DNA of 64,000 bases, from the NCBI GenBank assembly GCA_017625695.1, contig JAGAKI010000020.1:1-64000 (forward strand), given 5' to 3'. A program made the position numbers and the translations under genes. Source of the DNA: Clostridia bacterium. GTDB lineage: Bacteria; Bacillota; Clostridia; UMGS1840. A model generated the notes under the pieces. It was not told where the DNA came from and made no database searches. It was given only the letters and a program-made list of their open reading frames with translations. Positions 1 to 64,000 of this stretch are shown one piece after another. The first letter of the stretch is position 1; each line of letters starts with the position of its first letter.

Positions 1-24
1 GCCAGGATCAAACTCTCTCGTATA
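1..24 (-). rRNA. rrs: 16S rRNA, 5' end only
   Basis: The reverse complement of bases 1-16 is AGAGTTTGATCCTGGC, the near-universal 5' segment of bacterial 16S rRNA (the 27F primer site). The gene is on the minus strand and continues off the left edge. By analogy with other 16S genes the mature 5' end lies about 8 nt further upstream, near position 24. The leader and promoter that follow support an rrn operon start. Confidence 0.93.
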
Positions 25-203
25 TTTCACAAAAAAATAATACAATTTAAGTTCGCTAGCTTTTCGCTTCGCTCTTTTTCTTTTCCTCGATTTACTTGAT
101 TCGTTCGTAGTTCTCAATTCAAAAACTCTAGAATTTTCAAGGTCCATTATGTTATTCAGTTTTCAAGGTTCATTCTGCTCTCTTTTTTCGAGACAGCTTA
201 GCT
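25..203 (-). other. rRNA operon leader
   Basis: Transcribed leader of the rRNA operon on the minus strand, between the promoter and the 16S 5' end. Two similar blocks occur in it, GAACCTTGAAAACTGAATA and GGACCTTGAAAATTC (about 130-180). The first is a motif typical of Bacillota rRNA leaders and spacers, where it takes part in pre-rRNA processing stems. No protein-coding signal is seen. The stretch 233-420 upstream is very AT-rich and holds nothing else I recognise except a REP-like repeat at 391-409. Confidence 0.7.
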
Positions 204-232
204 ATTGTAACATACCACTTCCATTTTGTCAA
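204..232 (-). promoter_or_regulatory. Sigma-A promoter of the rRNA operon
   Basis: On the minus strand, TTGACA (232-227), a 17-nt spacer, and TACAAT (209-204). This is a near-consensus housekeeping promoter about 180 nt upstream of the 16S 5' end. No second rrn promoter was recognised further upstream. Confidence 0.85.
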
Positions 233-390
233 GCTTTTTTTCGAAACTTTTTTAATTTTTTTTGCATTTTTCAAAAATCTACAAAAATCCGCTGTAAACT
301 CCTATTTTTTGCATCAATTTGTATAAAAACAGAAACCTTTTTCTAAAAGATTCCTGCTTTTGCTATATATATATGAGCGACTATGCAACA

Positions 391-409
391 CAACAGAACC
401 GTCCCCTGT
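391..409. repeat. REP-like short repeat, CAGAACCGTCCC family, copy 1
   Basis: The block CAACAGAACCGTCCCCTGT recurs twice at 2775-2812 with a related inverted copy near 2733. All copies lie in the same accessory patch as a decayed REP-associated transposase, and none is inside a housekeeping gene. The link to that transposase is inference. Confidence 0.6.
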
Positions 410-424
410 CTTGTTAAGTCTTTT

Positions 425-742
425 TTATTCTACGTCAATTTCTTTTGTTATCACCAAAATTGTATCACCAGAATTCAATATCAATTTTATAGATATCATG
501 TCATCCTTGAAATGATCTTGATTAATTTCTATATCATATATATATATACCTGATCCCCATGGTTCGATACAATTGAGAGAAAATAATTGAAAACCTTTAC
601 AAGTAAAATTGATTACTAAATCAGAGTATAACAACTCAATCTTGATAAGACGATTGTTATAATTAATAACAATATCATTTACTTTATAGTCATGAAAACT
701 ATTATCTCTAAAAAAATCTATATTTTTTCTATCTACTATCAT
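425..742 (-). CDS. Hypothetical protein, orphan immunity-protein-like
   Basis: A 105-residue acidic protein with no signal peptide or membrane segment. The start is supported by GAAGGAG six bases upstream of the ATG. It is markedly more AT-rich than the housekeeping genes around it. The pattern of short beta-strand-like segments, the internal PWGSG and the closing LNSGDT segment recall small immunity proteins of polymorphic toxin systems. That resemblance is an impression, not an identified family. No toxin gene is next to it. It lies between the rRNA operon and a decayed transposase, a common place for acquired genes. Confidence 0.5.
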   Translation of the reverse strand: MIVDRKNIDFFRDNSFHDYKVNDIVINYNNRLIKIELLYSDLVINFTCKGFQLFSLNCIEPWGSGIYIYDIEINQDHFKDDMISIKLILNSGDTILVITKEIDVE

Positions 743-763
743 GAATATCTCCTTCTCTTTATT

Positions 764-1120
764 TTATAAAAATATCACCCGGTTGAATATGTGTATCACC
801 CTAAAAAGGGACGTGCCTGTTTTTACACTTTTTTTGCTTTTTATTCTACTAAAATGTGTAAAATCGGGCACGTCTCTATTTACCATATGTACTATTTTTT
901 TGATGTCACCCATATTTTGTTCTTTCATAAACAAATGCACATGATTTGTCATTAAACAATAGGCATATAATTCAAATTTTTCTTCTTCCTTAATTTTTTC
1001 TATTATTTCAAGTAACTTTATGTAGTCTTGATTTTCTTCAAATAAATCTTGTCGATTGATTCCTCGAAAAATAATATGGTATAATCCTGTTTTACTTAAT
1101 ACTCTTGGCGGTCTGCTCAT
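764..1120 (-). pseudogene. REP-associated tyrosine (Y1/HUH) transposase, truncated
   Basis: The N-terminus (SRPPRVLSKTGLYHII, then FRGINRQDLF) and the NHVHL motif near residue 60 match REP-associated transposases (RAYT), single-strand transposases of the IS200-like HUH class. The HUH histidines are present. The downstream helix with the catalytic tyrosine is absent: after about residue 78 the frame runs into a palindromic repeat (808-876) and ends with unrelated residues. The second in-frame ATG is chosen because GGGAG lies nine bases upstream. Intact members are clearly longer, so I call this a 5' fragment cut off by the repeat. Confidence 0.75.
808..876. repeat. Inverted REP-like repeat pair forming a long hairpin
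   Basis: Bases 808-828 (GGGACGTGCCTGTTTTTACAC) and 856-876 are near-perfect reverse complements separated by 27 bp. A third copy in direct orientation to the second lies at 1182-1202. The palindrome sits exactly where the transposase frame loses its homology. Two copies in inverted orientation around a spacer is the arrangement of a bacterial interspersed mosaic element. Confidence 0.75.
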
Positions 1121-1181
1121 TGTCATCCACTCCCTTGTAATTCGGATTATACTATATTATTAGTTTTTTGTCAATCGAAAT

Positions 1182-1230
1182 GTGTAAAAACAGGCACGTC
1201 CCTATTTACGTATTTCGTCCCTATTTACGC
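1182..1230. repeat. REP-like repeat, direct copy with partial tandem duplication
   Basis: Bases 1182-1202 repeat the GTGTAAAAACAGGCACGTCCC unit. The tail (CGTCCCTATTTACG) is repeated again at about 1216-1229. Together with 808-876 this brackets the 5' end of the decayed REP transposase. Confidence 0.7.
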
Positions 1231-1267
1231 CACTCCAGTCGGTTGCAGCAGTGGTATTTTTCTATGC

Positions 1268-1296
1268 TTGACAAACAAGGCATTTTATGGTAAGAT
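1268..1296 (+). promoter_or_regulatory. Sigma-A promoter upstream of the phosphoesterase
   Basis: TTGACA (1268-1273), 17-nt spacer, TAAGAT (1291-1296). The start point would fall near 1303, about 230 nt before the phosphoesterase ATG. That leaves a long leader. Confidence 0.75.
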
Positions 1297-1302
1297 GTGG
1301 AA

Positions 1303-1412
1303 TAGGAGCATTAGTTTGCAAGTTCGGTTCTGAACGTATTGCCTGCAGGGACTTATCGGGTCAAGACATCATAGTTTTTTCAGCAGATAGGTAATTAAAT
1401 ACCTATTTTTAT
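1303..1412 (+). ncRNA. Possible short RNA or attenuated leader
   Basis: About 110 nt between the promoter at 1268-1296 and an A/T-rich hairpin at 1387-1406 (ATAGGTA arm, complementary TACCTAT arm) followed by TTTTTA, which resembles a weak intrinsic terminator. The GC-richer middle (1320-1370) contains self-complementary GTTC/GAAC pieces. I do not recognise a known riboswitch, T-box or 6S consensus. It could be an independent small RNA, a leader attenuator for the phosphoesterase, or nothing functional. Confidence 0.35.
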
Positions 1413-1534
1413 AAGTCATTGTGGCACTTGCCCGACCCTTTTTTAGCATCATTAATGGGATTTCTCCACAACTCGGAGAAATTTGGTTTAAATTGGATTA
1501 TTTTTCTAAAAATGGCACAAAAAGAGGTTACGTT

Positions 1535-2563
1535 ATGATTACTGTATCAAAACAAAAAAGTAAAGATTTCACCATTTTGAACCTTTCAGATCCTCATCTG
1601 ATTACAAATGAATGGGAAGACGGACATATCGGAAAAATTTCGCTAGTATCCACAGTCAACACTTTGATGAATGAAGTTAAACCGGATTTAATCACCATAA
1701 GTGGTGATATTTCTGTGGGCAAATTCTGTGAAGCCTACACCAATTTTGCAGAATTTATCAATTCTTTTGGTGTATCGTGGGCAGTGGTTTGGGGTAATCA
1801 TGACCATCAGGAAGGCGAGCATTTTATTGAACAATATGAGAAAGAATATCAGGGATACTCTCATTGTTTATATCAACCAGGTCCCAAGGAATTGGGTCAC
1901 GGCAATTATGTGATTGCGATTACAGAAGAAGATAAAATTGTTCACGGAATCATTATGATGGATACTCATGACCGTGTTCCGTATCCAACTGAAGAACATC
2001 CGGACGGTACTGCATGGGCAAAGATTACACCTGCGCAAATTGCATGGTATCGTGAGGTGGTAATCGACCTGCAACAGAAAGGCTGCAACAATACGACGGT
2101 AATTGCTCATATGCCTATATATGTCTATCGGGAAGCTTATCAGAAAGCATTCCGTCAGGATATTGACCCAGATACTACTACTTTTGAGAAAAGTTTAGAA
2201 AATACTTACTGGAACGAAGGGTTCGAAGATGCATTCGGAATGAATCACGAAGGAATTTGTTCCTACCCAGAAGACGAAGGTATGTTTGCGGCAATGCAGC
2301 AGCTTGGTTCCACAAAATTATACCTTTGCGGACACGATCATTGCAATTGCACTGTAATTCCCTATGAAGGAATCCGCCTTATGTTTTCTTTGAAAACCGG
2401 AATTGCAGGATATTCCAAAGATCCTTTTAACGGTGGTTCTGTATTAACATTGCATTCCGACGGCACCATAGATGTCCGTCAGCAGTTTTGCGATAAAGGT
2501 GTTACCGACGAACAAATCGAAAGATTTATGGAAAAATTTAATAAACAGCAAAATAATGCTTGA
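1535..2563 (+). CDS. Calcineurin-like metallophosphoesterase
   Basis: A 342-residue cytosolic metal-dependent phosphoesterase. The metal-binding motifs appear in order: DPH (residues 19-21), GD (57-58), GNHDH (87-91), a histidine in HMP (about 190) and GHDH near residue 270. The ATG at 1535 is preferred because AGAGG lies seven bases upstream and the first motif then falls at the usual distance from the N-terminus. The longer frame from 1421 has no credible ribosome-binding site. The substrate cannot be told. It is a single-gene unit with its own promoter and a strong terminator, in an accessory patch flanked by REP-like repeats. Confidence 0.85.
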   Translation: MITVSKQKSKDFTILNLSDPHLITNEWEDGHIGKISLVSTVNTLMNEVKPDLITISGDISVGKFCEAYTNFAEFINSFGVSWAVVWGNHDHQEGEHFIEQYEKEYQGYSHCLYQPGPKELGHGNYVIAITEEDKIVHGIIMMDTHDRVPYPTEEHPDGTAWAKITPAQIAWYREVVIDLQQKGCNNTTVIAHMPIYVYREAYQKAFRQDIDPDTTTFEKSLENTYWNEGFEDAFGMNHEGICSYPEDEGMFAAMQQLGSTKLYLCGHDHCNCTVIPYEGIRLMFSLKTGIAGYSKDPFNGGSVLTLHSDGTIDVRQQFCDKGVTDEQIERFMEKFNKQQNNA

Positions 2564-2617
2564 TAAAAATGTATACAAAAAAAGAATAGCACTGTTTCAT
2601 CAGTGCTGGAGTGATAT

Positions 2618-2655
2618 AATGATGGTAGACAAAAAAGTGTCTACCATCATTTTTT
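2618..2655 (+). terminator. Intrinsic terminator after the phosphoesterase
   Basis: A perfect 13-bp stem (2618-2630 with 2639-2651) with an 8-nt loop, followed by a run of T. Confidence 0.9.
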
Positions 2656-2686
2656 ATGCTATACTAAATAAAAGGAGATGAACTAT

Positions 2687-2830
2687 ATGGGTAGACCAAA
2701 CGACGGAAGAAATGTTAGTCATAAATGTGTCAAGGGGACAGTTCGCCTGTCTCGGTCACGTCAACCCTGTAAGACAACAGAACCGTCCCTTTCAACAGAA
2801 CCGTCCCCCTGTGTTCACAATGCAACCTAA
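2687..2830 (+). pseudogene. Truncated ORF with HTH/transposase-like N-terminus
   Basis: A 47-residue frame preceded by AAAGGAG. It begins MGRPNDGRN, reminiscent of the first residues of small helix-turn-helix or transposase-accessory proteins. From about residue 16 it is composed of REP-like repeat sequence, giving the repetitive TEPSLSTEPS segment, and it stops at 2830. I read it as the surviving 5' end of a gene overwritten by repeats. The family assignment is weak. Confidence 0.4.
2733..2812. repeat. REP-like repeats, CAGAACCGTCCC family, copies 2-4
   Basis: CAACAGAACCGTCCC starts at 2775 and again at 2793. A related block in inverted orientation (AGGGGACAGTTCG) starts at 2733. Copy 1 is at 391-409. 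The cluster sits immediately 3' of the radical SAM gene that ends at 2827. Confidence 0.65.
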
Positions 2831-3747
2831 CGAACCCCCGTTAAATCAAAGGGTGGTGTATACTCTTCTTTGGCACTGGACTTTTGCTGCATATAGGCAT
2901 TGGTAAAGCCAAGTTCCAGCGCCATATCAATCACGGAATGATACTCCAGGGAGGTAATCCTGCGATTGATTTCAGGATAATCTTCCAGATGCCCGTTGGG
3001 CGTATATTGACTCATTAAGCTAAGAATAAAGTCCTCTGTCCCAAACCTCTCTGCAAGACTTTTTATCACTTCTATGGAATCCTTTCGACAGCCGGGCAAT
3101 ACCAGATGCCGTACAATCACCCCTGATTGCAGGATTCCCTCTTCATCAAGCTTGGGGGCACCGCAAAGAGAAATCATTTCGGCAAGGGAATCCATAGCAA
3201 AATCAAAATAATCAGGTGCCGAACTGTATTTTTTGGAAATTTCCTTAGACTGATATTTCACATCTGTCAAGAAGATATCAATATAACCCTTTAATATGCG
3301 GATAGTTTCCGGCTTTTCATAACCGCCCATATTGGCAACAAAGGGAATCTGTATTTTATCACGAACCAAATCGATTGCCGACATGATCTGCGGCAAATAG
3401 GGCGTGGGCGTCACAAGGTTAATGTTGTTGGCTCCCTCGTTTTGCAGTTTTACAAAAATATCGCCAAGCCGTTCTATGGTGATTTCATCGCCAAAACTAC
3501 CGATACTGATATCATAATTTTGACAGTACCGACAAGCCAGATTACATCCCGAAAAAAACACCGTTCCCGAACCTTTGGTGCCGCTGATACAAGGTTCTTC
3601 CCAAAAATGCAACGCTGCCCTTGCCACTTTAATCTGTTCGGTTGCACCGCAAAAGCCAACGGTTTTGGTTCTGTCAACACCGCAGTTTCTTGGACATAAT
3701 GTGCAGTTTTTTAATATATCCATTGTGATATTCTCCATAAAAATCAT
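2827..3747 (-). CDS. Radical SAM protein, PflX / pyruvate formate-lyase-activating-like
   Basis: A 306-residue radical SAM enzyme. The cluster motif CNLACRYC lies near residues 69-76, following CTLCPRNCGVDR, a cysteine-rich N-terminus characteristic of the COG1313 (PflX) branch rather than classical PflA. SAM-binding segments such as LVTPTPYLPQ are present. The physiological substrate of this branch is unknown, and no glycyl radical enzyme is adjacent. The ATG overlaps the TGA of the upstream membrane protein in an ATGA arrangement, which suggests translational coupling. A second in-frame ATG three codons on is the alternative start. Confidence 0.85.
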   Translation of the reverse strand: MIFMENITMDILKNCTLCPRNCGVDRTKTVGFCGATEQIKVARAALHFWEEPCISGTKGSGTVFFSGCNLACRYCQNYDISIGSFGDEITIERLGDIFVKLQNEGANNINLVTPTPYLPQIMSAIDLVRDKIQIPFVANMGGYEKPETIRILKGYIDIFLTDVKYQSKEISKKYSSAPDYFDFAMDSLAEMISLCGAPKLDEEGILQSGVIVRHLVLPGCRKDSIEVIKSLAERFGTEDFILSLMSQYTPNGHLEDYPEINRRITSLEYHSVIDMALELGFTNAYMQQKSSAKEEYTPPFDLTGVR

Positions 3748-4145
3748 TGCTTTGTTAAGATAGCAGAACCGTTATCTTTAACGTGAAAAATCAAACCTAT
3801 GACTGCTAAAAATAAAGGCATTAAATCTACGCAAACAAACCATTCCGGTCTAGTAGAATAGGGATTCAATTTTATAAAGTATTCTGCGATAAGAAAGAAT
3901 ATTGAAATCACAATGTTCCCACAATATACGATATATCTTTTCTTTGATACCACAGACAGAGTCAAACACAAAACACCAATCAAAATGCTACCAACATACC
4001 ACGGATTTGCCCGAAATGCGATATTGGTATCACTTGACCAACAACATGTAATTGCAATTATGAAAAATGACAATCCAGCACACAAAACACTTGCAATGGT
4101 TGCAATAATATTAAGATAATAGATGAGTGATTTTAAGTATTTCAT
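3744..4145 (-). CDS. Small hypothetical membrane protein
   Basis: A 133-residue protein with about four hydrophobic segments (near residues 8-33, 48-64, 70-92 and 105-122) and short polar loops. I do not recognise the family. It is the first gene behind a consensus promoter (4221-4249) and overlaps the radical SAM gene by four bases, so the two form an operon. That pairing is the only functional hint. Confidence 0.65.
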   Translation of the reverse strand: MKYLKSLIYYLNIIATIASVLCAGLSFFIIAITCCWSSDTNIAFRANPWYVGSILIGVLCLTLSVVSKKRYIVYCGNIVISIFFLIAEYFIKLNPYSTRPEWFVCVDLMPLFLAVIGLIFHVKDNGSAILTKQ

Positions 4146-4220
4146 TACAATTTAACCCTCTCTGATACAACAAGACGGCTCGATGACTTAAACCGATTCG
4201 ATTCCCGTCTGTTTACCGTA

Positions 4221-4249
4221 ATTATACCACTCGCATATTCCTTTGTCAA
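4221..4249 (-). promoter_or_regulatory. Consensus sigma-A promoter, minus strand
   Basis: TTGACA (4249-4244), 17-nt spacer, TATAAT (4226-4221): a perfect match on the minus strand. The leader to the gene at 4145 is about 70 nt and contains a 6-bp inverted repeat (4173-4178 with 4205-4210), for which I cannot assign a function. Confidence 0.85.
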
Positions 4250-4326
4250 CCGTTTTCCCATTCCTCTTGATGCTGACGATACCAACATCAGATTCAATAA
4301 ATTTATCGGTGATATTTACTTTCGTC

Positions 4327-4355
4327 TTGACAACGGACAAAGTTTGTTATAATAT
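4327..4355 (+). promoter_or_regulatory. Sigma-A promoter of the GH65 operon
   Basis: TTGACA (4327-4332), 17-nt spacer, TAATAT (4350-4355). An overlapping TATAAT at 4348-4353 would give a 15-nt spacer. It lies about 50 nt upstream of the GH65 start codon. No operator or catabolite-repression site was recognised in the 180-bp divergent region. Confidence 0.7.
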
Positions 4356-4408
4356 ATATAATGTAATAATTTATGATAGAAAGTTACATTACTAAACGGA
4401 GGACTATT

Positions 4409-6598
4409 ATGGCAAAGGAAGCAAAAAAGTATTTCAAGGTTGACCCCTGGAAAATCATTGAAGAAGGCTTTAACCCGGCGGAAGGCAGAGTGGGTGAAAG
4501 TATTTTCTCCATGGGCAACGAATATATGGGTATCCGTGGCATTTTTGATGAAATGTATTCCGGTGACAAGCTGGTAGGATGCTATTTTAACGGCGTATAT
4601 GAAGAAAAGCCTCTTTCCTATCCCGAATACTTTAACGGGCTGGCAAAAAGATGTTGCTTTATGATTAACGCTCAGAACTGGCTGTATACCAGAATTTTTG
4701 TAGATGGCGAAGAAATTGATTTGGCAAAAATCAAATTTGAAAACTTCTACCGTGAACTGGATATGAAAAAAGGTCTGGTAACAAGACGCTTTACATATAA
4801 AGATGTTACTTTCACTTTTGAAAGATTTACCAGCATTAACTATCACTATATCGGCGGACAGAAAATCACTTTGCAGAGTGAAACCGCTCACGATGTGAAA
4901 CTGGTTTCCGGTATTGACTTTACTCCCATTCACGAGGAAGAAGGCAAAAACTACTGGACCCAATGTGACAAAGGTGATGACTACATCATCTGCGCTACCC
5001 AGACCAGCGGTCAGAGAATTTATTCCAAAATGAAAACCAACTTGGGTGCAGGCAAAGTCCTCTCAGAAGATAAAATGATTATGCAGGAATATGATTTCAC
5101 TCTGCAGGGAGAAAAAGTGTTTGAAAAAGTAGTTTACAACTTTGTAGAACGTGACCAAAATTTGACCATTGATTTAGCGAAAGCAGATTCCTACTTAGCA
5201 AAAACCTATGATGAATACAGAACAGAACACGTAGCACGTTGGGAAGAAATCTGGAAACATTCCGACGTGGAAATTGACGGTGATGACGAAAATCAGCAGG
5301 GTATCCGTTTCTGTATCTTCAATATGCATCAGACTTATCACGGTGACGACGGCAGATTGAACGTTGGTGCAAAAGGGTTAACCGGGGAAAAATACAGCGG
5401 TTGGACCTTCTGGGATTCTGAAACTTACTGTCTGCCTTTCTATATGTTCAACAACCCCAAAGCAGCAAAGAATCTTTTGATGTATCGCTACAACACCCTG
5501 CCTCAGGCAAAAGAAAGAGCCATTGAACAGGATTGTAAAGGTTCCTGCTATCCCATGGTTACCATTGACGGTACCGAAAGCTGTGGCGTATGGCAGCACG
5601 GTAACTTAGAGATTCACGTAACTGCGGCTATCGCATACGGTGTATGGCATTATGTGAGAAACACCGGGGACGAAGAATTCTTAAAAGATTATGGTCTGGA
5701 GCTGTTGGTAGAAACCTCCCGTTACTTTGCATCCCGTGGCGACTGGAGTCCGAAAACCGGTGAGTTCGGTCTGTGGGGTGTTATGGGACCCGATGAATTC
5801 CATATGATGGTACATAATAATACCTACACCAACTTTATGGTGAAGAAAAACTTCCTCTACACCATTGAAATGGTGAGAAAATACGGCTATGACGTACCCA
5901 ACGAAGAACTGGAACAGTGGCAGGTAATGGCTGACAAAATGCGTATCAACTACGACGAAAAAACCAAACTGTTTGAACAACATGACGGCTACTTCGATTT
6001 CCCCGAATATGATGTAAAAGGTATGGACCCCGATAAGGTTCCCGTATACAAATACTGGGCATATGACAGAATTTTCCGTGTGAATATGTTAAAACAGCCT
6101 GACGTTGTGTTGATGCAGTTCTTCTATTCCAAAGACTTCACCTTGGAACAGAAAAGAGAAAACTTCTATTTCTACGAACACAGATGTTCTCACGAAAGTT
6201 CCCTGTCTCCCGCAATTCACTCCATTATGGCAGCGGAAATCGGCGATTTGGATATGGCAGAAGAATATATGGCATACGGCAGCCGTGTGGATATTGACGA
6301 CTACAACAGAAACGCACATCAGGGCTTACATGTAACCTCTATGTCTGCAGCTTGGATGAATATGATTTACGGCTTCGGCGGTATGAGAAGTGATGGTGAT
6401 ATGCTGTCCTTCAAACCCAATATTCCGAAAAAATGGGATCGCTATGCATTCACAATTCTGGTACGCGGCAGTGTATTAAAGGTGGAAGTTGTGAAAGGGA
6501 AAGCGACTTTCAAAGTGTTGGAAGGTGCACCTGTAACAGTTGAAATTTTTGACAAAGCATATGAAATTACCACGGAGGGCGTAGAAATTGAGTATTAA
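4409..6598 (+). CDS. Glycoside hydrolase family 65 disaccharide phosphorylase
   Basis: A 729-residue cytosolic protein of GH65 architecture: an N-terminal beta-sandwich (about 1-270), a linker helix, an (alpha/alpha)6 barrel (about 310-650) and a small C-terminal beta domain. The catalytic acid glutamate is in GPDEFH (about residue 463), and the substrate/phosphate loop is GLHVTSMSAAW (about 637-647). The start at 4409 has CGGAGG six bases upstream; the 12-codon longer frame does not. GH65 phosphorylases cleave alpha-glucosides such as maltose, trehalose, kojibiose or nigerose to beta-glucose 1-phosphate. The adjoining beta-phosphoglucomutase fits phosphorolysis. Linkage specificity cannot be read from the sequence. 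Confidence 0.9.
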   Translation: MAKEAKKYFKVDPWKIIEEGFNPAEGRVGESIFSMGNEYMGIRGIFDEMYSGDKLVGCYFNGVYEEKPLSYPEYFNGLAKRCCFMINAQNWLYTRIFVDGEEIDLAKIKFENFYRELDMKKGLVTRRFTYKDVTFTFERFTSINYHYIGGQKITLQSETAHDVKLVSGIDFTPIHEEEGKNYWTQCDKGDDYIICATQTSGQRIYSKMKTNLGAGKVLSEDKMIMQEYDFTLQGEKVFEKVVYNFVERDQNLTIDLAKADSYLAKTYDEYRTEHVARWEEIWKHSDVEIDGDDENQQGIRFCIFNMHQTYHGDDGRLNVGAKGLTGEKYSGWTFWDSETYCLPFYMFNNPKAAKNLLMYRYNTLPQAKERAIEQDCKGSCYPMVTIDGTESCGVWQHGNLEIHVTAAIAYGVWHYVRNTGDEEFLKDYGLELLVETSRYFASRGDWSPKTGEFGLWGVMGPDEFHMMVHNNTYTNFMVKKNFLYTIEMVRKYGYDVPNEELEQWQVMADKMRINYDEKTKLFEQHDGYFDFPEYDVKGMDPDKVPVYKYWAYDRIFRVNMLKQPDVVLMQFFYSKDFTLEQKRENFYFYEHRCSHESSLSPAIHSIMAAEIGDLDMAEEYMAYGSRVDIDDYNRNAHQGLHVTSMSAAWMNMIYGFGGMRSDGDMLSFKPNIPKKWDRYAFTILVRGSVLKVEVVKGKATFKVLEGAPVTVEIFDKAYEITTEGVEIEY

Positions 6599-7229
6599 TT
6601 TTTCTAATATTAAAGCAATTATTTTTGACTTAGACGGCGTTATCGTTTCTACTGATGATTGTCATTACAGAGGCTGGAAAAAAATGGCGGACGAAGAAGG
6701 AATCTACTTTGACCGTACCATCAACGAAAGACTCCGTGGCGTAAGCCGTATGGAAAGCCTAAACATCATTTTAGAACGTGCTGAAAAAAAATATACCGAA
6801 GAGGAAAAAGTGGATCTAGCAACCCGTAAAAATGGTTATTATGTAGATTTCATTCAGGCATTGACTCCCGACGATATCTTACCCGGCGTGATGGAAGCTC
6901 TGGAAGGTTTAAAAGCGAAGGGCATCAAAATTGCGATTGGTTCTTCCAGTAAAAATACTCCCATCATTTTAAAACAGATTGGTTTGTCTGATTACTTTGA
7001 TGCAGTTTCTGACGGAAACAACATCACAAAATCCAAACCCGATCCGGAAGTATTCTTAAAAGCAGCAGATTTTTTAGGTATGCCCTATGAAAACTGTGCC
7101 ATCGTAGAAGACGCCGATGCAGGCATCATTGCAGGAAAAGCGGCAGGAATGATGACCTTTGCAGTTGGCAGTGCCAAAGGCGGAGACGTTACTCTCGCTA
7201 ATATGAAAGAGCTGTTAGTTCATTTATAA
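6588..7229 (+). CDS. pgmB: Beta-phosphoglucomutase (HAD family)
   Basis: A 213-residue HAD phosphatase-fold enzyme that converts beta-glucose 1-phosphate to glucose 6-phosphate in the cytosol. Motif I is FDLDGV (residues 12-17), the substrate-specificity element RLRGVSRMESL follows in the cap, motif II is GSSSKN (about 121) and motif III/IV is KSKPDPE ... VEDADAG. It starts at TTG (6588) with GGAGGG eight bases upstream, overlapping the end of the GH65 gene by 11 bp. Coupling to the phosphorylase assigns it the downstream step of disaccharide catabolism. Confidence 0.93.
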   Translation: MSINFSNIKAIIFDLDGVIVSTDDCHYRGWKKMADEEGIYFDRTINERLRGVSRMESLNIILERAEKKYTEEEKVDLATRKNGYYVDFIQALTPDDILPGVMEALEGLKAKGIKIAIGSSSKNTPIILKQIGLSDYFDAVSDGNNITKSKPDPEVFLKAADFLGMPYENCAIVEDADAGIIAGKAAGMMTFAVGSAKGGDVTLANMKELLVHL

Positions 7230-7238
7230 AAAAATATT

Positions 7239-7286
7239 AGCAACACAAAAAATGCACACCGTATGGTGTGCATTTTTTGTGTTGCT
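7239..7286. terminator. Bidirectional terminator between pgmB and the purine operon
   Basis: A perfect 22-bp inverted repeat (7239-7260 with 7265-7286) around GTAT, with A and T runs inside the arms so that both directions end in T. It includes the stop codon of the convergent phosphoribosyltransferase gene. Confidence 0.92.
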
Positions 7287-7845
7287 ATACAATCGGTTCG
7301 CCTTTCCCGTTAAATAAGGGAAGCGGTTCCAGATAGAGTAAATCTTCTCTGCCCACTGCATCCCCTTCTGCAAGGACTGCCATTTTTCCGACGATATTAC
7401 CGCCTGCAAGGTTCACCAGCTTTTCCAACGCCAAAAGAGATTCTCCGGTGCTGATAACATCATCCACAATCAGCACCCGTTTGCCACGAAGCATTTGGGT
7501 TTCTCTTTCTCCGATGCATAAGGTCTGAGTTTGTGCAGTGGTAATAGAGTCCACATCGGTAGTGATGAGGTTTTTCATATAGAGTTTGGGGCCTTTTCTG
7601 GCAACCACATAATGGTTGACCCCTTCCTGACGTGCCATTTCGCAAATCAAGGGGATTCCTTTTGCCTCTGCGGTAATTAACACATCATGCTCGGGAGCTT
7701 TTTTTAACAGCTCTCTGGCACAGCATTCGGTTAATTCCACATCACCAAACATAATGAAAGCACCGATGTATAAATCTTCCCCAATAGGACAAAGGGGAAG
7801 TTGCCGGGTTACCCCGGCAATTTCCATTTCGTAATGGTCTGTCAT
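7285..7845 (-). CDS. Purine phosphoribosyltransferase family protein
   Basis: A 186-residue type I phosphoribosyltransferase. The PRPP loop is VLIVDDVISTGES (about residues 125-137), preceded by a conserved AKGIPL segment. It resembles the adenine/xanthine phosphoribosyltransferase group, which transfers ribose 5-phosphate from PRPP to a purine base. It lies 21 bp behind a purine permease gene, so import and salvage are probably coupled. Which base it prefers is not evident. No purine riboswitch was seen upstream of the operon. Confidence 0.82.
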   Translation of the reverse strand: MTDHYEMEIAGVTRQLPLCPIGEDLYIGAFIMFGDVELTECCARELLKKAPEHDVLITAEAKGIPLICEMARQEGVNHYVVARKGPKLYMKNLITTDVDSITTAQTQTLCIGERETQMLRGKRVLIVDDVISTGESLLALEKLVNLAGGNIVGKMAVLAEGDAVGREDLLYLEPLPLFNGKGEPIV

Positions 7846-7866
7846 AAAATTTCAACCTTTCAATTC

Positions 7867-9228
7867 TTAAACGCCCGGTATTACCAATGTTGCGATATAA
7901 CATGCAAATAATGCGAAAGAAATCCACATAATTGCACTGATGTCTTTAATCTTACCGGTTAATACCTTTAAGATAACCCAGGAAACGATACCAAACATAA
8001 TACCGGTTGCGATAGAATATGCAAAAGGCATCATAACAACCGCTAAGAATCCGCCGATAACGTCTGCGATATCGCCATCAAATTTCATATTTTTAATAGC
8101 AGACAACATTAAGATACCAACATACAGCATAGCAGGTGTGGTAGCAAAAGAAGGAATTGCTAAGAAAATAGGAGCAAATACGATTGCGATTAAGAACATA
8201 ACACCGGTGGTTAATGCAGTCAGACCGGTTTTACCGCCTGCAGCAACACCTGCAGAAGATTCTACATAACTGGTAACGGTAGAAGTACCTAAGCAAGCAC
8301 CTACAACAGTACCAACAGCGTCTGCCATTAAAGCACCGCCTGCATTGGGCAGAGTGCCGTCTTCTTTGGTCAGACCGGCTTTCTGAGTAACACCGATTAA
8401 GGTACCAACGGTATCAAAAATATCGGTATATAAGAAAGTGAATACAACAATTGCAAAAGATGCAAAGTTTTTCACAACGTAGCCAAAGTCAAACTGGAAC
8501 AGTGCGGGAGCCGCAAAATTGGATTTGATAGCATCCCAGGACAGAGACGGAATTACAGAATAAACACCGTTTGCCGGATCCGGAACGTACCAGCCAACCA
8601 ATTCAAAAATGATACCTAAAATCCAGGTAGCGATGATACCAAGTAAAATGCCGCCGGGAACTTTTTTATACTGCAATACGCCAATAATGAGTAAACCAAC
8701 GATAGATAAAATTACCGGAATGGAGGATAAATCACCAAGTGCTACAGTAGTAGCGGGATCAGCAACGATAACTTTGGAGTTAATCAGAGCAATAATGGTG
8801 ATAAACAAACCGATACCGGCAGTAATACCGAATTTTAAGTTGGTCGGAATTTTGTTTACCAATGCTTCTCTGAATTTAAACAAAGACAAAATGATGAAGA
8901 TAATACCTTCTACAAATACTGCGGTCAGGGCTACCTGGTAAGAACAACCCATTGCACCGCAAACGGTGAATGCAAAGAACGCATTCAGTCCCATACCGGA
9001 TGCTAAAGCTACCGGATAGTTTGCGAAAAACGCCATACAAATGGTTGCGATTGCTGCAGAAATTGCAGTTGCCATGAAGATTGCAGGTGCCGATGCCCCT
9101 GCAATGCCGCCTAAGTAGCTGGGGTTAACAGCCAAAATGTAAGCCATTGCCAAAAATGTGGTAATACCGGCAATGATTTCCGTTTTGACATTTGTGCCGT
9201 GTTCTTTCAATTTGAACAGTTTTTCCAT
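7867..9228 (-). CDS. NCS2 family purine permease (PbuG/AzgA-like)
   Basis: A 453-residue polytopic membrane protein with about 12-14 hydrophobic segments. It starts MEKLFKLKEHGTNVKTEI, then GITTFLAMAYILAVNP and NYPVALASGMGLNAFF, all signatures of the AzgA/PbuG hypoxanthine-guanine-adenine subgroup of nucleobase:cation symporters. The second half has DIFDTVGTLIGV and TSTVTSYVESSAGVAAGG, the substrate and ion region. It is transcribed from a promoter at 9270-9298, with AAAGGAG at the start, and is followed by the phosphoribosyltransferase. Specificity within purines is inferred from the subgroup. Confidence 0.9.
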   Translation of the reverse strand: MEKLFKLKEHGTNVKTEIIAGITTFLAMAYILAVNPSYLGGIAGASAPAIFMATAISAAIATICMAFFANYPVALASGMGLNAFFAFTVCGAMGCSYQVALTAVFVEGIIFIILSLFKFREALVNKIPTNLKFGITAGIGLFITIIALINSKVIVADPATTVALGDLSSIPVILSIVGLLIIGVLQYKKVPGGILLGIIATWILGIIFELVGWYVPDPANGVYSVIPSLSWDAIKSNFAAPALFQFDFGYVVKNFASFAIVVFTFLYTDIFDTVGTLIGVTQKAGLTKEDGTLPNAGGALMADAVGTVVGACLGTSTVTSYVESSAGVAAGGKTGLTALTTGVMFLIAIVFAPIFLAIPSFATTPAMLYVGILMLSAIKNMKFDGDIADVIGGFLAVVMMPFAYSIATGIMFGIVSWVILKVLTGKIKDISAIMWISFALFACYIATLVIPGV

Positions 9229-9269
9229 TTTGAAGTTACACTCCTTTTTTTAAAATAAATTCCAATAAT

Positions 9270-9298
9270 ATTATACAAAACTTTGTGCGTTTTTTCAA
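9270..9298 (-). promoter_or_regulatory. Sigma-A promoter of the purine salvage operon
   Basis: TTGAAA (9298-9293), 17-nt spacer, TATAAT (9275-9270) on the minus strand, about 40 nt upstream of the permease start. The rest of the 150-bp gap to the next gene shows nothing else. Confidence 0.75.
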
Positions 9299-9381
9299 GT
9301 AATTTTGTGAGTTTTCGATATAATTGTTACTTTTCACAAAAACAGATAGGCAAAAACTACAAAATTACCAAAAAAATCTTC

Positions 9382-9930
9382 TTATTTCAACACACCGGAC
9401 TCCGTCGCAAGATAAGAAAGTGAAATATCATGAGACTCGGAAAACACACTTTCCCGGAGCGTTTTCTCGTAGCACAACCCACAGGTTATGCCGGAAAAGT
9501 CCTTCAGATAGCGGTCATAATACCCTGCTCCGTATCCGATACGGTATTTTTGTTTATCAAAACCAAGACCCGGCACAAAAATCAAATCTATGTTATGTTT
9601 TGAAATTTCCTCATTAGAGACTGGTTCCATAATTCCATAGGCAGATAGTGAAAACTCCACTGCCTCCGCTGCCTGCACGGCAATCATTTCTGTTTTGGAA
9701 ATACATTTTGGAAAGAGGCAGATTTTCCCCATATCCCGGCACGCTTTCCACAACAAATCTGTTTTCACTTCGCTGTTTGCTGAACGATACAGCAAAACTG
9801 TTTTCGCAGACACAAACCAAGGTTCTTTGATGATCTGTTTGGTTATTTTTTGAGAAGAATCTTCAATTTCATATTCCGACAGATTATTTCGTATGGTTCT
9901 TAATTGATTTCTAAGCTCTTTCTTTTCCAT
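9382..9930 (-). CDS. 5-formyltetrahydrofolate cyclo-ligase
   Basis: A 182-residue cytosolic enzyme that makes 5,10-methenyltetrahydrofolate from 5-formyl-THF and ATP. Signatures are the N-terminal KKELRNQLRTIRNNLS helix, FVPGLGFD (about 126) and the glycine-rich RIGYGAGYYDRYL segment (about 137-149), the ATP/folate site of this family. A hairpin terminator separates it from scfA upstream, so it is either read through at low level or has its own weak promoter, which I could not locate. Confidence 0.92.
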   Translation of the reverse strand: MEKKELRNQLRTIRNNLSEYEIEDSSQKITKQIIKEPWFVSAKTVLLYRSANSEVKTDLLWKACRDMGKICLFPKCISKTEMIAVQAAEAVEFSLSAYGIMEPVSNEEISKHNIDLIFVPGLGFDKQKYRIGYGAGYYDRYLKDFSGITCGLCYEKTLRESVFSESHDISLSYLATESGVLK

Positions 9931-9950
9931 AGAACAACTCTCTTTCTACG

Positions 9951-9978
9951 AAAAAAGACGGGAAAACCCGTCTTTTTA
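9951..9978. terminator. Terminator downstream of scfA
   Basis: Inverted repeat AAAAGACGGG / CCCGTCTTTT around AAAA, with T-runs on both strands. It ends the yajC-TIGR04086-scfA transcript on the minus strand, before the folate cyclo-ligase gene. Confidence 0.85.
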
Positions 9979-9995
9979 TCTTTCATATGAAAAAC

Positions 9996-10136
9996 TTATT
10001 TCTGTTCGCATTTCTGGTTTGCAACGGTGCAAGAAGTTTTGCAAGCAGACTGACAAGAAGTCTGACATTCGCCACAACCTTTTTTTGCTAAGTTTTCTGC
10101 TAAGTTTTTGGTGGTTAAGGTTTTAATCTGTTTCAT
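9996..10136 (-). CDS. scfA: SCIFF peptide precursor (six-cysteine ranthipeptide)
   Basis: A 46-residue peptide with six cysteines (positions 21, 24, 28, 32, 36, 43) in the CGECQTSCQSACKTSC context and a leader beginning MKQIKTLTTKNLAE. These are diagnostic of the Clostridia-wide SCIFF family, ribosomal peptides in which a radical SAM maturase installs thioether crosslinks. The start overlaps the TIGR04086 stop (ATGA), and AAGGAAAGG lies upstream. The same frame is open further upstream, but that extension is antisense-frame noise over TIGR04086. The maturase gene scfB usually follows directly; here a terminator and a folate gene follow instead. Confidence 0.93.
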   Translation of the reverse strand: MKQIKTLTTKNLAENLAKKGCGECQTSCQSACKTSCTVANQKCEQK

Positions 10137-10513
10137 AATCGTGAAATTCCTTTCCTTATATTGTTTGGTTTTGTTTTCTGATTGATCCCCACCATTCCGC
10201 CGACCATTGCAACAGCCAGAAGAATGAGAGAACTGAATATGCGAACCCTTGCCTGAAAAACAAGCGTTAACACTATGTATCCTGCAACAAACAGCACTCC
10301 TGCCCATAAGCCTTTCATAAAGCCTTTCCGTTTTGCACCCTTTGCAGCACGATAACCGGAAAGCAATGCGGCAATATAGGTAATGGCTCCGCCAACCCAC
10401 GAAATTGCCACCTCTGGAATGTAAAATATATGAAACACCAGAGCCGACAACAGCACTCCGACAAATAAAACCAACCAGCCTGTTACTGCTGCACGTATGA
10501 TTCTGTTACTCAC
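10133..10513 (-). CDS. TIGR04086 family membrane protein
   Basis: A 126-residue protein with four hydrophobic segments and basic loops (AKGAKRKG in the middle). In Clostridia this family sits beside yajC and scfA, as here. Its role is unknown. I start it at GTG (10513) because AAGGAG lies eight bases upstream. The ATG at 10546 is 11 codons earlier with no good ribosome-binding site. It overlaps scfA by four bases, so the peptide may be translationally coupled to it. Confidence 0.8.
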   Translation of the reverse strand: MSNRIIRAAVTGWLVLFVGVLLSALVFHIFYIPEVAISWVGGAITYIAALLSGYRAAKGAKRKGFMKGLWAGVLFVAGYIVLTLVFQARVRIFSSLILLAVAMVGGMVGINQKTKPNNIRKGISRL

Positions 10514-10606
10514 CGAAGTTACTCCTTCCTGTTCGGAATGATTCATTGCAGTTCACTTCCAATCCAAAAAATAGTTTTGGTATATTATATTGGAAGCGAG
10601 TGGAAA

Positions 10607-10909
10607 CTATGCCTTTTCTTTTTGTTCCACAGATTTAATCGCCCATTTCTGAAGCACCAGCTTGGTATTATCAGAGCCGACTTCAACGGTAACAGTAGTA
10701 TCTTTAATCTGAGAAACCCTGCCTTCGATGCCTCCGATGGTAACAATAGCGTCACCTTTTTGCATATTAGCAAGCATTTCTTTGAATTTTTTGTCTTTCT
10801 TTTTCTGAGGTAAAATAATCAGAAAATAAAACACCACAATCATGATAATCAGCGGTAAAAATGAGCTGAGCATTGCACCCATATCCTGACCCTGCGGCAT
10901 TTTGTTCAC
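10607..10909 (-). CDS. yajC: Preprotein translocase subunit YajC
   Basis: A 100-residue protein with one N-terminal transmembrane helix (about 13-32, LIIMIVVFYFLIILP) followed by the family signature PQKKKDKKFKEML and a beta-rich soluble domain with GDAIVTIGGIEG. YajC associates with SecDF and YidC at the Sec translocon. It is the first gene of the transcript leading into TIGR04086 and scfA. Confidence 0.93.
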   Translation of the reverse strand: MNKMPQGQDMGAMLSSFLPLIIMIVVFYFLIILPQKKKDKKFKEMLANMQKGDAIVTIGGIEGRVSQIKDTTVTVEVGSDNTKLVLQKWAIKSVEQKEKA

Positions 10910-10942
10910 CTACTTTCCGTAAAGAATTCGTTTATCATAGGT

Positions 10943-10971
10943 ATTATATACCATTTTCAATCACTTTGCAA
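10943..10971 (-). promoter_or_regulatory. Sigma-A promoter of yajC-TIGR04086-scfA
   Basis: TTGCAA (10971-10966), 17-nt spacer, TATAAT (10948-10943) on the minus strand, about 35 nt upstream of yajC. Confidence 0.75.
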
Positions 10972-11019
10972 GCGTTTTAGGGAAATTCTTTTTCATTTTT
11001 TTGAGAAAATGTGAAAATA

Positions 11020-12414
11020 CTACTCCGCTTTGTGCCATTTTACCCCTTCACGGGTATCTTCAATCACAATTCCCATAGCTAAAAGTTCTGCACGGATTTC
11101 ATCTGCCCGTCCAAAATTCTTTTCTTTTTTCGCCTGGGTACGTTCTGCGATTTTTGCTTCCACAAGTGCTACATCCACATTGGAGTCTTCTTCCACTCTT
11201 GCAATATTTAATACGCCGGTTAATTCTTTCAACAGGCTGTATGCCGCATCCACATAACCTTTGGTGGCATTTTCCTTGGTTTTGGTGTTGATTTCACGTA
11301 CCAATTCAAAAACAATACCGATTGCTTCTGCAGTGTTTAAATCGTCATCCATTGCAGTGATGAATTTCTCACGGAACGAAGCGAGGCTTTCTTGTTCTTC
11401 GGCAGTCACAGCAACATCTGCCACTTTATCTGACAGAAATTCCAGGTTTTTCATACAGGTTACAATACGTCCCAAGCCGGTTTTTGCCTGTTCCAGCAGT
11501 TCATCGGAGAAGTTAATGGGACTTCTGTAATGAGCAGATAACATAAAGAAACGAAGCACATCATAAGGGAATTTTTCCGCTAAGTCACGGACGGTGAAGA
11601 AATTGCCTAACGATTTTGACATCTTGCGGTTATCAATGTTGATATAACCGTTATGCATCCAATAGTTGGCAAAGGGAACGCCGTTTGCAGCCTCAGACTG
11701 TGCAATTTCGTTTTCATGATGCGGGAAAGATAAATCCTTACCGCCACAATGAATATCAATGGTTTTTCCCAAGTATTCATTTACCATGGCACTACATTCA
11801 ATATGCCAGCCGGGACGTCCTTCGCCCCAGGGAGAGGTCCAGGAAGGCTCCCCTTCTTTTTTTGCTTTCCAAATGGCAAAGTCCATAGGATCTTTTTTAT
11901 CTTCATTGACGTTGATTCTTGCCCCTGCTTCCAAGTCTTCCAACGGCTGATGAGACAACTTTCCGTAGGGTTTGAATTTTTTGGTTTCAAAATATACGTC
12001 ACCGTTTTTTTCGTAAGCGTAACCTTTTTCAATCAAGGTTTCGCACATTTTGATAATCTGCGGAATGACATCGGTAGCTCTGGGATGCACATCTGCTTCT
12101 CCAACCCCAAGACCTTTCGCATCGGTATAATATTCTTGAATGAATCTGTCTGCCAGTTCCCTTACAGTAATTCCCTCTTCGTTGGCACGCTTAATCATTT
12201 TGTCGTCAATATCGGTAAAATTCTGCACAAATTTCACTTCATATCCACGGTATTTAAAATATCTTCTTAAGGTATCAAAAATGATAAAAGGACGGGCATT
12301 CCCCAAATGGAAATAGTTATATACGGTAGGACCGCAGGCATAGATTTTTACCTTGTTTTCCTCCAGGGGCTTGAATTCCTCTTTTTGCATGGTTAATGTA
12401 TTAAAAATTTTCAT
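11020..12414 (-). CDS. cysS: Cysteinyl-tRNA synthetase
   Basis: A 464-residue class I aminoacyl-tRNA synthetase charging tRNA-Cys. The zinc/ATP site [16 protein letters not shown] (HIGH-type, about 27-42), zinc ligands WHIECSAM (about 203) and HHENEIAQS, and the KMSKSLGN motif (about 264-271) are all present; length is typical. Two ATGs are adjacent, and I take the second because AAGGAG is eight bases upstream. It lies directly behind the serine acetyltransferase domain, reproducing the cysE-cysS order seen in Bacillota. Confidence 0.96.
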
Positions 12415-12417
12415 CAT

Positions 12418-14472
12418 TTATTCTCCTTCCTTCGATTGGGATGCCTCAAGTTTTTCAATGCGGGCAAGCATTCTGCATAATTCCTGAGATAAGGGGTCGG
12501 GAATGTGAGTCTGGTCCATCTGCCAGTCCGTAGCAGAAACTTTTACGTTGTTACGAACCACAATTCGTGCAGGCACACCCACACAAGTGCTGTTTTCCGG
12601 AACTTCCCGCAACACCACCGCATTGGCTGCAATTTTAGAATTATCGCCAACTGTAAAAGGACCAAGCACCTTGGCACCGCTTCCTATCATTACGTTTTTG
12701 CCGATGGTAGGATGACGTTTACCGGTATCTTTCCCGGTACCGCCTAAGGTCACATTCTGATAGATGGTACAGCCATCCCCTACTTCAGCAGTTTCGCCAA
12801 TGACAACCCCCATCCCGTGGTCTATCATCACACCACGACCGATTTTGGCACCCGGATGAATCTCAATTCCGGTAAAAGCTCTCACCGTCTGAGAAATCCA
12901 ACGTGCTAAAAAGAACAGTCTCCATTGGTACAGCCGATGGGCTGCCCGATGCCAGAACAAAGCGTGAATCCCCGGGGAAAGCAAAAATACTTCGATTACA
13001 TTTTTTGCGGCAGGGTCTTTTTCCATTACCGCACGGATATCTTCCCTGAGTCGTTTGAACAAATAGTTTCTCTCCTTTTTATCACCGATGCTGATTCCGT
13101 AAGCAGCAATCGGCATCAGAGCAAGCAGTGCCGGATAGGAGTACCGCTCCTGCACTTCAGCCAACAAATGTTGTGCCGCTATGCCCATCACAAAAATACA
13201 AATATATAATATGCCGTCTCGGCGTTTTTGTCTGAATAATTGATATGCCCCTATGAGTACACCCATCATAAGTAACAGGTGAAAGGCATTTGCCATATTT
13301 TTGGTCTGCCAGACTGCATCAAATGCCTCAAAACTGTGATCTTTTATCATATAATCGCAGACCAACATTTCGCCACCCCATAAGATGCCAAACTTGGTAA
13401 CAAACAGTTTGCAGTTCCCCAAAAAACCGTTGTCAGAAAACCGTTGGATGGCTTTTGTTTGCATATAGCCATGCACTTCATCCGGGGAAACAATTCCCTC
13501 TTTGGCAAGCGTGAGTGCCGCTTCATAATCCGATGCATTCCATAAGCCATTTTGTTTGGCATTGGCTCCCACATATAAATTATAGCCAAATGGTTTCGAT
13601 GCAATGGGTTGCCCGTTCAACTGTTGGAATCCAAAAAACAAACCGCTTACTATGCCCAGGTAGCAACCAACTGCAAGAAAAAACGAAAGCATTTGCTTTT
13701 TTCCCGGAATCAGACAAACTGCATACAGAAAAAATGCAAACATAATCAAAATCCCACAAGGACGGATGCCATTTAACACAGCTGTCAATACACCGAATGC
13801 GATCCCAAAACCAACCCTCGGTTTCTCCCAGAATAAAATGGCAAGATACAAAAGAACCACAAGCAAAAATCCAAACAGCATTTCAGTTGCCAAAAGCTCG
13901 GAATACAATACAAACGAAGGCGATATCGCATATAAGAACACAGTGAGATTAGCAATCTTTCTGTCAAAAAGTTTGATAGAACAGCCAAACAACACCAACG
14001 CTGTCAGCGTGTCTACAATCACATTACATACCTGTACTGCAATAGAATTCGCTCCAAAAAGCCGATAAATTCCGCTGAGCACATAAGAAAAACCAATGGT
14101 ATGCGGAAACATAGAGCCGTAATCTGAAAACAGCGTCTTTCCTTCTGATAAAAGTTCTGCCATTTCGTGATACAAATAGTAATCGGAAAACGGCTTGATA
14201 TCGATAGCTAAAACAACCCAAAGCCGAATCGTAAAACACAACATCAGACAGAATAACAAGCTGATTTTTTTCCGAGAAAAAAAACGGTAAAAGCAAACTG
14301 CCAAGCCGGTGTAACCAAGGGTGTATCCCAACAATCCCCACAAGGATTCTCCTTCGGTATAGAAGGGATTACAACCGCTTACAATCAGTGCACTTACAAA
14401 AGCAAACAAAGAAAACACTAAAAAAGCCAATCGGAAAAACCAGGCTGATTTTTCCTTTAGGGTATGCTTCAT
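12418..14472 (-). CDS. Membrane glycosyltransferase-like protein fused to serine O-acetyltransferase
   Basis: A 684-residue uninterrupted frame. Residues 1 to about 465 are a polytopic protein with 11-12 hydrophobic segments and the first-loop motif KPFSDY, resembling GT-C (GT39/ArnT-like) glycosyltransferases. Residues 471-684 are a complete serine acetyltransferase (CysE): helical [15 protein letters not shown] start, LHRAAH-like helix (WHRAAHRLY), and a left-handed beta-helix with [11 protein letters not shown] and GKRHPTIG carrying the catalytic residues. CysE makes O-acetylserine for cysteine synthesis, fitting the next gene, cysS. An internal ribosome-binding site and TTG at residue 471 could yield free CysE. 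I do not know this fusion as a standard architecture. Confidence 0.85.
13060..13077 (-). promoter_or_regulatory. cysE: Internal ribosome-binding site and TTG start for CysE
   Basis: On the minus strand AAGGAG (13077-13072), nine bases, then TTG (13062-13060). The TTG is in frame with the fusion and falls exactly where stand-alone CysE proteins begin (LFKRLREDI against the usual MFKRLREDI). Translation from here gives a 214-residue CysE, normal for Bacillota. This suggests either two products from one frame or a recent fusion of two genes by loss of the upstream stop codon. Confidence 0.6.
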
Positions 14473-14508
14473 ATAGTGGCTCCTTTCCTAATGTTTGCTT
14501 ATTTGTTT

Positions 14509-14537
14509 ATTGTATATGATAATGGAGAAAATGTCAA
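14509..14537 (-). promoter_or_regulatory. Sigma-A promoter of the cysE fusion-cysS operon
   Basis: TTGACA (14537-14532), 17-nt spacer, TACAAT (14514-14509) on the minus strand, about 37 nt upstream of the fusion start, which has AAAGGAG. The leader is too short for a T-box. Confidence 0.8.
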
Positions 14538-14561
14538 TATTTTTCCATTGTTTTTGTAAAA

Positions 14562-16613
14562 TTACAGTTGACTGACAAACTCATTCTCCGAAAACATTTT
14601 TTCCACAGAGGTTCTTATTTTTTTATTCTTAGGCAAAACAAGGTCACAGTCTTCCGAAAGAACCGTTTCTGCCGCCTCTTTTGCCAGCCGTACCGTTTCC
14701 ATGGAGTAAGTCAGATTGGACAGTCGCATCGAGGGTAACCCATGTTGACGGGTTCCGAAAAATTCACCTGGCCCCCTATGTTTTAGATCAAATTCACTAA
14801 TCTGGAAGCCGTCGGTTGTTTTTTCCATAATCTCTAACCGTTTTTTTGCTTTCACATCCGCAAGATTCAAAAAACAGTAGGATTTCTTCTGTCCTCTGCC
14901 CACTCGACCCCGAAGCTGATGTAAGCTTGCCAAACCAAACCGTTCCGCATTTTCAATCACCATTACGGTAGCATTGGGAACATTGACGCCTACCTCTACT
15001 ACGGTAGTGGATACCAGCACATCGTATTCCCCGCTTGCAAATTGATTCATAACCGCATCTTTTTCGTCAGCTTTCATTTTTCCGTGAAGTAATCCGATGC
15101 GATATTCTTTTAAATAGCGGGTTTGCAATTCTTCCTGCACACGAATGGCATTTTCAGCATCCAAAGCTTCGCTTTCTTCAATCAGCGGACATACCACAAA
15201 AGCCTGATTCTTCTTGGCAAGCTCCTTTGACACAAATGAGTACACCAATTCCCGTTGTGTTTCTGACGCGATACGGGTAACAACCGGGATTCTTCCTTTG
15301 GGTAATTCGTCTATCACCGATACATCCAAATCACCGTATATAATCAAAGCTAACGTTCTGGGAATGGGAGTAGCCGTCATCACCAGACAATGGGGATTCT
15401 CGCCTTTTTTTGTTAATTCTGCTCTAGCCTTTACCCCAAAACGATGCTGTTCATCGGTAATCACAAGTCCCAGTTTTTGAAACTGTACGGTATCGTAAAT
15501 CAAAGCATGCGTTCCGATCACAAGGGAAATCTCCCCTGTATGCAGTCCATTCTGCACCGCAGTTTTTTCTTTCTTTTTCATCGATGAAACCAAAAGTTCT
15601 ACCGAAACGCCAAAGGCATCGAAATATGGCTTTAACCCCTCAAAATGCTGCCGGGCAAGGATTTCAGTGGGTGCCATCAAAACTGCCTGATACCCGCTTT
15701 GTGCACAAATGAGCATCGCCATTGCAGCAACCATGGTTTTCCCACTTCCTACATCTCCCTGGACCAATCGGTTCATCTGATACCCCTGCTTAAAATCGTA
15801 ACATATTTCACGGGTAACCCGTTTTTGGGCATCCGTTAACGGGAACGGAAGCTGTTTGGCAAATTCTTCTGCAATTTTATAATTGACAAGTTTGGGACCG
15901 GCTGCTTTTTTCTGTTTCAGTTTGAGTTTTCCCAATCCAAGCATCAAATAAAAAAGTTCTTCAAAAACCAGACGTTTTTTTGCAGAGGCAAGTTCTTCTT
16001 CTCCCGTAGGAAAATGAATATTTTCCAAAGCATATAACAATTCACACAAATGATATTTCTTACGGATGTCAAACGATAACGTTTCTTGAAGATGTTCCTT
16101 TGCGACCAAAAGGCATCCATGGGCAACCTTTTGCATCACCCCTTGCGTTAATCCCTTTGTTAACGGGTATTTTGGAATATAATTTTCAGAAAAATCTCCT
16201 CTTGCCACCGCTTTTTGAATAGCAGGATTGGTCATCTCGAAATAGCCGATACGACGGCTGACTTTACCAAACACGGTTATTTCCTGTCCGACTTTCAATT
16301 GATTGATTAAGTATTTCTGGTTAAAAAAGGTGATTTTCAATGTCCCGGTTTCATCTTCTGCCATCGCAGAAATCAAAGTCAGATTCTGACGGACTCTGCG
16401 GGAAGAAACATCTAAAATCCGAACGGTTACCGTAGCAGTTTCTTCATCAGAAAGATTTGCTACACATTTTTGATTCATTCGGTTTTCGTAGCTTTTCGGA
16501 AAAAAGTACAGCATATCGCCAACCGAAAAAATGCCAAGCTTCTGAAAATACGTCAGCCTGGCATTAGAAACTCCTGATATGTTAGAAATCGGCATCTGAA
16601 ACAAATCCATCAT
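14562..16613 (-). CDS. recG: ATP-dependent DNA helicase RecG
   Basis: A superfamily 2 helicase of about 683 residues that remodels stalled forks and Holliday junctions. It has an N-terminal wedge/OB domain (about 60-150), then Walker A GDVGSGKT (about 290), DEQH box ITDEQHRFG (about 390), TATPIPRT, and the C-terminal helicase motif QLRGRVGRG (about 583) followed by the TRG-like GPGEFFGTRQHG. Length is typical. Two adjacent ATGs (16613, 16610) follow AAAAGG; which is used is open. It follows fakA-yloU, an order common in Bacillota. Confidence 0.96.
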   Translation of the reverse strand: MMDLFQMPISNISGVSNARLTYFQKLGIFSVGDMLYFFPKSYENRMNQKCVANLSDEETATVTVRILDVSSRRVRQNLTLISAMAEDETGTLKITFFNQKYLINQLKVGQEITVFGKVSRRIGYFEMTNPAIQKAVARGDFSENYIPKYPLTKGLTQGVMQKVAHGCLLVAKEHLQETLSFDIRKKYHLCELLYALENIHFPTGEEELASAKKRLVFEELFYLMLGLGKLKLKQKKAAGPKLVNYKIAEEFAKQLPFPLTDAQKRVTREICYDFKQGYQMNRLVQGDVGSGKTMVAAMAMLICAQSGYQAVLMAPTEILARQHFEGLKPYFDAFGVSVELLVSSMKKKEKTAVQNGLHTGEISLVIGTHALIYDTVQFQKLGLVITDEQHRFGVKARAELTKKGENPHCLVMTATPIPRTLALIIYGDLDVSVIDELPKGRIPVVTRIASETQRELVYSFVSKELAKKNQAFVVCPLIEESEALDAENAIRVQEELQTRYLKEYRIGLLHGKMKADEKDAVMNQFASGEYDVLVSTTVVEVGVNVPNATVMVIENAERFGLASLHQLRGRVGRGQKKSYCFLNLADVKAKKRLEIMEKTTDGFQISEFDLKHRGPGEFFGTRQHGLPSMRLSNLTYSMETVRLAKEAAETVLSEDCDLVLPKNKKIRTSVEKMFSENEFVSQL

Positions 16614-16679
16614 GGTCACCTTTTCCTATGCTTTTTCCCAAACTTCTCAAAGTTTTCGGATTATTGTTATAGAATGATA

Positions 16680-18275
16680 TTATTCCAAGGATACAAAATA
16701 GTAGTATACCGGCTGGTCTCCACGATAGAAAGAAAAGTCGATATTTTTATATTTTTTGGTTAGGTTTTTTTCTAAGCTTTCCATTTCTTCACTGTTGATG
16801 TCGGCACCGGCATATACAGTTACCATAGAAATGCTGTCATCACAAAGCTTTTCAATCACACCGGCACAAACCTTCGCCGGGTCTTTGCCTTTGGTAATAA
16901 TTGCACTGCCGCTTAACCCCATAATCTCGCCCTCTTTGATTTCAATATTATCAAAGACGGAGTCTCTTACCGCATAGGTAATCTGTGCAGATTTTAAGGA
17001 ACTGATAATATCTTTCATGGTAGCCAAGTTATCTTCCGGGGAAGCATTTTCATCAAAACCAACCATACAAGGCAATACGTCGGACATATTCTTGGTGGGG
17101 ATTACCACCATTTTTCCGTCGTACAGCTCTGCCGCCTGTTCTGCCGCCAGGATAATATTTTTATTGTTAGGGAACACATAAACCACATCGGCATTGGTAG
17201 CATTTGCCGCATTTAAAATATCGTCAGAGGACGGATTCATTGACTGACCGCCGGATACAATATACTCAATGCCCAGTTCCTTGTAAATATTGGAAAACCC
17301 TTCCCCTGCTGCAACTGCAACAAAAGCATACGGCTGACGTTCCTTGGGAATGGAGTTCTGAATGTTTTCATTCTGATATTTCATATTGTCAATTTTAATA
17401 TCAATCAGGCTTCCGATTTTTAACGCTTCGGAAATTACAATACCGGGGTCATTGGTATGGATATGCACTTTGATGATATCCTCCATGGCAACCACTACAA
17501 TACTGTCACCTAAGCCTTCATAACGTTTTGTCAGTTCATTCTTCTTCCGCATCGGATTCTGAATGATAAATTCGGTACAATACTGAAACGTTACGTTTTC
17601 GTGATTATCTACAAAAACTTCGGAAGTTTTTTCTGCTTCCACCACCAGTTCTTCAGGCATTTGTTCCGTTTTAAAGTAATTTGCCATACCTTCAATGAGG
17701 TAGCAAATCCCCTTCCCACCGGAATCCACAACCCCTGCCTGTTTCAGCTTGGGAAGCATTTCGGGGGTCTGTGCTAAAGCATCATAAGAAGCTGCAACCG
17801 CTTCGGTAAACAACGTATCCAAATCGGTAATTTCTTCCTGTTTTGCTTCTAAATGTTCCGCTGTCATACGGATAACGGTCAGAATGGTACCCTCGGTGGG
17901 TTTCATAATCGCTTCGTAGGCGGTTTTTGCACCCAAACGGAACGCATTCACCATATCGGCAACATCCAGTTCTTCTTTCCCTTTTGCCGCTTTTGCCATC
18001 CCTCTTAAAATCTGGGACAGGATAACCCCGGAGTTCCCTCTGGCACCTCGCAGAGCAGCCATAGAAACTCCATCCAGCACATTGCCGGCAGATTCTGTCC
18101 GACTGTGTGCTGCGGAAGCCGCAGAAGTAAATGTCATCGACATATTGGTTCCGGTATCACCATCGGGTACCGGGAACACATTTAAGGCATTCAACTCTTC
18201 TTTGTTATTACACAAATGGATTTTTGCCGCTGTAATCATATTGGCAAGCATGACTCCATTAATTTTTTTATCCAT
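16680..18275 (-). CDS. fakA: Fatty acid kinase FakA (DAK2/YloV family)
   Basis: A 531-residue cytosolic kinase subunit. The DhaL-type ATP-binding domain is at residues 1-200 with VFPVPDGDTGTNM (about 31-43) and ARGNSGVILSQ (about 98-108); a central domain and a C-terminal DegV-like domain follow. FakA phosphorylates fatty acids presented by FakB (DegV) proteins, none of which is in this window. The start has GGGAG ten bases upstream. The yloU-fakA-recG neighbourhood matches that of other Bacillota. Confidence 0.92.
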   Translation of the reverse strand: MDKKINGVMLANMITAAKIHLCNNKEELNALNVFPVPDGDTGTNMSMTFTSAASAAHSRTESAGNVLDGVSMAALRGARGNSGVILSQILRGMAKAAKGKEELDVADMVNAFRLGAKTAYEAIMKPTEGTILTVIRMTAEHLEAKQEEITDLDTLFTEAVAASYDALAQTPEMLPKLKQAGVVDSGGKGICYLIEGMANYFKTEQMPEELVVEAEKTSEVFVDNHENVTFQYCTEFIIQNPMRKKNELTKRYEGLGDSIVVVAMEDIIKVHIHTNDPGIVISEALKIGSLIDIKIDNMKYQNENIQNSIPKERQPYAFVAVAAGEGFSNIYKELGIEYIVSGGQSMNPSSDDILNAANATNADVVYVFPNNKNIILAAEQAAELYDGKMVVIPTKNMSDVLPCMVGFDENASPEDNLATMKDIISSLKSAQITYAVRDSVFDNIEIKEGEIMGLSGSAIITKGKDPAKVCAGVIEKLCDDSISMVTVYAGADINSEEMESLEKNLTKKYKNIDFSFYRGDQPVYYYFVSLE

Positions 18276-18317
18276 GAATTGTGATCTCCCTCTTTGAATA
18301 GTCTGATGAATTGACGG

Positions 18318-18674
18318 TTATTTATTTACCACAATATCATCGATACAAACGGTAACATCTTTGATTTTTGCCTGGGTCATTTTTTCCACAGCATAGGTAA
18401 TATCTGATTTCACATTTTCTGCCAGCACCTTGATATTCACGCCGTAGCTGACTTTGATGTGAATTTCAATACTAACCAGACCATCACGGCATACAACTTT
18501 GATTCCTTTTCTTAAGTTTTCAGAACCAAAGAAACGCTTAATCACTTCCGCCGTGCTTTTTTCACACATACCAACCACACCGTAGCAATGAGTTGCAGCA
18601 TAGCCTGCAATTTCTTCGATTGTTTTTTCGGTTACGGTAATTTCGCCTACATCGGTTAATTTCTTTAACGGCAT
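18318..18674 (-). CDS. Asp23/Gls24 family protein (YloU)
   Basis: A 118-residue Asp23/Gls24-type protein: VGEITVTEKTIEEIAGYAA at the N-terminus, then alternating beta-strands (LVSIEIHIKVSYGVN) and the YAVEKMTQ helix. These proteins are linked to the cell envelope and are paired with fakA in many Bacillota. I start it at the ATG at 18674, which has AAAGGAT nine bases upstream and matches the family start, rather than 22 codons earlier. Confidence 0.88.
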   Translation of the reverse strand: MPLKKLTDVGEITVTEKTIEEIAGYAATHCYGVVGMCEKSTAEVIKRFFGSENLRKGIKVVCRDGLVSIEIHIKVSYGVNIKVLAENVKSDITYAVEKMTQAKIKDVTVCIDDIVVNK

Positions 18675-18742
18675 ATAAAACGCATCCTTTCTGTCACTTA
18701 TTTTTATCAAACGACTGTATCTCAGTCTTAGAATATGCAAAT

Positions 18743-19486
18743 TTACAATACTTTATTGAGGAATGACTTTGTTCTTTCATTCTTGGGATGATTAAAAATC
18801 TCCTCCGGAGTGCCTTCCTCCATAATCACGCCTTCATCCATAAAAATTACACGGTCAGCAACTTCACGGGCAAATCCCATTTCGTGGGTTACCACAAGCA
18901 TCGTCATTCCGTCTGCTGCCAGGCGTTTCATAACATCCAATACTTCGCCAACCATTTCCGGGTCCAATGCAGAGGTAGGCTCGTCAAACAGCATAACCTC
19001 CGGTTCCATACAGAGGGCACGAACAATGGCAACACGTTGTTTCTGCCCGCCGGAAAGCTGATTGGGATAAGCTCCTGCTCTGTCTTCCAGTCCAACAACA
19101 CGAAGAAGCTCCATCGCTTTTTTTTCTGCCTGTTCTTTGGTGGCTTTTTTCAGTTTGACCGGTGCCAGCGTCATATTGTCTAAAATAGTCATATTGGGGA
19201 ACAGATTAAAATGTTGAAATACCATTCCAACCTTCTGTCTGTGATGATTGATGTTGACTTTACGGTCAGTAATATCAACATCAGATAAATAGATATGTCC
19301 TTCATTGGGAACTTCCAATAAATTCAACGAACGAAGAAAGGTGGATTTTCCGCATCCGGAAGGACCGATAATAACGATTACTTCTCCTTTGGAAACTTCC
19401 AAATCCACACCGTTTAAGGCTTTGATCGCACCGTCTTTATAGTGCTTTTTCAGCCCACAAACACGAATCAAATGATTACCGTTCAC
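18743..19486 (-). CDS. Polar amino acid ABC transporter, ATP-binding protein
   Basis: A 247-residue ABC ATPase of the GlnQ/HisP group. Walker A is GPSGCGKST (about 38-46), the Q-loop HFNLFPNMT follows, the signature is LSGGQKQR (about 143), and Walker B is [12 protein letters not shown]. The start is GTG, overlapping the permease gene by 11 bp. With the permease and lipoprotein upstream it forms a complete importer energised at the cytoplasmic membrane. Substrate is probably glutamine or another polar amino acid, which motifs alone cannot settle. Confidence 0.93.
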
Positions 19487-20204
19487 TCTTTCTCAATCTC
19501 CTTTCCAAAAGTTCTACCAGCCAGGTGAAGAACATTACCATCACCAAATAAATTGCAGCAATGGCTAACAGTGGGAACAAACTCTGATAGGTAATCCCAC
19601 GGATAATGTTGGCACCACGGGTTAAGTCGGTTACGCCAACGTAGCCTGCAATCGCAGTTTCCTTCAGCAAAACGATGAATTCGTTTGCCAGTGCCGGAAG
19701 AATATTTTTAAAGGTTTGAGGAAGCACGATATACCACATGGTCTGCACATAGTTAAGACCTAAAGAGCGGCCTGCTTCTGACTGACCGCCATCAATACTC
19801 ATAATACCGCCACGAATGATTTCCGCAACATAAGCACCGGAATTGATACCGAAAGCGATGATACCGCACAGCATCTTATTGTCGGAGCTTGCCATAATAA
19901 CAAAGAAAATAATCAGAATCTGCACCATGGCAGGTGTGCCTCTGATCACAGTCAGATATACTTTACAAAACCAGTTACCAACCGCAAGAAAACATTTTCC
20001 CACCGGATTTTTAATTTCAGTATACTGTTTATCATATGTAGTTCTGACTGCTGCAATGACAACCCCCAAAATAACCCCTAAAATCAGAGCAAAAAAGGTG
20101 AGAATAATGGTGTTCTGAATCCCTTCCACCAGATATTTCCAACGGTTATCTTCCACAAATGCAGTAATAAAATCCTTCTGCAGTTTTACAATCCATTCGG
20201 GCAT
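19476..20204 (-). CDS. Polar amino acid ABC transporter, permease
   Basis: A 242-residue membrane protein of the HisMQ/GlnP family with about five transmembrane segments. The N-terminal [16 protein letters not shown] helix and the EAA-loop region [21 protein letters not shown] (about 145-165) that contacts the ATPase are visible. I start it at MPEWIV because AAAGGA lies nine bases upstream; the ORF extends six codons further to a TTG. Confidence 0.92.
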
Positions 20205-20232
20205 TTTAGTAATTCCTTTCAAATACGACAGA

Positions 20233-20260
20233 TGTCAACCGGGAATTCTCCCGGTTGACA
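20233..20260. other. Intercistronic hairpin between binding protein and permease genes
   Basis: A perfect 12-bp inverted repeat (20233-20244 with 20249-20260) around ATTC, with extra pairing outside it. On the transcribed minus strand no T-run follows, so it is probably not an intrinsic terminator. Such hairpins between a solute-binding gene and its permease often stabilise the upstream message and set higher binding-protein levels. That role is inferred. Confidence 0.6.
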
Positions 20261-20315
20261 TTGTCTGAAAATAAAAGCTTAAAAATTGGTATGTATTCAG
20301 CCTTCGGAATACAAA

Positions 20316-21074
20316 TTATTCAGCAGGAATGTATTTTTCAACGATAGTTTTTACAGTACCGTCTGCAATCAGTTCGCCTAATGCTTTATCGATGTCTGCT
20401 TTTAATTCCGGAGTATCTTTGGAAATTGCAGCAGCGTAATCTTCGGTGATGTATTCAGTATCTAAGATTTTTAAGCCGGGATTATTCTGAACGAATACTT
20501 TTGCAGGTTCGTTGTCGATAACTACACAATCAACTTTATCGGTGTTTAAAGCCATAACAGCATCAGCACCTTTGTTGTAACGTTCTACGGTACCCAACCC
20601 TTCGTCTTCGATATCCCAGGTACAGTACAAATCACCGGTGGTAGCCAGCTGAACACCGATTTTGGTGTTTGCGCCTTCTTTAAACAAATCGTCTGCAGTA
20701 GTGATAGCAGAATCTTCTTTTACAATGATTACCTGAACGCCGGTTGCATAGGTCTGAGTGAAATCAACCTGTTCTTTTCTTTCGTCAGTAACGGTCATAC
20801 CAGCCATAACGAAATCGTATTTGCCAGTCTGAACGCCGGGAATCAGAGAATCAAAATCAACGTTTTCGATTTTTAATTCTTTGCCCAGTTTGGTTGCGAT
20901 TGCCTGTGCAATTTCAGCATCGATACCAACGATTTTGCCGTCTTCCATATACTCATAGGGAGGGAATTCTGCGTTGGTAGCCATAGTTAAGGTATTGTCT
21001 TCAGTTTTGCCGCAGCCTGCAAATAAGGTAAGAACCAGAGCTGCAACTAAGGTAAGTAAAAGCGCTTTTTTCAT
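20316..21074 (-). CDS. Polar amino acid ABC transporter, substrate-binding lipoprotein
   Basis: A 252-residue family 3 solute-binding protein. A lipoprotein signal peptide (MKKALLLTLVAALVLTLF) ends in the lipobox LFAGC, placing the cysteine near residue 20. The mature part begins NTLTMATNAEFPPYEY, the family signature, followed by GIDAEIAQAIA and VMAGMTVTDERK. The start at 21074 has AGGAGGAG six bases upstream. First gene of the transporter operon, behind its own promoter. Confidence 0.94.
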   Translation of the reverse strand: MKKALLLTLVAALVLTLFAGCGKTEDNTLTMATNAEFPPYEYMEDGKIVGIDAEIAQAIATKLGKELKIENVDFDSLIPGVQTGKYDFVMAGMTVTDERKEQVDFTQTYATGVQVIIVKEDSAITTADDLFKEGANTKIGVQLATTGDLYCTWDIEDEGLGTVERYNKGADAVMALNTDKVDCVVIDNEPAKVFVQNNPGLKILDTEYITEDYAAAISKDTPELKADIDKALGELIADGTVKTIVEKYIPAE

Positions 21075-21121
21075 GATTAACTCCTCCTCGCACATTTCGT
21101 GCAATATAGATTTTCTATAAT

Positions 21122-21150
21122 AGTATACTATAGAAACAACAATTTTTCAA
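21122..21150 (-). promoter_or_regulatory. Sigma-A promoter of the amino acid transporter operon
   Basis: TTGAAA (21150-21145), 17-nt spacer, TATACT (21127-21122) on the minus strand, about 50 nt upstream of the lipoprotein start. No T-box or other riboswitch fits in the leader. Confidence 0.75.
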
Positions 21151-21227
21151 TAGATTTCTGAAAATTTATTCTTTTTTTTGCATTTTTATTACATTTGCAT
21201 AAGGAAATCAAAGGTTTTTTCTCCGGA

Positions 21228-22121
21228 CTACAGTACGATTTTCACCGAGGAAGCATATTCCGACGGTGTCATTTGTGTCATCTGCTTGAACTGTTTGGAA
21301 AAATAATGAATACTGTCATATCCCAAAACCCCCGCAATTTGCGTAAAATTATAGTTATCTTCCCGAATCAGCATTTTCGCACGTTCAATTTTCAAAAAAT
21401 TAAAATACTGCATTACCCCCATTCCGGTTTTCTCTTTGAACAGGATTTTCAGGCTGGTACTGCTGGTTTTAGAATATTTCAACACCTCCGGAAAGGTCAA
21501 TGGATTTCCGATATTTTCATTCAAAAACTCGATAACATCCTCTACAATATCATTATCCATCCGTTCTTTCAGTACAGAAAGAGAAGCTTTCTGTACATTG
21601 GAAATCATATTGTTTCGATACAGAGAAAGCAAAAACTGCTGTAAATACAACAGAAGCATCTGCTCTGCCCCGAAAAAGGATTCTTCTTTGCGAAGAAGTC
21701 CCGCAGTCATCGGGTCATTCAGCGGTGTAGAAAAAGCTTTGGTGCTTTCTTTGATAATGGAGGACAACAGATTCTTTTCGTCCTTAGTAACATGAAAGAC
21801 TTTGTTTTTGAAAAACTGCATCGCCTTGGAATGGCACTCAAAAGAAACAATGGCAATGTTGGGAGCAATGACCCCATTGGAAAACACATTGTGAAACTCG
21901 TTGGGCTGATGAAAAATGACTTCTCCCTGCCGCAGACGGTGGGTTGTGTCTCCCGCAATCACATTGATTTCCCCTTTATCTACATACAAAAATTCCCAGA
22001 AGTCGTGTTGTTCTCCCGTGAATTTAAAATCCTTGCTGTATTCCAGATAATGGACAGTTACCAGATGCCGAATCACAAATTCTTCTTTCAGCTTGGTTTT
22101 TTTATATTGAATTTCTTTCAA
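21228..22121 (-). CDS. AraC family transcriptional regulator
   Basis: A 297-residue regulator: an N-terminal cupin-type sensor (about 20-150, with FTGEQHDFWEFLYVDKGEI and GEVIFHQPNEFH), a helical middle, and a C-terminal double helix-turn-helix (about 195-297) with FNFLKIERAKMLI and IAGVLGYDSIHYFSKQFKQ. Such regulators often control carbohydrate genes. It is 27 bp behind maf and near an esterase gene, with no transporter beside it, so the target is unknown. Confidence 0.9.
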   Translation of the reverse strand: MKEIQYKKTKLKEEFVIRHLVTVHYLEYSKDFKFTGEQHDFWEFLYVDKGEINVIAGDTTHRLRQGEVIFHQPNEFHNVFSNGVIAPNIAIVSFECHSKAMQFFKNKVFHVTKDEKNLLSSIIKESTKAFSTPLNDPMTAGLLRKEESFFGAEQMLLLYLQQFLLSLYRNNMISNVQKASLSVLKERMDNDIVEDVIEFLNENIGNPLTFPEVLKYSKTSSTSLKILFKEKTGMGVMQYFNFLKIERAKMLIREDNYNFTQIAGVLGYDSIHYFSKQFKQMTQMTPSEYASSVKIVL

Positions 22122-22148
22122 AAAAATTCCTCTCCCATCTGCTTTGGA

Positions 22149-22742
22149 TTAGGGCTTCAGCCAGGGAAGTATTGCTGTTACGGGAAGTCCAACCACATTG
22201 TCGAAATCGCCCTCAATAGATTCCACAAATTTTGAAGCAATTCCTTGAATCGCATAGCTTCCGGCTTTGTCGAAGGGTTCTTTTGTGGCAATATATTCTA
22301 AAATTTCTTCCCGGGTTAAAGGTTTGAAATACACCTTGGTTTCACATACAATGGATTGATAGGAAATCTCGCTCTCCCTCACTTTGGCAAGGGTGACACC
22401 CGTAAATACGCTGTGAGCTTTTGCACTTAATTGAGAAAGCATTAAAAAAGCATCTTCAGCGTCCTTGGGCTTTCCGAAAATTTCATTTTCCAATGCTACC
22501 ACCGTATCAGCCGCTATGATCAAAACTTCTTCGCTTATAAAATGCTCTGCAGCACTTTTCGCCTTTCGTAAAGACAGTTCTTCCACCAGTTCTTTGGGTG
22601 ACAAAGGCTCCTTGACTGTTTCATCACAATCGGTCACAAACACCGAAAAGTCAATCCCGTGCTTTTGTAACAGTTCTTTCCGCCTGGGAGACTGCGATGC
22701 TAAAATAATAGTTTGTTTCTTTGATTTCATTTTTTTCTCCAT
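22149..22742 (-). CDS. Maf family nucleoside triphosphate pyrophosphatase
   Basis: A 197-residue protein with ILASQSPRRKELL at the N-terminus (about 12-24), the catalytic aspartate in AADTVVALEN and the conserved GSYAIQGIASKFV near the C-terminus. The Maf/YhdE group hydrolyses dTTP, UTP or modified nucleotides and has been linked to septum inhibition. A start four codons later (MKSKKQ) is equally plausible. Flanked by the AraC gene and an esterase. Confidence 0.92.
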   Translation of the reverse strand: MEKKMKSKKQTIILASQSPRRKELLQKHGIDFSVFVTDCDETVKEPLSPKELVEELSLRKAKSAAEHFISEEVLIIAADTVVALENEIFGKPKDAEDAFLMLSQLSAKAHSVFTGVTLAKVRESEISYQSIVCETKVYFKPLTREEILEYIATKEPFDKAGSYAIQGIASKFVESIEGDFDNVVGLPVTAILPWLKP

Positions 22743-22766
22743 CTGCTGTATGTATAGACAAATAAT

Positions 22767-23528
22767 TTATTCAAACATCCATTTTAATACATACTGAATA
22801 TACTCATCCCAGAACGTCCAGCAATGGGTGCCGGAGGATTCCCGATAGGTATAGTCAAAGTCAAGCGTTTCAAATTTTTTGCGAAGCTCTGCATTGCCCT
22901 CATATAAAAAGTCCTCGGTACCAACACCCATATATACACGGGGTTTTACCGCAAGTTTGTTGGTTTCTTCTGCGATACAGAACAAATCCTCGGAATCAGG
23001 TATCTGAGGATTTTCCCCGAAAACAGGAATCATAATATCGGGGCATCCACTGGTCCAGCCACGGATATCCGCTACCGAAGAAAGCCCTGCACAGGCAGTA
23101 TACCGCTGAGGATTTTTCAAGCCGATTTTCAATGCACCGTAACCGCCCATAGAAAGACCTGCAATAAAATTATTTTCTCTTTTCTGAGAAATGCCGAAAA
23201 ATTCTTCCATCAGACGGGGCAGCTCTTCACTAATGTATGTATAATATTTTTCACCGTATTTCATATCGGTATAGAACCCCTTTCCGCCAAAGGGCATAAC
23301 GACACAGATCCCGTAGTCATCTGCATAACGTTCAATGGAAGTACGGCGAAGCCAGATAGAATGGTCATCACTTAAGCCATGAAGCAAATACAGACATTTA
23401 TATTCTGAATTCCCTGCTTTAGCGGTTACTCCGATTTGTCCTTGTGTGCTTCTCTGAGGCATAAAAACGTTTACGGTTGTTTGAAATCCTAAAGATTCAC
23501 TATAAAAATTTGCTTCAAAAAATGCCAT
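22767..23528 (-). CDS. Esterase family protein (alpha/beta hydrolase, FrmB/EstA-like)
   Basis: A 253-residue alpha/beta hydrolase without a signal peptide. The nucleophile elbow is GLSMGGYGALK (about 128-138), preceded by LYLLHGLSDD (about 47-56, oxyanion region). The acid is probably in GTEDFLYEGN, and the histidine in SGTHCWTFWDEYI near the C-terminus. It belongs to the group containing tributyrin esterases, S-formylglutathione hydrolases and CE1 esterases. A carbohydrate or short acyl ester substrate is likely but not resolved. Confidence 0.88.
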   Translation of the reverse strand: MAFFEANFYSESLGFQTTVNVFMPQRSTQGQIGVTAKAGNSEYKCLYLLHGLSDDHSIWLRRTSIERYADDYGICVVMPFGGKGFYTDMKYGEKYYTYISEELPRLMEEFFGISQKRENNFIAGLSMGGYGALKIGLKNPQRYTACAGLSSVADIRGWTSGCPDIMIPVFGENPQIPDSEDLFCIAEETNKLAVKPRVYMGVGTEDFLYEGNAELRKKFETLDFDYTYRESSGTHCWTFWDEYIQYVLKWMFE

Positions 23529-23597
23529 GATTTCATTCTCCTGTCTAATAAAAATATGATATAAATTATGAATTGCAACGATAGCATCGTTACGCCC

Positions 23598-23626
23598 ATT
23601 CTACCACGATTTGTCAAAAAAGTCAA
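23598..23626 (-). promoter_or_regulatory. Sigma-A promoter of the esterase gene
   Basis: TTGACT (23626-23621), 17-nt spacer, TAGAAT (23603-23598) on the minus strand. A 6-bp palindrome (AACGAT / ATCGTT) sits just downstream and could be an operator, which is speculative. Confidence 0.6.
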
Positions 23627-23660
23627 TAAAATTTATCTTTTCAGACAAGAAAAAAACAAA

Positions 23661-23700
23661 GACAACCTGTCATAATTGAGGACAGCCTCTCATAAAGATA
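23661..23700 (+). promoter_or_regulatory. Probable sigma-E promoter of the spoIIIA operon, within a tandem repeat
   Basis: TCATAAT (23670-23676), 14-nt spacer, CATAAAGA (23691-23698) resembles the mother-cell sigma-E consensus (KMATATT-N14-CATACANT). Two imperfect 20-bp direct repeats, 23661-23680 and 23681-23700 (both GACA-CCT-TCATAA), make up the element, so each repeat supplies one half-site. In Bacillus subtilis spoIIIA is transcribed by sigma-E, consistent with this placement about 30 nt upstream of spoIIIAA. Confidence 0.55.
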
Positions 23701-23725
23701 TAAAAAACAAGCGAGGTGTTTTTTG

Positions 23726-24604
23726 ATGAGCATTTCTCTTCCCAAATTACAAAAGCTGTTCCCCCCACCGCTGATATCCTATCTCTCGGAACAAACCGAA
23801 GAAATCCGTTTCCGAAGAAATCAGAATATCATGATAAGAGAATCGAAAAAAGAAATAATTACCCCTATTATCTGCGACAAGTTTTTATTGGAGGACCTGC
23901 TTGACAAGCTGACCAAAAGTTCGTTATACACTTGCTTTGACAGTATCTCCCAAGGGTTTCTGACGGTGGAAGGCGGACATCGGGCAGGAATTTCCGGAAC
24001 AGGAGTATATGAAAACGGACGGCTTTGCCACGTAAAGGATATTTCCTCAGTGAATTTCCGGATTGCCCACGAAACAAAAGGCTGTGCAGAACAATTGTTT
24101 CAGAAACTGATTTTGGGATATCGGATTCCCGGGATTTTACTGATTTCTCCCCCCGGATGCGGAAAAACAACCTTACTTCGAGATTTGATCCGTCTTTGCT
24201 CCAACCGGATTCCCGGAATCCGGGTCGCTGTGGTGGATGAACGAAGTGAAATCGCCGGTATCCACTTGGGAGAAGCTCAAAACGACTTAGGCAAGCGGTG
24301 CGATATTTTAAACGGTTATACCAAAGCTGACGGAATCCGCCACGCAGTCCGTTCCCTGTCGCCGGATGTAATTGCGGTGGACGAAATCGGCACAGCAACG
24401 GATGAAGAAAGTCTGCTGTATGCACTGCACGCCGGAGTCACGGTATTGGCGACCGTTCACGGAAATGAAACCGGAGAATTCCGGAAGAATATCCGTCGGC
24501 TAACACAGGAAGGGGCTTTTGACTATTATGTTTATCTTTCAGACAGAAACCCTGTTGACCGTGTGGAGAAAATCGTCAAAGTAAAGGATGGAGGCAATGT
24601 TTAG
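23726..24604 (+). CDS. spoIIIAA: Stage III sporulation protein AA (ATPase)
   Basis: A 292-residue secretion-type ATPase with Walker A SPPGCGKTTLLRD (about 142-154), Walker B VIAVDEIG and an arginine-rich C-terminal region. SpoIIIAA powers the SpoIIIA-SpoIIQ channel joining mother cell and forespore after engulfment, acting at the cytoplasmic face of the mother-cell membrane. The ATG at 23726 follows GAGGTG. It overlaps spoIIIAB and leads a complete eight-gene operon. Confidence 0.96.
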   Translation: MSISLPKLQKLFPPPLISYLSEQTEEIRFRRNQNIMIRESKKEIITPIICDKFLLEDLLDKLTKSSLYTCFDSISQGFLTVEGGHRAGISGTGVYENGRLCHVKDISSVNFRIAHETKGCAEQLFQKLILGYRIPGILLISPPGCGKTTLLRDLIRLCSNRIPGIRVAVVDERSEIAGIHLGEAQNDLGKRCDILNGYTKADGIRHAVRSLSPDVIAVDEIGTATDEESLLYALHAGVTVLATVHGNETGEFRKNIRRLTQEGAFDYYVYLSDRNPVDRVEKIVKVKDGGNV

Positions 24605-25091
24605 TATACTGGGAATGATACTGATTCTGGCGGGAGATGTTCTGCTGTCCGGCTACTGTTGTAAAGAACGGAAGAAAAAGTTGGACTGCCTTTTTGAAAT
24701 GACGCTGTATCTTCGGGAAATTACCTGTATGATATATGACTTTAAGCTCCCCTTAGAAGATGCCATGCAACGGCAATCCAATACGGGAACGTGGTCCCGC
24801 TTTTTGTGGGAGTACATAACAAACAACCCGGAAAAAGGCATCCGGACTTCTCTTTTGGAAGGGCTGCAACTTCTCCCCTTGCCCGAAGAAGATGCCAAAA
24901 ACAATCTGGCCGAATATTTCAGACAGCTTGGCAAATCGCCGAAAGAACAAACCGCAGAACACTACAAAAGTGTAGCCGGGCAATTAGAACAACTGTATCA
25001 TATGAAAAAAGAAGAATACAAAAAACAAAACCGACTGTCGGCAGGAGCTGTGTATGCAATCAGTCTTGCCGCCGCAATACTGTTATGGTAA
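24597..25091 (+). CDS. spoIIIAB: Stage III sporulation protein AB
   Basis: A 164-residue protein with hydrophobic segments at both ends (about 1-22 and 147-164) and a charged helical middle with ECTRR-like spacing (YLREITCMIYDFKLPLEDA), typical of SpoIIIAB and reminiscent of type II secretion GspF-like proteins. ATG 24597 is preferred because AAAGGA lies eight bases upstream; an ATG three codons earlier has its site too close. Overlaps spoIIIAA by 8 bp. Confidence 0.93.
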   Translation: MFSILGMILILAGDVLLSGYCCKERKKKLDCLFEMTLYLREITCMIYDFKLPLEDAMQRQSNTGTWSRFLWEYITNNPEKGIRTSLLEGLQLLPLPEEDAKNNLAEYFRQLGKSPKEQTAEHYKSVAGQLEQLYHMKKEEYKKQNRLSAGAVYAISLAAAILLW

Positions 25092-25104
25092 GAGGGATAT
25101 TTCA

Positions 25105-25299
25105 ATGAATGTAGAACTGATTTTTAAAATCGCCGCTATCGGTATCATTGTGGCAATCTTAAACCAACTGCTTGCAAAATCCGGACGTGACGAACAAGCT
25201 ACCATGGTAACCCTTGCGGGACTTGTAGTAGTTTTGGTGGTCATTGTGAAAGAAATTGCCTATTTATTTGACACCATTAAATCTCTGTTTAACTTTTAG
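25105..25299 (+). CDS. spoIIIAC: Stage III sporulation protein AC
   Basis: A 64-residue membrane protein with two transmembrane helices (about 6-23 and 33-52) around KSGRDEQA, the usual SpoIIIAC size and pattern. It starts at 25105 with AGAGGG upstream. The longer frame begins within spoIIIAB and is not the real start. Third gene of the operon. Confidence 0.94.
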   Translation: MNVELIFKIAAIGIIVAILNQLLAKSGRDEQATMVTLAGLVVVLVVIVKEIAYLFDTIKSLFNF

Positions 25300-25310
25300 G
25301 GAGGAGTCAA

Positions 25311-25697
25311 ATGGAACTTATTGCAAAAATTATGGGAATTGCAGTCATCGGTGCCATGCTGGCAGTTTTTCTAAAGGAAAAAACACCGCAGTTTTCCATG
25401 GCAGTATCTCTGGTCACGGGAATTCTCATTTTCACGCTGATTGCCGCCAGACTGGAATCGGTCATCTCACAAGTCAAAACAATGATTGCCGACGTGGGAA
25501 TGGAAGCTGAAACCGTGAATCTGGTATTAAAAATTTGCGGACTGGGAATGATAGCCGAATTCTTTTGCAATCTGATTGCGGATGCAGGTGAGGTTGCCAT
25601 TGCAAAAAAGGCAGAACTTTCAGCAAAAGTGGTAATGTTTCTAATGATTCTTCCACTGATGGGAAAGGTTGTGAACACGGTATGGTCGCTGTTTTAG
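25311..25697 (+). CDS. spoIIIAD: Stage III sporulation protein AD
   Basis: A 128-residue polytopic membrane protein with about four hydrophobic segments, starting MELIAKIMGIAVIGAML. It has the conserved KICGLGMIAEFFCNLIADAG segment (about 82-101). GGGAGG lies upstream. Component of the SpoIIIA channel complex; it overlaps the next gene by 16 bp. Confidence 0.94.
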   Translation: MELIAKIMGIAVIGAMLAVFLKEKTPQFSMAVSLVTGILIFTLIAARLESVISQVKTMIADVGMEAETVNLVLKICGLGMIAEFFCNLIADAGEVAIAKKAELSAKVVMFLMILPLMGKVVNTVWSLF

Positions 25698-26767
25698 AAA
25701 AACACCGGATTGCAAGACTTCAGCACGTGTTTCTTGTCATCATTCTTCTGTTGGTACTTCCGTTTTCTGTCGATGCAAATGAACTAAAGAATCCAACCGA
25801 AGAAATTTTATCTCTGGCAGAAGATAGTGAAACTTATCACCAAAGCTCCGAAGAAAAGCCGTCTCTGGGAACTCTTTGGGAGCAAGCAGACGACTTATTT
25901 TTCAGAGAATTAAAAGCTATGCTTTCCCGTGTGAAACTGTTAGTTGCCATGTTGGTGTTATGGGGTATGAAAAGCTGTATGGACTTCCCCTTCAGCTTCA
26001 ATCGGACCGTCACATTAGGGTGTATGGCACCGATCCTGTATCTGACTGGCGAAATTTTTACCGAACTGACCACGGTGGCAACCGATATGATAGAACAGCT
26101 ATCTCAATTTGTCTATCTGATTATCCCCACTCTGACAGGACTGATCGCCAATGGCGGAAGAGTGTTAAGTTCTGCGAAAAGCACCTATTTTATTTTAGGG
26201 TTTATGAACGTACTGGTATTTTTGATTGGGCATCTTTTTGTTCCTGCCATTCTGTTATATTTTGTGTGTTCCGTGATGTCTGCCATAGTGGAAAAAGACT
26301 ATTTTTCTGCTTTGAAAAAAGTTCTTTTGTCTGTCAATAAAACCGCATTGCCCCTTTGTATCGGCATTTTTACTACCTTGTTGACCGTTCTTACCACCGT
26401 TTCCAAATCCTCAGATGCACTGACTCTGCAAACGGCAAAAATGGCGTTGGGAAACTGTATTCCTTTTTTGGGAAGTGCACTGTCCGATTCCGGAGAATAT
26501 CTGATTCAGACGGTTGCTCAAATCAAGGCACAGGCAGGATTAGCGGGAATTGTGGCGTTATGCTACATATTCCTGGTCCCCATTTTAAAAATTCTGTCCG
26601 GAATTCTGATTTTTAAAGGATTATCCGTTTGTGCCGGATTCTTATGTGAAGATACTGTCACCGAATTTTATGACAATGCCCAGACAGCACTCGGGATGCT
26701 GGCAGGAGTCACGGCAACGGTGTCGGTCATTGCCATTCTTGGCATTATGATTCTGATGGGACTGTAA
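25682..26767 (+). CDS. spoIIIAE: Stage III sporulation protein AE
   Basis: A 361-residue protein with an N-terminal hydrophobic segment (about 14-31, probable signal), then a polar region and about seven transmembrane segments. IPTLTGLIANGGR and PFLGSALSDSGEYLIQ are recognisable SpoIIIAE blocks. It is the large polytopic channel subunit. Start overlaps spoIIIAD. Confidence 0.94.
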   Translation: MVAVLEKHRIARLQHVFLVIILLLVLPFSVDANELKNPTEEILSLAEDSETYHQSSEEKPSLGTLWEQADDLFFRELKAMLSRVKLLVAMLVLWGMKSCMDFPFSFNRTVTLGCMAPILYLTGEIFTELTTVATDMIEQLSQFVYLIIPTLTGLIANGGRVLSSAKSTYFILGFMNVLVFLIGHLFVPAILLYFVCSVMSAIVEKDYFSALKKVLLSVNKTALPLCIGIFTTLLTVLTTVSKSSDALTLQTAKMALGNCIPFLGSALSDSGEYLIQTVAQIKAQAGLAGIVALCYIFLVPILKILSGILIFKGLSVCAGFLCEDTVTEFYDNAQTALGMLAGVTATVSVIAILGIMILMGL

Positions 26768-26781
26768 AAAAGGAGGACTTT

Positions 26782-27219
26782 ATGCTGCATTTAATTGTAA
26801 AACTGAAATCTGTAGTCCTGGTAATTTTAATCTGTGAATTTTTAAAAGAATTGCTTGCCGCTGAAAAATTCAAGCGTTATCTTCAATTTGCAGTCAGTCT
26901 TTTTCTGTTTGCCTTTTTTCTTTCCGCATTTTTACATACCGATTTTTCACTTCCCCAATTCTCAGAAACCGTTGCTTTCCAACCGGAAGACAATCTATTG
27001 AAAGAGCAATATGAAACACAAATTGCAACTGCTGTTTCCAAGGAGCTTACAAAAAACGGTTTCTCCTATCAGAATGTAACGGTTACATTATCAGATTGCT
27101 ATGAAATCGAAACCATCCGGATTGTTTCGGATGCTGACCCTGAAATCTTTGAATCTCTGTGGAAAGGAGACATCCCCTATGAAGTGGTACACCCCTCTTT
27201 TGAAATTTCTGCCCCGTAA
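26782..27219 (+). CDS. spoIIIAF: Stage III sporulation protein AF
   Basis: A 145-residue protein with two N-terminal transmembrane helices (about 5-22 and 33-53) and a C-terminal soluble domain with a ring-building-motif-like pattern (LTKNGFSYQNVTVTLSD). GGAGG lies upstream. The 3' end overlaps spoIIIAG. Confidence 0.92.
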   Translation: MLHLIVKLKSVVLVILICEFLKELLAAEKFKRYLQFAVSLFLFAFFLSAFLHTDFSLPQFSETVAFQPEDNLLKEQYETQIATAVSKELTKNGFSYQNVTVTLSDCYEIETIRIVSDADPEIFESLWKGDIPYEVVHPSFEISAP

Positions 27220-27709
27220 TCTGAAAGACAAAAAAATCAAGCTGATATTGATATTGTTTTTAACAGGTGCGATATTTCTTTTGCTTCCTCCAAACGAAAA
27301 AAAAGAGGAATCTTCCCACGTACAAGTGAATATGATAAATCATCAGGAGCGTACAAAAAAAGAGCTGGAAAAGCTCCTCACCAAGCTGACAGGAGAAACC
27401 GTCAGAATTGTGTTCACCCAAAAAGACAGCGGGGACTTCAGCGTAATCACCGAAGAAAGTCTTTTGGTGGAATCAAACCCGGAAAACGGTACCTCTACTT
27501 TGCAAAAGGATACCAAACCCATCACCGACAGTAACAAAAATATTATGATAAAAAACCGTCAGCAGCCGGCAATTAAGGGGGTATGTATATTTTATTTCGG
27601 CACCTATCAGAAAGAAGTGGAAAATCTGCTGTATCGTGCTGCCAAAAGTGCATTGGGAGCAGAGATTCATACTGTAGAAGTGATTTTTAAACCAAATGAA
27701 AGGAATTGA
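27179..27709 (+). CDS. spoIIIAG: Stage III sporulation protein AG
   Basis: A 176-residue protein with one transmembrane helix (about 22-40, LILILFLTGAIFLLLP) and an extracytoplasmic ring-building domain (LEKLLTKLTGETVRIVFTQ and PAIKGVCIFYFG). I start it at 27179, where GGAAAGGAG lies nine bases upstream. The frame is open for 26 more codons, which overlap spoIIIAF and lack a site. SpoIIIAG forms the large ring of the feeding channel. Confidence 0.92.
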   Translation: MKWYTPLLKFLPRNLKDKKIKLILILFLTGAIFLLLPPNEKKEESSHVQVNMINHQERTKKELEKLLTKLTGETVRIVFTQKDSGDFSVITEESLLVESNPENGTSTLQKDTKPITDSNKNIMIKNRQQPAIKGVCIFYFGTYQKEVENLLYRAAKSALGAEIHTVEVIFKPNERN

Positions 27710-27714
27710 TACTT

Positions 27715-28221
27715 ATGCTGTTATTACACAAACGAAAGGTGGCAGCAGTCATCTGTACTGCTCTGCTGGCCACGGCCGGCGTTGTCAATTACATCAACCA
27801 TACCGAGTCAGAATCCGTGTCCCTTTCTCTGCCCCCTGCTGATGAAAGCTACGATGAATCTACCAACTATGGAGAAGCCAAATATGTATCTACAGACATT
27901 ACCGTAGAGAAAAACCGCAGCGAAGCAGTAGCACTGTTGAAAACTGTTTCAGAAGATGAAAGCGCAGACCCGGTGAAAAAAGCCGAAGCACAAAGTGAAA
28001 TCATCCGAATTGCCAAAGATATGGAAAAAGAAGCTGTGGTGAAAGAAATTTTAACAGAAAAAGGATTTTTGGATGTCAGTGTATACTTAAACTCACCTCA
28101 GGCAACCGTCAGCGTAAAATCTCAGGGATTAACCGATATGCAACTTGCTCAGATTCGTGACACCTTGCGTAAGGATGCCAACATTGAACCTCAGAATCTG
28201 AAAATAATTGAAACAAAATAA
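27715..28221 (+). CDS. spoIIIAH: Stage III sporulation protein AH
   Basis: A 168-residue bitopic protein with an N-terminal helix (about 9-25), a linker rich in acidic and polar residues, and a C-terminal YscJ/FliF-like ring-building domain (about 95-168: EKGFLDVSVYLNSPQATVSVKS). In Bacillus it pairs with forespore SpoIIQ across the septum. ATG at 27715 follows AAAGGA. Last gene of the canonical operon; no terminator separates it from what follows. Confidence 0.94.
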   Translation: MLLLHKRKVAAVICTALLATAGVVNYINHTESESVSLSLPPADESYDESTNYGEAKYVSTDITVEKNRSEAVALLKTVSEDESADPVKKAEAQSEIIRIAKDMEKEAVVKEILTEKGFLDVSVYLNSPQATVSVKSQGLTDMQLAQIRDTLRKDANIEPQNLKIIETK

Positions 28222-28226
28222 TGACC

Positions 28227-28255
28227 TTGTGATTCTTTTTCCTCTTTGCTACAAT
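28227..28255 (+). promoter_or_regulatory. Possible promoter before the portal-like gene pair
   Basis: TTGTGA (28227-28232), 17-nt spacer, TACAAT (28250-28255) fits a sigma-A promoter. The -10 GCTACAAT also resembles the sigma-E -10, but the matching -35 is poor. Read-through from spoIIIAH is equally possible because no terminator lies between. Confidence 0.5.
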
Positions 28256-28303
28256 AACTCATGAGTAGTTCGGAATTTACTATGAATTATCTGAGGTGAA
28301 ATC

Positions 28304-28546
28304 ATGACAAACCAAGAAAAACAGGAGTATTTGACACAACGAAGATATTTCTATGCTGTCACTCCTACCTACTACGGATCGCCCAAGCAATACGCAAAAA
28401 AGAGGAAAGAAGCAGAGGAAAAAGAAAAGCGTAAGAAAAAAATTCTCGATTATCTGAATCAGGCGAAAAAATCTGCCATCAAGCGAGGGATGTATAACCA
28501 AAAGCCCTATCAGAAGGTCGTATCGGAGGCAAATAAAAATGTCTGA
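28304..28546 (+). CDS. Small basic charged protein upstream of the portal-like gene
   Basis: An 80-residue protein with a long lysine/glutamate-rich helical stretch (about 28-56, KKRKEAEEKEKRKKKILDYL) and a tyrosine-rich N-terminus. No membrane segment. GAGGTG lies upstream of the ATG, and the 3' end overlaps the portal-like gene by 8 bp, so the two are translationally coupled. I recognise no family. The charge pattern would suit a nucleic-acid-binding or scaffold-like partner, which is conjecture. Confidence 0.6.
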   Translation: MTNQEKQEYLTQRRYFYAVTPTYYGSPKQYAKKRKEAEEKEKRKKKILDYLNQAKKSAIKRGMYNQKPYQKVVSEANKNV

Positions 28547-30383
28547 AAAACTGGCTCAATTTGTCTGCCGTGAATTTACCGACCGTGCAGAAAAAAGAAA
28601 TCAGCTGGAACTAAAATGGAATCTGAATATCAATTTCTTAAACGGTAACCAATACTGTGACGCCGACTACAATCAGAAAAAGATTTTCTCCATTGAAAAA
28701 CTGTATGATTATCAGGAACGAGCTGTCTACAACAACATTGCACCGATTATTGAAACCCGTATCGCCAAGCTATCGGCCGTGGTTCCTCAAATCGGTGCAA
28801 TGACAAACAGTTCCGACTTAAACGACTTGTCCAATGCAAAAATCTCAACAGCAGTCTTACGAAGCATCCACAAACAATTAAATTTCCCCGAAAAAATCGC
28901 CCATGCCGTTTCCATTTCCGAAATGCTGGGTACCGCCTTTTATAAAATTATCTGGCAAAAAGACCATGGAGAGTTTCTCTACCGGTCCGAAAAAGAAACG
29001 GTGAAAACCGGTGAAGTGGATACCATCGTTTGTTCCCCCTATGAAATTTATCCGGAAAGTCTGTATGTAGAGCAGATTTCCGAACAAAAAAGCATCATTC
29101 ACGCTCATCCCTACCACGTGGATGAAATCAAAGAAAAATGGGGAGTTACCGTAGAACCGAATCGGGTCAATCTGTTTTCTATGACCAATATCACCAACGT
29201 AACCGGAGGACTGGGATGGACAAGTACTGCCGAAAGTGTTAGTCAGGAAACCAAGGACAACTTTGACATCGTGTTGGAATATTACGAAAAGCCAACCAAA
29301 AAGCATCCCGACGGCAGACTGCTGATTGTGGCATATTACAACGAGGTATTATTGTACGAAGGGCCCCTCCCCTATGTCAACGGCAAATATCACACCCGTG
29401 GATATCCCTTTGTAAAACAGACTGCCATTAACCGTCCCGGCTGTTTTTTCGGTATTTCCATCATCGAGCGTCTGATTCCCATTCAGAGGGATTACAATGC
29501 CATTCAAAACCGTATCAACGAATACTTAAACCGTGCGGCGTTAGGAATCCCTGTAATTGAAGACGGCAGCGTGGATGTGGATAGTTTGGAATACTACGGT
29601 ATGCCTCCGGGAATGCCCATTGTATACGGCAGAGGCAGTGAACCGCCTCGTTTTATGGACACACCGGCTCTGCCCTATAGTTTTCTTTCCAAACAAGACC
29701 GTCTGGAGGAAGCTTTCATTTCGATTTCCGGCATTTCGGAATTATCACAGTTTTCACGGGCGCCTACCAATGTAACATCCGGTACCGCTTTGGGAATTTT
29801 AGCACAGCAGGATGATACCCGTCTGGCAGTCAGTGCAGAAAACATCCGAAATGCGGTTTTGGAAGTGGCAAGGCAATGGCTTCGTCTGTATCAGCAATTT
29901 GCTTTGTTTGAGCGAATGCTGAAACTGGGCGGTGATGAACTGGATAACGCTCTGATCCGTTGGAACAAAAGCAATCTTTTGCCCGAAAATCTGGAATTAA
30001 CCACCCAGAATGAAATTGAGAATTCTCTGCTTGTCAAACGGGAACTGATTCGGGAATTATATCAGATGGGGCTGTTTACAGATCCGAAATCCGGAAGAAT
30101 TACAGCTTGTGCCAAATCAAAAATCCTTTCTCTGTTAAAAATGGGAGACTGGGAAAATCAAATGGAATTAGAAACCTTAAATTCCACCCGTGCCACCCGT
30201 GAAAACTTAAAACTAAGAGAAGGCATTTCTTGCTCTGTGAAAGCCAGAGACCAACACGAAATCCACATTGAAGAACACACAAAATATCTTTTGACCGGAG
30301 AATTTGAAGAACTTGAAAAAACAAATCCGGCAATTGCGGAACTGTTTGAAGCACATCTGAAAGAACACGAAGCTTATCTTTAA
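28539..30383 (+). CDS. Phage portal-like protein, stand-alone
   Basis: A 614-residue protein that reads as a dodecameric portal of the P22/podovirus type: an N-terminal helical region, a wing/stem core with QKDHGEFLY..., the PGCFFGISIIERLIPIQRDYNAIQNR block (about 307-332) preceding the stem helices, the TNVTSGTALGILAQQDDTRL segment (about 408-427), and a long helical C-terminus. Portals are the DNA-translocating vertex of tailed phages. No terminase, protease, capsid or tail gene is nearby, the frame is intact, and base composition matches the spo genes before it. I infer a domesticated portal retained for a host role. The portal call rests on motif recognition, not a search. Confidence 0.7.
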   Translation: MSEKLAQFVCREFTDRAEKRNQLELKWNLNINFLNGNQYCDADYNQKKIFSIEKLYDYQERAVYNNIAPIIETRIAKLSAVVPQIGAMTNSSDLNDLSNAKISTAVLRSIHKQLNFPEKIAHAVSISEMLGTAFYKIIWQKDHGEFLYRSEKETVKTGEVDTIVCSPYEIYPESLYVEQISEQKSIIHAHPYHVDEIKEKWGVTVEPNRVNLFSMTNITNVTGGLGWTSTAESVSQETKDNFDIVLEYYEKPTKKHPDGRLLIVAYYNEVLLYEGPLPYVNGKYHTRGYPFVKQTAINRPGCFFGISIIERLIPIQRDYNAIQNRINEYLNRAALGIPVIEDGSVDVDSLEYYGMPPGMPIVYGRGSEPPRFMDTPALPYSFLSKQDRLEEAFISISGISELSQFSRAPTNVTSGTALGILAQQDDTRLAVSAENIRNAVLEVARQWLRLYQQFALFERMLKLGGDELDNALIRWNKSNLLPENLELTTQNEIENSLLVKRELIRELYQMGLFTDPKSGRITACAKSKILSLLKMGDWENQMELETLNSTRATRENLKLREGISCSVKARDQHEIHIEEHTKYLLTGEFEELEKTNPAIAELFEAHLKEHEAYL

Positions 30384-30411
30384 AAAAGATGAAAAATTCA
30401 GCAACAACAGG

Positions 30412-30440
30412 TATATTATCAATAAAATGGGAATATAATG
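30412..30440 (+). promoter_or_regulatory. Possible sigma-E-like promoter of the DUF2508 gene
   Basis: GTATATT (30412-30418), 14-nt spacer, AATATAAT (30433-30440). The -35 matches six of seven and the -10 six of eight positions of the sigma-E consensus. TATAAT at 30435 without a good -35 is the sigma-A alternative. Confidence 0.4.
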
Positions 30441-30480
30441 AATCAGAAAAAACATTTTTGACAGAAAGGCGGTTTCCGGG

Positions 30481-30720
30481 ATGGAAAAGCTCTTACAAAA
30501 ACTATCTCAATTATTTTCCCAACCCAAAGCTTCTCCCACGATGGATGCTCTCATGGATGCCAAACGGGAAGTGGAACTTGCATGGATTAACTTTAACGAG
30601 GCCACAAAAGACGAATACATTGATATTGCCATTATGAATTTAAATCTTGCCAAAAAGAAGCTGGATGTTGCCATCAAAGAATCCAAAGAAGCAACTGAAG
30701 TTCAAACAGCCGGTTTGTGA
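30481..30720 (+). CDS. DUF2508 family protein
   Basis: A 79-residue helical protein. MDALMDAKREVELAWINFNEA followed by DEYIDIAIMNLNLAKKKLDVAIKE matches the DUF2508 (YaaL-like) pattern of small acidic helical proteins in spore formers. AAAGGCGG lies eight bases before the ATG. It ends the plus-strand group before a strong bidirectional terminator. Function unknown. Confidence 0.75.
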   Translation: MEKLLQKLSQLFSQPKASPTMDALMDAKREVELAWINFNEATKDEYIDIAIMNLNLAKKKLDVAIKESKEATEVQTAGL

Positions 30721-30756
30721 AAAAAATTCCTGATGTCAGTTTTTTAATCCTCTCTT

Positions 30757-30795
30757 AAGAAAAACGGAGCTGCTATTGGCAGCTCCGTTTTTCTT
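30757..30795. terminator. Bidirectional terminator between DUF2508 and mgtC-like genes
   Basis: A perfect 17-bp inverted repeat (30757-30773 with 30779-30795) around TATTG, with A/T runs at both ends so that it works on either strand. Confidence 0.92.
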
Positions 30796-31435
30796 ATAAT
30801 TCACTTTTTAATGCGCAGTCATAAGGAATGGAACGAAGAAATTCTTCTTCATTGATTTTCGCAGGGATTTCAATGTAAAATACATATGTAAACACACCAT
30901 TCTTTTTCACAATGTTAGTATCAAATACTACAATTTTATTTTCTTTGAATTTTTCTTTGATCATATCCGCATTTTCAATATTCTTAACCGTCAAAATTTT
31001 GCTTTTGGGTTTTTCGGCAAAGGGCATCCGAAAATGCAGCAAGGTCTGCGCCAGAAGAATCAATATTGTACCGGAAATCCCGATGACATACATTCCGCAC
31101 CCGATTGCCATCCCGATTCCGGCAGTCGCCCAGATTCCGGCAGCTGTGGTCAGACCACTGATGGTCTGATGCTTCACAAACACCATACCGGCTCCCAAAA
31201 AACCGATTCCGCTGACAATCTGTGCTGCAATTCTGGCAGGGTCACGGTTGGTAATATTGGGAATATTTAAAAATCCGTAAATAGAAACCAACATCATAAG
31301 ACACGAAGCACATGCAACAATACAATGGGTTCTCAACCCTGCTTCTTTTGCACGGTTGGTACGCTCCCAACCAATAACTACGCCGCAAATACTGGCAACT
31401 ACCAGACGAAGTACATACATAAAATACTGTTCCAC
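30794..31435 (-). CDS. MgtC/SapB family membrane protein
   Basis: A 213-residue protein with four to five N-terminal transmembrane segments and a C-terminal cytoplasmic ACT-like region (about 140-213). RLVVASICGVVIGWERTNRAK, DPARIAAQIVSGIGFLGAGMV and TISGLTTAAGIWATAGIGMA are the conserved MgtC/SapB blocks. I choose a GTG start (31435) because AGGAG lies exactly eight bases upstream; the ATG seven codons earlier has none. Members help cells cope with low magnesium, without being proven transporters. A 2-bp overlap with the terminator marks its stop. Confidence 0.88.
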   Translation of the reverse strand: MEQYFMYVLRLVVASICGVVIGWERTNRAKEAGLRTHCIVACASCLMMLVSIYGFLNIPNITNRDPARIAAQIVSGIGFLGAGMVFVKHQTISGLTTAAGIWATAGIGMAIGCGMYVIGISGTILILLAQTLLHFRMPFAEKPKSKILTVKNIENADMIKEKFKENKIVVFDTNIVKKNGVFTYVFYIEIPAKINEEEFLRSIPYDCALKSEL

Positions 31436-31565
31436 TTTCATTTCTCCTATCATCATAAAATATACGATACCACAGTTTCAAAAAAATGTCAAATTCTTTC
31501 TCCGAAAACAAAAAAGCTCAGCATATTTCTCGGGATACTGCTACTATATGCATGAAAAGTGGTGT

Positions 31566-33014
31566 TTATACATGATGCTCTTTTAGCATCTTGTCACGAA
31601 TGTTCCAAAGATTCGGCGATAAATCCACATAGTAGGTATGCGGATTTTCAAATCGCTTCACCTCATCCCAAAGGGTAGCAACTTCATCCGCACAATACTC
31701 TTTTAATTCCTTTAATGTGGGAGAAGTATAAACCTGTTTTCCGTTTTCAAAAATCGGAATCAGGAGTTTTTTTGCCGTAAAATTGGTAATTTTTTTCCGC
31801 TTCCACGTGAATTGCGGGTCAAACAGCTCATATTCGGTAACGCCGTCAAAATTTTCTTCGTGCATGGTTATAACATCCGCAATCGCTTTCCCCGTTTCGT
31901 TGGAATACAACCGATACAAGCTTTTAAAGCCGGGAATGGTAATTTTGGATACGTTTTCCGACAACTTGATTTTTGGAATTTCCCGTTCTCCGTCAAACAC
32001 AGAAACCAATTTATACACACCGCCGAATACCGGTTCGGATTTAGAGGTAATCAAACGTTCCCCCACTCCAAAAGTATCTACCTTCGCACCCTGATTGAGC
32101 ATATCACGAATGATGTATTCATCTAAAGAGTTGGAAGCTACAATTTTTACATCGGGATATCCGGCATCATCCAGCATTTTTCGTGCTTTTTTGGACAGAT
32201 AGGTGATATCACCGCTGTCAATACGGATGCCCTTGGGACGAAAGCCTCTGGGAACCACTTCGGTATCAAATGCCTTGATGGCATTGGGAATTCCTGATTT
32301 CAACACATTATAGGTATCTACCAACAAGGTGCAATCCTCCGGATAGCATCTGGCATAGGTCAGAAATGCTTCCAATTCCGTGTCAAACATCTGAACCCAG
32401 CTGTGTGCCATAGTACCAAGTGCCGGAATATGAAACATCTGGTCAGTTACGGTACAGGCAGTACCGGCACAACCGCCAATATAAGCGGCTCTTGCCCCAT
32501 AGATAGCACCGTCATATCCTTGCGCACGGCGGGAACCGAATTCCATTACCGCTCTGCCCTCAGCCGCCTGCACAATCCGATTTGCCTTGGTTGCAATAAG
32601 AGACTGATGGTTCACCGTCAGAAGAAGCATAGTTTCCATCAGCTGTGCTTCAATGACAGGACCTTTGACACTCACAACCGGTTCCATGGGGAAAATCGGA
32701 GTTCCTTCCGGAATTGCCCAAACGGAGGAAGAAAATGAAAAATTCTTAAGATAGTCTAAAAACTCTTCGCAAAAGATTCCCTTTTCCCGAAGATAGGAAA
32801 TATCTTCTTCCGAAAATTTCAGATTATTGATATATTCAATCATCTGCTCAAGCCCTGCCATAATGGCATAACCGCCATCATTGGGAACTCTTCTGAAAAA
32901 CAAATCAAAAGCAACCACAGTATCTTTCATTCCATTCTGAAAGTACCCGTTTGACATGGTAAATTCATAAAAATCGGTGAGCATTGAAAGATTGATATTG
33001 GGATTGAATTTCAT
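31566..33014 (-). CDS. pncB: Nicotinate phosphoribosyltransferase
   Basis: A 482-residue cytosolic enzyme converting nicotinate and PRPP to nicotinate mononucleotide for NAD synthesis. NLSMLTDFYEFTMSNGYF at the N-terminus, the GRAVMEFGSRRAQG block (about 155-168), the IRIDSGDITYLSKKAR segment and GVGERLITSKSEPVFGGVYKL (phosphate site) are all typical. The ATG at 33014 follows AGAAGG; the nine-codon longer frame does not. Located 23 bp behind rmuC. Confidence 0.95.
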   Translation of the reverse strand: MKFNPNINLSMLTDFYEFTMSNGYFQNGMKDTVVAFDLFFRRVPNDGGYAIMAGLEQMIEYINNLKFSEEDISYLREKGIFCEEFLDYLKNFSFSSSVWAIPEGTPIFPMEPVVSVKGPVIEAQLMETMLLLTVNHQSLIATKANRIVQAAEGRAVMEFGSRRAQGYDGAIYGARAAYIGGCAGTACTVTDQMFHIPALGTMAHSWVQMFDTELEAFLTYARCYPEDCTLLVDTYNVLKSGIPNAIKAFDTEVVPRGFRPKGIRIDSGDITYLSKKARKMLDDAGYPDVKIVASNSLDEYIIRDMLNQGAKVDTFGVGERLITSKSEPVFGGVYKLVSVFDGEREIPKIKLSENVSKITIPGFKSLYRLYSNETGKAIADVITMHEENFDGVTEYELFDPQFTWKRKKITNFTAKKLLIPIFENGKQVYTSPTLKELKEYCADEVATLWDEVKRFENPHTYYVDLSPNLWNIRDKMLKEHHV

Positions 33015-33037
33015 ACGATACCTTCTTTCCAAAAAAA

Positions 33038-34312
33038 TCACAATTCAGTTTCTGTTTCCTCGGAAAACTCGGGAAGCTCCGGCAAAATTGCTCTGGATTC
33101 TTCCTCAGACAATGAAGAAACGCTGTTTAATTTTCTCTGAATAGCACGGGTTCTTACCCCTACTAATTTTTCCAGTTCTCCGTGTGCCTGATCCAGCCGT
33201 TGCTGAGCAGATTTGATAACGGTAGAGAACTTTTCAAATTCGGTTTTTACTGCCCCCAAAACATTCCATACTTCCCCCGAACGTTTTTGAATGGCAAGGG
33301 TTTTAAAGCCCATTTGTAAACTCTGTAAAAAGGCACAAATGGTAGTGGGACCTGCCAGATTGATTTTATAATCACGCTGAAGCACCTCTACCAATCCGTG
33401 ACGGACCACCTCAGCATATAAGCCTTCCACCGGTAAAAACAGAATGGCAAAATCGGTGGTTTCCGGCGGTGAAATATATTTCTCGCTGATATCTTTTGCA
33501 AATTGCTTAATCCGACGGTCCAAAGCAGTTTTCGCCGCTTCAATCTGCCCGATATCACCGGTATCATAGGCATCGGTCAGCTGCGTATAAGCATCCACGG
33601 GGAATTTAGCATCAATGGGCAGATAAACAGGTTCTTTTCCGTCTCCGGGTAAGCGAATCGCAAATTCTACCACATTGGAGCTTCCTTTTTTTACGCAAAC
33701 ATTTTGTTCATACTGTTCCGGAGAAAACATCTGTTCTAAAATAGCGCCCAGTTGAATTTCACCCAGAATCCCACGGGTTTTCACATTGGAAAGCACTTTT
33801 TTGAGGTCACCCACACCGGAAGCTAAGGTTTTCATTTCCCCTAAACCTTTGTATACTTCTTCCAACCGTTCGGATACCAGTTTGAAAGACTGACCAATGC
33901 GGTCTTCCAGCGTTTTCTGAAGCTTTTCGTCCACGGTAGCACGCATTTTTTCCAGTTCTTTGTTGTTGTCTTCCTGCATTTTGGTCAGTTTGGTTTCTAC
34001 TGTTTCCCGAATCTGCTCCAGTTTTTTCTCGTTGTTCAACGAAAACTGATTGAGTCGTTCCTCCGAAGCACGTAACCGTTCGGAAACATCCTTCTGAAAG
34101 GACTCAAACCGGAGATTTAATTCCTTGATTCTCACGTCCTGCTGCTGGGAAGATTGTTGCTGTGTCTGAGAGAGCATATCAGACATGGTTTTCAGCTGAT
34201 TGGTTAATTCTATCCGAAGAGTACTGAAATCATTCTGACTGTTTTTGGTGGTTAAAAGCACAATCAAAAGCACCACAATCACAATGGATAATGCCAAAAG
34301 GATATATTCCAT
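33038..34312 (-). CDS. rmuC: DNA recombination protein RmuC
   Basis: A 424-residue protein with one N-terminal transmembrane helix (about 2-22), a long glutamine- and glutamate-rich coiled coil (about 40-130) and the RmuC nuclease-like core (about 135-390) with LKKVLSNVKTRGILGEIQLGAILEQM, PIDAKFPVDAY and AGPTTICAFLQSLQMGFKTLAIQKR. It limits inversion at short inverted repeats in E. coli. The ATG at 34312 has AAAGGAG eight bases upstream. Confidence 0.95.
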   Translation of the reverse strand: MEYILLALSIVIVVLLIVLLTTKNSQNDFSTLRIELTNQLKTMSDMLSQTQQQSSQQQDVRIKELNLRFESFQKDVSERLRASEERLNQFSLNNEKKLEQIRETVETKLTKMQEDNNKELEKMRATVDEKLQKTLEDRIGQSFKLVSERLEEVYKGLGEMKTLASGVGDLKKVLSNVKTRGILGEIQLGAILEQMFSPEQYEQNVCVKKGSSNVVEFAIRLPGDGKEPVYLPIDAKFPVDAYTQLTDAYDTGDIGQIEAAKTALDRRIKQFAKDISEKYISPPETTDFAILFLPVEGLYAEVVRHGLVEVLQRDYKINLAGPTTICAFLQSLQMGFKTLAIQKRSGEVWNVLGAVKTEFEKFSTVIKSAQQRLDQAHGELEKLVGVRTRAIQRKLNSVSSLSEEESRAILPELPEFSEETETEL

Positions 34313-34335
34313 AGCAGCCACTCCTTTCTATAAAA

Positions 34336-35433
34336 TCAGCGGTATTCCCGTGGAATGGAGGAATCAATCAACAAGGGATTGCAATCCGCCTTCACAATAT
34401 CATTGACATGGAGACTGCCGTCATTTTTCACAATGGCACAATACATTCCCACACGTCCCAAAATTTCATATTTCCCCTGATACAGATAGTTTTTTTTCCC
34501 AAAACTTCTCAGGTCGGTATAGATATAACGCAAAATATCGATAAAACGGAAGGCATCGATTAATTTTGTGGTGCCGAATCCGTCTTTATAGCCAATGCCA
34601 ATCACTGCGGTAGAAATATCTTCTTTTGCAGTATAGGTATTGCCGTAAGCAACATTATCTCCTTTTTTTAAGAAATTCACATCCAGAACCCGAACCTCTA
34701 AGTAAGCAAGACGATGCAATTTCACGGGAGATTTCATGGGTAAGCGTCCCAAAAAAGCAGAACCGATACGAACTGCATTACGTTTTTTGTTGGGATACAA
34801 CAGTGCACCGCAGGAATTGGCGCTATGAATCATCAGGGTTGCGAACAATTCGGGATTTTTCTCGTTTACTTTTGCCAAAATACGGTCAAACTGTTCATCC
34901 TGAATTTTAGTAAGCTGATATTTGGGTTCAAAGGAACAAGAATAATGAGTAAAAATCCCGGTAATTTGTACCGTTTTTCCGTGACACTCCAAAGCATCTA
35001 AGATTTCCTGTTCGTTGCGGTAAGAAAAACCGAATCGACCAAAACCGGTATCCACTTTGATGTGAACCATGGGTGCAAGTTCAGCTTCTTTGGATACGGT
35101 TGCAATCAAATCTAAATGAGCCGTTGCTCCAACGGTCAGAGTGACTCCTTTTTGCATCAGCTCTTTTAACATTTGAGGATTATTTTCAGGTGTCAGTAAC
35201 AAAACCGTTGCATTGGCAAAACGCTCATCACTTTTTAACGCAATGGCTTCTTTGGCTTCCGAAACGGCAAAATGGGTAATCCCCTGCTCCAATAAAAAAG
35301 CAGAATAAGGAATCAGCGACAGTCCGTAGCCGTCCCCTTTCACCACTGCAATCAGCGTATTTCCTTGACAAAAGGACTGGATTGTTTCAATATTTTCTTT
35401 TAGCTTATTGGTCTCAATTACCAGCTTTTTCAT
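34336..35433 (-). CDS. alr: Alanine racemase
   Basis: A 365-residue PLP enzyme supplying D-alanine for peptidoglycan. The PLP lysine is in AVVKGDGYG (about residue 34), HIKVDTGFGRFGF follows (about 124-136), then HSANSCGAL, RIGSAFLG, and the C-terminal catalytic tyrosine region VAYGNTYTA. The PLP motif is GDGYG instead of the usual ANAYG, a noticeable variant; racemases of other amino acids share this fold, so the substrate is not beyond doubt. It sits between a radical SAM gene and rmuC. Confidence 0.85.
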   Translation of the reverse strand: MKKLVIETNKLKENIETIQSFCQGNTLIAVVKGDGYGLSLIPYSAFLLEQGITHFAVSEAKEAIALKSDERFANATVLLLTPENNPQMLKELMQKGVTLTVGATAHLDLIATVSKEAELAPMVHIKVDTGFGRFGFSYRNEQEILDALECHGKTVQITGIFTHYSCSFEPKYQLTKIQDEQFDRILAKVNEKNPELFATLMIHSANSCGALLYPNKKRNAVRIGSAFLGRLPMKSPVKLHRLAYLEVRVLDVNFLKKGDNVAYGNTYTAKEDISTAVIGIGYKDGFGTTKLIDAFRFIDILRYIYTDLRSFGKKNYLYQGKYEILGRVGMYCAIVKNDGSLHVNDIVKADCNPLLIDSSIPREYR

Positions 35434-35459
35434 CGGATTGCTCCTTTCAAAAAAACAAA

Positions 35460-37301
35460 TTAACGGGCGTTACAAACGCTGTTGCATTGGTAACGGTTGG
35501 CACCGCAGCCGGCACATTTATCCTGACAGTTGGGAGTGGTCAGTACATCTTTTGCCGCTAAGAGTTCCCGTTGAAAGAATTCTTTCGTCACACCGCAGAA
35601 AGTAACCTCCCAGGGAAGTACTTCCTCTAAGGAGCGTTCTCTTTCGTTGTAGAAACTCATATCCACTCCGGCATTTTTGAATGCCTGCTGCCATTTTTCA
35701 AAGGAGAAATACTCATTCCAGCCGTCTAACTTACAGCCTAATTTATGAGCTTCCAAAATGACCTTACCCAGTTTTCTGTCGCCACGGGCAAATGCGGCTT
35801 CCAGCACAGAGGTTTCAGCATCATGCCAGTTTAAGCGGATATTTTTGGAACGCAAGCTTTCTTTTAGTAGATTTTGTTTTCGTAAAATGGTTTCAAACGA
35901 ATCCTGAGGTGCCCACTGAAACGGCGTATGGGGTTTTGGAACAAAGGTAGAAACCGATACGGTAATTCCGAACCGTTTCCCACGTTTTTCTTTGGGAACG
36001 GCATAATATAAGGATTCAATTTTTTTCACCAATTCGCTGATACCCAACACATCCTCATCAGTTTCAAAGGGAAGTCCAATCATAAAGTAAAGCTTTACGG
36101 TGGACCATCCGTTTTCATAAGCAAACTGCATGGTGTTTAAAATGGTTTCTTCCGAAATATTTTTATTGATAATATCTCTCATTCTCTGAGTTCCCGCTTC
36201 GGGGGCAAAGGTGAGAGAGCTTTTTCTCACTTCCGATAAGCTTTCCAGTGCTTCCTCATGGAAGTTGTCGATACGTAAGGACGGAAGTGCTAAATTAATC
36301 ATATTTTCTCTGGTAAAGGTATTGAGTTTTGCTTTCAAATCCTTTAAACCTAAGTAATCGCTGGTGCTTAACGAAGAAAGCGAAATTTCTTCATAACCGG
36401 TACTGCAAAAAGATAATTTTGCAAGTTCGGACAGCTTGTCCGCATCCTTTTCCCGCTTGGGACGATAGATATACCCCGCCTGACAGAAACGACAGCCTCT
36501 CATACAGCCACGCATCACTTCCAAGGTGATTCTGTCATGCACCGCTTCGGTAAAAGGAACCACCAACTTGGTAGGAAATACCGCATTGGACAAATCGGTA
36601 ATCACAGTTTTTTCCACAGTTTTGGAAATTGATTTCACGGTGCCGTCGTCGTTGTATTCCACTTCCACCAAAGAAGGAACATATACCCCTTGCAAGGAGG
36701 AAAGCTTTTCTAAAATTTCCGTTTTGCTTAAGCCTTTTTTCTTGCCTTCCAAAATGATGTCAGAAACCTGAAGGATCACGTCTTCTCCTTCCCCAATCAT
36801 AAAGAAGTCGATAAAATCCGCAAGCGGTTCCGGATTAAATGCACAGGGTCCGCCGGCACAAACTAAGGGGAAAGTATCATCACGTTCACATGCCAACAGC
36901 GGAATTTCCGCCAGGGAAAGCATAGACAAAATGGATGAATAGGAAAGCTCATACTGCAGGGTAAAGCCGATAACATCATGCATTTTTAAGGGCATTTTAC
37001 TTTCCAGAGAATACAAAGGAATGCCATGTTCCCGCATTTTGTCTTCCATATCCTGCCCCACCATAAAGGCACGTTCCGCCCAGATGTCTTCCCTACGGTT
37101 TAAGATATCGTATAAAATTTTGATTCCCAGATGGGACATCCCGATTTCATATAAATCGGGAAAACAAAAGGTAAAATGCAAATCGGTTTTGTCCCAGTCT
37201 TTTTCTACGCTATTATATTCTCCGCCGGCATAACGGGCAGGTTTTTCCACATCAGCTAAAATTGCTTCCAGCTGATATTCCAAATTTTTATTTTCTACCA
37301 T
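35460..37301 (-). CDS. B12-binding-domain radical SAM protein, TIGR03960 family
   Basis: A 613-residue protein: an N-terminal cobalamin-binding-like domain (about 40-190), then a radical SAM core with EVMRGCMRGCRFCQAGYIYRP carrying the CxxxCxxC motif (about 250), and a C-terminal cysteine-rich end (CQDKCAGCGANRYQC) that may hold another metal site. The family is widespread in Clostridia, commonly beside the TIGR03936 gene and the rplU cluster; here it instead precedes alr and trails trmFO, and rplU lies about 15 kb away. Function unproven; RNA or cell-envelope modification has been suggested for relatives. Confidence 0.88.
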   Translation of the reverse strand: MVENKNLEYQLEAILADVEKPARYAGGEYNSVEKDWDKTDLHFTFCFPDLYEIGMSHLGIKILYDILNRREDIWAERAFMVGQDMEDKMREHGIPLYSLESKMPLKMHDVIGFTLQYELSYSSILSMLSLAEIPLLACERDDTFPLVCAGGPCAFNPEPLADFIDFFMIGEGEDVILQVSDIILEGKKKGLSKTEILEKLSSLQGVYVPSLVEVEYNDDGTVKSISKTVEKTVITDLSNAVFPTKLVVPFTEAVHDRITLEVMRGCMRGCRFCQAGYIYRPKREKDADKLSELAKLSFCSTGYEEISLSSLSTSDYLGLKDLKAKLNTFTRENMINLALPSLRIDNFHEEALESLSEVRKSSLTFAPEAGTQRMRDIINKNISEETILNTMQFAYENGWSTVKLYFMIGLPFETDEDVLGISELVKKIESLYYAVPKEKRGKRFGITVSVSTFVPKPHTPFQWAPQDSFETILRKQNLLKESLRSKNIRLNWHDAETSVLEAAFARGDRKLGKVILEAHKLGCKLDGWNEYFSFEKWQQAFKNAGVDMSFYNERERSLEEVLPWEVTFCGVTKEFFQRELLAAKDVLTTPNCQDKCAGCGANRYQCNSVCNAR

Positions 37302-38633
37302 TTACACTTCCCCTTTTAAGCAGTTGTTTTCCATAATAAATGTTTTCATTTTTTCCAAAGCAATGTTGGCAATTTTTTCATAGCGCTCCTGCTTGGATTT
37401 AATACGCTCATCAAGTTTCGGTAAAATACCGAAATTCATATTCATCGGTTGAAAATTCTCAATTGTTTCATCGGTAATATAAGACAGTAATGAACCAAAT
37501 GCCGTTTCTCTGGGAAAGGTAATCAGTTCTTTTCCGCTCAGATATAAATAGGCATTGACCCCTGCCAAAAAACCGGATGCCATCGATTCCACATATCCCT
37601 CAACCCCGGTCATCTGACCTGCAAAAAACAGATTGGGGTGCCGTTTTACCTGATTGGTGGGTAAGAGGTTTTTGGGAGCATTGATGTAAGTATTCCGATG
37701 CATCACACCGTAACGTAAAAACTCAGCGTGTTCCAGTCCGGGAATCATAGAAAAGATACGTTTTTGTTCTGGAAAAGTAAGGTTGGTCTGAAATCCTACC
37801 AGATTATACATCGTATCTTCGGTATTTTCCTGGCGAAGCTGAACCACAGCGTGATACTCTTTATTAGTAACCGGGTCGGGAAGTCCTACCGGCTTCATAG
37901 GACCGAACAGCAACGTTTTTTCCCCACGCTTTGCCATGACTTCCACCGGCATACAACCTTCAAACACCTTGATTTTCTTTTCTTCCTCCAGATGAAGCGG
38001 AGCAAGCTTTGCCGAAATCAATTCCTGATAAAAAGCATCGTACTGCTCTTTGGTAAAAGGACAGTTGATATAGTCGGCACTCCCTTTTCCATACCGTGCC
38101 ATTTTATAGCAAACAGACATATCAATGCTGTCTTTTGCCACCACAGGAGCTGCCGCATCAAAAAAATACAGACTTTCTTCTCCCAAAAGCTTGGCAATTT
38201 CTTTTGCTAACGGCTCGGAAGTCAGCGGTCCTGTTGCCACAATACAAACACCATCGGGAATTTCGGTGATTTCTTCGGACACCACCGTAATATTCGGATG
38301 ATTTTTAATTTTTTCAGTAATGTAAGCCGAAAATTTATCACGGTCTACCGCCAGAGCATCCCCCGCCGGAACACGGGAAAGCTCAGCACTTTCCATGCAC
38401 AAAGAACCCAACAGGCGAAGCTCCTCTTTTAACAGTCCGCAAGCATTGGAAATACGGTTTCCCTTTAAAGAATTGGAGCAAACCAGTTCTGCAAGCATAT
38501 CCGAATGGTGAGCAGGAGAATACTTTTTCGGTTTCATTTCGTAAAGAGTAACCTTAGCTCCTAAACGGGCTGCGGCGTAGGCAGCTTCTACCCCTGCCAG
38601 GCCTCCGCCCACAACAGTAATTTTCTCGTTCAT
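37302..38633 (-). CDS. trmFO: Methylenetetrahydrofolate-tRNA-(uracil-54-C5)-methyltransferase
   Basis: A 443-residue flavoprotein that makes ribothymidine at tRNA position 54 using methylenetetrahydrofolate. The FAD-binding loop VVGGGLAGVEAAYAAARLGA lies at residues 7-26, then HHSDMLAELVCSNSLKGN (about 42-59, containing the catalytic cysteine), and the C-terminal GVEGYVESMASGFLAGVNA. Part of a dprA-topA-trmFO run conserved in Bacillota, one base from the next gene's stop codon. Confidence 0.97.
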   Translation of the reverse strand: MNEKITVVGGGLAGVEAAYAAARLGAKVTLYEMKPKKYSPAHHSDMLAELVCSNSLKGNRISNACGLLKEELRLLGSLCMESAELSRVPAGDALAVDRDKFSAYITEKIKNHPNITVVSEEITEIPDGVCIVATGPLTSEPLAKEIAKLLGEESLYFFDAAAPVVAKDSIDMSVCYKMARYGKGSADYINCPFTKEQYDAFYQELISAKLAPLHLEEEKKIKVFEGCMPVEVMAKRGEKTLLFGPMKPVGLPDPVTNKEYHAVVQLRQENTEDTMYNLVGFQTNLTFPEQKRIFSMIPGLEHAEFLRYGVMHRNTYINAPKNLLPTNQVKRHPNLFFAGQMTGVEGYVESMASGFLAGVNAYLYLSGKELITFPRETAFGSLLSYITDETIENFQPMNMNFGILPKLDERIKSKQERYEKIANIALEKMKTFIMENNCLKGEV

Positions 38634-38636
38634 AGT

Positions 38637-40793
38637 TTATTCCTTTGCAGAGGATTTTTTCGTTGTAGTTTTCTTAGCGGTTGTTTTTTTTGCCGTTTTT
38701 TTCTCTGTTTTTGCTTTCGGCTTGGGTGCACACAGTTCACAAGCCTCGTTGGAGCAATATTCCTTACCGCCACGCTGATACTTTTTCAAAATCATATAGC
38801 TTCCGCACTTTTCACAAAACTTTCCGGTGGGTTTATCCCAGGATGCAAAATCACATTCGGGATATTTTTCGCAACCGTAAAAAATCTTTCCGGTACGGGA
38901 TTTTCTCTCTAAAATCTTATTGCCGCATTTGGGACAGGGAATATTTTCAATTTCTTTCACCAGAGGTTTGGTGGTTTTACATTCCGGATAATTGGGACAA
39001 GCCAAAAACTTACCGAATTTTCCGCTTTTAATCACCATATTGGCACCGCATTTATCACAAAGCACATCAGAAACTTCGGGAGTTTTTTCCACCGTTTCAT
39101 CTGCAGTTTCCAATTCTTTTTTAAAGTCCTGATAGAAAGAATCCAAAACTTCTTTCCAATGTTTTCCGGATTCAATACCATCCAGATTTTCTTCCATTTT
39201 TGCGGTGAACTGCTCATCCACAATGTTGGCAAAACTTTTCTTCATTACATCGGTCACCAAACAACCCAACTGAGTGGGTTTCAAAGTTTTGCCTTCTTTT
39301 TCGATATATTCACGGCTCAATACAGTGAAAATAGTGGGAGCATAGGTAGACGGACGTCCGATTCCTTTTTCTTCCAACGCTTTAATCAGGCTTGCTTCCG
39401 TATAACGTGCAGGAGGTGCGGTGAAGTTCTGTTTTTCGTTCAGCTTAGCAATACTCAATGCTTCCCCTTCGGTTAATGTGGGGATTTTCACCTTGTCATC
39501 CTCTTCCTCATCAGGAGAAAGATAGAATTTCATACAGCCGTCAAAGGTCATATTCTGCATAGAAGAACGGAACTGATAAGTTGCTGCCTCTCCTGCCGCT
39601 TCAATTTCAACAGTCAACACATCAAACAATGCCGGCTTTAATTGAGAAGATACAAATCGGTTCCAGATCAGCTTATACAGCTTATACTGGTCATTGGTCA
39701 AGGATGATTTAATCATATCCGGCTCCAGATCAATATAAGTAGGACGAATTGCTTCATGTGCATCCTGAGCATTGGCACCTTTTTTCTTGTACACATTGGG
39801 TTTGTCGGGATAATACTCTTTTCCAATATTGGAAATGGTATATTCCTTTGCCGCCTGTACCGCTTCTGCCGCCACCCGAAGGCTGTCTGTTCTCATATAG
39901 GTAATCAGACCCAAAAGTCCTTTTCCCGCAATGTCTACCCCTTCATATAACGCCTGAGCAACCGACATGGTTTTCCGGGAGGTGAAATTCAGCTTACGTG
40001 AAGCGTCCTGCTGCAAGGTACTGGTGCTGTACGGCGGAAATGCATACCGTTTTTTCACCGATTTTTTCACACTTTTTACCGTAACATCGGATGTTTGTAA
40101 CTGTTCCAGCACCAGACGGGTGGTTGCTTCATCGTGAAGTTCCAGTTTTTTTCCGTTTTTACCATACAGACGGGAAGAAAACTTCTTCTTATCTTCAGTC
40201 TGGAACGTAGCGTCTACAGTCCAGTATTCTTCAGGTTTAAATTTGTTAATCTCTTCTTCTCTGTCGCAAATCATACGGACAGTAACCGACTGTACTCTGC
40301 CGGCGGACAATCCTTTTCTGATTTTTTTCCAGAGGAACGGGCTTAATTTATACCCCACAATACGGTCCAATACACGACGTGCCTGCTGTGCATCCACCAA
40401 ATCCAAATCAATTTTACGGGGTGCTTTCATTGCCTCGGTAACTGCTGTTTTGGTGATTTCATTAAAGGTAACACGGCAAGGCTCGTTTTCATCAATTTTT
40501 AAAATATTTGCAATATGCCAGCTGATGGCTTCCCCTTCGCGGTCAGGGTCCGTTGCAAGATAAACACGGTCTGCGGTTTTGGAAAGCTGGCTGAGTTTTT
40601 TCACCAATTCCTTACGTTCCGGCATAATCTGATATTTGGGTTCAAAATTATTTTCAATATCAACTCCCATGGTTTTCTTGGGTAAATCCCGCAGATGTCC
40701 CATAGAAGCGATAACCTCATATCCGCTTCCCAAGTATTTTTCAATGGTTTTCGCCTTGGCAGGTGACTCCACGATAATTAAATTCTGTGCCAT
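38637..40793 (-). CDS. topA: DNA topoisomerase I
   Basis: A 718-residue type IA topoisomerase relaxing negative supercoils. It begins with the Toprim domain (LIIVESPAKAKTIEKYL, DPDREGEAI); the active-site tyrosine is in GLITYMRTDS (about 305-314); three C4 zinc ribbons follow (about 565-680: CDKCGANM..., CPKCGNKIL..., CEKCGSYMI...). The lysine/alanine/threonine tail (about 690-718) is a low-complexity basic extension. Located between dprA and trmFO. Confidence 0.97.
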   Translation of the reverse strand: MAQNLIIVESPAKAKTIEKYLGSGYEVIASMGHLRDLPKKTMGVDIENNFEPKYQIMPERKELVKKLSQLSKTADRVYLATDPDREGEAISWHIANILKIDENEPCRVTFNEITKTAVTEAMKAPRKIDLDLVDAQQARRVLDRIVGYKLSPFLWKKIRKGLSAGRVQSVTVRMICDREEEINKFKPEEYWTVDATFQTEDKKKFSSRLYGKNGKKLELHDEATTRLVLEQLQTSDVTVKSVKKSVKKRYAFPPYSTSTLQQDASRKLNFTSRKTMSVAQALYEGVDIAGKGLLGLITYMRTDSLRVAAEAVQAAKEYTISNIGKEYYPDKPNVYKKKGANAQDAHEAIRPTYIDLEPDMIKSSLTNDQYKLYKLIWNRFVSSQLKPALFDVLTVEIEAAGEAATYQFRSSMQNMTFDGCMKFYLSPDEEEDDKVKIPTLTEGEALSIAKLNEKQNFTAPPARYTEASLIKALEEKGIGRPSTYAPTIFTVLSREYIEKEGKTLKPTQLGCLVTDVMKKSFANIVDEQFTAKMEENLDGIESGKHWKEVLDSFYQDFKKELETADETVEKTPEVSDVLCDKCGANMVIKSGKFGKFLACPNYPECKTTKPLVKEIENIPCPKCGNKILERKSRTGKIFYGCEKYPECDFASWDKPTGKFCEKCGSYMILKKYQRGGKEYCSNEACELCAPKPKAKTEKKTAKKTTAKKTTTKKSSAKE

Positions 40794-40819
40794 TTTTTAT
40801 CTCCTTTTTATATTCCGGT

Positions 40820-41953
40820 TTACAGCTTTAATGCATAGGAATTTCCCGGAACCATATATACAATATCCTTAATCATTAACAAAGTAAGTACACCGTTAAC
40901 CTTACCGGCAGGAAGTCCGGTTCTGCGGACAATATCATCAATATAGCGGGGTTTTTCGGAAAGATGTTCTAAAATTGCCTTTTCTTCCGGAGATAAACCC
41001 CTGAGAGAACGAAGATACTGTTCGTGAGGTACAGTATGTTTTTTCACTTCCTGATACAAATATTCCGGGAAACGGTCTACATAGCGTTCCACAATATCGG
41101 AAGGACAGGTTGCCATCAGTGCAAATTCCTTGAGCAACTGGTTGGTACCACGGCTGTTTTCCGCATAGATGTTATTGGGAATGGCAAAAACATCTTTTCC
41201 CTGATTGTTGGCGTGATCGGCAGTAAATAACGAACCGCTGTCCAGATTTCCCTCTACCACCAGAGTTCCCATGGTAAGAGCACTGATAATACGGTTTCTT
41301 TGAGGAAAACTGTAGTGTGCAGGTTTGGTTCCCGGCGGATATTCACTGAGCACGCATCCAAATTCCAGGATATACTCATATAACTCCTGATTGCATTTGG
41401 GATATACCACATCTACTCCGTTTCCCAATACTGCTACGGTGGGTTTTCCGGCTTTTAAAGCACCCAGATGCGCTTGTGCATCACAACCGTCTGCCATTCC
41501 GCTAACGACCAGCAAACCGCTTTGTGCGAGAGCTTTGCCAAAGTCAAAAGCAGTTCGTCTGCCGTATTCGGTCAAATCTCTGGTACCAACAATGGCAAAG
41601 GCCGGAATTTTATCAAACTCGAAATGTTTTCCTTTTTCATATAGCACTAACGGCGGTGCATAAATTACCGATAAACAATCGGGATATCCTTCTTCTCCGT
41701 AACAGTAAACCGAAATTCTCTGGTGAATACACTCTTCGATCACACCGTTGGCATAATCCAGATTTTTATTTTTTAACGCCATCTTCTGCTTTTCGGGCAA
41801 AAATGCGATTTTATCAATTTCATCTGAAGTTAAATCATACACTGCTCTTGCAGAGCCAAAGCTTGTCAACAGTTGTTTGATTCGCTGATTGCCAAATCCA
41901 ACCAACTGATTCAGCCAGATGGCATATTTTGCATTATTTGCTATGATCGCCAT
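40820..41953 (-). CDS. dprA: DNA-processing protein DprA
   Basis: A 377-residue protein of the natural transformation pathway that loads RecA on incoming single strands. The Rossmann-like domain carries AIVGTRDLTEYGRR, VVSGMADGCDAQAHLGAL and FPQRNRIISALTMGTLVVEG. A winged-helix-like C-terminus follows (about 310-377, VRRTGLPAGKVNGVLTLL). I start it at MAIIANN (41953), with GGAG upstream, overlapping lgt by 20 bp. The 19-codon longer frame lies inside lgt. Confidence 0.95.
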   Translation of the reverse strand: MAIIANNAKYAIWLNQLVGFGNQRIKQLLTSFGSARAVYDLTSDEIDKIAFLPEKQKMALKNKNLDYANGVIEECIHQRISVYCYGEEGYPDCLSVIYAPPLVLYEKGKHFEFDKIPAFAIVGTRDLTEYGRRTAFDFGKALAQSGLLVVSGMADGCDAQAHLGALKAGKPTVAVLGNGVDVVYPKCNQELYEYILEFGCVLSEYPPGTKPAHYSFPQRNRIISALTMGTLVVEGNLDSGSLFTADHANNQGKDVFAIPNNIYAENSRGTNQLLKEFALMATCPSDIVERYVDRFPEYLYQEVKKHTVPHEQYLRSLRGLSPEEKAILEHLSEKPRYIDDIVRRTGLPAGKVNGVLTLLMIKDIVYMVPGNSYALKL

Positions 41954-42881
41954 TTTTATTTGGTTCTCCTTCCTTACTTTGTTCCAACTCTTGATTGGAA
42001 GTGATATCAATTACATCGTCTGATGATTCGTTATACTTGTTTTTGGATTCTTCTGTAACCGTTCTTCGACGGGACCGGACAAACAACAGGATTCCAAACA
42101 AAAAAGTTACTGCTCCTACCCATTGGGATATCCGCAAATCAAAGAATTTCAAACTGTCGGTCCGTAACCCCTCAATAAAGCATCTTCCCAAGCCATACCA
42201 GGAAAGATAAAGCCAAAACACCTCTCCGTGGTGTTTTTTCTTCTTATGAAACAGTCCCAGTATGAATGCCCCCAGCAAATTCCATAAAGATTCATATAAA
42301 AACGTGGGATGAACCCCCAATTCAGAAGTCACTGCCATCCCCTCAAGCTGCATTCTCTCCAGCTTTTTTCGGATCACGTTTCCGCTCATGGCAAACAGCG
42401 AATTGGTATTGGTACCGAAAGCTTCCTGATTCACAAAATTTCCCCATCTTCCAACCGCTTGACCGATGATCAAACCAAAGACACCCATATCAAACAGCTG
42501 AAGTACATTTTGTTTCTTCACTCTGGCGTATATGTAGGTGGAAATCACCGCACCGATGACTGCACCATATATAGCGATTCCACCCTCCCAGATTTTAAAC
42601 ACATCCCACAAATTATCGCGATATGCCGAAAAATTAAATCCCACATAATAAATACGTGCTGCAACAATGGCACTGGGAAGTCCCCACAACAGCACATCAT
42701 ACAAATACTCGGTATCCAGATGTTCTTTTTTTGCAAATCGGCAGGCATAGAGAAATCCCAGAATAACACCCAACAAAATGATAATAGCATACCAATGAAC
42801 AGTGATGCCAGTTCCAAACAAAGAAAAACTGGGAGACAGCTGAACTGTTAAGCCAAGATTAGGAAAAGTAATGGTATCCAT
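41934..42881 (-). CDS. lgt: Prolipoprotein diacylglyceryl transferase
   Basis: A 315-residue seven-helix membrane enzyme that transfers diacylglycerol from phosphatidylglycerol to the lipobox cysteine of lipoproteins. The Lgt signature GRWGNFVNQEAFG (about 140-152) and HPTFLYESLWNL with GLGRCFIEGLR are present. The C-terminal 40 residues form an unusual hydrophilic, acidic tail (SSDDVIDITSNQELEQSKE). It follows the yfmF-yfmH pair. Confidence 0.95.
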   Translation of the reverse strand: MDTITFPNLGLTVQLSPSFSLFGTGITVHWYAIIILLGVILGFLYACRFAKKEHLDTEYLYDVLLWGLPSAIVAARIYYVGFNFSAYRDNLWDVFKIWEGGIAIYGAVIGAVISTYIYARVKKQNVLQLFDMGVFGLIIGQAVGRWGNFVNQEAFGTNTNSLFAMSGNVIRKKLERMQLEGMAVTSELGVHPTFLYESLWNLLGAFILGLFHKKKKHHGEVFWLYLSWYGLGRCFIEGLRTDSLKFFDLRISQWVGAVTFLFGILLFVRSRRRTVTEESKNKYNESSDDVIDITSNQELEQSKEGEPNKNGDHSK

Positions 42882-42917
42882 TTTTGTGTTCTCCTTTACT
42901 GCAACAGAATCCCTTGA

Positions 42918-44201
42918 TTATTTTGCCACGGGATGCATTTCGGAAACAGCATAGTGTTCATTGAAAATTTCCTGCATCCGTCTGAGCAAAATTTCCTCAG
43001 TAATGGTAGGATAAATTTCTAAGAAATCAAATGCACCGATTCCGTAGAAATAGTTGGAAGAAAACTGGTTGGCAACCGCTTCAATAGAATCATAAGCACG
43101 AATCTGACGTCCGATTGCCGCCTTTTTGTAACGTTCTACATCTTCTTTTCTGAACCCTTCCTGTTTTGCTGATTCAATCCCCAAAAGCACCGCTTCCACC
43201 GTTTTATCGATGTCTTTTGCTTCTCCGTTCAAAAAGGTTGCAAAATAAGTGTCAGAATTGAGACAGTCAAATCCAAAGGTATCGTTAATCAGACCTTGTT
43301 GATACAGTTTATTATAAAGAGGTGCGGACTGAGAAAACAGCATTTTTAAAATCAGTCCGGTTTCCATATTTTTGCGGAGCAGTTCTTTTCCGGTCAGTCC
43401 CACATGGTTTTCTTTGAACCCTAAAATAAAGCTGGGTTGAGACACGCTCATTTCCTTTACAATACGTTTCTGTTTTACGCAGTCCGGTTCCGCATACTGT
43501 TTTCTGACTACAGAAAACGGAATCTCTTTTTTCTTTACATTTTTGTCTACCAGGTTGGCAACGTCAGAAATATCTACATCCCCAGCCACAAACAGCACCA
43601 TATTTTCAGGATGATAGAAGGTATTGTAAATCTGATATAATAAATCCTGATTAATCTGGGCAATGGATTCTACCGTTCCCGCAATATCGTTTCTGACGGG
43701 ATTGGTGTGATAGAGTGCTTCCAATGCATTGTTAAACAACCGCCATTCAGGGTCATCATCATACATTTTGATTTCCTGAGCGATGATTCCCTGTTCCTTG
43801 GCAACGTTTTCCACCGTAAAATAGGGTTCGTTTACATAGGAAAGCAGTACATCTAAATTTTCATTAAAATGCTCACTGCAGGAAAACAGATATCCTGTCA
43901 TATCGTGAGAGGTAAACGCATTGGCATTTCCGCCGGTTTTGGAAAACAAATCAAATGCATTTCCGCCGCCGGGTAATTCAAAGAGTTTATGCTCTAAAAA
44001 GTGTGCAATGCCCATAGGGTCATTGATTTCTTGATCTCCTATCAGATAGGAGGTATCAATCGAGCCGTATTTTACGGAATAAATCGCATATTTTTTGGAA
44101 AATCCTTTTTTCGGCAGAACGAATACATCCAATCCGCTTTCGTGAGTACCGAAATACAGAGTTTCTCCTAATCTTTCTTCCACTTTTTTCTGAAACTGCA
44201 C
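42918..44201 (-). CDS. M16 family peptidase, YfmH-like (catalytic partner)
   Basis: A 427-residue M16 (pitrilysin-type) peptidase with the inverted zinc motif HFLEH (about 68-72) and the downstream glutamate region. Start is overlapped by neither neighbour. Its partner immediately upstream lacks the motif, so the two probably form a heterodimer as in the YfmF/YfmH pair associated with EF-P 5-aminopentanol modification in Bacillus. No efp gene is in the window. Confidence 0.88.
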   Translation of the reverse strand: MQFQKKVEERLGETLYFGTHESGLDVFVLPKKGFSKKYAIYSVKYGSIDTSYLIGDQEINDPMGIAHFLEHKLFELPGGGNAFDLFSKTGGNANAFTSHDMTGYLFSCSEHFNENLDVLLSYVNEPYFTVENVAKEQGIIAQEIKMYDDDPEWRLFNNALEALYHTNPVRNDIAGTVESIAQINQDLLYQIYNTFYHPENMVLFVAGDVDISDVANLVDKNVKKKEIPFSVVRKQYAEPDCVKQKRIVKEMSVSQPSFILGFKENHVGLTGKELLRKNMETGLILKMLFSQSAPLYNKLYQQGLINDTFGFDCLNSDTYFATFLNGEAKDIDKTVEAVLLGIESAKQEGFRKEDVERYKKAAIGRQIRAYDSIEAVANQFSSNYFYGIGAFDFLEIYPTITEEILLRRMQEIFNEHYAVSEMHPVAK

Positions 44202-44217
44202 AATGATTCCTCCTTTC

Positions 44218-45483
44218 TTACGACAGATAGTATTCGGTTTGCAAGGTAATATCCTGTGCTACCCGCACCAGATCTTCTTTGGTGAGCGCTTCAATTTTTT
44301 CGATATATTCCTCAGGAGACAGGGGTCTTCCCGCTAAAATTCCTGTGAGATAAAAATCTGCCAAATTATGCTGATTATCAGCAGTCTGCTTTAAGATGCC
44401 CACAATAAATTTCTTGGAAAAAGCGATTTCCTCATCGGAAATTTCGCCTTTTTTGCAAAGCTCCAACTGTTCTAAAATTGCATCGTATGCCTTTTTAAAA
44501 TTCTCTTTATCGGTACCGATGCCTACCTGCATCGTCCCCTTTAACCGATTCAGTCGGGAATACACATAATAGCAAAGAGACATCTTTTCACGTACATTCA
44601 TAAAGAGCTTGGAATGAGGACCGGAACCAAATACGCTGTTTAACAGATTTAATGCGTAGTAGTCCTCTGCGTCAGGTGCAATGCCGGTCTGAAAACCGAG
44701 AGCAAATTTGCCCTGCACCAGGTTTTCATTTTCTTCCACCTTATTGGGAACAGATAAATTTTTATCATAAATAGCATTTTGGGGCAACGGTTTGCGTTCT
44801 TCTTCCAGTAAGGCAGAGAATGTATCAAAAAAACGTTCCTCTTCTAAATTTCCGGAAATAAAAATCTTAAGAGGTGCAGTTTTCATAACCTCACGGTAGC
44901 TTTCATACAAATCTTTGGCAGAAATGTGTTCTAAGTCAGCCACTTTACCGTATTCATACAAGGCGTAGCTGTCTCCACGAAACATTTCTTCCACCAGACG
45001 AAGATTCGTATATTCCCGTTTGTCGTTAATAATACCGTTGATATAATCGGTGAGATTTTCTTTTTCACGGTTTACAAATTCCTCAGAAAATCCGCCGTCT
45101 TTCACCAAAGGATTGGTGAGCATTTCTTTCATAAATCCAAGACAGTTTTCCATCTGCTCAGCATCGGAATATTCAGGACGTAAAAACTCAAATACAAAGC
45201 TTAACAAATGCAAATCGCCACGTTTGGCAACCCGCACATCAAACACGCCGCCATAGAGTTCCTGAAGCTTCTGATTCACCGAAAGCATATCGGGATACTT
45301 CTCGCTTCCCAATTTCAGAAGAAAGGGAAACAACGCATTTTTGGTTACGGTATTTTCATGAAGTTCGGTAAAAAAGTGAAAGCTTACGGAAAAAGTTTTG
45401 AATTTATCCGCAGGCAACACATAAATTTCTGCATTGTTCTGAATTCGTTTGAATCCACCGGGTGCAGGAATGGTCGCAATCAT
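44218..45483 (-). CDS. M16 family protein, YfmF-like (non-catalytic partner)
   Basis: A 421-residue M16-fold protein. The place where catalytic members have HxxEH reads as an unrelated segment (ALFPFLLKLGSEKYPD), so it is probably inactive and acts as the partner of the next gene. The GPHSKLFMNVREKMSLCYYVYSR block (about 270-292) is the R/Y pair typical of M16 C-terminal halves. Overlaps the start of tsaD's stop codon by four bases. Confidence 0.87.
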   Translation of the reverse strand: MIATIPAPGGFKRIQNNAEIYVLPADKFKTFSVSFHFFTELHENTVTKNALFPFLLKLGSEKYPDMLSVNQKLQELYGGVFDVRVAKRGDLHLLSFVFEFLRPEYSDAEQMENCLGFMKEMLTNPLVKDGGFSEEFVNREKENLTDYINGIINDKREYTNLRLVEEMFRGDSYALYEYGKVADLEHISAKDLYESYREVMKTAPLKIFISGNLEEERFFDTFSALLEEERKPLPQNAIYDKNLSVPNKVEENENLVQGKFALGFQTGIAPDAEDYYALNLLNSVFGSGPHSKLFMNVREKMSLCYYVYSRLNRLKGTMQVGIGTDKENFKKAYDAILEQLELCKKGEISDEEIAFSKKFIVGILKQTADNQHNLADFYLTGILAGRPLSPEEYIEKIEALTKEDLVRVAQDITLQTEYYLS

Positions 45484-46568
45484 CTGTATTCCTCCTCGAT
45501 ACTGATATAGGGAATCGCATTTAAAGATGTATCCCCAAACAACTGTTTTTCGTATTTAAAATAGGCAAAGCTTCCAATCATTGCTGCATTGTCCCCGCAA
45601 AGAGAAATATGAGGACAAACGGTTTTTAATCCCAGTTCTTCGCCACGGCCAAAGAATTCTTTGCGTAAAAAAGAATTGGCACTGACACCGCCCGCCATAC
45701 AAACGGTTTTTAATCCCTTTTGTTTTGCCAGTTTAAAGAAGGGATCCAACAGCATTTTGGTCACAGTTTTGGAAAAGGATGCCGCTACGTCATTTTTGGT
45801 AATGCCGCCCGAAACCACCTTAAGCCCCAGTCCTGTGAACCCTTCTTCGGTTAAATATTCGTCATCCTGATACTCCAAAATGGGTTTTGTAATGATTTTC
45901 TTAATATAACAATTTACGGCGGTTTTTATTCCGCTAAACGAAAAATCGTCAGTATCCCCAAGCTTTGGCTTGGTAAATGTGATTTTATCGGGATTTCCCT
46001 TCTGTGCCATTTTGTCCACTCTGACACCGCCCGGATACGGCAATCCCAATACACGAGCTACCTTGTCATAGGCTTCGCCAATGGCATCGTCACGGGTTTT
46101 TGCCAGAATCTCAAAAGAAAGGTAATCTTTCACATGTACGATTTGTGTATGTCCGCCCGAAACCACCAGACATAAAAAAGGCGGTTTCAATGTATGATCT
46201 TCTAAATAATTGGCAGCAATATGCCCTTTGATATGATGCACAGAAATCAAGGGAAGTTTTCTTGCATAGCTTAACGCCTTTGCATAAGAGACCCCTGTGA
46301 GCAAGGCACCCACAAGACCGGGACAGGAAGTCACCGCAATGGCATCAATGGAAGAGAAATTCTCTCCCGATTGCAGCAGGGCTTCATCTACCACCTTGTC
46401 GATCGCTTCGATGTGCTTACGGGATGCAATTTCCGGTACCACACCACCAAATTTGGCATGCAAATCTGCCTGAGAATATATGATGTTGGAAAGAACGTAT
46501 CTGCCGTCTTGGACAACTGCTGCTGCAGTTTCGTCACAAGAGGTTTCAATTGCAAGAATTTTTGCCAT
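45480..46568 (-). CDS. tsaD: tRNA threonylcarbamoyladenosine (t6A37) transferase TsaD
   Basis: A 362-residue protein of the Kae1/TsaD family. It begins ILAIETSCDETAAAVV, with metal-binding HIKGHIAANY (about 110-119) and the ATP site VVSGGHTQIVHV. It transfers threonylcarbamoyl to A37 of ANN-decoding tRNAs. The window also has tsaC upstream but neither tsaB nor tsaE, which must lie elsewhere. Confidence 0.97.
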   Translation of the reverse strand: MAKILAIETSCDETAAAVVQDGRYVLSNIIYSQADLHAKFGGVVPEIASRKHIEAIDKVVDEALLQSGENFSSIDAIAVTSCPGLVGALLTGVSYAKALSYARKLPLISVHHIKGHIAANYLEDHTLKPPFLCLVVSGGHTQIVHVKDYLSFEILAKTRDDAIGEAYDKVARVLGLPYPGGVRVDKMAQKGNPDKITFTKPKLGDTDDFSFSGIKTAVNCYIKKIITKPILEYQDDEYLTEEGFTGLGLKVVSGGITKNDVAASFSKTVTKMLLDPFFKLAKQKGLKTVCMAGGVSANSFLRKEFFGRGEELGLKTVCPHISLCGDNAAMIGSFAYFKYEKQLFGDTSLNAIPYISIEEEYR

Positions 46569-46584
46569 AAAAAGTTCCTCGTTT

Positions 46585-47019
46585 TTAAAATGTTAAAGTC
46601 ATTAAAATTGCGTCTTCTGTTCGTTCGTAGTATTTTTTCCGTCTGCCTACTTCTAAAAATCCAACCGACCGATAGAGGCTTCTTGCCTCTTGATTGGATT
46701 CTCTTACCTCTAAGGTGAGAAAAGAAAAGTTATGTTCCCGTCCATAGGCAACAAGGTACTCCAGCAACAGTTTTCCATAGCCTTTCCGACGGTACTCCGG
46801 CAAAACGGCAATATTATTGATATTGCCCTCACCAAAGCTTTGCCACATTCCCACATAACCGATGACTTTGCCGGCATCTTCGATACAAAAATACACAGCG
46901 TTTTCATTGGTCAGGTCATTCTGAAATGATTCCAAGCTCCATGGCGTGGAAAAACACGCCTGTTCCACAAGAAAAATTCCTTCCACGGTTTCGGGAGTGA
47001 GGGTAGTTACCGAAATCAC
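46585..47019 (-). CDS. rimI: Ribosomal protein S18-alanine N-acetyltransferase
   Basis: A 144-residue GNAT acetyltransferase. The acetyl-CoA loop is VLPEYRRKGYGKLLLEYLV (about 72-90), with LEVRESNQEARSLYRSVGF after it. RimI acetylates the N-terminus of S18 and is very often located beside tsaB/tsaD, as here. It overlaps tsaC by four bases. Confidence 0.93.
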   Translation of the reverse strand: MISVTTLTPETVEGIFLVEQACFSTPWSLESFQNDLTNENAVYFCIEDAGKVIGYVGMWQSFGEGNINNIAVLPEYRRKGYGKLLLEYLVAYGREHNFSFLTLEVRESNQEARSLYRSVGFLEVGRRKKYYERTEDAILMTLTF

Positions 47020-48023
47020 AGGGAAAGCACCTTCCCTCCGCTGGATTTTTTCAAACGGTTCATAATTGATAAGCCAATCCCTTTTTCTTCCACAGCGGGG
47101 ATGTATATTTTCTGATAACCTTCCAAGTCTGCACGTTTTAACAACCGGAAGATTTCGTGCGCCATTTGAGATAAATCAGTTTTCGTTCCTAAGCACATTT
47201 TATTTTTGGAAAATGTGTCATATTCCTCAGAAAACAAAAACAAACATTCCTGTTCATCCAAATGGCTTTCAAAATGAGAAATAATCGTGTCCATCTTACC
47301 GTAAACCAACACGACCTCTGCTTTGGGAGAATAATGGGTGTACTTCATTCCAGGAGATGCCGGTTTTTTCTCCTCAGTTCCCTCAATTAAAGACGGATGC
47401 AGCCGGGTTTTCGGTAAAATTTCCTGAAGCATTTCTAAAGTGATACTTCCGGGTCTTAAGATCACCGGAATCTCTCCTGTCACATCCAAAACAGTGGATT
47501 CAATGCCAAACTCACAATCATCTCCACAAACAATGCCACCGACACAACCATTCAATTCCCGATAAACATCCGAAAAGGAAGTTGCAGAAACCGTTCCTGA
47601 AATATTGGCAGAGGGTGCCGAAATAGGAGTGCCGGCTTTGGTGATGAGTTCTCTTGCCACAGGGTGTTTCGGAAATCTGACCCCCACCGTGGGAAGTCCT
47701 GCAGAAACTGCATCAGGAATATGAGCCGCCTTTTTTAAAACCAACGTAATAGGACCAGGCATAAAATGCTTGGCAACTGTTTTTGCCACCTCATTAAAAT
47801 CGGAAGTGACTTCTTCTATCATCGAAAGAGAAGAAACATGCACAATCAGAGGATTATCTGCGGGACGATTTTTCGCTTTGAAGATTTTTAATACGGCATC
47901 GGGATTGGTTGCATCCGCACCGAGACCGTAAACCGTTTCTGTGGGAAATACTACAGTTTCCCCATGTTGAATCAGTTCTGCCGCTTGTTCCAACCCGGTT
48001 GGCTGAATCACAATGGTATCCAT
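47016..48023 (-). CDS. tsaC: L-threonylcarbamoyladenylate synthase (Sua5-type)
   Basis: A 335-residue protein with the YrdC domain (about 10-200; GETVVFPTETVYGLGADA, then KNRPADNPLIVHV and FMPGPITLVLKK) and a C-terminal Sua5 domain (about 220-335, SPGMKYTHYSPKAEVVLVYG). It makes threonylcarbamoyl-AMP from threonine, bicarbonate and ATP, the first step of t6A. First gene of the minus-strand tsaC-rimI-tsaD run. Confidence 0.95.
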   Translation of the reverse strand: MDTIVIQPTGLEQAAELIQHGETVVFPTETVYGLGADATNPDAVLKIFKAKNRPADNPLIVHVSSLSMIEEVTSDFNEVAKTVAKHFMPGPITLVLKKAAHIPDAVSAGLPTVGVRFPKHPVARELITKAGTPISAPSANISGTVSATSFSDVYRELNGCVGGIVCGDDCEFGIESTVLDVTGEIPVILRPGSITLEMLQEILPKTRLHPSLIEGTEEKKPASPGMKYTHYSPKAEVVLVYGKMDTIISHFESHLDEQECLFLFSEEYDTFSKNKMCLGTKTDLSQMAHEIFRLLKRADLEGYQKIYIPAVEEKGIGLSIMNRLKKSSGGKVLSL

Positions 48024-48238
48024 CCTTTTCTTCCCCTTTCTTTATTTTAAAAATTTTTTCTATATAATAGTATATACTCTAATATATTATTGTAACACAT
48101 TTTTTCAAAATGTCTATAGCAAATGCACATATTTTTTATTTTTTTTCATATTTTTAAACCAACGGGACAAGAAACATCATATCCGTTTTTAGAAGATTTC
48201 CTTATTTTTTATCATTTCTACAAAAAGGAGCGGTCAAA
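48024..48238. promoter_or_regulatory. Divergent intergenic region tsaC / spoIVFA-like
   Basis: Very AT-rich. On the plus strand ACATATT (48127-48133), a 13-nt spacer and CATATTTT (48147-48154) weakly resemble a sigma-E promoter for the spoIVFA-like gene, though low-complexity sequence makes this fragile. A TACAAT near 48090 (minus strand) has no well-spaced -35. No other structure was seen. Confidence 0.35.
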
Positions 48239-48838
48239 TTGAAAAGAACCCAATCCCCAAAAAACGAACCTCAACGGAAACCGGGCGGTTGTCTGCCTCT
48301 TGTTTTATTAGCAGCAATCATCCTGATTCTCCTTACCGTCGGAAAAACATCCTGGAAGAAAAATCTGGACTATTTTATGCGTGGAGAAGCGGATGTCGGG
48401 CAGTTTTACAAGGATATCCGTGTATCTTATCTGAAAAACCTTACTTATCCGGATTTTATGTTCCCCCTCTCAGGCGCCATCACCTCTCCCTTTGGGGAAC
48501 GAATCAATCCCATCAGCGGTCAGACAGAACAGCATACGGGAATTGATATTGATTTAAGTGCCGGTACCGCAGTCAAAGCCGCAGCAGACGGAACCGTCTT
48601 AAAAATCGGTGTAGATGAACGGTTTGGCAATTATCTCATCCTTTCCCACAACGAGCTTTATTCCACCTGCTATGCCCATCTGGAACAAATCAATGTGGCA
48701 GAAGGAGCCACTGTTCGTCAGGGAGACGAAGTTGCCGTTGCGGGAAATACCGGCGTCACCACCGGTCCTCATCTGCATTTTGAAATCCGAAAAGGAGAAA
48801 AACGGATGAATCCGATTCCGTTTTTACCCAAAAAATGA
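48239..48838 (+). CDS. spoIVFA: SpoIVFA-like M23 peptidase-domain membrane protein
   Basis: A 199-residue protein: a basic N-terminus, one transmembrane helix (about 20-38) and an extracytoplasmic LytM/M23 domain (about 80-199). The zinc-ligand pattern is intact: QHTGIDIDL (H and D) and GPHLHFEI (HxH). The start is TTG with AAAGGAG eight bases upstream. It overlaps an M50 protease gene by four bases, the spoIVFA-spoIVFB order, so I infer SpoIVFA, the inhibitor/anchor that SpoIVB cleaves during pro-sigma-K activation. A plain M23 endopeptidase is the alternative. Confidence 0.78.
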   Translation: MKRTQSPKNEPQRKPGGCLPLVLLAAIILILLTVGKTSWKKNLDYFMRGEADVGQFYKDIRVSYLKNLTYPDFMFPLSGAITSPFGERINPISGQTEQHTGIDIDLSAGTAVKAAADGTVLKIGVDERFGNYLILSHNELYSTCYAHLEQINVAEGATVRQGDEVAVAGNTGVTTGPHLHFEIRKGEKRMNPIPFLPKK

Positions 48839-49659
48839 AGCATATCAAGGTAAATCCCTGGCTGTTTTTGGTCATTGCTATTTCCCTGTTAACCGGAAAC
48901 TTTTTTTCTTTTTTGGTAACCTATCTTTCTCTTTTATTTCACGAACTTGTACATCTTCTGTTTTTATGTCGGGAAAAAGTATTACTTCATCGAATTGTGT
49001 TTGAACCGTTCGGTATCTGTATCGAAACGGAAAACGAACCGCCCGCCGGCATAGCAGTTTATCTGTCGGCACCGTTCTCCAATCTTTTTGTGGCTTTTTT
49101 GCTCATTTGGGGAGCAAAAAACGGTTGGTTTCCTTTCTACTCCCAATGGTTTTTCTCCAATCTGTTGTTAGGAGGACTGAATCTGCTTCCCTGCCTCCCT
49201 TTAGATGGTGGAAGAGCGTTATTCTCCTTTTTGAAGCGTTACACCAAAGAAGGCACCGCAAAAAAAATTATAAATCTGATATCTGCAATACTGTCAGGGT
49301 TCCTCATACTGTTGGGTATCTGCCTCCTAAAGCAAACACGAAACAATCCATCTCTTCTAATGATAGGAATTTTTTTATGCTATACTTGCCTCACAAGTAA
49401 CCGGCTCATGTGTCAAAAAAGTATCTGCGAAGCATTTCACCGGATGGAATCCAAAAACTGGAATACGCCACTTCCTGTTGTCGCTTTGGTTGCACCAAAA
49501 ACCTATCCTGCACGAAAAATTCTTCCAAAATTTCAGGGAGAATGTTACTACACTGTGTCGCTGATTTCGGGTGGGTACATCATAAAAACGCTGACAGAAA
49601 CCCAAATTCTTTCTAAAATTCTGCGTTCAGATTCCGAAATCCTATTGAAAGACTGTTAG
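48835..49659 (+). CDS. spoIVFB: SpoIVFB-like M50 site-2 protease
   Basis: A 274-residue polytopic intramembrane metalloprotease. The zinc motif FHELVH lies at residues 35-40 and the second motif LLPCLPLDGG near 120-129, the two hallmarks of M50 proteases. A C-terminal cytoplasmic domain follows (about 190-274). In Bacillus SpoIVFB cuts pro-sigma-K in the outer forespore membrane. Overlap with the SpoIVFA-like gene and the presence of spoIVB in the same window support the assignment. No sigK is visible here. Confidence 0.85.
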   Translation: MKHIKVNPWLFLVIAISLLTGNFFSFLVTYLSLLFHELVHLLFLCREKVLLHRIVFEPFGICIETENEPPAGIAVYLSAPFSNLFVAFLLIWGAKNGWFPFYSQWFFSNLLLGGLNLLPCLPLDGGRALFSFLKRYTKEGTAKKIINLISAILSGFLILLGICLLKQTRNNPSLLMIGIFLCYTCLTSNRLMCQKSICEAFHRMESKNWNTPLPVVALVAPKTYPARKILPKFQGECYYTVSLISGGYIIKTLTETQILSKILRSDSEILLKDC

Positions 49660-49687
49660 GTCTCCCTGTTTTTCAGCAAACAAAAGA

Positions 49688-49724
49688 AAAAGCGGTGCAA
49701 AATGATGATTTTTGCACCGCTTTT
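49688..49724. terminator. Bidirectional terminator between spoIVFB and yneA-like
   Basis: A perfect 15-bp inverted repeat (49688-49702 with 49710-49724) with A and T ends, shared by the convergent genes. Confidence 0.9.
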
Positions 49725-49736
49725 CAGATAGGGATA

Positions 49737-50021
49737 TTATTGGGGACAAGCAATCAGCAAACGGGTTCCAACCGCAAGAGAAGACCCCTCCAACTGGTTG
49801 AGCTTTTTGATTTCATACATTGTCTGTCGGATATCTTCATCACCACCAAATTCCTCCGCAATACTCCACAAAGAATCGTTAGGCTGAACAATATAAGAAA
49901 AATATTCTGAAGTGGTTTCCTTTTTTGCAAAGGCATTCATTTGGGTAATCGCAAACACAATCATTAAAACAGTAACAGAAACAAAAAGCAAACATCTTTT
50001 CCCTTTTTTCGTTAATTTCAT
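49737..50021 (-). CDS. YneA-like LysM protein, SOS cell division inhibitor
   Basis: A 94-residue protein with a basic N-terminus, one transmembrane helix (about 11-28) and a C-terminal LysM domain (about 43-90: YIVQPNDSLWSIAEEFGG ... LNQLEGSSLAVGTRLLI). Divergent from lexA and preceded by LexA boxes, exactly the layout of Bacillus yneA, whose product blocks division during DNA damage. GGAGGA lies upstream of the ATG. Sequence alone gives LysM plus anchor; the division-inhibitor role follows from context. Confidence 0.8.
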   Translation of the reverse strand: MKLTKKGKRCLLFVSVTVLMIVFAITQMNAFAKKETTSEYFSYIVQPNDSLWSIAEEFGGDEDIRQTMYEIKKLNQLEGSSLAVGTRLLIACPQ

Positions 50022-50039
50022 GAGGATTCCTCCTTAAAT

Positions 50040-50130
50040 CGAACATTTGTTTTCCTTTTGTGGTTGCATTATAACACAAACATTTGTTCTTGTCAATACT
50101 TTTTTTAAAAAAATTACAAACAAATGTTTG
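50040..50130. promoter_or_regulatory. Three LexA (SOS) boxes between yneA-like and lexA
   Basis: CGAACATTTGTTTT (50040-50053), CAAACATTTGTTCT (50077-50090) and CAAACAAATGTTTG (50117-50130) all fit the Gram-positive SOS box core GAAC-N4-GTTC with at most one substitution per half. Box 2 lies in the spacer of the yneA-like promoter, box 3 overlaps the lexA -35 hexamer, and box 1 is in the yneA-like leader. This predicts joint repression of both genes by LexA. Confidence 0.88.
50068..50096 (-). promoter_or_regulatory. Sigma-A promoter of the yneA-like gene
   Basis: TTGACA (50096-50091), 17-nt spacer, TATAAT (50073-50068): full consensus on the minus strand, with a LexA box filling the spacer. 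Confidence 0.88.
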
Positions 50131-50156
50131 ACAAATTAAAAGTTATGTGTTATACT
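50128..50156 (+). promoter_or_regulatory. Sigma-A promoter of lexA
   Basis: TTGACA (50128-50133), 17-nt spacer, TATACT (50151-50156), overlapping LexA box 3, so autoregulated. Confidence 0.87.
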
Positions 50157-50248
50157 GAGAATATCAAAGAAAAAATACCAAAAATAACTGAAAAAATACA
50201 ACAAATTACAACATTTTTTGACATTTTCTTCTAAAAGGAGCGTTCAGT

Positions 50249-50875
50249 ATGGAAATAGAATTAACCAAAAAACAAAAACTGATTTACGATTTCATCAATG
50301 ATTTCCAAGAGAAAAACGGGTACCCTCCCACAGTTCGTGATATTTGTATCGGTGTAGGACTTCGTTCCACCGCAACCGTATTTACCCATTTAAAAAACCT
50401 GGAAGAAAAAGGGGTATTAAATAAAAGTTCTTCCAAAAACAGAGCAATCTCTGTCGTTAAAGACACCGCAGACTTCATGCCGAAAGAGTCGGAAACTCCC
50501 GATATTTTAGAAATTCCTCTTTTAGGGAAAGTTGCTGCCGGAAGTCCAATCCTGGCAGTGGAAAACATTGAACGGACCTTCCCTCTTCCGCTGGATATGG
50601 CAACCAACAAAGAAATGTTTATGCTGCGGGTTCAGGGCGAAAGTATGATAAATGCCGGTATCTTAAACGGTGATTTCATTATTGTATCCCGTCAGCCTAC
50701 TGCCGAAAACGGCGAAATGGTAGTTGCTATGATTAACGACGAAGTAACCGTAAAAACCTTTTATAAGGAAGATGGATATTTTCGTCTGCAACCCGAAAAC
50801 GATGCAATGGAACCCATTATTGTCACCCAACTGACGATTTTAGGCAAGGTTGTGGGCCTGTTCCGAAAATACTAA
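50249..50875 (+). CDS. lexA: LexA repressor
   Basis: A 208-residue repressor: an N-terminal winged helix (about 1-70; ELTKKQKLIYDFINDFQEKNGYPPTVRDI) and a C-terminal S24 self-cleavage domain. The cleavage site is GKVAAGSP (about 93-100), the nucleophile serine is in GESMINAG (about 131), and the general-base lysine in DEVTVKTF (about 169). GGAG lies upstream of the ATG. RecA-stimulated self-cleavage would release the boxes upstream. Confidence 0.97.
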   Translation: MEIELTKKQKLIYDFINDFQEKNGYPPTVRDICIGVGLRSTATVFTHLKNLEEKGVLNKSSSKNRAISVVKDTADFMPKESETPDILEIPLLGKVAAGSPILAVENIERTFPLPLDMATNKEMFMLRVQGESMINAGILNGDFIIVSRQPTAENGEMVVAMINDEVTVKTFYKEDGYFRLQPENDAMEPIIVTQLTILGKVVGLFRKY

Positions 50876-50880
50876 ACAAA

Positions 50881-50918
50881 AAAAGACTGTAAAAAACATG
50901 ATTTTTTTACAGTCTTTT
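50881..50918. terminator. Bidirectional terminator between lexA and the ClC gene
   Basis: AAAAGACTGTAAAAAA and TTTTTTTACAGTCTTTT form a long A/T-rich stem with CATGA in the loop, with T-runs on both strands. Confidence 0.88.
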
Positions 50919-50945
50919 TTACGATCCGGATGTTTTACATCTTTT

Positions 50946-52217
50946 TTATTTTTCAAGCATCCGCTCTAACAAACTATCATAAATTGGTTTGTTCCCTACG
51001 CTTTTTGTTACAATATAGCTTACAATACAAACCAGCGATACGGGTAACAAATTGGTAAAGCTTCCGGTCATTTCGCACAAAAGTATAATTCCGGTCAGTG
51101 GAGCATGTACAATTGCCGTAAAATACCCCGCCATTGCCAATACCACAAACTGATACAACAAAGCAGAATCCAATCCTAATATCTCAATGGTAACCGTTCC
51201 GGTAATTGCTCCGATATAAGCTCCCAATACCAAAAGCGGAAAGAAAATTCCGCCTGGTGCTCCGGAGCCAAAGCTGATGACCGAAAACACAAATTTCACC
51301 AGTAGCAATCCCAATCCAAAGGATATGTAAAACTCAGGTTCCAGTAACAGTTCTACCATATTGTGACCACCGCCCAACACCTGGGGAAAATAAAATCCCA
51401 AAATTCCTGCTAATACAAACGGAATCAGCAATCTGAAAAACGGTTTTGATAACTTTTGGAACTGTTTCTGCGTAAAGAGCAGGGTTTTATTGTAAACGAA
51501 CCCCAATAAACCGACTACTACACCAACCACAAGTAAAATCCAGTAATGCTCTAAGGGAATCTGTGCAGTAAGCGGAAATGAAAATACCGAATTGGTGCCG
51601 AAACACAGCTTGGACAAATAATCCGCACTGACAGAGGATACCATCACAGAAAACAATAACGACGGAGAAATGGTTTTATAAACCTCTTCTATCGCAAACA
51701 GAACACCGGCAAGTGGTGCATTAAATGCGGCAGATAACCCTGCAGCAGCACCACAGAGGAGTAAAAAATTCTTCTCTTCCCCTTCCCGATGCAAACGGTT
51801 GGAAACAAACATTCCTCCCATACCTCCAAGCTGAATGGATGGTCCTTCCCGTCCCAAAGACAGTCCGCCTAAAATAGAAAGACTACCGCCTATCATTTTC
51901 AGACACAGTACCCGCAAAGGATTTGCCTTTAATTTATCGTGAAATTCTCCCTCAATCTGAGGAATACCGCTACCGGAAATCATCGGTTCTTTTTGCAAAA
52001 GAAGGGAAACAACCCACGCAATTACCACAAGAATCAAAAACCACAGAATCATTCTGTCAATCCCTGCAGTAAAAAAAGAGAGAAGATTCCCACGTCCGCT
52101 TTCACAAATACCAAGCAACCAACGATAAAAAATCGTGACTGCTCCTGATAAAATGCCAATCAAAATCCCTTCCCAAATCAATCGATATCTGGGAGGAGTG
52201 AGACCTTGATGTTTCAT
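50946..52217 (-). CDS. ClC family chloride channel / antiporter
   Basis: A 423-residue polytopic membrane protein with the ClC selectivity-filter motifs GSGIPQ (about 79-84), GREGPSIQLG (about 122-131) and GSGAPGGIFFPLL (about 318-330) plus a conserved tyrosine near the C-terminus (PIYDSLLERML). The glutamate of GREGP suggests an H+/Cl- exchanger. Some bacterial ClC proteins export fluoride, but those have a different filter. No regulatory CBS domains. Confidence 0.93.
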   Translation of the reverse strand: MKHQGLTPPRYRLIWEGILIGILSGAVTIFYRWLLGICESGRGNLLSFFTAGIDRMILWFLILVVIAWVVSLLLQKEPMISGSGIPQIEGEFHDKLKANPLRVLCLKMIGGSLSILGGLSLGREGPSIQLGGMGGMFVSNRLHREGEEKNFLLLCGAAAGLSAAFNAPLAGVLFAIEEVYKTISPSLLFSVMVSSVSADYLSKLCFGTNSVFSFPLTAQIPLEHYWILLVVGVVVGLLGFVYNKTLLFTQKQFQKLSKPFFRLLIPFVLAGILGFYFPQVLGGGHNMVELLLEPEFYISFGLGLLLVKFVFSVISFGSGAPGGIFFPLLVLGAYIGAITGTVTIEILGLDSALLYQFVVLAMAGYFTAIVHAPLTGIILLCEMTGSFTNLLPVSLVCIVSYIVTKSVGNKPIYDSLLERMLEK

Positions 52218-52261
52218 AATAGATCACCTGTTTCCTCGCTGAACATCCCATATAAACCCAC

Positions 52262-52293
52262 AAAAAAGCTGCATCATACGATACAGCTTTTTT
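52262..52293 (-). terminator. Terminator of the rplU-prp-rpmA operon
   Basis: Inverted arms AAAAAAGCTG and CAGCTTTTTT around a 12-nt loop, followed on the minus strand by T-rich sequence. Confidence 0.85.
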
Positions 52294-52309
52294 CTATTTC
52301 GTTTTACAA

Positions 52310-52585
52310 TTAGATAGCGTATACGCTAACCTGTTTTTTGTCTCTTTTGGTTTCAAATCTTACTTTACCGTCAATTAAAGCGTATAAAGTATCGTCAGAG
52401 CCTTTACCAACGTTATTACCGGGGTTGATTTTGGTACCTCTCTGTCTTACCAGGATGTTACCTGCTAAAACAAACTGACCGTCTGCTCTTTTCGCACCCA
52501 GTCTCTTGGATTCGCTATCTCTGCCGTTTTTGGTGCTACCTACACCTTTTTTATGAGCAAATAACTGGAAATTAATTTTAAACAT
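52310..52585 (-). CDS. rpmA: 50S ribosomal protein L27
   Basis: A 91-residue ribosomal protein with the bacterial L27 core ([15 protein letters not shown] at 10-24). The N-terminal extension MFKINFQLF is the Bacillota-type peptide that the protease Prp removes before assembly, exposing the A-H-K-K N-terminus at the peptidyl transferase centre. The prp gene is directly upstream. Confidence 0.97.
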
Positions 52586-52588
52586 AAT

Positions 52589-52921
52589 TTATTCCTCCAC
52601 TTCAATCATTTTTACATAATCCGAATATGCAGCTTCTGCCTGACGCAAAGTTAAAACCATGGTTTCCAACAAAATGTTGACTTTCTCCAGAACCAGCTGA
52701 TCGGAAATTTCAGGAATTTCACACTCTAGGTGTCCATCGTCAATGATGATGTTCAAACGAATCCCCAAAAGCTCCGACATCCCTAAAATTACGGACTGGG
52801 TTGCTGTGGAAACGTTTGCGCACACAATGTCTTTTCCGATTTCTTCATAGCCGGAATGGCCGTCTACTGTAAAGCGGTTAACATTGCCGATGTAGTTCCT
52901 GTTAATCTCAATGTTTATCAT
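52589..52921 (-). CDS. prp: Ribosomal-processing cysteine protease Prp
   Basis: A 110-residue protein with GHSGYEEIGKDIVCANVST (about 22-40), carrying the catalytic His and Cys of the Prp (YsxB, DUF464) family. It cleaves the L27 N-terminal extension, and both genes are in the conserved rplU-prp-rpmA order. Confidence 0.95.
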   Translation of the reverse strand: MINIEINRNYIGNVNRFTVDGHSGYEEIGKDIVCANVSTATQSVILGMSELLGIRLNIIIDDGHLECEIPEISDQLVLEKVNILLETMVLTLRQAEAAYSDYVKMIEVEE

Positions 52922-52926
52922 AAAAA

Positions 52927-53238
52927 TTAACCGTTGATTTTTTCAATCTGAACTTTGGTATAAGCCTGTCTGTGACCCTGTTTTTTGTGATAACCTTTTT
53001 TCGGTTTATACTTGTAAACAATGATCTTCTTGCTTCTGCCTTCTTTTAAAGCTTTTGCGGTTACGGTTGCGCCTTCCACATAAGGAGCACCAACTTTGAT
53101 GCCGTCATCAGAGCCGATTGCCAGTACTTCGTTAAAAGTATAGGTTTCGTTTTCTTCAAGACCCAGTTTTTCGATGTAGATTACATCGCCTTCTGCTACT
53201 TTGTACTGCTTACCGCCGGTTTTTAAAACTGCGTACAT
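52927..53238 (-). CDS. rplU: 50S ribosomal protein L21
   Basis: A 103-residue protein starting [18 protein letters not shown] with the C-terminal [24 protein letters not shown] block typical of L21. GGGAGG lies eight to nine bases before the ATG at 53238. The upstream open frame of 43 codons covers the leader and is not coding. Confidence 0.97.
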
Positions 53239-53352
53239 AATAAGTACCTCCCAATTAAAATTTTTGCACCCTTTCGGGTGGTTATTTAGGACACGCCCGG
53301 ATGATGGTGATTTTACCGAAGTAAAATTCTTATGCCACTCCAGAGCGGTTAC
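53239..53352 (-). promoter_or_regulatory. L21-type ribosomal protein leader
   Basis: About 115 nt between promoter and rplU, with two clear hairpins on the minus strand: GATTTTACTTCGGTAAAAT-like (UUCG loop, about 53305-53325) and CACCC-GAAA-GGGTG (about 53270-53284). Position and stem arrangement fit the autoregulatory L21 leader known from Bacillota. I could not align it to a covariance model. Confidence 0.65.
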
Positions 53353-53358
53353 CACAGT

Positions 53359-53387
53359 ATTATACAATCTATTTATTAAAATGTCAA
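53359..53387 (-). promoter_or_regulatory. Sigma-A promoter of rplU-prp-rpmA
   Basis: TTGACA (53387-53382), 17-nt spacer, TATAAT (53364-53359) on the minus strand: full consensus. Confidence 0.9.
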
Positions 53388-53445
53388 GCCTTTTTTCAAT
53401 TTTTTTATATTTTTTATAATGTGAATGAAAAAGTCTGGTAAAAAC

Positions 53446-54483
53446 TTATTCTCCTAAAAGGTCTTTCACAAAATATGCGTTGGTATCAGCAGGTTTGCCG
53501 TCCATACCAAACACAGTAACACGAACGTAAATATCGTTGGGGTTCACTTCAAATTCTGCTTCGTTGATATGGTCGCCCTCGGTAGGAAATGCAGTATAAC
53601 TATGGCGCACACCGGTGGCAAACACAATTCGTTTGGCATCGGAGGTTTTAATGTGCAGCTTGTTATCTTCCATATATAAGCTGTAAATTTCAGGACCCAT
53701 AGAAGCATAGAAATTACCTTTTAAGAGTGCATCGGTGATAGCACGGTATTCCAGTTTATCTGCCTTAATCATCGTGAAACCGCCAAAGGAATCACAACGG
53801 GGACTTTCTATGGGATAGTGGTTGTGATTATCGTCGGTAGCAATACAGAAGATTTTTTTGCCGGCAGAAAGCATTTCGTCATACTGCGCGGAATTGTATT
53901 CATCGTAGCCCTCGGTCACACAGCCGTAGTTCACGATTTCCATAGCATTCATCCCTTCGTATTTGCTATAAATATCGTAGCGTTCCAGCGACCAGGTGGG
54001 ATGGTTATAGGTCACAAAAAAGCCTTTTTCACGGGCATGCTTCATAATACTGTTGATATTTTCCGACGTGTATTCTCTGGTCCATAAGGGTTCGGATTCA
54101 TCATAGGTTACCTTGTAGCGAGGGTCGTTTAACGCCACAATACGATCATAATTGCGATGGGGAGCAAAACAAGGCTGCACCCCGTTATCAGGATCCAGTG
54201 CGATCAGACAGATGTGACAGACCGGAATCACATGATAAGGATTTTCTTCGGTTTCGTTATCAAAATCATATTCGGTACCAGTCAGAGCAACAAAGTTTTC
54301 GTCGGTTAATTCCGGATGCGGCACCATTACGTTATGGTCAGTATAGGCAATCACGGAATAGCCACGTTTCTGATATTCTGCTTTCATCTCTTCGGGAGAA
54401 AGTTTTCCGTCAGACATGGTGGAATGGCAATGTAGGTTTGCTTTATAAAAAGTGCCGTTTTCGGGCAACAAATATTTTCTCAT
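53446..54483 (-). CDS. PHP domain phosphoesterase, tandem copy 1
   Basis: A 345-residue protein with the PHP metal motifs NLHCHSTMSDG (about 16-26, HxH), YTDHN (about 46-50), a histidine in YNHPTW (about 172) and a DD-NHN pair (about 218-222), followed by a C-terminal beta-rich domain (about 250-345). Relatives hydrolyse phosphate esters or act on polyphosphorylated substrates. It is the last of three close paralogues in a row (17- and 12-bp spacers), each with its own strong ribosome-binding site. Substrate unknown. Confidence 0.85.
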   Translation of the reverse strand: MRKYLLPENGTFYKANLHCHSTMSDGKLSPEEMKAEYQKRGYSVIAYTDHNVMVPHPELTDENFVALTGTEYDFDNETEENPYHVIPVCHICLIALDPDNGVQPCFAPHRNYDRIVALNDPRYKVTYDESEPLWTREYTSENINSIMKHAREKGFFVTYNHPTWSLERYDIYSKYEGMNAMEIVNYGCVTEGYDEYNSAQYDEMLSAGKKIFCIATDDNHNHYPIESPRCDSFGGFTMIKADKLEYRAITDALLKGNFYASMGPEIYSLYMEDNKLHIKTSDAKRIVFATGVRHSYTAFPTEGDHINEAEFEVNPNDIYVRVTVFGMDGKPADTNAYFVKDLLGE

Positions 54484-54499
54484 ATCGAACTCCTCCCGT

Positions 54500-55537
54500 T
54501 TATTTCACATAATCTTCCACAAAGTAGGCATTAGAAGTTGCACGTCTGCCCTCTTTGTCACACACGGTTACTCTGAAGAAAATATCCTGAGTCCATACAT
54601 CAAAAATAACCTCATTGAGTTTACCGCCCTCCGGACAGTATTCATTATAGCAATGACGGATGCCGGAGGTGAAGTTGATGATTGCCGCATCGGAAGTCTT
54701 CACATGCAGCTTGTTTCCCTCCAGATACATACTATAAATTTCAGGTCCCATGGATGCATAGAAATGACCTTTCACCAGGGCATCAGTGATAGAACGGTAA
54801 TCTAAGTTTTCCGCTTTAATCATGGTGAATGCACCGAAGGAATCGTTATAGGGACTGTCAAACGGATCAAAGTTATGGTTATCATCAGCAGAAATACCGA
54901 AGATTTTTTCACCGTTATGCAGTTTTTCTTCGTAAACTTTGGTATTATACTCGTGGAAGCCTTTCACATAGGAGTTGTAGTTACAAATTTCGATGGCGTG
55001 CATTCCTTTATATTTGCTATAGGTTTCGTAACCTTCTTTTGACCACTTGGGATGATTATAGGTTACAAAAAAACCTTTTTCACGGGCTTTTTTAATCACA
55101 TCGTTTACGCCGTCAGGAGTGAACACTCTTTCGTAATTGGAATCGTTGGGGTCTAAGGTCACCTTGTAACGGGGATCGTTGCGTTCCAAGAGTCTGTCAT
55201 AAAACCAGTTGGGTTGATAAAAGCAAGGCTGAATTACATTCTCGGGATCCAATGAAATCAGGCAAAAATGGGTAGTTCTTGATTGCTCCCAGGACTGACC
55301 GGGAAGCACCTCATCAAAATAGTATTCCATCCCGTATAACGCCACAAAATCGTCACTTTGCAAATACGGATGCGGCACTAAAATATTATGATCAGTATAC
55401 GCCACAACAGAATAGCCACGCTGTTTGTAGGCTTCTTTGATTTCGTCGGGGGTTAACTGCCCGTCTGAAACGGTGGAGTGACAATGCAGGTTTGCTTTAT
55501 AAAACTGCCCGTTTTCAGGTAATAAGTAAGTTCTCAT
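54500..55537 (-). CDS. PHP domain phosphoesterase, tandem copy 2
   Basis: A 345-residue paralogue with the same metal motifs (NLHCHSTVSDG, YTDHN, YNHPKW, ADDNHN) and the same C-terminal domain (ITDALVKGHFYASMGPEIYS). It differs most from its neighbours at the far C-terminus and in the 80-130 loop, as expected for substrate divergence after duplication. AAAGGAG precedes the ATG. Confidence 0.85.
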   Translation of the reverse strand: MRTYLLPENGQFYKANLHCHSTVSDGQLTPDEIKEAYKQRGYSVVAYTDHNILVPHPYLQSDDFVALYGMEYYFDEVLPGQSWEQSRTTHFCLISLDPENVIQPCFYQPNWFYDRLLERNDPRYKVTLDPNDSNYERVFTPDGVNDVIKKAREKGFFVTYNHPKWSKEGYETYSKYKGMHAIEICNYNSYVKGFHEYNTKVYEEKLHNGEKIFGISADDNHNFDPFDSPYNDSFGAFTMIKAENLDYRSITDALVKGHFYASMGPEIYSMYLEGNKLHVKTSDAAIINFTSGIRHCYNEYCPEGGKLNEVIFDVWTQDIFFRVTVCDKEGRRATSNAYFVEDYVK

Positions 55538-55549
55538 AGCAAGTCTCCT

Positions 55550-56572
55550 TTATAAAATATCTTCCATAAAATATGCATTGGTATCAGCAGGTTTGCCCGA
55601 CTTATCAAAAACAGTCACTCTCACATAGATATCATCAGAACGAAGCTCAAATTCAGCTTCATTGATAGTATCCCCCGCCAGCGGAAATGCACAGTAAGCA
55701 CGACGAAGACCCGTAGTAAACACAATTTTTGCCGCATCGGAGGTTTTGATATGTAATTTATTGTCTTCCACATATAAGCTATGAATTTCAGGTCCCTGGG
55801 AAGCATAAAAATTGCCGTTTTTCAGTGCATCGGTAATGGTTCGGTATTCCAGTTTGTCTGCCTTAATCATGGTGAAACCGCCAAAGGAATCACAGTACGG
55901 ACTATCCATTGGATGACCGTTGTGGTTGTCGTCAGTTGCAATGCAATAAAGCTTTTTGCCCTGACGAAGCAACTCATCATACACATGAGGATTATAATCG
56001 TGATACCCCTCAGTCATACAGCCATAGTTGCAGATTTCCATTGCATTCATACCTTCGTATTTGCTGTAAATCTCATAGCCCTCCTGGGACCAGGCAGGAT
56101 GATTATAGGTCACAAAACAACCTTTTTCACGGGAGGTTTTTATCATATCGTTGATATAATCCGCATTGTACTGGAACTCATAGGGAGGGATAGATTCATC
56201 ACGCTGCACCACAGATTTATCCGGCAGATGCTGATACAGCCAGGAATCACGGAAACAAGGCTGCACCGTATAATCCGGGTCTGTGGCAATCAGACAGATA
56301 TGACAGGTTTTTAACTGATGAAAGGATTCTCCGTTTTCAGCTTCTTCGGTGATATCATATTCCACGCCGTGCAATGCCAGAAAATCATCGTCCGTCAAAT
56401 CGGGATGAGGTACTAAAATGTTATGATCAGTATAAGCAATGATGGAATAACCTCTTTTTTTGTATTCTTCTTTCATTTCTGCCGGAGATAGTCTGCCATC
56501 GGATACGTTGGTATGACAATGTAGATTGGCTTTGTAAAACTGACCGTTTTCAGGTAACAAATACTTTCTCAT
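55550..56572 (-). CDS. PHP domain phosphoesterase, tandem copy 3
   Basis: A 340-residue paralogue, closest in its C-terminal part to copy 1 (both end DDIYVRVTVF/NDIYVRVTVF then GKPADTNAYF). Metal motifs NLHCHTNVSDG, YTDHN, YNHPAW and TDDNHN are kept. AAAGGAG lies ten bases before the ATG, inside the remnant of a fourth copy. Promoter-proximal member of the array, probably read from the aldo/keto reductase promoter. Confidence 0.85.
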   Translation of the reverse strand: MRKYLLPENGQFYKANLHCHTNVSDGRLSPAEMKEEYKKRGYSIIAYTDHNILVPHPDLTDDDFLALHGVEYDITEEAENGESFHQLKTCHICLIATDPDYTVQPCFRDSWLYQHLPDKSVVQRDESIPPYEFQYNADYINDMIKTSREKGCFVTYNHPAWSQEGYEIYSKYEGMNAMEICNYGCMTEGYHDYNPHVYDELLRQGKKLYCIATDDNHNGHPMDSPYCDSFGGFTMIKADKLEYRTITDALKNGNFYASQGPEIHSLYVEDNKLHIKTSDAAKIVFTTGLRRAYCAFPLAGDTINEAEFELRSDDIYVRVTVFDKSGKPADTNAYFMEDIL

Positions 56573-56600
56573 TTTTTATGTTCTCCTTTACTATCATTTT

Positions 56601-56654
56601 GTTCCCCGCTTTCTCAAACACAGTCACTCTCATAAAAATGTCATCGGGATGAAT
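56601..56654 (-). pseudogene. Remnant of a fourth PHP paralogue (C-terminal stub)
   Basis: On the minus strand this gap encodes HPDDIFMRVTVFEKAG in one frame, matching the SDDIYVRVTVFDKSG region near the C-terminus of the three intact copies. An in-frame stop precedes it and no start exists, so it is a dead fragment between the aldo/keto reductase and copy 3. Confidence 0.75.
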
Positions 56655-56684
56655 TTTTCAATTGATTTTTCAAAAACGATTCTC

Positions 56685-57785
56685 TTAAATACTTTCTCCC
56701 AACAGCTTCATCGTTTCTTTAATATTGATATTCTGAGGGCAATGTCCTTCACAAGCACCGCACCCAATACAATCTTTCACATTATTGTATTCCTTCTGCA
56801 GTATTTCCTTGGTATCTTCCCAGACAGATTCTGCCGCAAGGTGCTTGTTATAAACATAGAATATATCCGGAATCAAAATCTTCTTCGGACAACCGTCCAC
56901 ACAGTAACGACATCCTGTGCAGGGAATCTGACGAACGGTACGAATCAGTTTTCTCAAATCCCAAGACAACTGATGTTCCTCTTCGCTGAATGGCACAAAT
57001 CCTTTCATAAAGGCAATATTTTCCGAAATCATATCCATATTGCCCATTCCCGATAACACCATTTCGACACCGGGAAAGCTTGCCGCAAAACGGATGGCAA
57101 ATTCCGCCTCGGAGTTGTTAGATTTTTCCGTTAAGAACTCTTTTGCTTCTTTGGGAAGATTTACTAAGTTACCACCTTTTACAGGTTCCATTACAATCAC
57201 TTTTTTGCCGTGTTTTATGCAAACGTCGTAACAAGCTTTGCTCTGTATGCCGGCATCATCATAATCCAAATAGTTAAACTGAATTTGCACAAATTCAATC
57301 AAGGGTTGTTCGGTAAGAATTCTATCCAGCACATCTGCCGTATCGTGGAAAGACATAGCAATGTGTTTCACTTTCCCCTCTTTTTTTAATTGGTTTACTA
57401 CTTCAAAGGAATTACAGCGAAGATTTTTTTCGTATAAATTACGGTTCATACAATGGAAGATATATACATCGAAATAATCCACGCCGCAAGACTTTAACTG
57501 ACTTTCAAACAAAGGACGGATTTCTTCTTCGGAATTGTAAATCCAGGGAGATAATTTATCTGCCAAAACAAAACTATCACGGGGATAACGTTTTGCCACA
57601 CATTCACGAATGGCATTTTCGCTTTTGCCGTCCAAATAAACTCTTGCCGTATCGAAATAATTAAAGCCTGCTTCCATAAAAACATCCACCATACGATTGA
57701 CCTGCTCGTAATCCACATCATTTTCAATCATAGGCAATCTCATAAAGCCAAAGCCGAAATTTTTCTTCACTTTTTCACATAACAT
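56685..57785 (-). CDS. Aldo/keto reductase with C-terminal 4Fe-4S domain
   Basis: A 366-residue protein: an AKR (beta/alpha)8 domain (about 1-270; FGFGFMRLPM, DTARVYLDGKSE, catalytic-type Y and K with MSFHDTADVLD) and a ferredoxin-like C-terminus with CTGCRYCVDGCP (about 294-305) and a second CIGCGACEGHCP (about 340-351). Such fusions couple NAD(P)H to an iron-sulfur relay, with unknown substrates. First gene of the PHP transcript; the chemical link to the PHP genes is unknown. Confidence 0.9.
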   Translation of the reverse strand: MLCEKVKKNFGFGFMRLPMIENDVDYEQVNRMVDVFMEAGFNYFDTARVYLDGKSENAIRECVAKRYPRDSFVLADKLSPWIYNSEEEIRPLFESQLKSCGVDYFDVYIFHCMNRNLYEKNLRCNSFEVVNQLKKEGKVKHIAMSFHDTADVLDRILTEQPLIEFVQIQFNYLDYDDAGIQSKACYDVCIKHGKKVIVMEPVKGGNLVNLPKEAKEFLTEKSNNSEAEFAIRFAASFPGVEMVLSGMGNMDMISENIAFMKGFVPFSEEEHQLSWDLRKLIRTVRQIPCTGCRYCVDGCPKKILIPDIFYVYNKHLAAESVWEDTKEILQKEYNNVKDCIGCGACEGHCPQNINIKETMKLLGESI

Positions 57786-57841
57786 AGCGGATTTCTCCTT
57801 TTGATGTCAGAATAAAATACGGTATAATGCTGTTTCAGTTT

Positions 57842-57870
57842 ATTGTATCATATTTGGAAAAAAGATTCAA
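57842..57870 (-). promoter_or_regulatory. Sigma-A promoter of the AKR-PHP cluster
   Basis: TTGAAT (57870-57865), 17-nt spacer, TACAAT (57847-57842) on the minus strand, about 57 nt before the AKR start. The remaining gap 57871-58058 shows no gene, repeat or hairpin I can support. Confidence 0.7.
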
Positions 57871-58058
57871 GTTTTTTTAGGGAAATGTCTTTGCTTTTTT
57901 ATGAAATCCATCCAGTTTTTCATAATCATTGCCTATGATTACAAAAATAACATAAAACCGTACAATCCACTTACAAAATCAGGATAAAAATTCATTGTTC
58001 AGTGAATTGTAAAACCGTCTTTGAAACAATTTCTGAACGTGCAATCCCGAAAGGATTG

Positions 58059-58601
58059 TTATTTGGAAGATTTCTCTGTTTTTTGGGTAATAAACGCAAT
58101 GAATTCCTGACGCACAGCATCGTTTTCAAACGTATTGAAAGGAATGGTATATGCCATCGCAGGATTCTGATAAATGTAAATCGCACGTCCCGGATTAACC
58201 ACCAGATTGACTACGGCATCATATTTGATTTCGGTTTTAAATTTCTCATTGGTTTCAACGAAATAATCCTCATAAAATTCCATTGTGGCAGTTGGAGAAT
58301 AGAACAGCTCCTCCTTCTTTTTCATTCGTCTGACCATCCGTTTCACCAAAAGAAGCGTCAGCGGCTTCATCAGCAATATCAGAATGAGTGCAAAAACGGC
58401 ATAACACACAAAAAGCCAAATCAGAAGATACACTTCTTCTCCTGCCAGAGCATACCGCAGAAACATCAGTAAAAAGAGACCGGCAATATACAGTTGCCAT
58501 TTCAGACGGTGTTTCTTCGCCACAGGGGAATCCACATGGTGATATTTATTAAAATCATAATAGTCTTTCTCTGTCATAACAGTATGAAATTGATATAGCA
58601 T
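58059..58601 (-). CDS. YcxB-like membrane protein
   Basis: A 180-residue protein with two transmembrane helices (about 36-53 and 56-78) and a soluble C-terminal domain with FYEDYFVETNEKFKTEIKYDAVVNLV and RAIYIYQN, the pattern of YcxB-like proteins. GGGGGG lies upstream of ATG 58601; the 11-codon longer frame lacks one. Function unknown. It follows the DUF3592 protein closely. Confidence 0.7.
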   Translation of the reverse strand: MLYQFHTVMTEKDYYDFNKYHHVDSPVAKKHRLKWQLYIAGLFLLMFLRYALAGEEVYLLIWLFVCYAVFALILILLMKPLTLLLVKRMVRRMKKKEELFYSPTATMEFYEDYFVETNEKFKTEIKYDAVVNLVVNPGRAIYIYQNPAMAYTIPFNTFENDAVRQEFIAFITQKTEKSSK

Positions 58602-58643
58602 CAAAATCCCCCCTTTTCTTTGATTTATCCACACAAATCCGAT

Positions 58644-59744
58644 TTACACAATCGGCTTTTGTCTGCCTTTTACCCACATAACCAAAGCACAGGTAAGTAA
58701 AATAGCACCCCACACTTTATGTCCTGCGGTACCTGCAAAAAAGCCAAGGCTCATCGCAACGATTCCTTCTGTGAGCAAACCGGCAATTAAAATACTTCTT
58801 CGGTAACCATTTCCCATCCATAAGAAGAACAGCGCCCCCGTAAGCATCAGATATACGGCAAAAGAACTGCTGTAATACAAGAATAATTCTTCCGGTTTTT
58901 CAGGGTAAATATATGCTTCCGCCTCTTTCCCGATTTTAGTCCCGCCGGGATAATTTCTTTTGACATAAGAATATTCTTTTCCATCATAGGTATATTTAAA
59001 ATACACATAGTGGTCTTCCCCTTCAGTTTCCACACGGTAACTGACAGCATTCACCGCAACGCCGTTTCTTTTATAGTCATTTAATGTATTGATATCCTGA
59101 ATGGTGGTAGTAAACATCAAAACTGCCAAAAGGAAAAACAAAAGACTTAAAATATTGATTCTGGGTAGTACAAAAGGTCTTTTTTCTCCGTTTTGTTTGC
59201 ATAGAAGAATCTTTTTTGACCGACTGAACTCAAAATAATTTCCCAGATGTTTCCATCCGCTTGTAAGCGCACAAAGTCCTAAAAAAATGGGCAATGCACT
59301 GCAGATATTTTTTACATATAATCCCAGTATCATCAGCTCTGAATTTCTTAGAAGATATGATAAAAACAGAGGTACAAAAACGGAAAGCAATATCAAAAAA
59401 ACCGCTTTGATTGCATCCTTTTTATAGGGATTTTCATCCGAATGTATCATTTCCGTTTCGCTGATATTGAGATTACTTTCATAATATTCATCCCCATCAT
59501 CGTCCGATGGTTCTATTTCTTTTCCGGCTTTTATTCCCTTATAAAAGATAATGCCCGCAGTAATAAAAAAAGACAACAGCATCGGCATCGCAAGAAGCAT
59601 TAACACCACATTTTCAAGCTTGAATGCAACGATTTCTACCACCACTCCGACGAGCGGAAGAATCAAAAAGAAAAAGAAAATCCAAAACCAGCTTTTCTTC
59701 TCAGTTTTATCTGTGATATTATCATTAAAATCTGTTTGATTCAT
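58644..59744 (-). CDS. DUF3592-like membrane protein
   Basis: A 366-residue protein with at least seven hydrophobic segments in two groups (about 19-70 and 108-215, then 290-366). A soluble extracytoplasmic insert lies near 225-290 (VNAVSYRVETEGEDHYVYFKYTYDGKEYSYV ... YIYPEKPEE), typical of the DUF3592 beta-domain. Function unknown. First gene of a two-gene unit with the YcxB-like gene. Confidence 0.65.
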   Translation of the reverse strand: MNQTDFNDNITDKTEKKSWFWIFFFFLILPLVGVVVEIVAFKLENVVLMLLAMPMLLSFFITAGIIFYKGIKAGKEIEPSDDDGDEYYESNLNISETEMIHSDENPYKKDAIKAVFLILLSVFVPLFLSYLLRNSELMILGLYVKNICSALPIFLGLCALTSGWKHLGNYFEFSRSKKILLCKQNGEKRPFVLPRINILSLLFFLLAVLMFTTTIQDINTLNDYKRNGVAVNAVSYRVETEGEDHYVYFKYTYDGKEYSYVKRNYPGGTKIGKEAEAYIYPEKPEELFLYYSSSFAVYLMLTGALFFLWMGNGYRRSILIAGLLTEGIVAMSLGFFAGTAGHKVWGAILLTCALVMWVKGRQKPIV

Positions 59745-59784
59745 ACAGCAATTCTCTCCGTATCATTCGGTATTTTTCACCTTA

Positions 59785-59813
59785 ATTATACCTTGTCAAT
59801 CAGAAAATGTCAA
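59785..59813 (-). promoter_or_regulatory. Sigma-A promoter of the DUF3592/YcxB-like pair
   Basis: TTGACA (59813-59808), 17-nt spacer, TATAAT (59790-59785) on the minus strand. Confidence 0.85.
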
Positions 59814-59835
59814 TTCAAAAATATGGAGAAAACGT

Positions 59836-59886
59836 AAAAAACAGCAACAAAAGGATGATTTCACATTTCCCTTTGTTGCTGTTTTT
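59836..59886 (-). terminator. Terminator downstream of the spoIVB 3' fragment
   Basis: Arms AAAAACAGCAACAAAAGG (59836-59853) and CCCTTTGTTGCTGTTTTT (59869-59886) pair along nearly their whole length. It sits 20 bp after the stop of the spoIVB fragment and is probably the original spoIVB terminator. Confidence 0.8.
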
Positions 59887-59905
59887 CTTTCTTTTTGAAA
59901 TACTG

Positions 59906-60030
59906 TTATTGTGACATCAACATATTCTCAATAAATATCCCATAACCACGGGTTGGATCATTCACAAAAACGTGTGTCACAGCTCCCACAATTTTACCAT
60001 TTTGCAGCACAGGTGAACCCGACACGACTG
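59906..60030 (-). pseudogene. spoIVB: Orphaned 3' end of spoIVB
   Basis: Encodes [20 protein letters not shown] and on to GIFIENML, the same as the C-terminus of the intact gene at 63148-64000, then ends MSQ-stop instead of SEAEKIK-stop. The catalytic serine codon is inside the fragment. No start or upstream body exists: the homology ends one base before the methionine of GMSGSP, and the upstream frame is unrelated. Confidence 0.9.
59921..60024. repeat. 104-bp direct repeat, left copy
   Basis: Matches 63175-63278 at all positions but one (C against T in ACGTGTGTCACAG / ACGTGTGTTACAG). Both copies are in the same orientation and frame within spoIVB sequence. This looks like the duplicated target or attachment region of an inserted cassette. 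Confidence 0.93.
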
Positions 60031-60240
60031 TTGTCAATAGGGGACAACATTTTTCTTTATTTTTAAAGTTTTGAAGGAAATAAGTATTGTTTTGAAGGTA
60101 ATACTGAGGGAAATGAAGGAAATCCTGACGGAAATCTAATTTCTTTTTCAAATTTTTGTATATAATGCATTATCGGACTTCCACAGTTTTATAATAGGAG
60201 AGCCACACTTTTGTAATAAAAGTTATACAATTTTTGTTAC

Positions 60241-60268
60241 AAAAAAGACAGGACTTTCATCCTGCCTT
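60241..60268 (-). terminator. Terminator of the cassette operon
   Basis: On the minus strand AAGGCAGGA pairs with TCCTGTCTT (one G-U) around a 6-nt loop, followed by TTTTTT. It lies just downstream of the 185-residue gene. Confidence 0.75.
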
Positions 60269-60278
60269 GTAGCTTTGC

Positions 60279-60836
60279 TTACTCGATGACTATATATTCT
60301 CTTGAACACTGTGGAATAATTTCATCATCCCAACCTTCAAGAAAATCTTTCTCGTCAGATAACTGATTTTTTAGTTCATATCCCCTTCGAATAATTATCT
60401 CTTCCGAAAACGGAACATTGTCTTTTTCAAATGATATTTCACGATCTGAAAAGTGGAATATTATACAACGTGTCAGCCATACATCGTAAGTTTGTTCTTG
60501 GTTTTTGTATATTTGCTGATTTTCATTGATTACAGTTATTCTCTGTATAATTTCAGAAACTGGAGTTTCAACCTGTTCAACATTATCAAACAAAGATTTT
60601 ATCTCATTGCTTTCCGTTTGTTCTAAAGTGAAAACTCCGCAATCATCATTTACTCCAAAATAATCTACGACAGTTTGAATATTTGTTAATTTATAGACTT
60701 CATCGTCGATAAAAATTCCTACGATAGCTGTTACTGAATTTGTATAAGCAAATGGATCACACTTGTATTTAACAAAGTTTTTACCTATCCACTTTTTCAA
60801 TGTGTTTTGGTCAAATCTCATATCTATTCTTTTCAT
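60279..60836 (-). CDS. Hypothetical protein, possible immunity partner of the DUF4417 C-terminal domain
   Basis: A 185-residue acidic soluble protein beginning MKRIDMRFDQNTLKKWIGK. Later segments are NSVTAIVGIFIDDEVYKLTN and GREISFEKD-like DREISFEKDNVPFSEEI. One base separates it from the toxin-like 3' part of the DUF4417 gene. Gene order, acidity and size fit an immunity protein. I recognise no named family, so the role is inference only. Confidence 0.5.
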   Translation of the reverse strand: MKRIDMRFDQNTLKKWIGKNFVKYKCDPFAYTNSVTAIVGIFIDDEVYKLTNIQTVVDYFGVNDDCGVFTLEQTESNEIKSLFDNVEQVETPVSEIIQRITVINENQQIYKNQEQTYDVWLTRCIIFHFSDREISFEKDNVPFSEEIIIRRGYELKNQLSDEKDFLEGWDDEIIPQCSREYIVIE

Positions 60837-60837
60837 T

Positions 60838-61221
60838 TTAATTCCCTTTCACAAAATGTATTTTTTGAAATTTCACACCGGCACTATTTGAACTTTGTCG
60901 TATATTTATTTCTACTACAGATGTGCCGTCTGATGATGATATTTCACGATACGACATAATAGTACCATCGGAAAGTTTAGTGTATTTTCCCTTGCCGTAG
61001 GTAGTTTCTATTCCGCCTTTTGATGCGGTATCATAGAATTCTTTGGCTGTTTTAACAGGATTGTTACTGCTAATATTTCTCGTAAAGTCTCGACCTTGCC
61101 CTTTATCGCCAAAATATCCTTTTGAATATTTATAGTTCGATTTTAAACTGCCAATATTATCTGATATACTGTGATGCTTTGTAGTTCCGCCTTTATATAT
61201 GCTTGTTCCCAACTCACGCAC
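60838..61221 (-). pseudogene. C-terminal part of the DUF4417 protein, after a frameshift
   Basis: 127 residues from VRELGTSIYKGG through KHHSISDNIGSLKSNY, FYDTASKGGIETTYG and REISSSDGTSVVEIN to QKIHFVKGN. The short basic, beta-rich domain with these motifs is of the kind I associate with phage- or toxin-derived C-terminal domains. It has no ribosome-binding site of its own: its frame continues the preceding DUF4417 gene if one G (61222 or 61221) is removed. Without that correction it is not translated from a proper start. Confidence 0.6.
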
Positions 61222-61867
61222 CTTCTTTCTCGTGAGTTCTTTCAAACTGACTTTTGTAACGATGAAATTTAACATCATTTTGAAATTCTGCAAAAACACA
61301 TTCAGGCATATGTCCATGAACTAAAACATCGGTCGGTTCAAGAATCTTTATCATCTCTTTTAATCCCGCTTTGAACATTCGTTTCTGTTCATTTGAACGA
61401 ATGCACCCATGTGTACTCACAGAAACAATGCTTCGTTTTGGTACTCCTAAAAAGCAATACTCAAAACTACTTTCATCACTCCAACGAATATTAGGTATTA
61501 CAGGGATACCGTTCTTTTGAAAATAATATCCAACAGCACGATTAAAATATGTGTTTGTTTGTTGCAGACATTTAGACTGTCCTATCAATAGGGAACAATC
61601 GGGAGTAATAACTCCGTCAAATTGTTTAAGTAAGTCAAGATATTTAGTTGTTGATGTTAGTACATCAGAAAAATCTTTGTCGTGCATATAAAAATGCACA
61701 TATTTTCGCTTGTCAGTTTGAGATTTTGCCTTTTCAAAAGGCACTATATCTCTTGGTATTTGTGTGTTTTTCAAATCCATAAGTAACGGAATTCCCGGCT
61801 CGCCCACTATTGCAGCACCATTTACCAAATAACTGTGAAATCCGTCGTCATATTTAGTTTTTTGCAT
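61214..61867 (-). CDS. DUF4417 domain protein (frameshifted at the 3' end)
   Basis: A 217-residue frame with the DUF4417 pattern: DLKNTQIPRDIVPFEKA, FDGVITPDCSLL (about 84-95), NRAVGYYFQKNGIPVIPNIRW (about 109-129) and KRSIVSVSTHGC (about 144-155). The family occurs in phages, plasmids and integrated elements; its function is not established. GGAGG lies ten bases upstream. After residue 215 (THEKE) the frame is lost, and homology resumes one base out of phase in the next entry, giving a reconstructed protein of about 342 residues. Confidence 0.75.
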   Translation of the reverse strand: MQKTKYDDGFHSYLVNGAAIVGEPGIPLLMDLKNTQIPRDIVPFEKAKSQTDKRKYVHFYMHDKDFSDVLTSTTKYLDLLKQFDGVITPDCSLLIGQSKCLQQTNTYFNRAVGYYFQKNGIPVIPNIRWSDESSFEYCFLGVPKRSIVSVSTHGCIRSNEQKRMFKAGLKEMIKILEPTDVLVHGHMPECVFAEFQNDVKFHRYKSQFERTHEKEGA

Positions 61868-62077
61868 AAATTTGTTTCCTCCGTAAACATAAAAATAATA
61901 AATTTCATAAAAATTACTCCAATCTATTGATTTTTGTTTACGGATATGCTAAACTATACTCATCCAGTAGGTATGCGTTCAGCATATCCGTGATGAAACA
62001 CATTGTTTAGTTGTTACCAGCAACTTTTCTAATGTGTTTTTTCTTTTTTCAAGTGAAGCCGAGATTGCCCATTTTTG
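61868..62077 (-). other. Structured intergenic region with a tiny ORF
   Basis: Between ImmA and DUF4417. On the minus strand an AAGGAGG site is followed by an 8-codon ORF (MGNLGFT-stop, start near 62073). Then comes a stem AAACACATT / AATGTGTTT (61996-62004 with 62031-62039) enclosing a GTTG/CAAC hairpin, and an 11-bp stem AGCATATCCGT / ACGGATATGCT (61940-61950 with 61981-61991) with a 30-nt loop. This is too ordered for a plain spacer and may be a leader RNA with an upstream peptide. On the plus strand the first stem ends in T-runs and could terminate an antisense transcript. Confidence 0.45.
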
Positions 62078-62599
62078 TTACCTCCTTATTTGTTTATATT
62101 GACACTCTGCTGCAGAGTGAGAAGCGCCACAACGAATTTCAATCTCATTTACACTCATACCTTTGACAAGATGTTCCGCTATCAAAAGTTCTCCGGCAAA
62201 AACATCAGCCTGCCATTCGGGATCCTCATAAGCTTTTAAAGGTGCGTTGTCCGATTTTCTACAAAGTGCAACTCTATCATTATCATGCATAAGCAAGTGT
62301 CCGACTTCGTGCAAAATTGTAAATCTTGCTCTGCCGTCACCCTGAGTAGCTTTTTCGTAAACATCTTCACGAATTTTAATTGTATTAAGACTTGGGATAG
62401 TTTCACCTTCTTTGTCCGGCATTTCTGAATGTTCAACTATCTCATATGTAAAATCATCAATTAAATTCGGTAAAATAATTTCAAGAAATTCTACTACCGG
62501 GAAATACAAACGATCTGTCATTACACATAATTCACGAACATATTTTGTAAAAGCTCTTATCTGTTTTCTTGATATACCTTGTGCAACAAAATTTGCCAT
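62078..62599 (-). CDS. ImmA/IrrE family metallopeptidase
   Basis: A 173-residue protein with the zinc motif LHEVGHLLMH (about 96-105, HExxH) and the downstream glutamate in EDPEWQADVFAGELL (about 125-139), the ImmA/IrrE arrangement. In integrative elements ImmA cleaves the neighbouring XRE repressor after DNA damage. It follows the XRE gene by three bases, so the pair probably controls the cassette. Confidence 0.9.
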   Translation of the reverse strand: MANFVAQGISRKQIRAFTKYVRELCVMTDRLYFPVVEFLEIILPNLIDDFTYEIVEHSEMPDKEGETIPSLNTIKIREDVYEKATQGDGRARFTILHEVGHLLMHDNDRVALCRKSDNAPLKAYEDPEWQADVFAGELLIAEHLVKGMSVNEIEIRCGASHSAAECQYKQIRR

Positions 62600-62602
62600 A
62601 AA

Positions 62603-62962
62603 TCAGTTTTTGTCCTCCTTTAAAATCTGCCATAACTTTTGCAATTCATTATCATTAAACCCGTTTAATTTGCGAGCAAATGAAAACGCTAATTCTCTTT
62701 GCTTGAAATTGAGATTTGCGAGTCCAATTTCAACACATTCATTTGTTTCGCTTATGGCATTTTGCAATTCTATAATCTTATCATTGGATAATGAATACAA
62801 ATTGCTGATTTTTTTTGCCCAATCTGTAGGAATTTTTTTCTTGCCGTTTTCTACAGCAGAAAGAAATGAAGACGTAACTTTCAGCTTTTCAGCCATAGTT
62901 TTTAGAATTTCTCCGTTATCCATTCTCAGAATACGCAAAAATTTTCCAAAAGCAGTAATCAT
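62603..62962 (-). CDS. XRE family transcriptional regulator
   Basis: A 119-residue repressor-type protein: an N-terminal helix-turn-helix (about 5-60; FGKFLRILRMDNGEILKTMAEKLKV, SSFLSAVENGKKKIP) and a helical C-terminus that would be the ImmA cleavage target. AGGAGG lies eight bases before the ATG. First gene of the cassette operon, behind a consensus promoter. Confidence 0.9.
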   Translation of the reverse strand: MITAFGKFLRILRMDNGEILKTMAEKLKVTSSFLSAVENGKKKIPTDWAKKISNLYSLSNDKIIELQNAISETNECVEIGLANLNFKQRELAFSFARKLNGFNDNELQKLWQILKEDKN

Positions 62963-63003
62963 TTTTGTAACCTCCTAATTATGATTTTTCAAATCACAAA
63001 CTC

Positions 63004-63032
63004 ATTATAACATACAAATTTCGCTTTGTCAA
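63004..63032 (-). promoter_or_regulatory. Sigma-A promoter of the XRE-ImmA operon
   Basis: TTGACA (63032-63027), 17-nt spacer, TATAAT (63009-63004) on the minus strand: full consensus. An AACCAAAAAGGTT palindrome (63031-63043) overlaps the -35 and is a candidate operator. Confidence 0.88.
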
Positions 63033-63107
63033 CCTTTTTGGTTAATTTGTTTTCTTAAGAAGTTCATCTTTGGTTTTTAATCTAAAAAATTGTAAAGGTT
63101 TTTAGAC

Positions 63108-63137
63108 AAAAACACCCACTAAAAATAGTGAGTGTTT
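63108..63137 (-). terminator. Terminator after spoIVB, carried by the cassette
   Basis: AAACACTCACTA and TAGTGGGTGTTT pair (one mismatch) around a short loop, with TTTTTG following on the minus strand. It differs from the terminator near 59836-59886 that follows the orphaned 3' end. Confidence 0.75.
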
Positions 63138-63147
63138 CTGTTGCCCA

Positions 63148-64000
63148 TTATTTAATTTTCTCTGCTTCAGATAGCATATTCTCAATAAATATCCCATAAC
63201 CACGGGTTGGATCATTCACAAAAACGTGTGTTACAGCTCCCACAATTTTACCATTTTGCAGCACAGGTGAACCCGACATCCCCTGTACGATACCTCCGGT
63301 TTTTTTGAGCAACTCTTCATCGGTAACTTTGAGGATGAAATCTTTATTGTCATACGCATCTAAAATTCTTACAATTTCAATTTCGTACTCACGGGTTCCC
63401 TCTTGGGAAACGGTAGATAAAATGGTCGCTTTTCCCGGTTGAATCTCTTGTTTCTGACATACCGGAACCGCCTGATTTTTGATAAAGTCCGGGTTTGTAA
63501 CAGTTCCGAACAAGCCCTTGTTATCATTGGAAGAAATTGTGCCAATCGGTATTCCGGAAAGAACTCCAACCAGTTCTCCGGGACAGTTTTTTTCTCCCAG
63601 TTTTGCACCTTTTACCTCTACAAATTCCAGTTGTCCGTCACGGACGGGGTAAGTTTTATCGGTATCCATATCATTGATGGGATGTCCCAGCGCGGCGAAT
63701 TGCTGTCCGTCTTCGGTAAAAAACGTGACAGTCCCTATCCCTGCCGCACTATCCCGAAGCCACATTCCGCAGACATACTGATTGCTTTTGTTTAATACAG
63801 GGGTTAAGGAAAGTGATTTTTCCGTTTCTCCCCGAAGCACCGTCAAAGTCACGGTTTCACCGCCGATTGTTTTTAAAATTTCTTCAAAATGACGGGTATT
63901 TAGCACCGAAACCTCGTTGACCTTTACAATGATATCACCATTTTTGACTCCTGATTTTTTTGCCGGTAGATTTCCCTTCGGTTCTACACCGACCACCATG
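63148..64000 (-). CDS. spoIVB: SpoIVB peptidase, C-terminal part (runs off the window)
   Basis: About 284 residues to the window edge, an S55-family serine protease. A PDZ domain (about 1-60 here, GVEPKGNLPAKKSGVKNGDIIVKVN) precedes the protease: the catalytic histidine in ALGHPIND (about 104), aspartate in VTDEELLKKTGG and serine in GMSGSPV. SpoIVB is secreted from the forespore and cleaves SpoIVFA to license pro-sigma-K processing. The 3' end is the cassette-derived SEAEKIK tail. The N-terminus lies beyond 64000. Confidence 0.95.
   Translation of the reverse strand, partial: MVVGVEPKGNLPAKKSGVKNGDIIVKVNEVSVLNTRHFEEILKTIGGETVTLTVLRGETEKSLSLTPVLNKSNQYVCGMWLRDSAAGIGTVTFFTEDGQQFAALGHPINDMDTDKTYPVRDGQLEFVEVKGAKLGEKNCPGELVGVLSGIPIGTISSNDNKGLFGTVTNPDFIKNQAVPVCQKQEIQPGKATILSTVSQEGTREYEIEIVRILDAYDNKDFILKVTDEELLKKTGGIVQGMSGSPVLQNGKIVGAVTHVFVNDPTRGYGIFIENMLSEAEKIK
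63175..63278. repeat. 104-bp direct repeat, right copy (inside intact spoIVB)
   Basis: Partner of 59921-60024 with one mismatch. It codes for the residues from the catalytic serine region to the IENM near the end, so the duplication includes an enzyme active-site segment that is under strong selection. Confidence 0.93.

Follow-up and report, generated by a model that had tools for sequence, protein, structure and literature searches.

Genes at the Portal Locus

The window, that is, the whole 64,000-nucleotide stretch of DNA that was analyzed, encodes a phage-type portal protein behind the last gene of the spoIIIA operon, with a short ORF on either side of the portal gene (Table 1).

Table 1. 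Features of the portal block and of the lexA region in the window
Feature	Position	Strand	Description
spoIIIAH	27706..28221	+	Final gene of the spoIIIA operon; Pfam SpoIIIAH, 5.6e-20; syntenic in 5/5 genomes of the genus
Portal-operon promoter	28222..28255	+	TGACCTTG-N20-TACAAT (TTGTGA-N17-TACAAT, TG before the -10 box); kept in 5 genomes
ORF1, basic protein of 80 aa	28304..28546	+	Homologue at the same place in 5/5 genomes, 39–60% identical to the window copy
Portal protein, 614 aa	28539..30383	+	P22_portal, 2.2e-16; phrog_156, 5.7e-29; predicted podovirus portal fold
ORF3, 79 aa	30481..30720	+	Present in 5/5 genomes of the genus
Block terminator, hairpin with T-run	30764..30793	+	Read from the sequence; kept in 5/5 genomes; not among the sites of the terminator scan
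LexA-type boxes 5' of lexA	50040..50130	.	One mismatch to the box of the terminase operon
lexA	50249..50875	+	Pfam LexA_DNA_bind, 1.3e-17, and Peptidase_S24, 8e-37; candidate master repressor of the terminase operon

The initial annotation had described an intact portal-like gene with an overlapping basic partner directly behind spoIIIAH, and the coordinates agree with this: ORF1 and the portal gene overlap by 8 nt, and both frames are intact. As had also been proposed, no terminator-like site was found between spoIIIAH and ORF1 in a scan for promoters and terminators; the same scan predicted a sigma-A-like promoter in this gap (28227–28255). The portal-type identity of the 614-residue protein was borne out by its matches to P22_portal and, among the PHROG families, to phrog_156, as well as to SU10_portal of Pfam (1.6e-9). 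An AlphaFold2 model of the monomer (pLDDT 80, pTM 0.68) was compared with solved structures by Foldseek, with a best E-value of 5.6e-17 and TM-scores of about 0.5–0.6; the top matches were the podovirus portals of SU10, Pan3, N4, PaP3, and P22, in line with the suggested comparison with P22-type portals. As judged from sequence profiles and the predicted fold, the product is a genuine podovirus-type portal.

No family match was obtained for ORF1 in the Pfam and PHROG searches. Its equation with the small prophage gene located between the large terminase (TerL) and portal genes was rejected, as the prophage gene resembles a transmembrane protein. ORF3 itself had no family match in profile searches either; in the sister family, it matched (E 1.4e-5) a protein that adjoins bofA and has a sub-cut-off match to DUF2508. 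ORF3 may thus be a distant relative of DUF2508 (YaaL) and a host gene instead of a part of the system described below. It may also be under its own control. A conserved element of the type GTATA-N18-TATA(C/A)T(A/G) lies 5' of ORF3 (30410–30445) and by eye recalls forespore sigma-F/G promoters.

Conservation and Selection in the Genus

The genus was represented by five genomes (G000–G004, G000 being that of the window), with three of the records being animal-gut MAGs labelled 'Clostridia bacterium'. The gene order was the same in all five: spoIIIA genes, spoIIIAH, a basic ORF of 80–83 aa, the portal gene, an ORF of 76–79 aa, and a hairpin terminator, followed in four of them by a homologue of window positions 30794–31456 on the opposite strand. 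The portals are 75–92% identical across the genus, which, together with the complete synteny, excludes a block shared by chance. Neither the portal nor the block was matched in four genomes of the sister family.

The dN/dS values were 0.087 for the portal, 0.082 for TerL, 0.076 for the major capsid protein (MCP), and 0.12 for ORF3; the ratios are approximate since synonymous sites are near saturation. For comparison, spoIIIAA (0.21) and spoIIIAE (0.17) both had values above that of the portal. Vertical inheritance under purifying selection, as expected of a gene transfer agent (GTA), was evident from both synteny and dN/dS, and these data support the initially proposed domestication of the portal, which appears to be vertically inherited under strong purifying selection. 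The portal and mnmE both group G002 with G003, the distances of G000 and G001/G004 being less clear-cut.

Head, Packaging, and Lysis Genes at Other Loci

Searches for the large terminase and the major head protein gave matches in all five genomes, away from the portal; the strong terminase match in G002 and G004 is that of a prophage. The portal had been annotated as standing without terminase or capsid genes. This is true of the window, on whose contig (C4) the terminase and capsid searches found nothing, but false for the genome, which carries them at two other loci (B and C). The reading of a stand-alone portal was rejected on these grounds. With ORF1 and the portal 3' of spoIIIAH as locus A and a lysis cassette as locus D, head and packaging genes of the kind found in GTAs are dispersed on the chromosome over four loci. 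Host genes flank the loci, with synteny between genomes at A, C, and D; for B, synteny was seen between G000 and G003. Apart from the head genes, nothing homologous to the prophage loci was found around B, C, and D, where the flanking genes are annotated in part.

Locus B (G000, G001, and G003) encodes a Zn-ribbon protein, TerL, a protein of about 91 aa, a TerS-like protein, and an ArpU-like activator. The TerL copies are 85–88% identical, retain the Walker A/B motifs and the acidic residues of the nuclease, and match solved large terminases (1.3e-12). The TerS-like protein of about 130 aa matched GP3_package at 1.4e-4, under the curated cut-off. The ArpU-like activator (phrog_36, 1.2e-11) is complete in G000 and G003; a contig end truncates the G001 copy. 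The window's genome alone encodes another ArpU-like protein (G000:C50:28261-28722, L235), which shares 44% identity with the one in the terminase operon. The TerL frame, with its protein sequence conserved, seems to extend backward into the 3' end of the Zn-ribbon gene (L067:4200-4400, L069:8900-9000, and L068 near 10490); inspection of this region by eye in three genomes showed no ATG, GTG, or TTG, which might point to a rare start codon or to a frameshift.

Operon B was not detected in G002 and G004, whose assemblies are 77% and 92% complete, respectively. Both of these genomes carry a related prophage (L020 and L019, respectively), a coincidence with the undetected terminase operon that may be due to chance, assembly gaps, or replacement.

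Locus C is the scaffold/capsid/connector operon. It encodes the scaffold protein, MCP, and proteins of 131, 176, and about 597 aa in four genomes, with a further copy in G002 cut by a contig end, and in some genomes also a membrane ORF of about 62 aa. Its neighbours are two host enzyme genes in a conserved divergent arrangement, for a class-V aminotransferase and a 2-hydroxyacid dehydrogenase. Profiles of MCP and of the 176- and 597-aa proteins had no reliable match among solved structures, and the 597-aa protein had no PHROG match of its own; a tail role for it would be a guess. No receptor-binding or tail-fibre protein was found in the system.

Locus D, present in all five genomes, consists of Amidase_3 and BhlA holin genes between mnmE and wecG/thyX-type genes; Amidase_3 (1.4e-41) and BhlA were found with one copy above the curated cut-off in each genome. 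The cassette is counted in the system because of its domains and because BhlA is present in the head-gene clusters of another family, f7.

Related Prophages and Head-Gene Clusters of Other Families

Prophage-type clusters were found in two of the five genomes (G004:C18, L019; G002:C95, L020). They share homologous TerL, portal, scaffold, MCP, and 131/176/597-type genes with the domesticated system, but their head and packaging genes are contiguous and their portals are 37–38% identical to the domesticated ones, of which they form the sister clade (support 99/97). No domesticated counterpart exists for a 482-aa prophage gene located 3' of the head genes. Contiguous prophages of this kind are the likely source type of the system.

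A single-protein portal query gave no match among viral contigs, while an alignment query retrieved 311 portal relatives with a best identity of 43%; identity to the portals of INPHARED phages was at most 24%. A related portal was encoded in 26 of the 391 class-draw genomes. In family f7 (genomes of 0.8–1.2 Mb), portal, scaffold, and MCP genes form a compact cluster that also has two holin-type genes and is surrounded, in several genomes, by conserved host genes; f69 has a TerL-portal cluster with flanks conserved between genomes. The f7 clusters resemble the window's system in the portal-scaffold-MCP order, the Zn-ribbon protein, and the BhlA holin, and their portals are about 40% identical to that of the window. 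Conserved host flanks are common to both families, as is a LexA-type box to three f69 clusters; in contrast to the window's system, the head genes of f7 and f69 lie in one cluster and not beside spoIIIA. At L017, L075, L077, and L078, in four f7 genomes of about 0.8–0.9 Mb, the head clusters agree in their host neighbours, one of which is a germination protease homologue.

Viral contigs are interleaved between the genus, f7, and f69 groups in the portal tree, so separate domestications in different families are possible. The order of spoIIIAH, basic protein, and portal, suggested initially for examination across Clostridia, is kept throughout the genus but was not seen in other families: at the loci examined outside the genus, portals lie in head-gene clusters or at other sites and not next to spoIIIA.

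Promoter Motif and SOS Signals

A TGAMCTTG-N20/21-(-10) block is conserved 5' of operons A and C. A genus-wide scan for it gave 18 matches, nine of which belong to operons A and C, while the other nine are all within ORFs except one in G002; two sites of the capsid operon were scored inside ORFs, in L105 (an over-extended scaffold frame) and L102 (an ORF of the opposite strand). Intergenic matches in the window's genome are those of the portal and capsid operons only. Because the motif was first read from the same regions, the scan is a test of specificity and not an independent discovery.

Operon B is preceded by TTGACA-N17-TATAAT and then by a LexA-type box, CGAACATTTGTT[CT]G, which has one exact match each in G000, G001, and G003. 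Copies with one mismatch are found before lexA in the window and at a conserved site directly before recA in G002, and a GAAC-N4-GTTC box lies near the start of the terminase cluster in three f69 genomes. From the boxes at operon B, lexA, the recA site, and the f69 clusters we infer, with good reason, SOS control of the terminase operon through LexA. That the ArpU-like protein activates operons A and C would be a guess from the function of its family.

A Dispersed Gene Transfer Agent as the Probable Context of the Portal

Given the dispersed and conserved terminase, capsid, scaffold, connector, and lysis genes and the promoter motif in common with the capsid operon, the window portal most likely works in a phage-like head. 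We consider it probable, with considerable confidence, that it belongs to an SOS-induced GTA, a captured prophage head and packaging system with operons over at least four loci. A domesticated packaging system is well supported, as gene identity, dispersal, synteny, selection, and shared motifs were established directly; regulation, particle formation, packaging of host DNA, lysis, and transfer are what we infer from them. DNA damage would inactivate LexA and release operon B, whose ArpU-like protein would switch on operons A and C via their common TGAMCTTG promoter; a small head of podovirus type would form on the portal ring and be loaded with host DNA by TerL, and the proteins of locus D would then lyse the cell.

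The capsids could instead serve in killing, in the manner of PBSX, or in an anti-phage or satellite function, and not transfer DNA. No delivery apparatus was identified, and PBSX of Bacillus packages host DNA without injecting it (PMC12946183); this reading is nevertheless rather unlikely, as the packaging enzyme is intact and strongly selected and the genes are podovirus-like, with no contractile tail found. We regard as unlikely a GTA coupled to sporulation, in which the portal would also be transcribed with spoIIIA in the mother cell and particles made during sporulation would be freed at mother-cell lysis. The invariable adjacency to spoIIIAH in the five genomes with no terminator between, and the f7 cluster near a germination protease gene, would fit such a coupling; against it, the portal operon has its own sigma-A-like promoter, the terminase operon has a LexA box and no sporulation signal was seen there, and the other operons are not adjacent to sporulation genes. 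If it were true, the mother cell would package its chromosome, and a terminally differentiating cell would donate DNA.

Portals form rings, and the initial annotation had seen in this one a new component of the SpoIIIA channel. Genus-wide adjacency and an operon-like layout could be read in favor of a ring in the SpoIIIA-SpoIIQ channel or of another transit device of sporulation. The claim was not supported: a complete set of partner head genes is dispersed over the genome and conserved in the genus, the promoter is shared with the capsid operon, the portal is absent from the four sister-family genomes, and adjacency was not seen outside the genus, which makes this role highly improbable. Hardly credible is a chance sharing of decaying prophage remnants, in spite of the scattered pieces and the two assemblies in which operon B was not found. 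The frames are intact in the copies tested, dN/dS of the main genes is below 0.1 (with synonymous sites near saturation), and the promoters are conserved; synteny and dN/dS led us to reject it.

Comparison with Known Systems

Compared with the GTA favored here, the nearest described system, likened by gene content and proposed working, would be FpGTA of Faecalibacterium, which is podovirus-like and has two operons, the second of which includes the lysis genes (Borodovich et al. 2026; PMC12946183). Both belong to Gram-positive gut Clostridia, distribute podovirus-type genes for TerL, portal, scaffold, and MCP over operons, and have a holin and an endolysin in a separate operon; replication genes are missing from FpGTA (PMC12946183) and, as far as the flanks are annotated, from the window's system. 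FpGTA I differs in having TerS, TerL, portal, scaffold, and MCP in one 10.5-kb operon, next to a second operon of 5.5 kb (PMC12946183), whereas in the window's system these genes occupy three loci plus a lysis locus, with the portal behind spoIIIAH. The FpGTA paper makes no mention of LexA; it counts PBSX as the first known GTA or GTA-like system of Gram-positive bacteria and FpGTA as only the second (PMC12946183). A Faecalibacterium 16S oligo had no match in the class-draw genomes. The present system would add a genus with GTA-type genes over four loci and an apparent circuit of LexA and a phage activator, is a candidate for the genes behind the GTA-like packaging that has been reported in gut Clostridia, and points to more lineage-specific clusters in other small-genome families of Clostridia. 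It is also a worked example of how a dispersed system can be reached from a lone 'orphan' phage gene.

RcGTA-type GTAs of Alphaproteobacteria are siphovirus-like, with a gene set unrelated to that of the window's system, and are set apart from it by description. They share with it domesticated head genes and a distribution over several loci, and are under host control, as the window's system may be (PMC12946183 and general knowledge).
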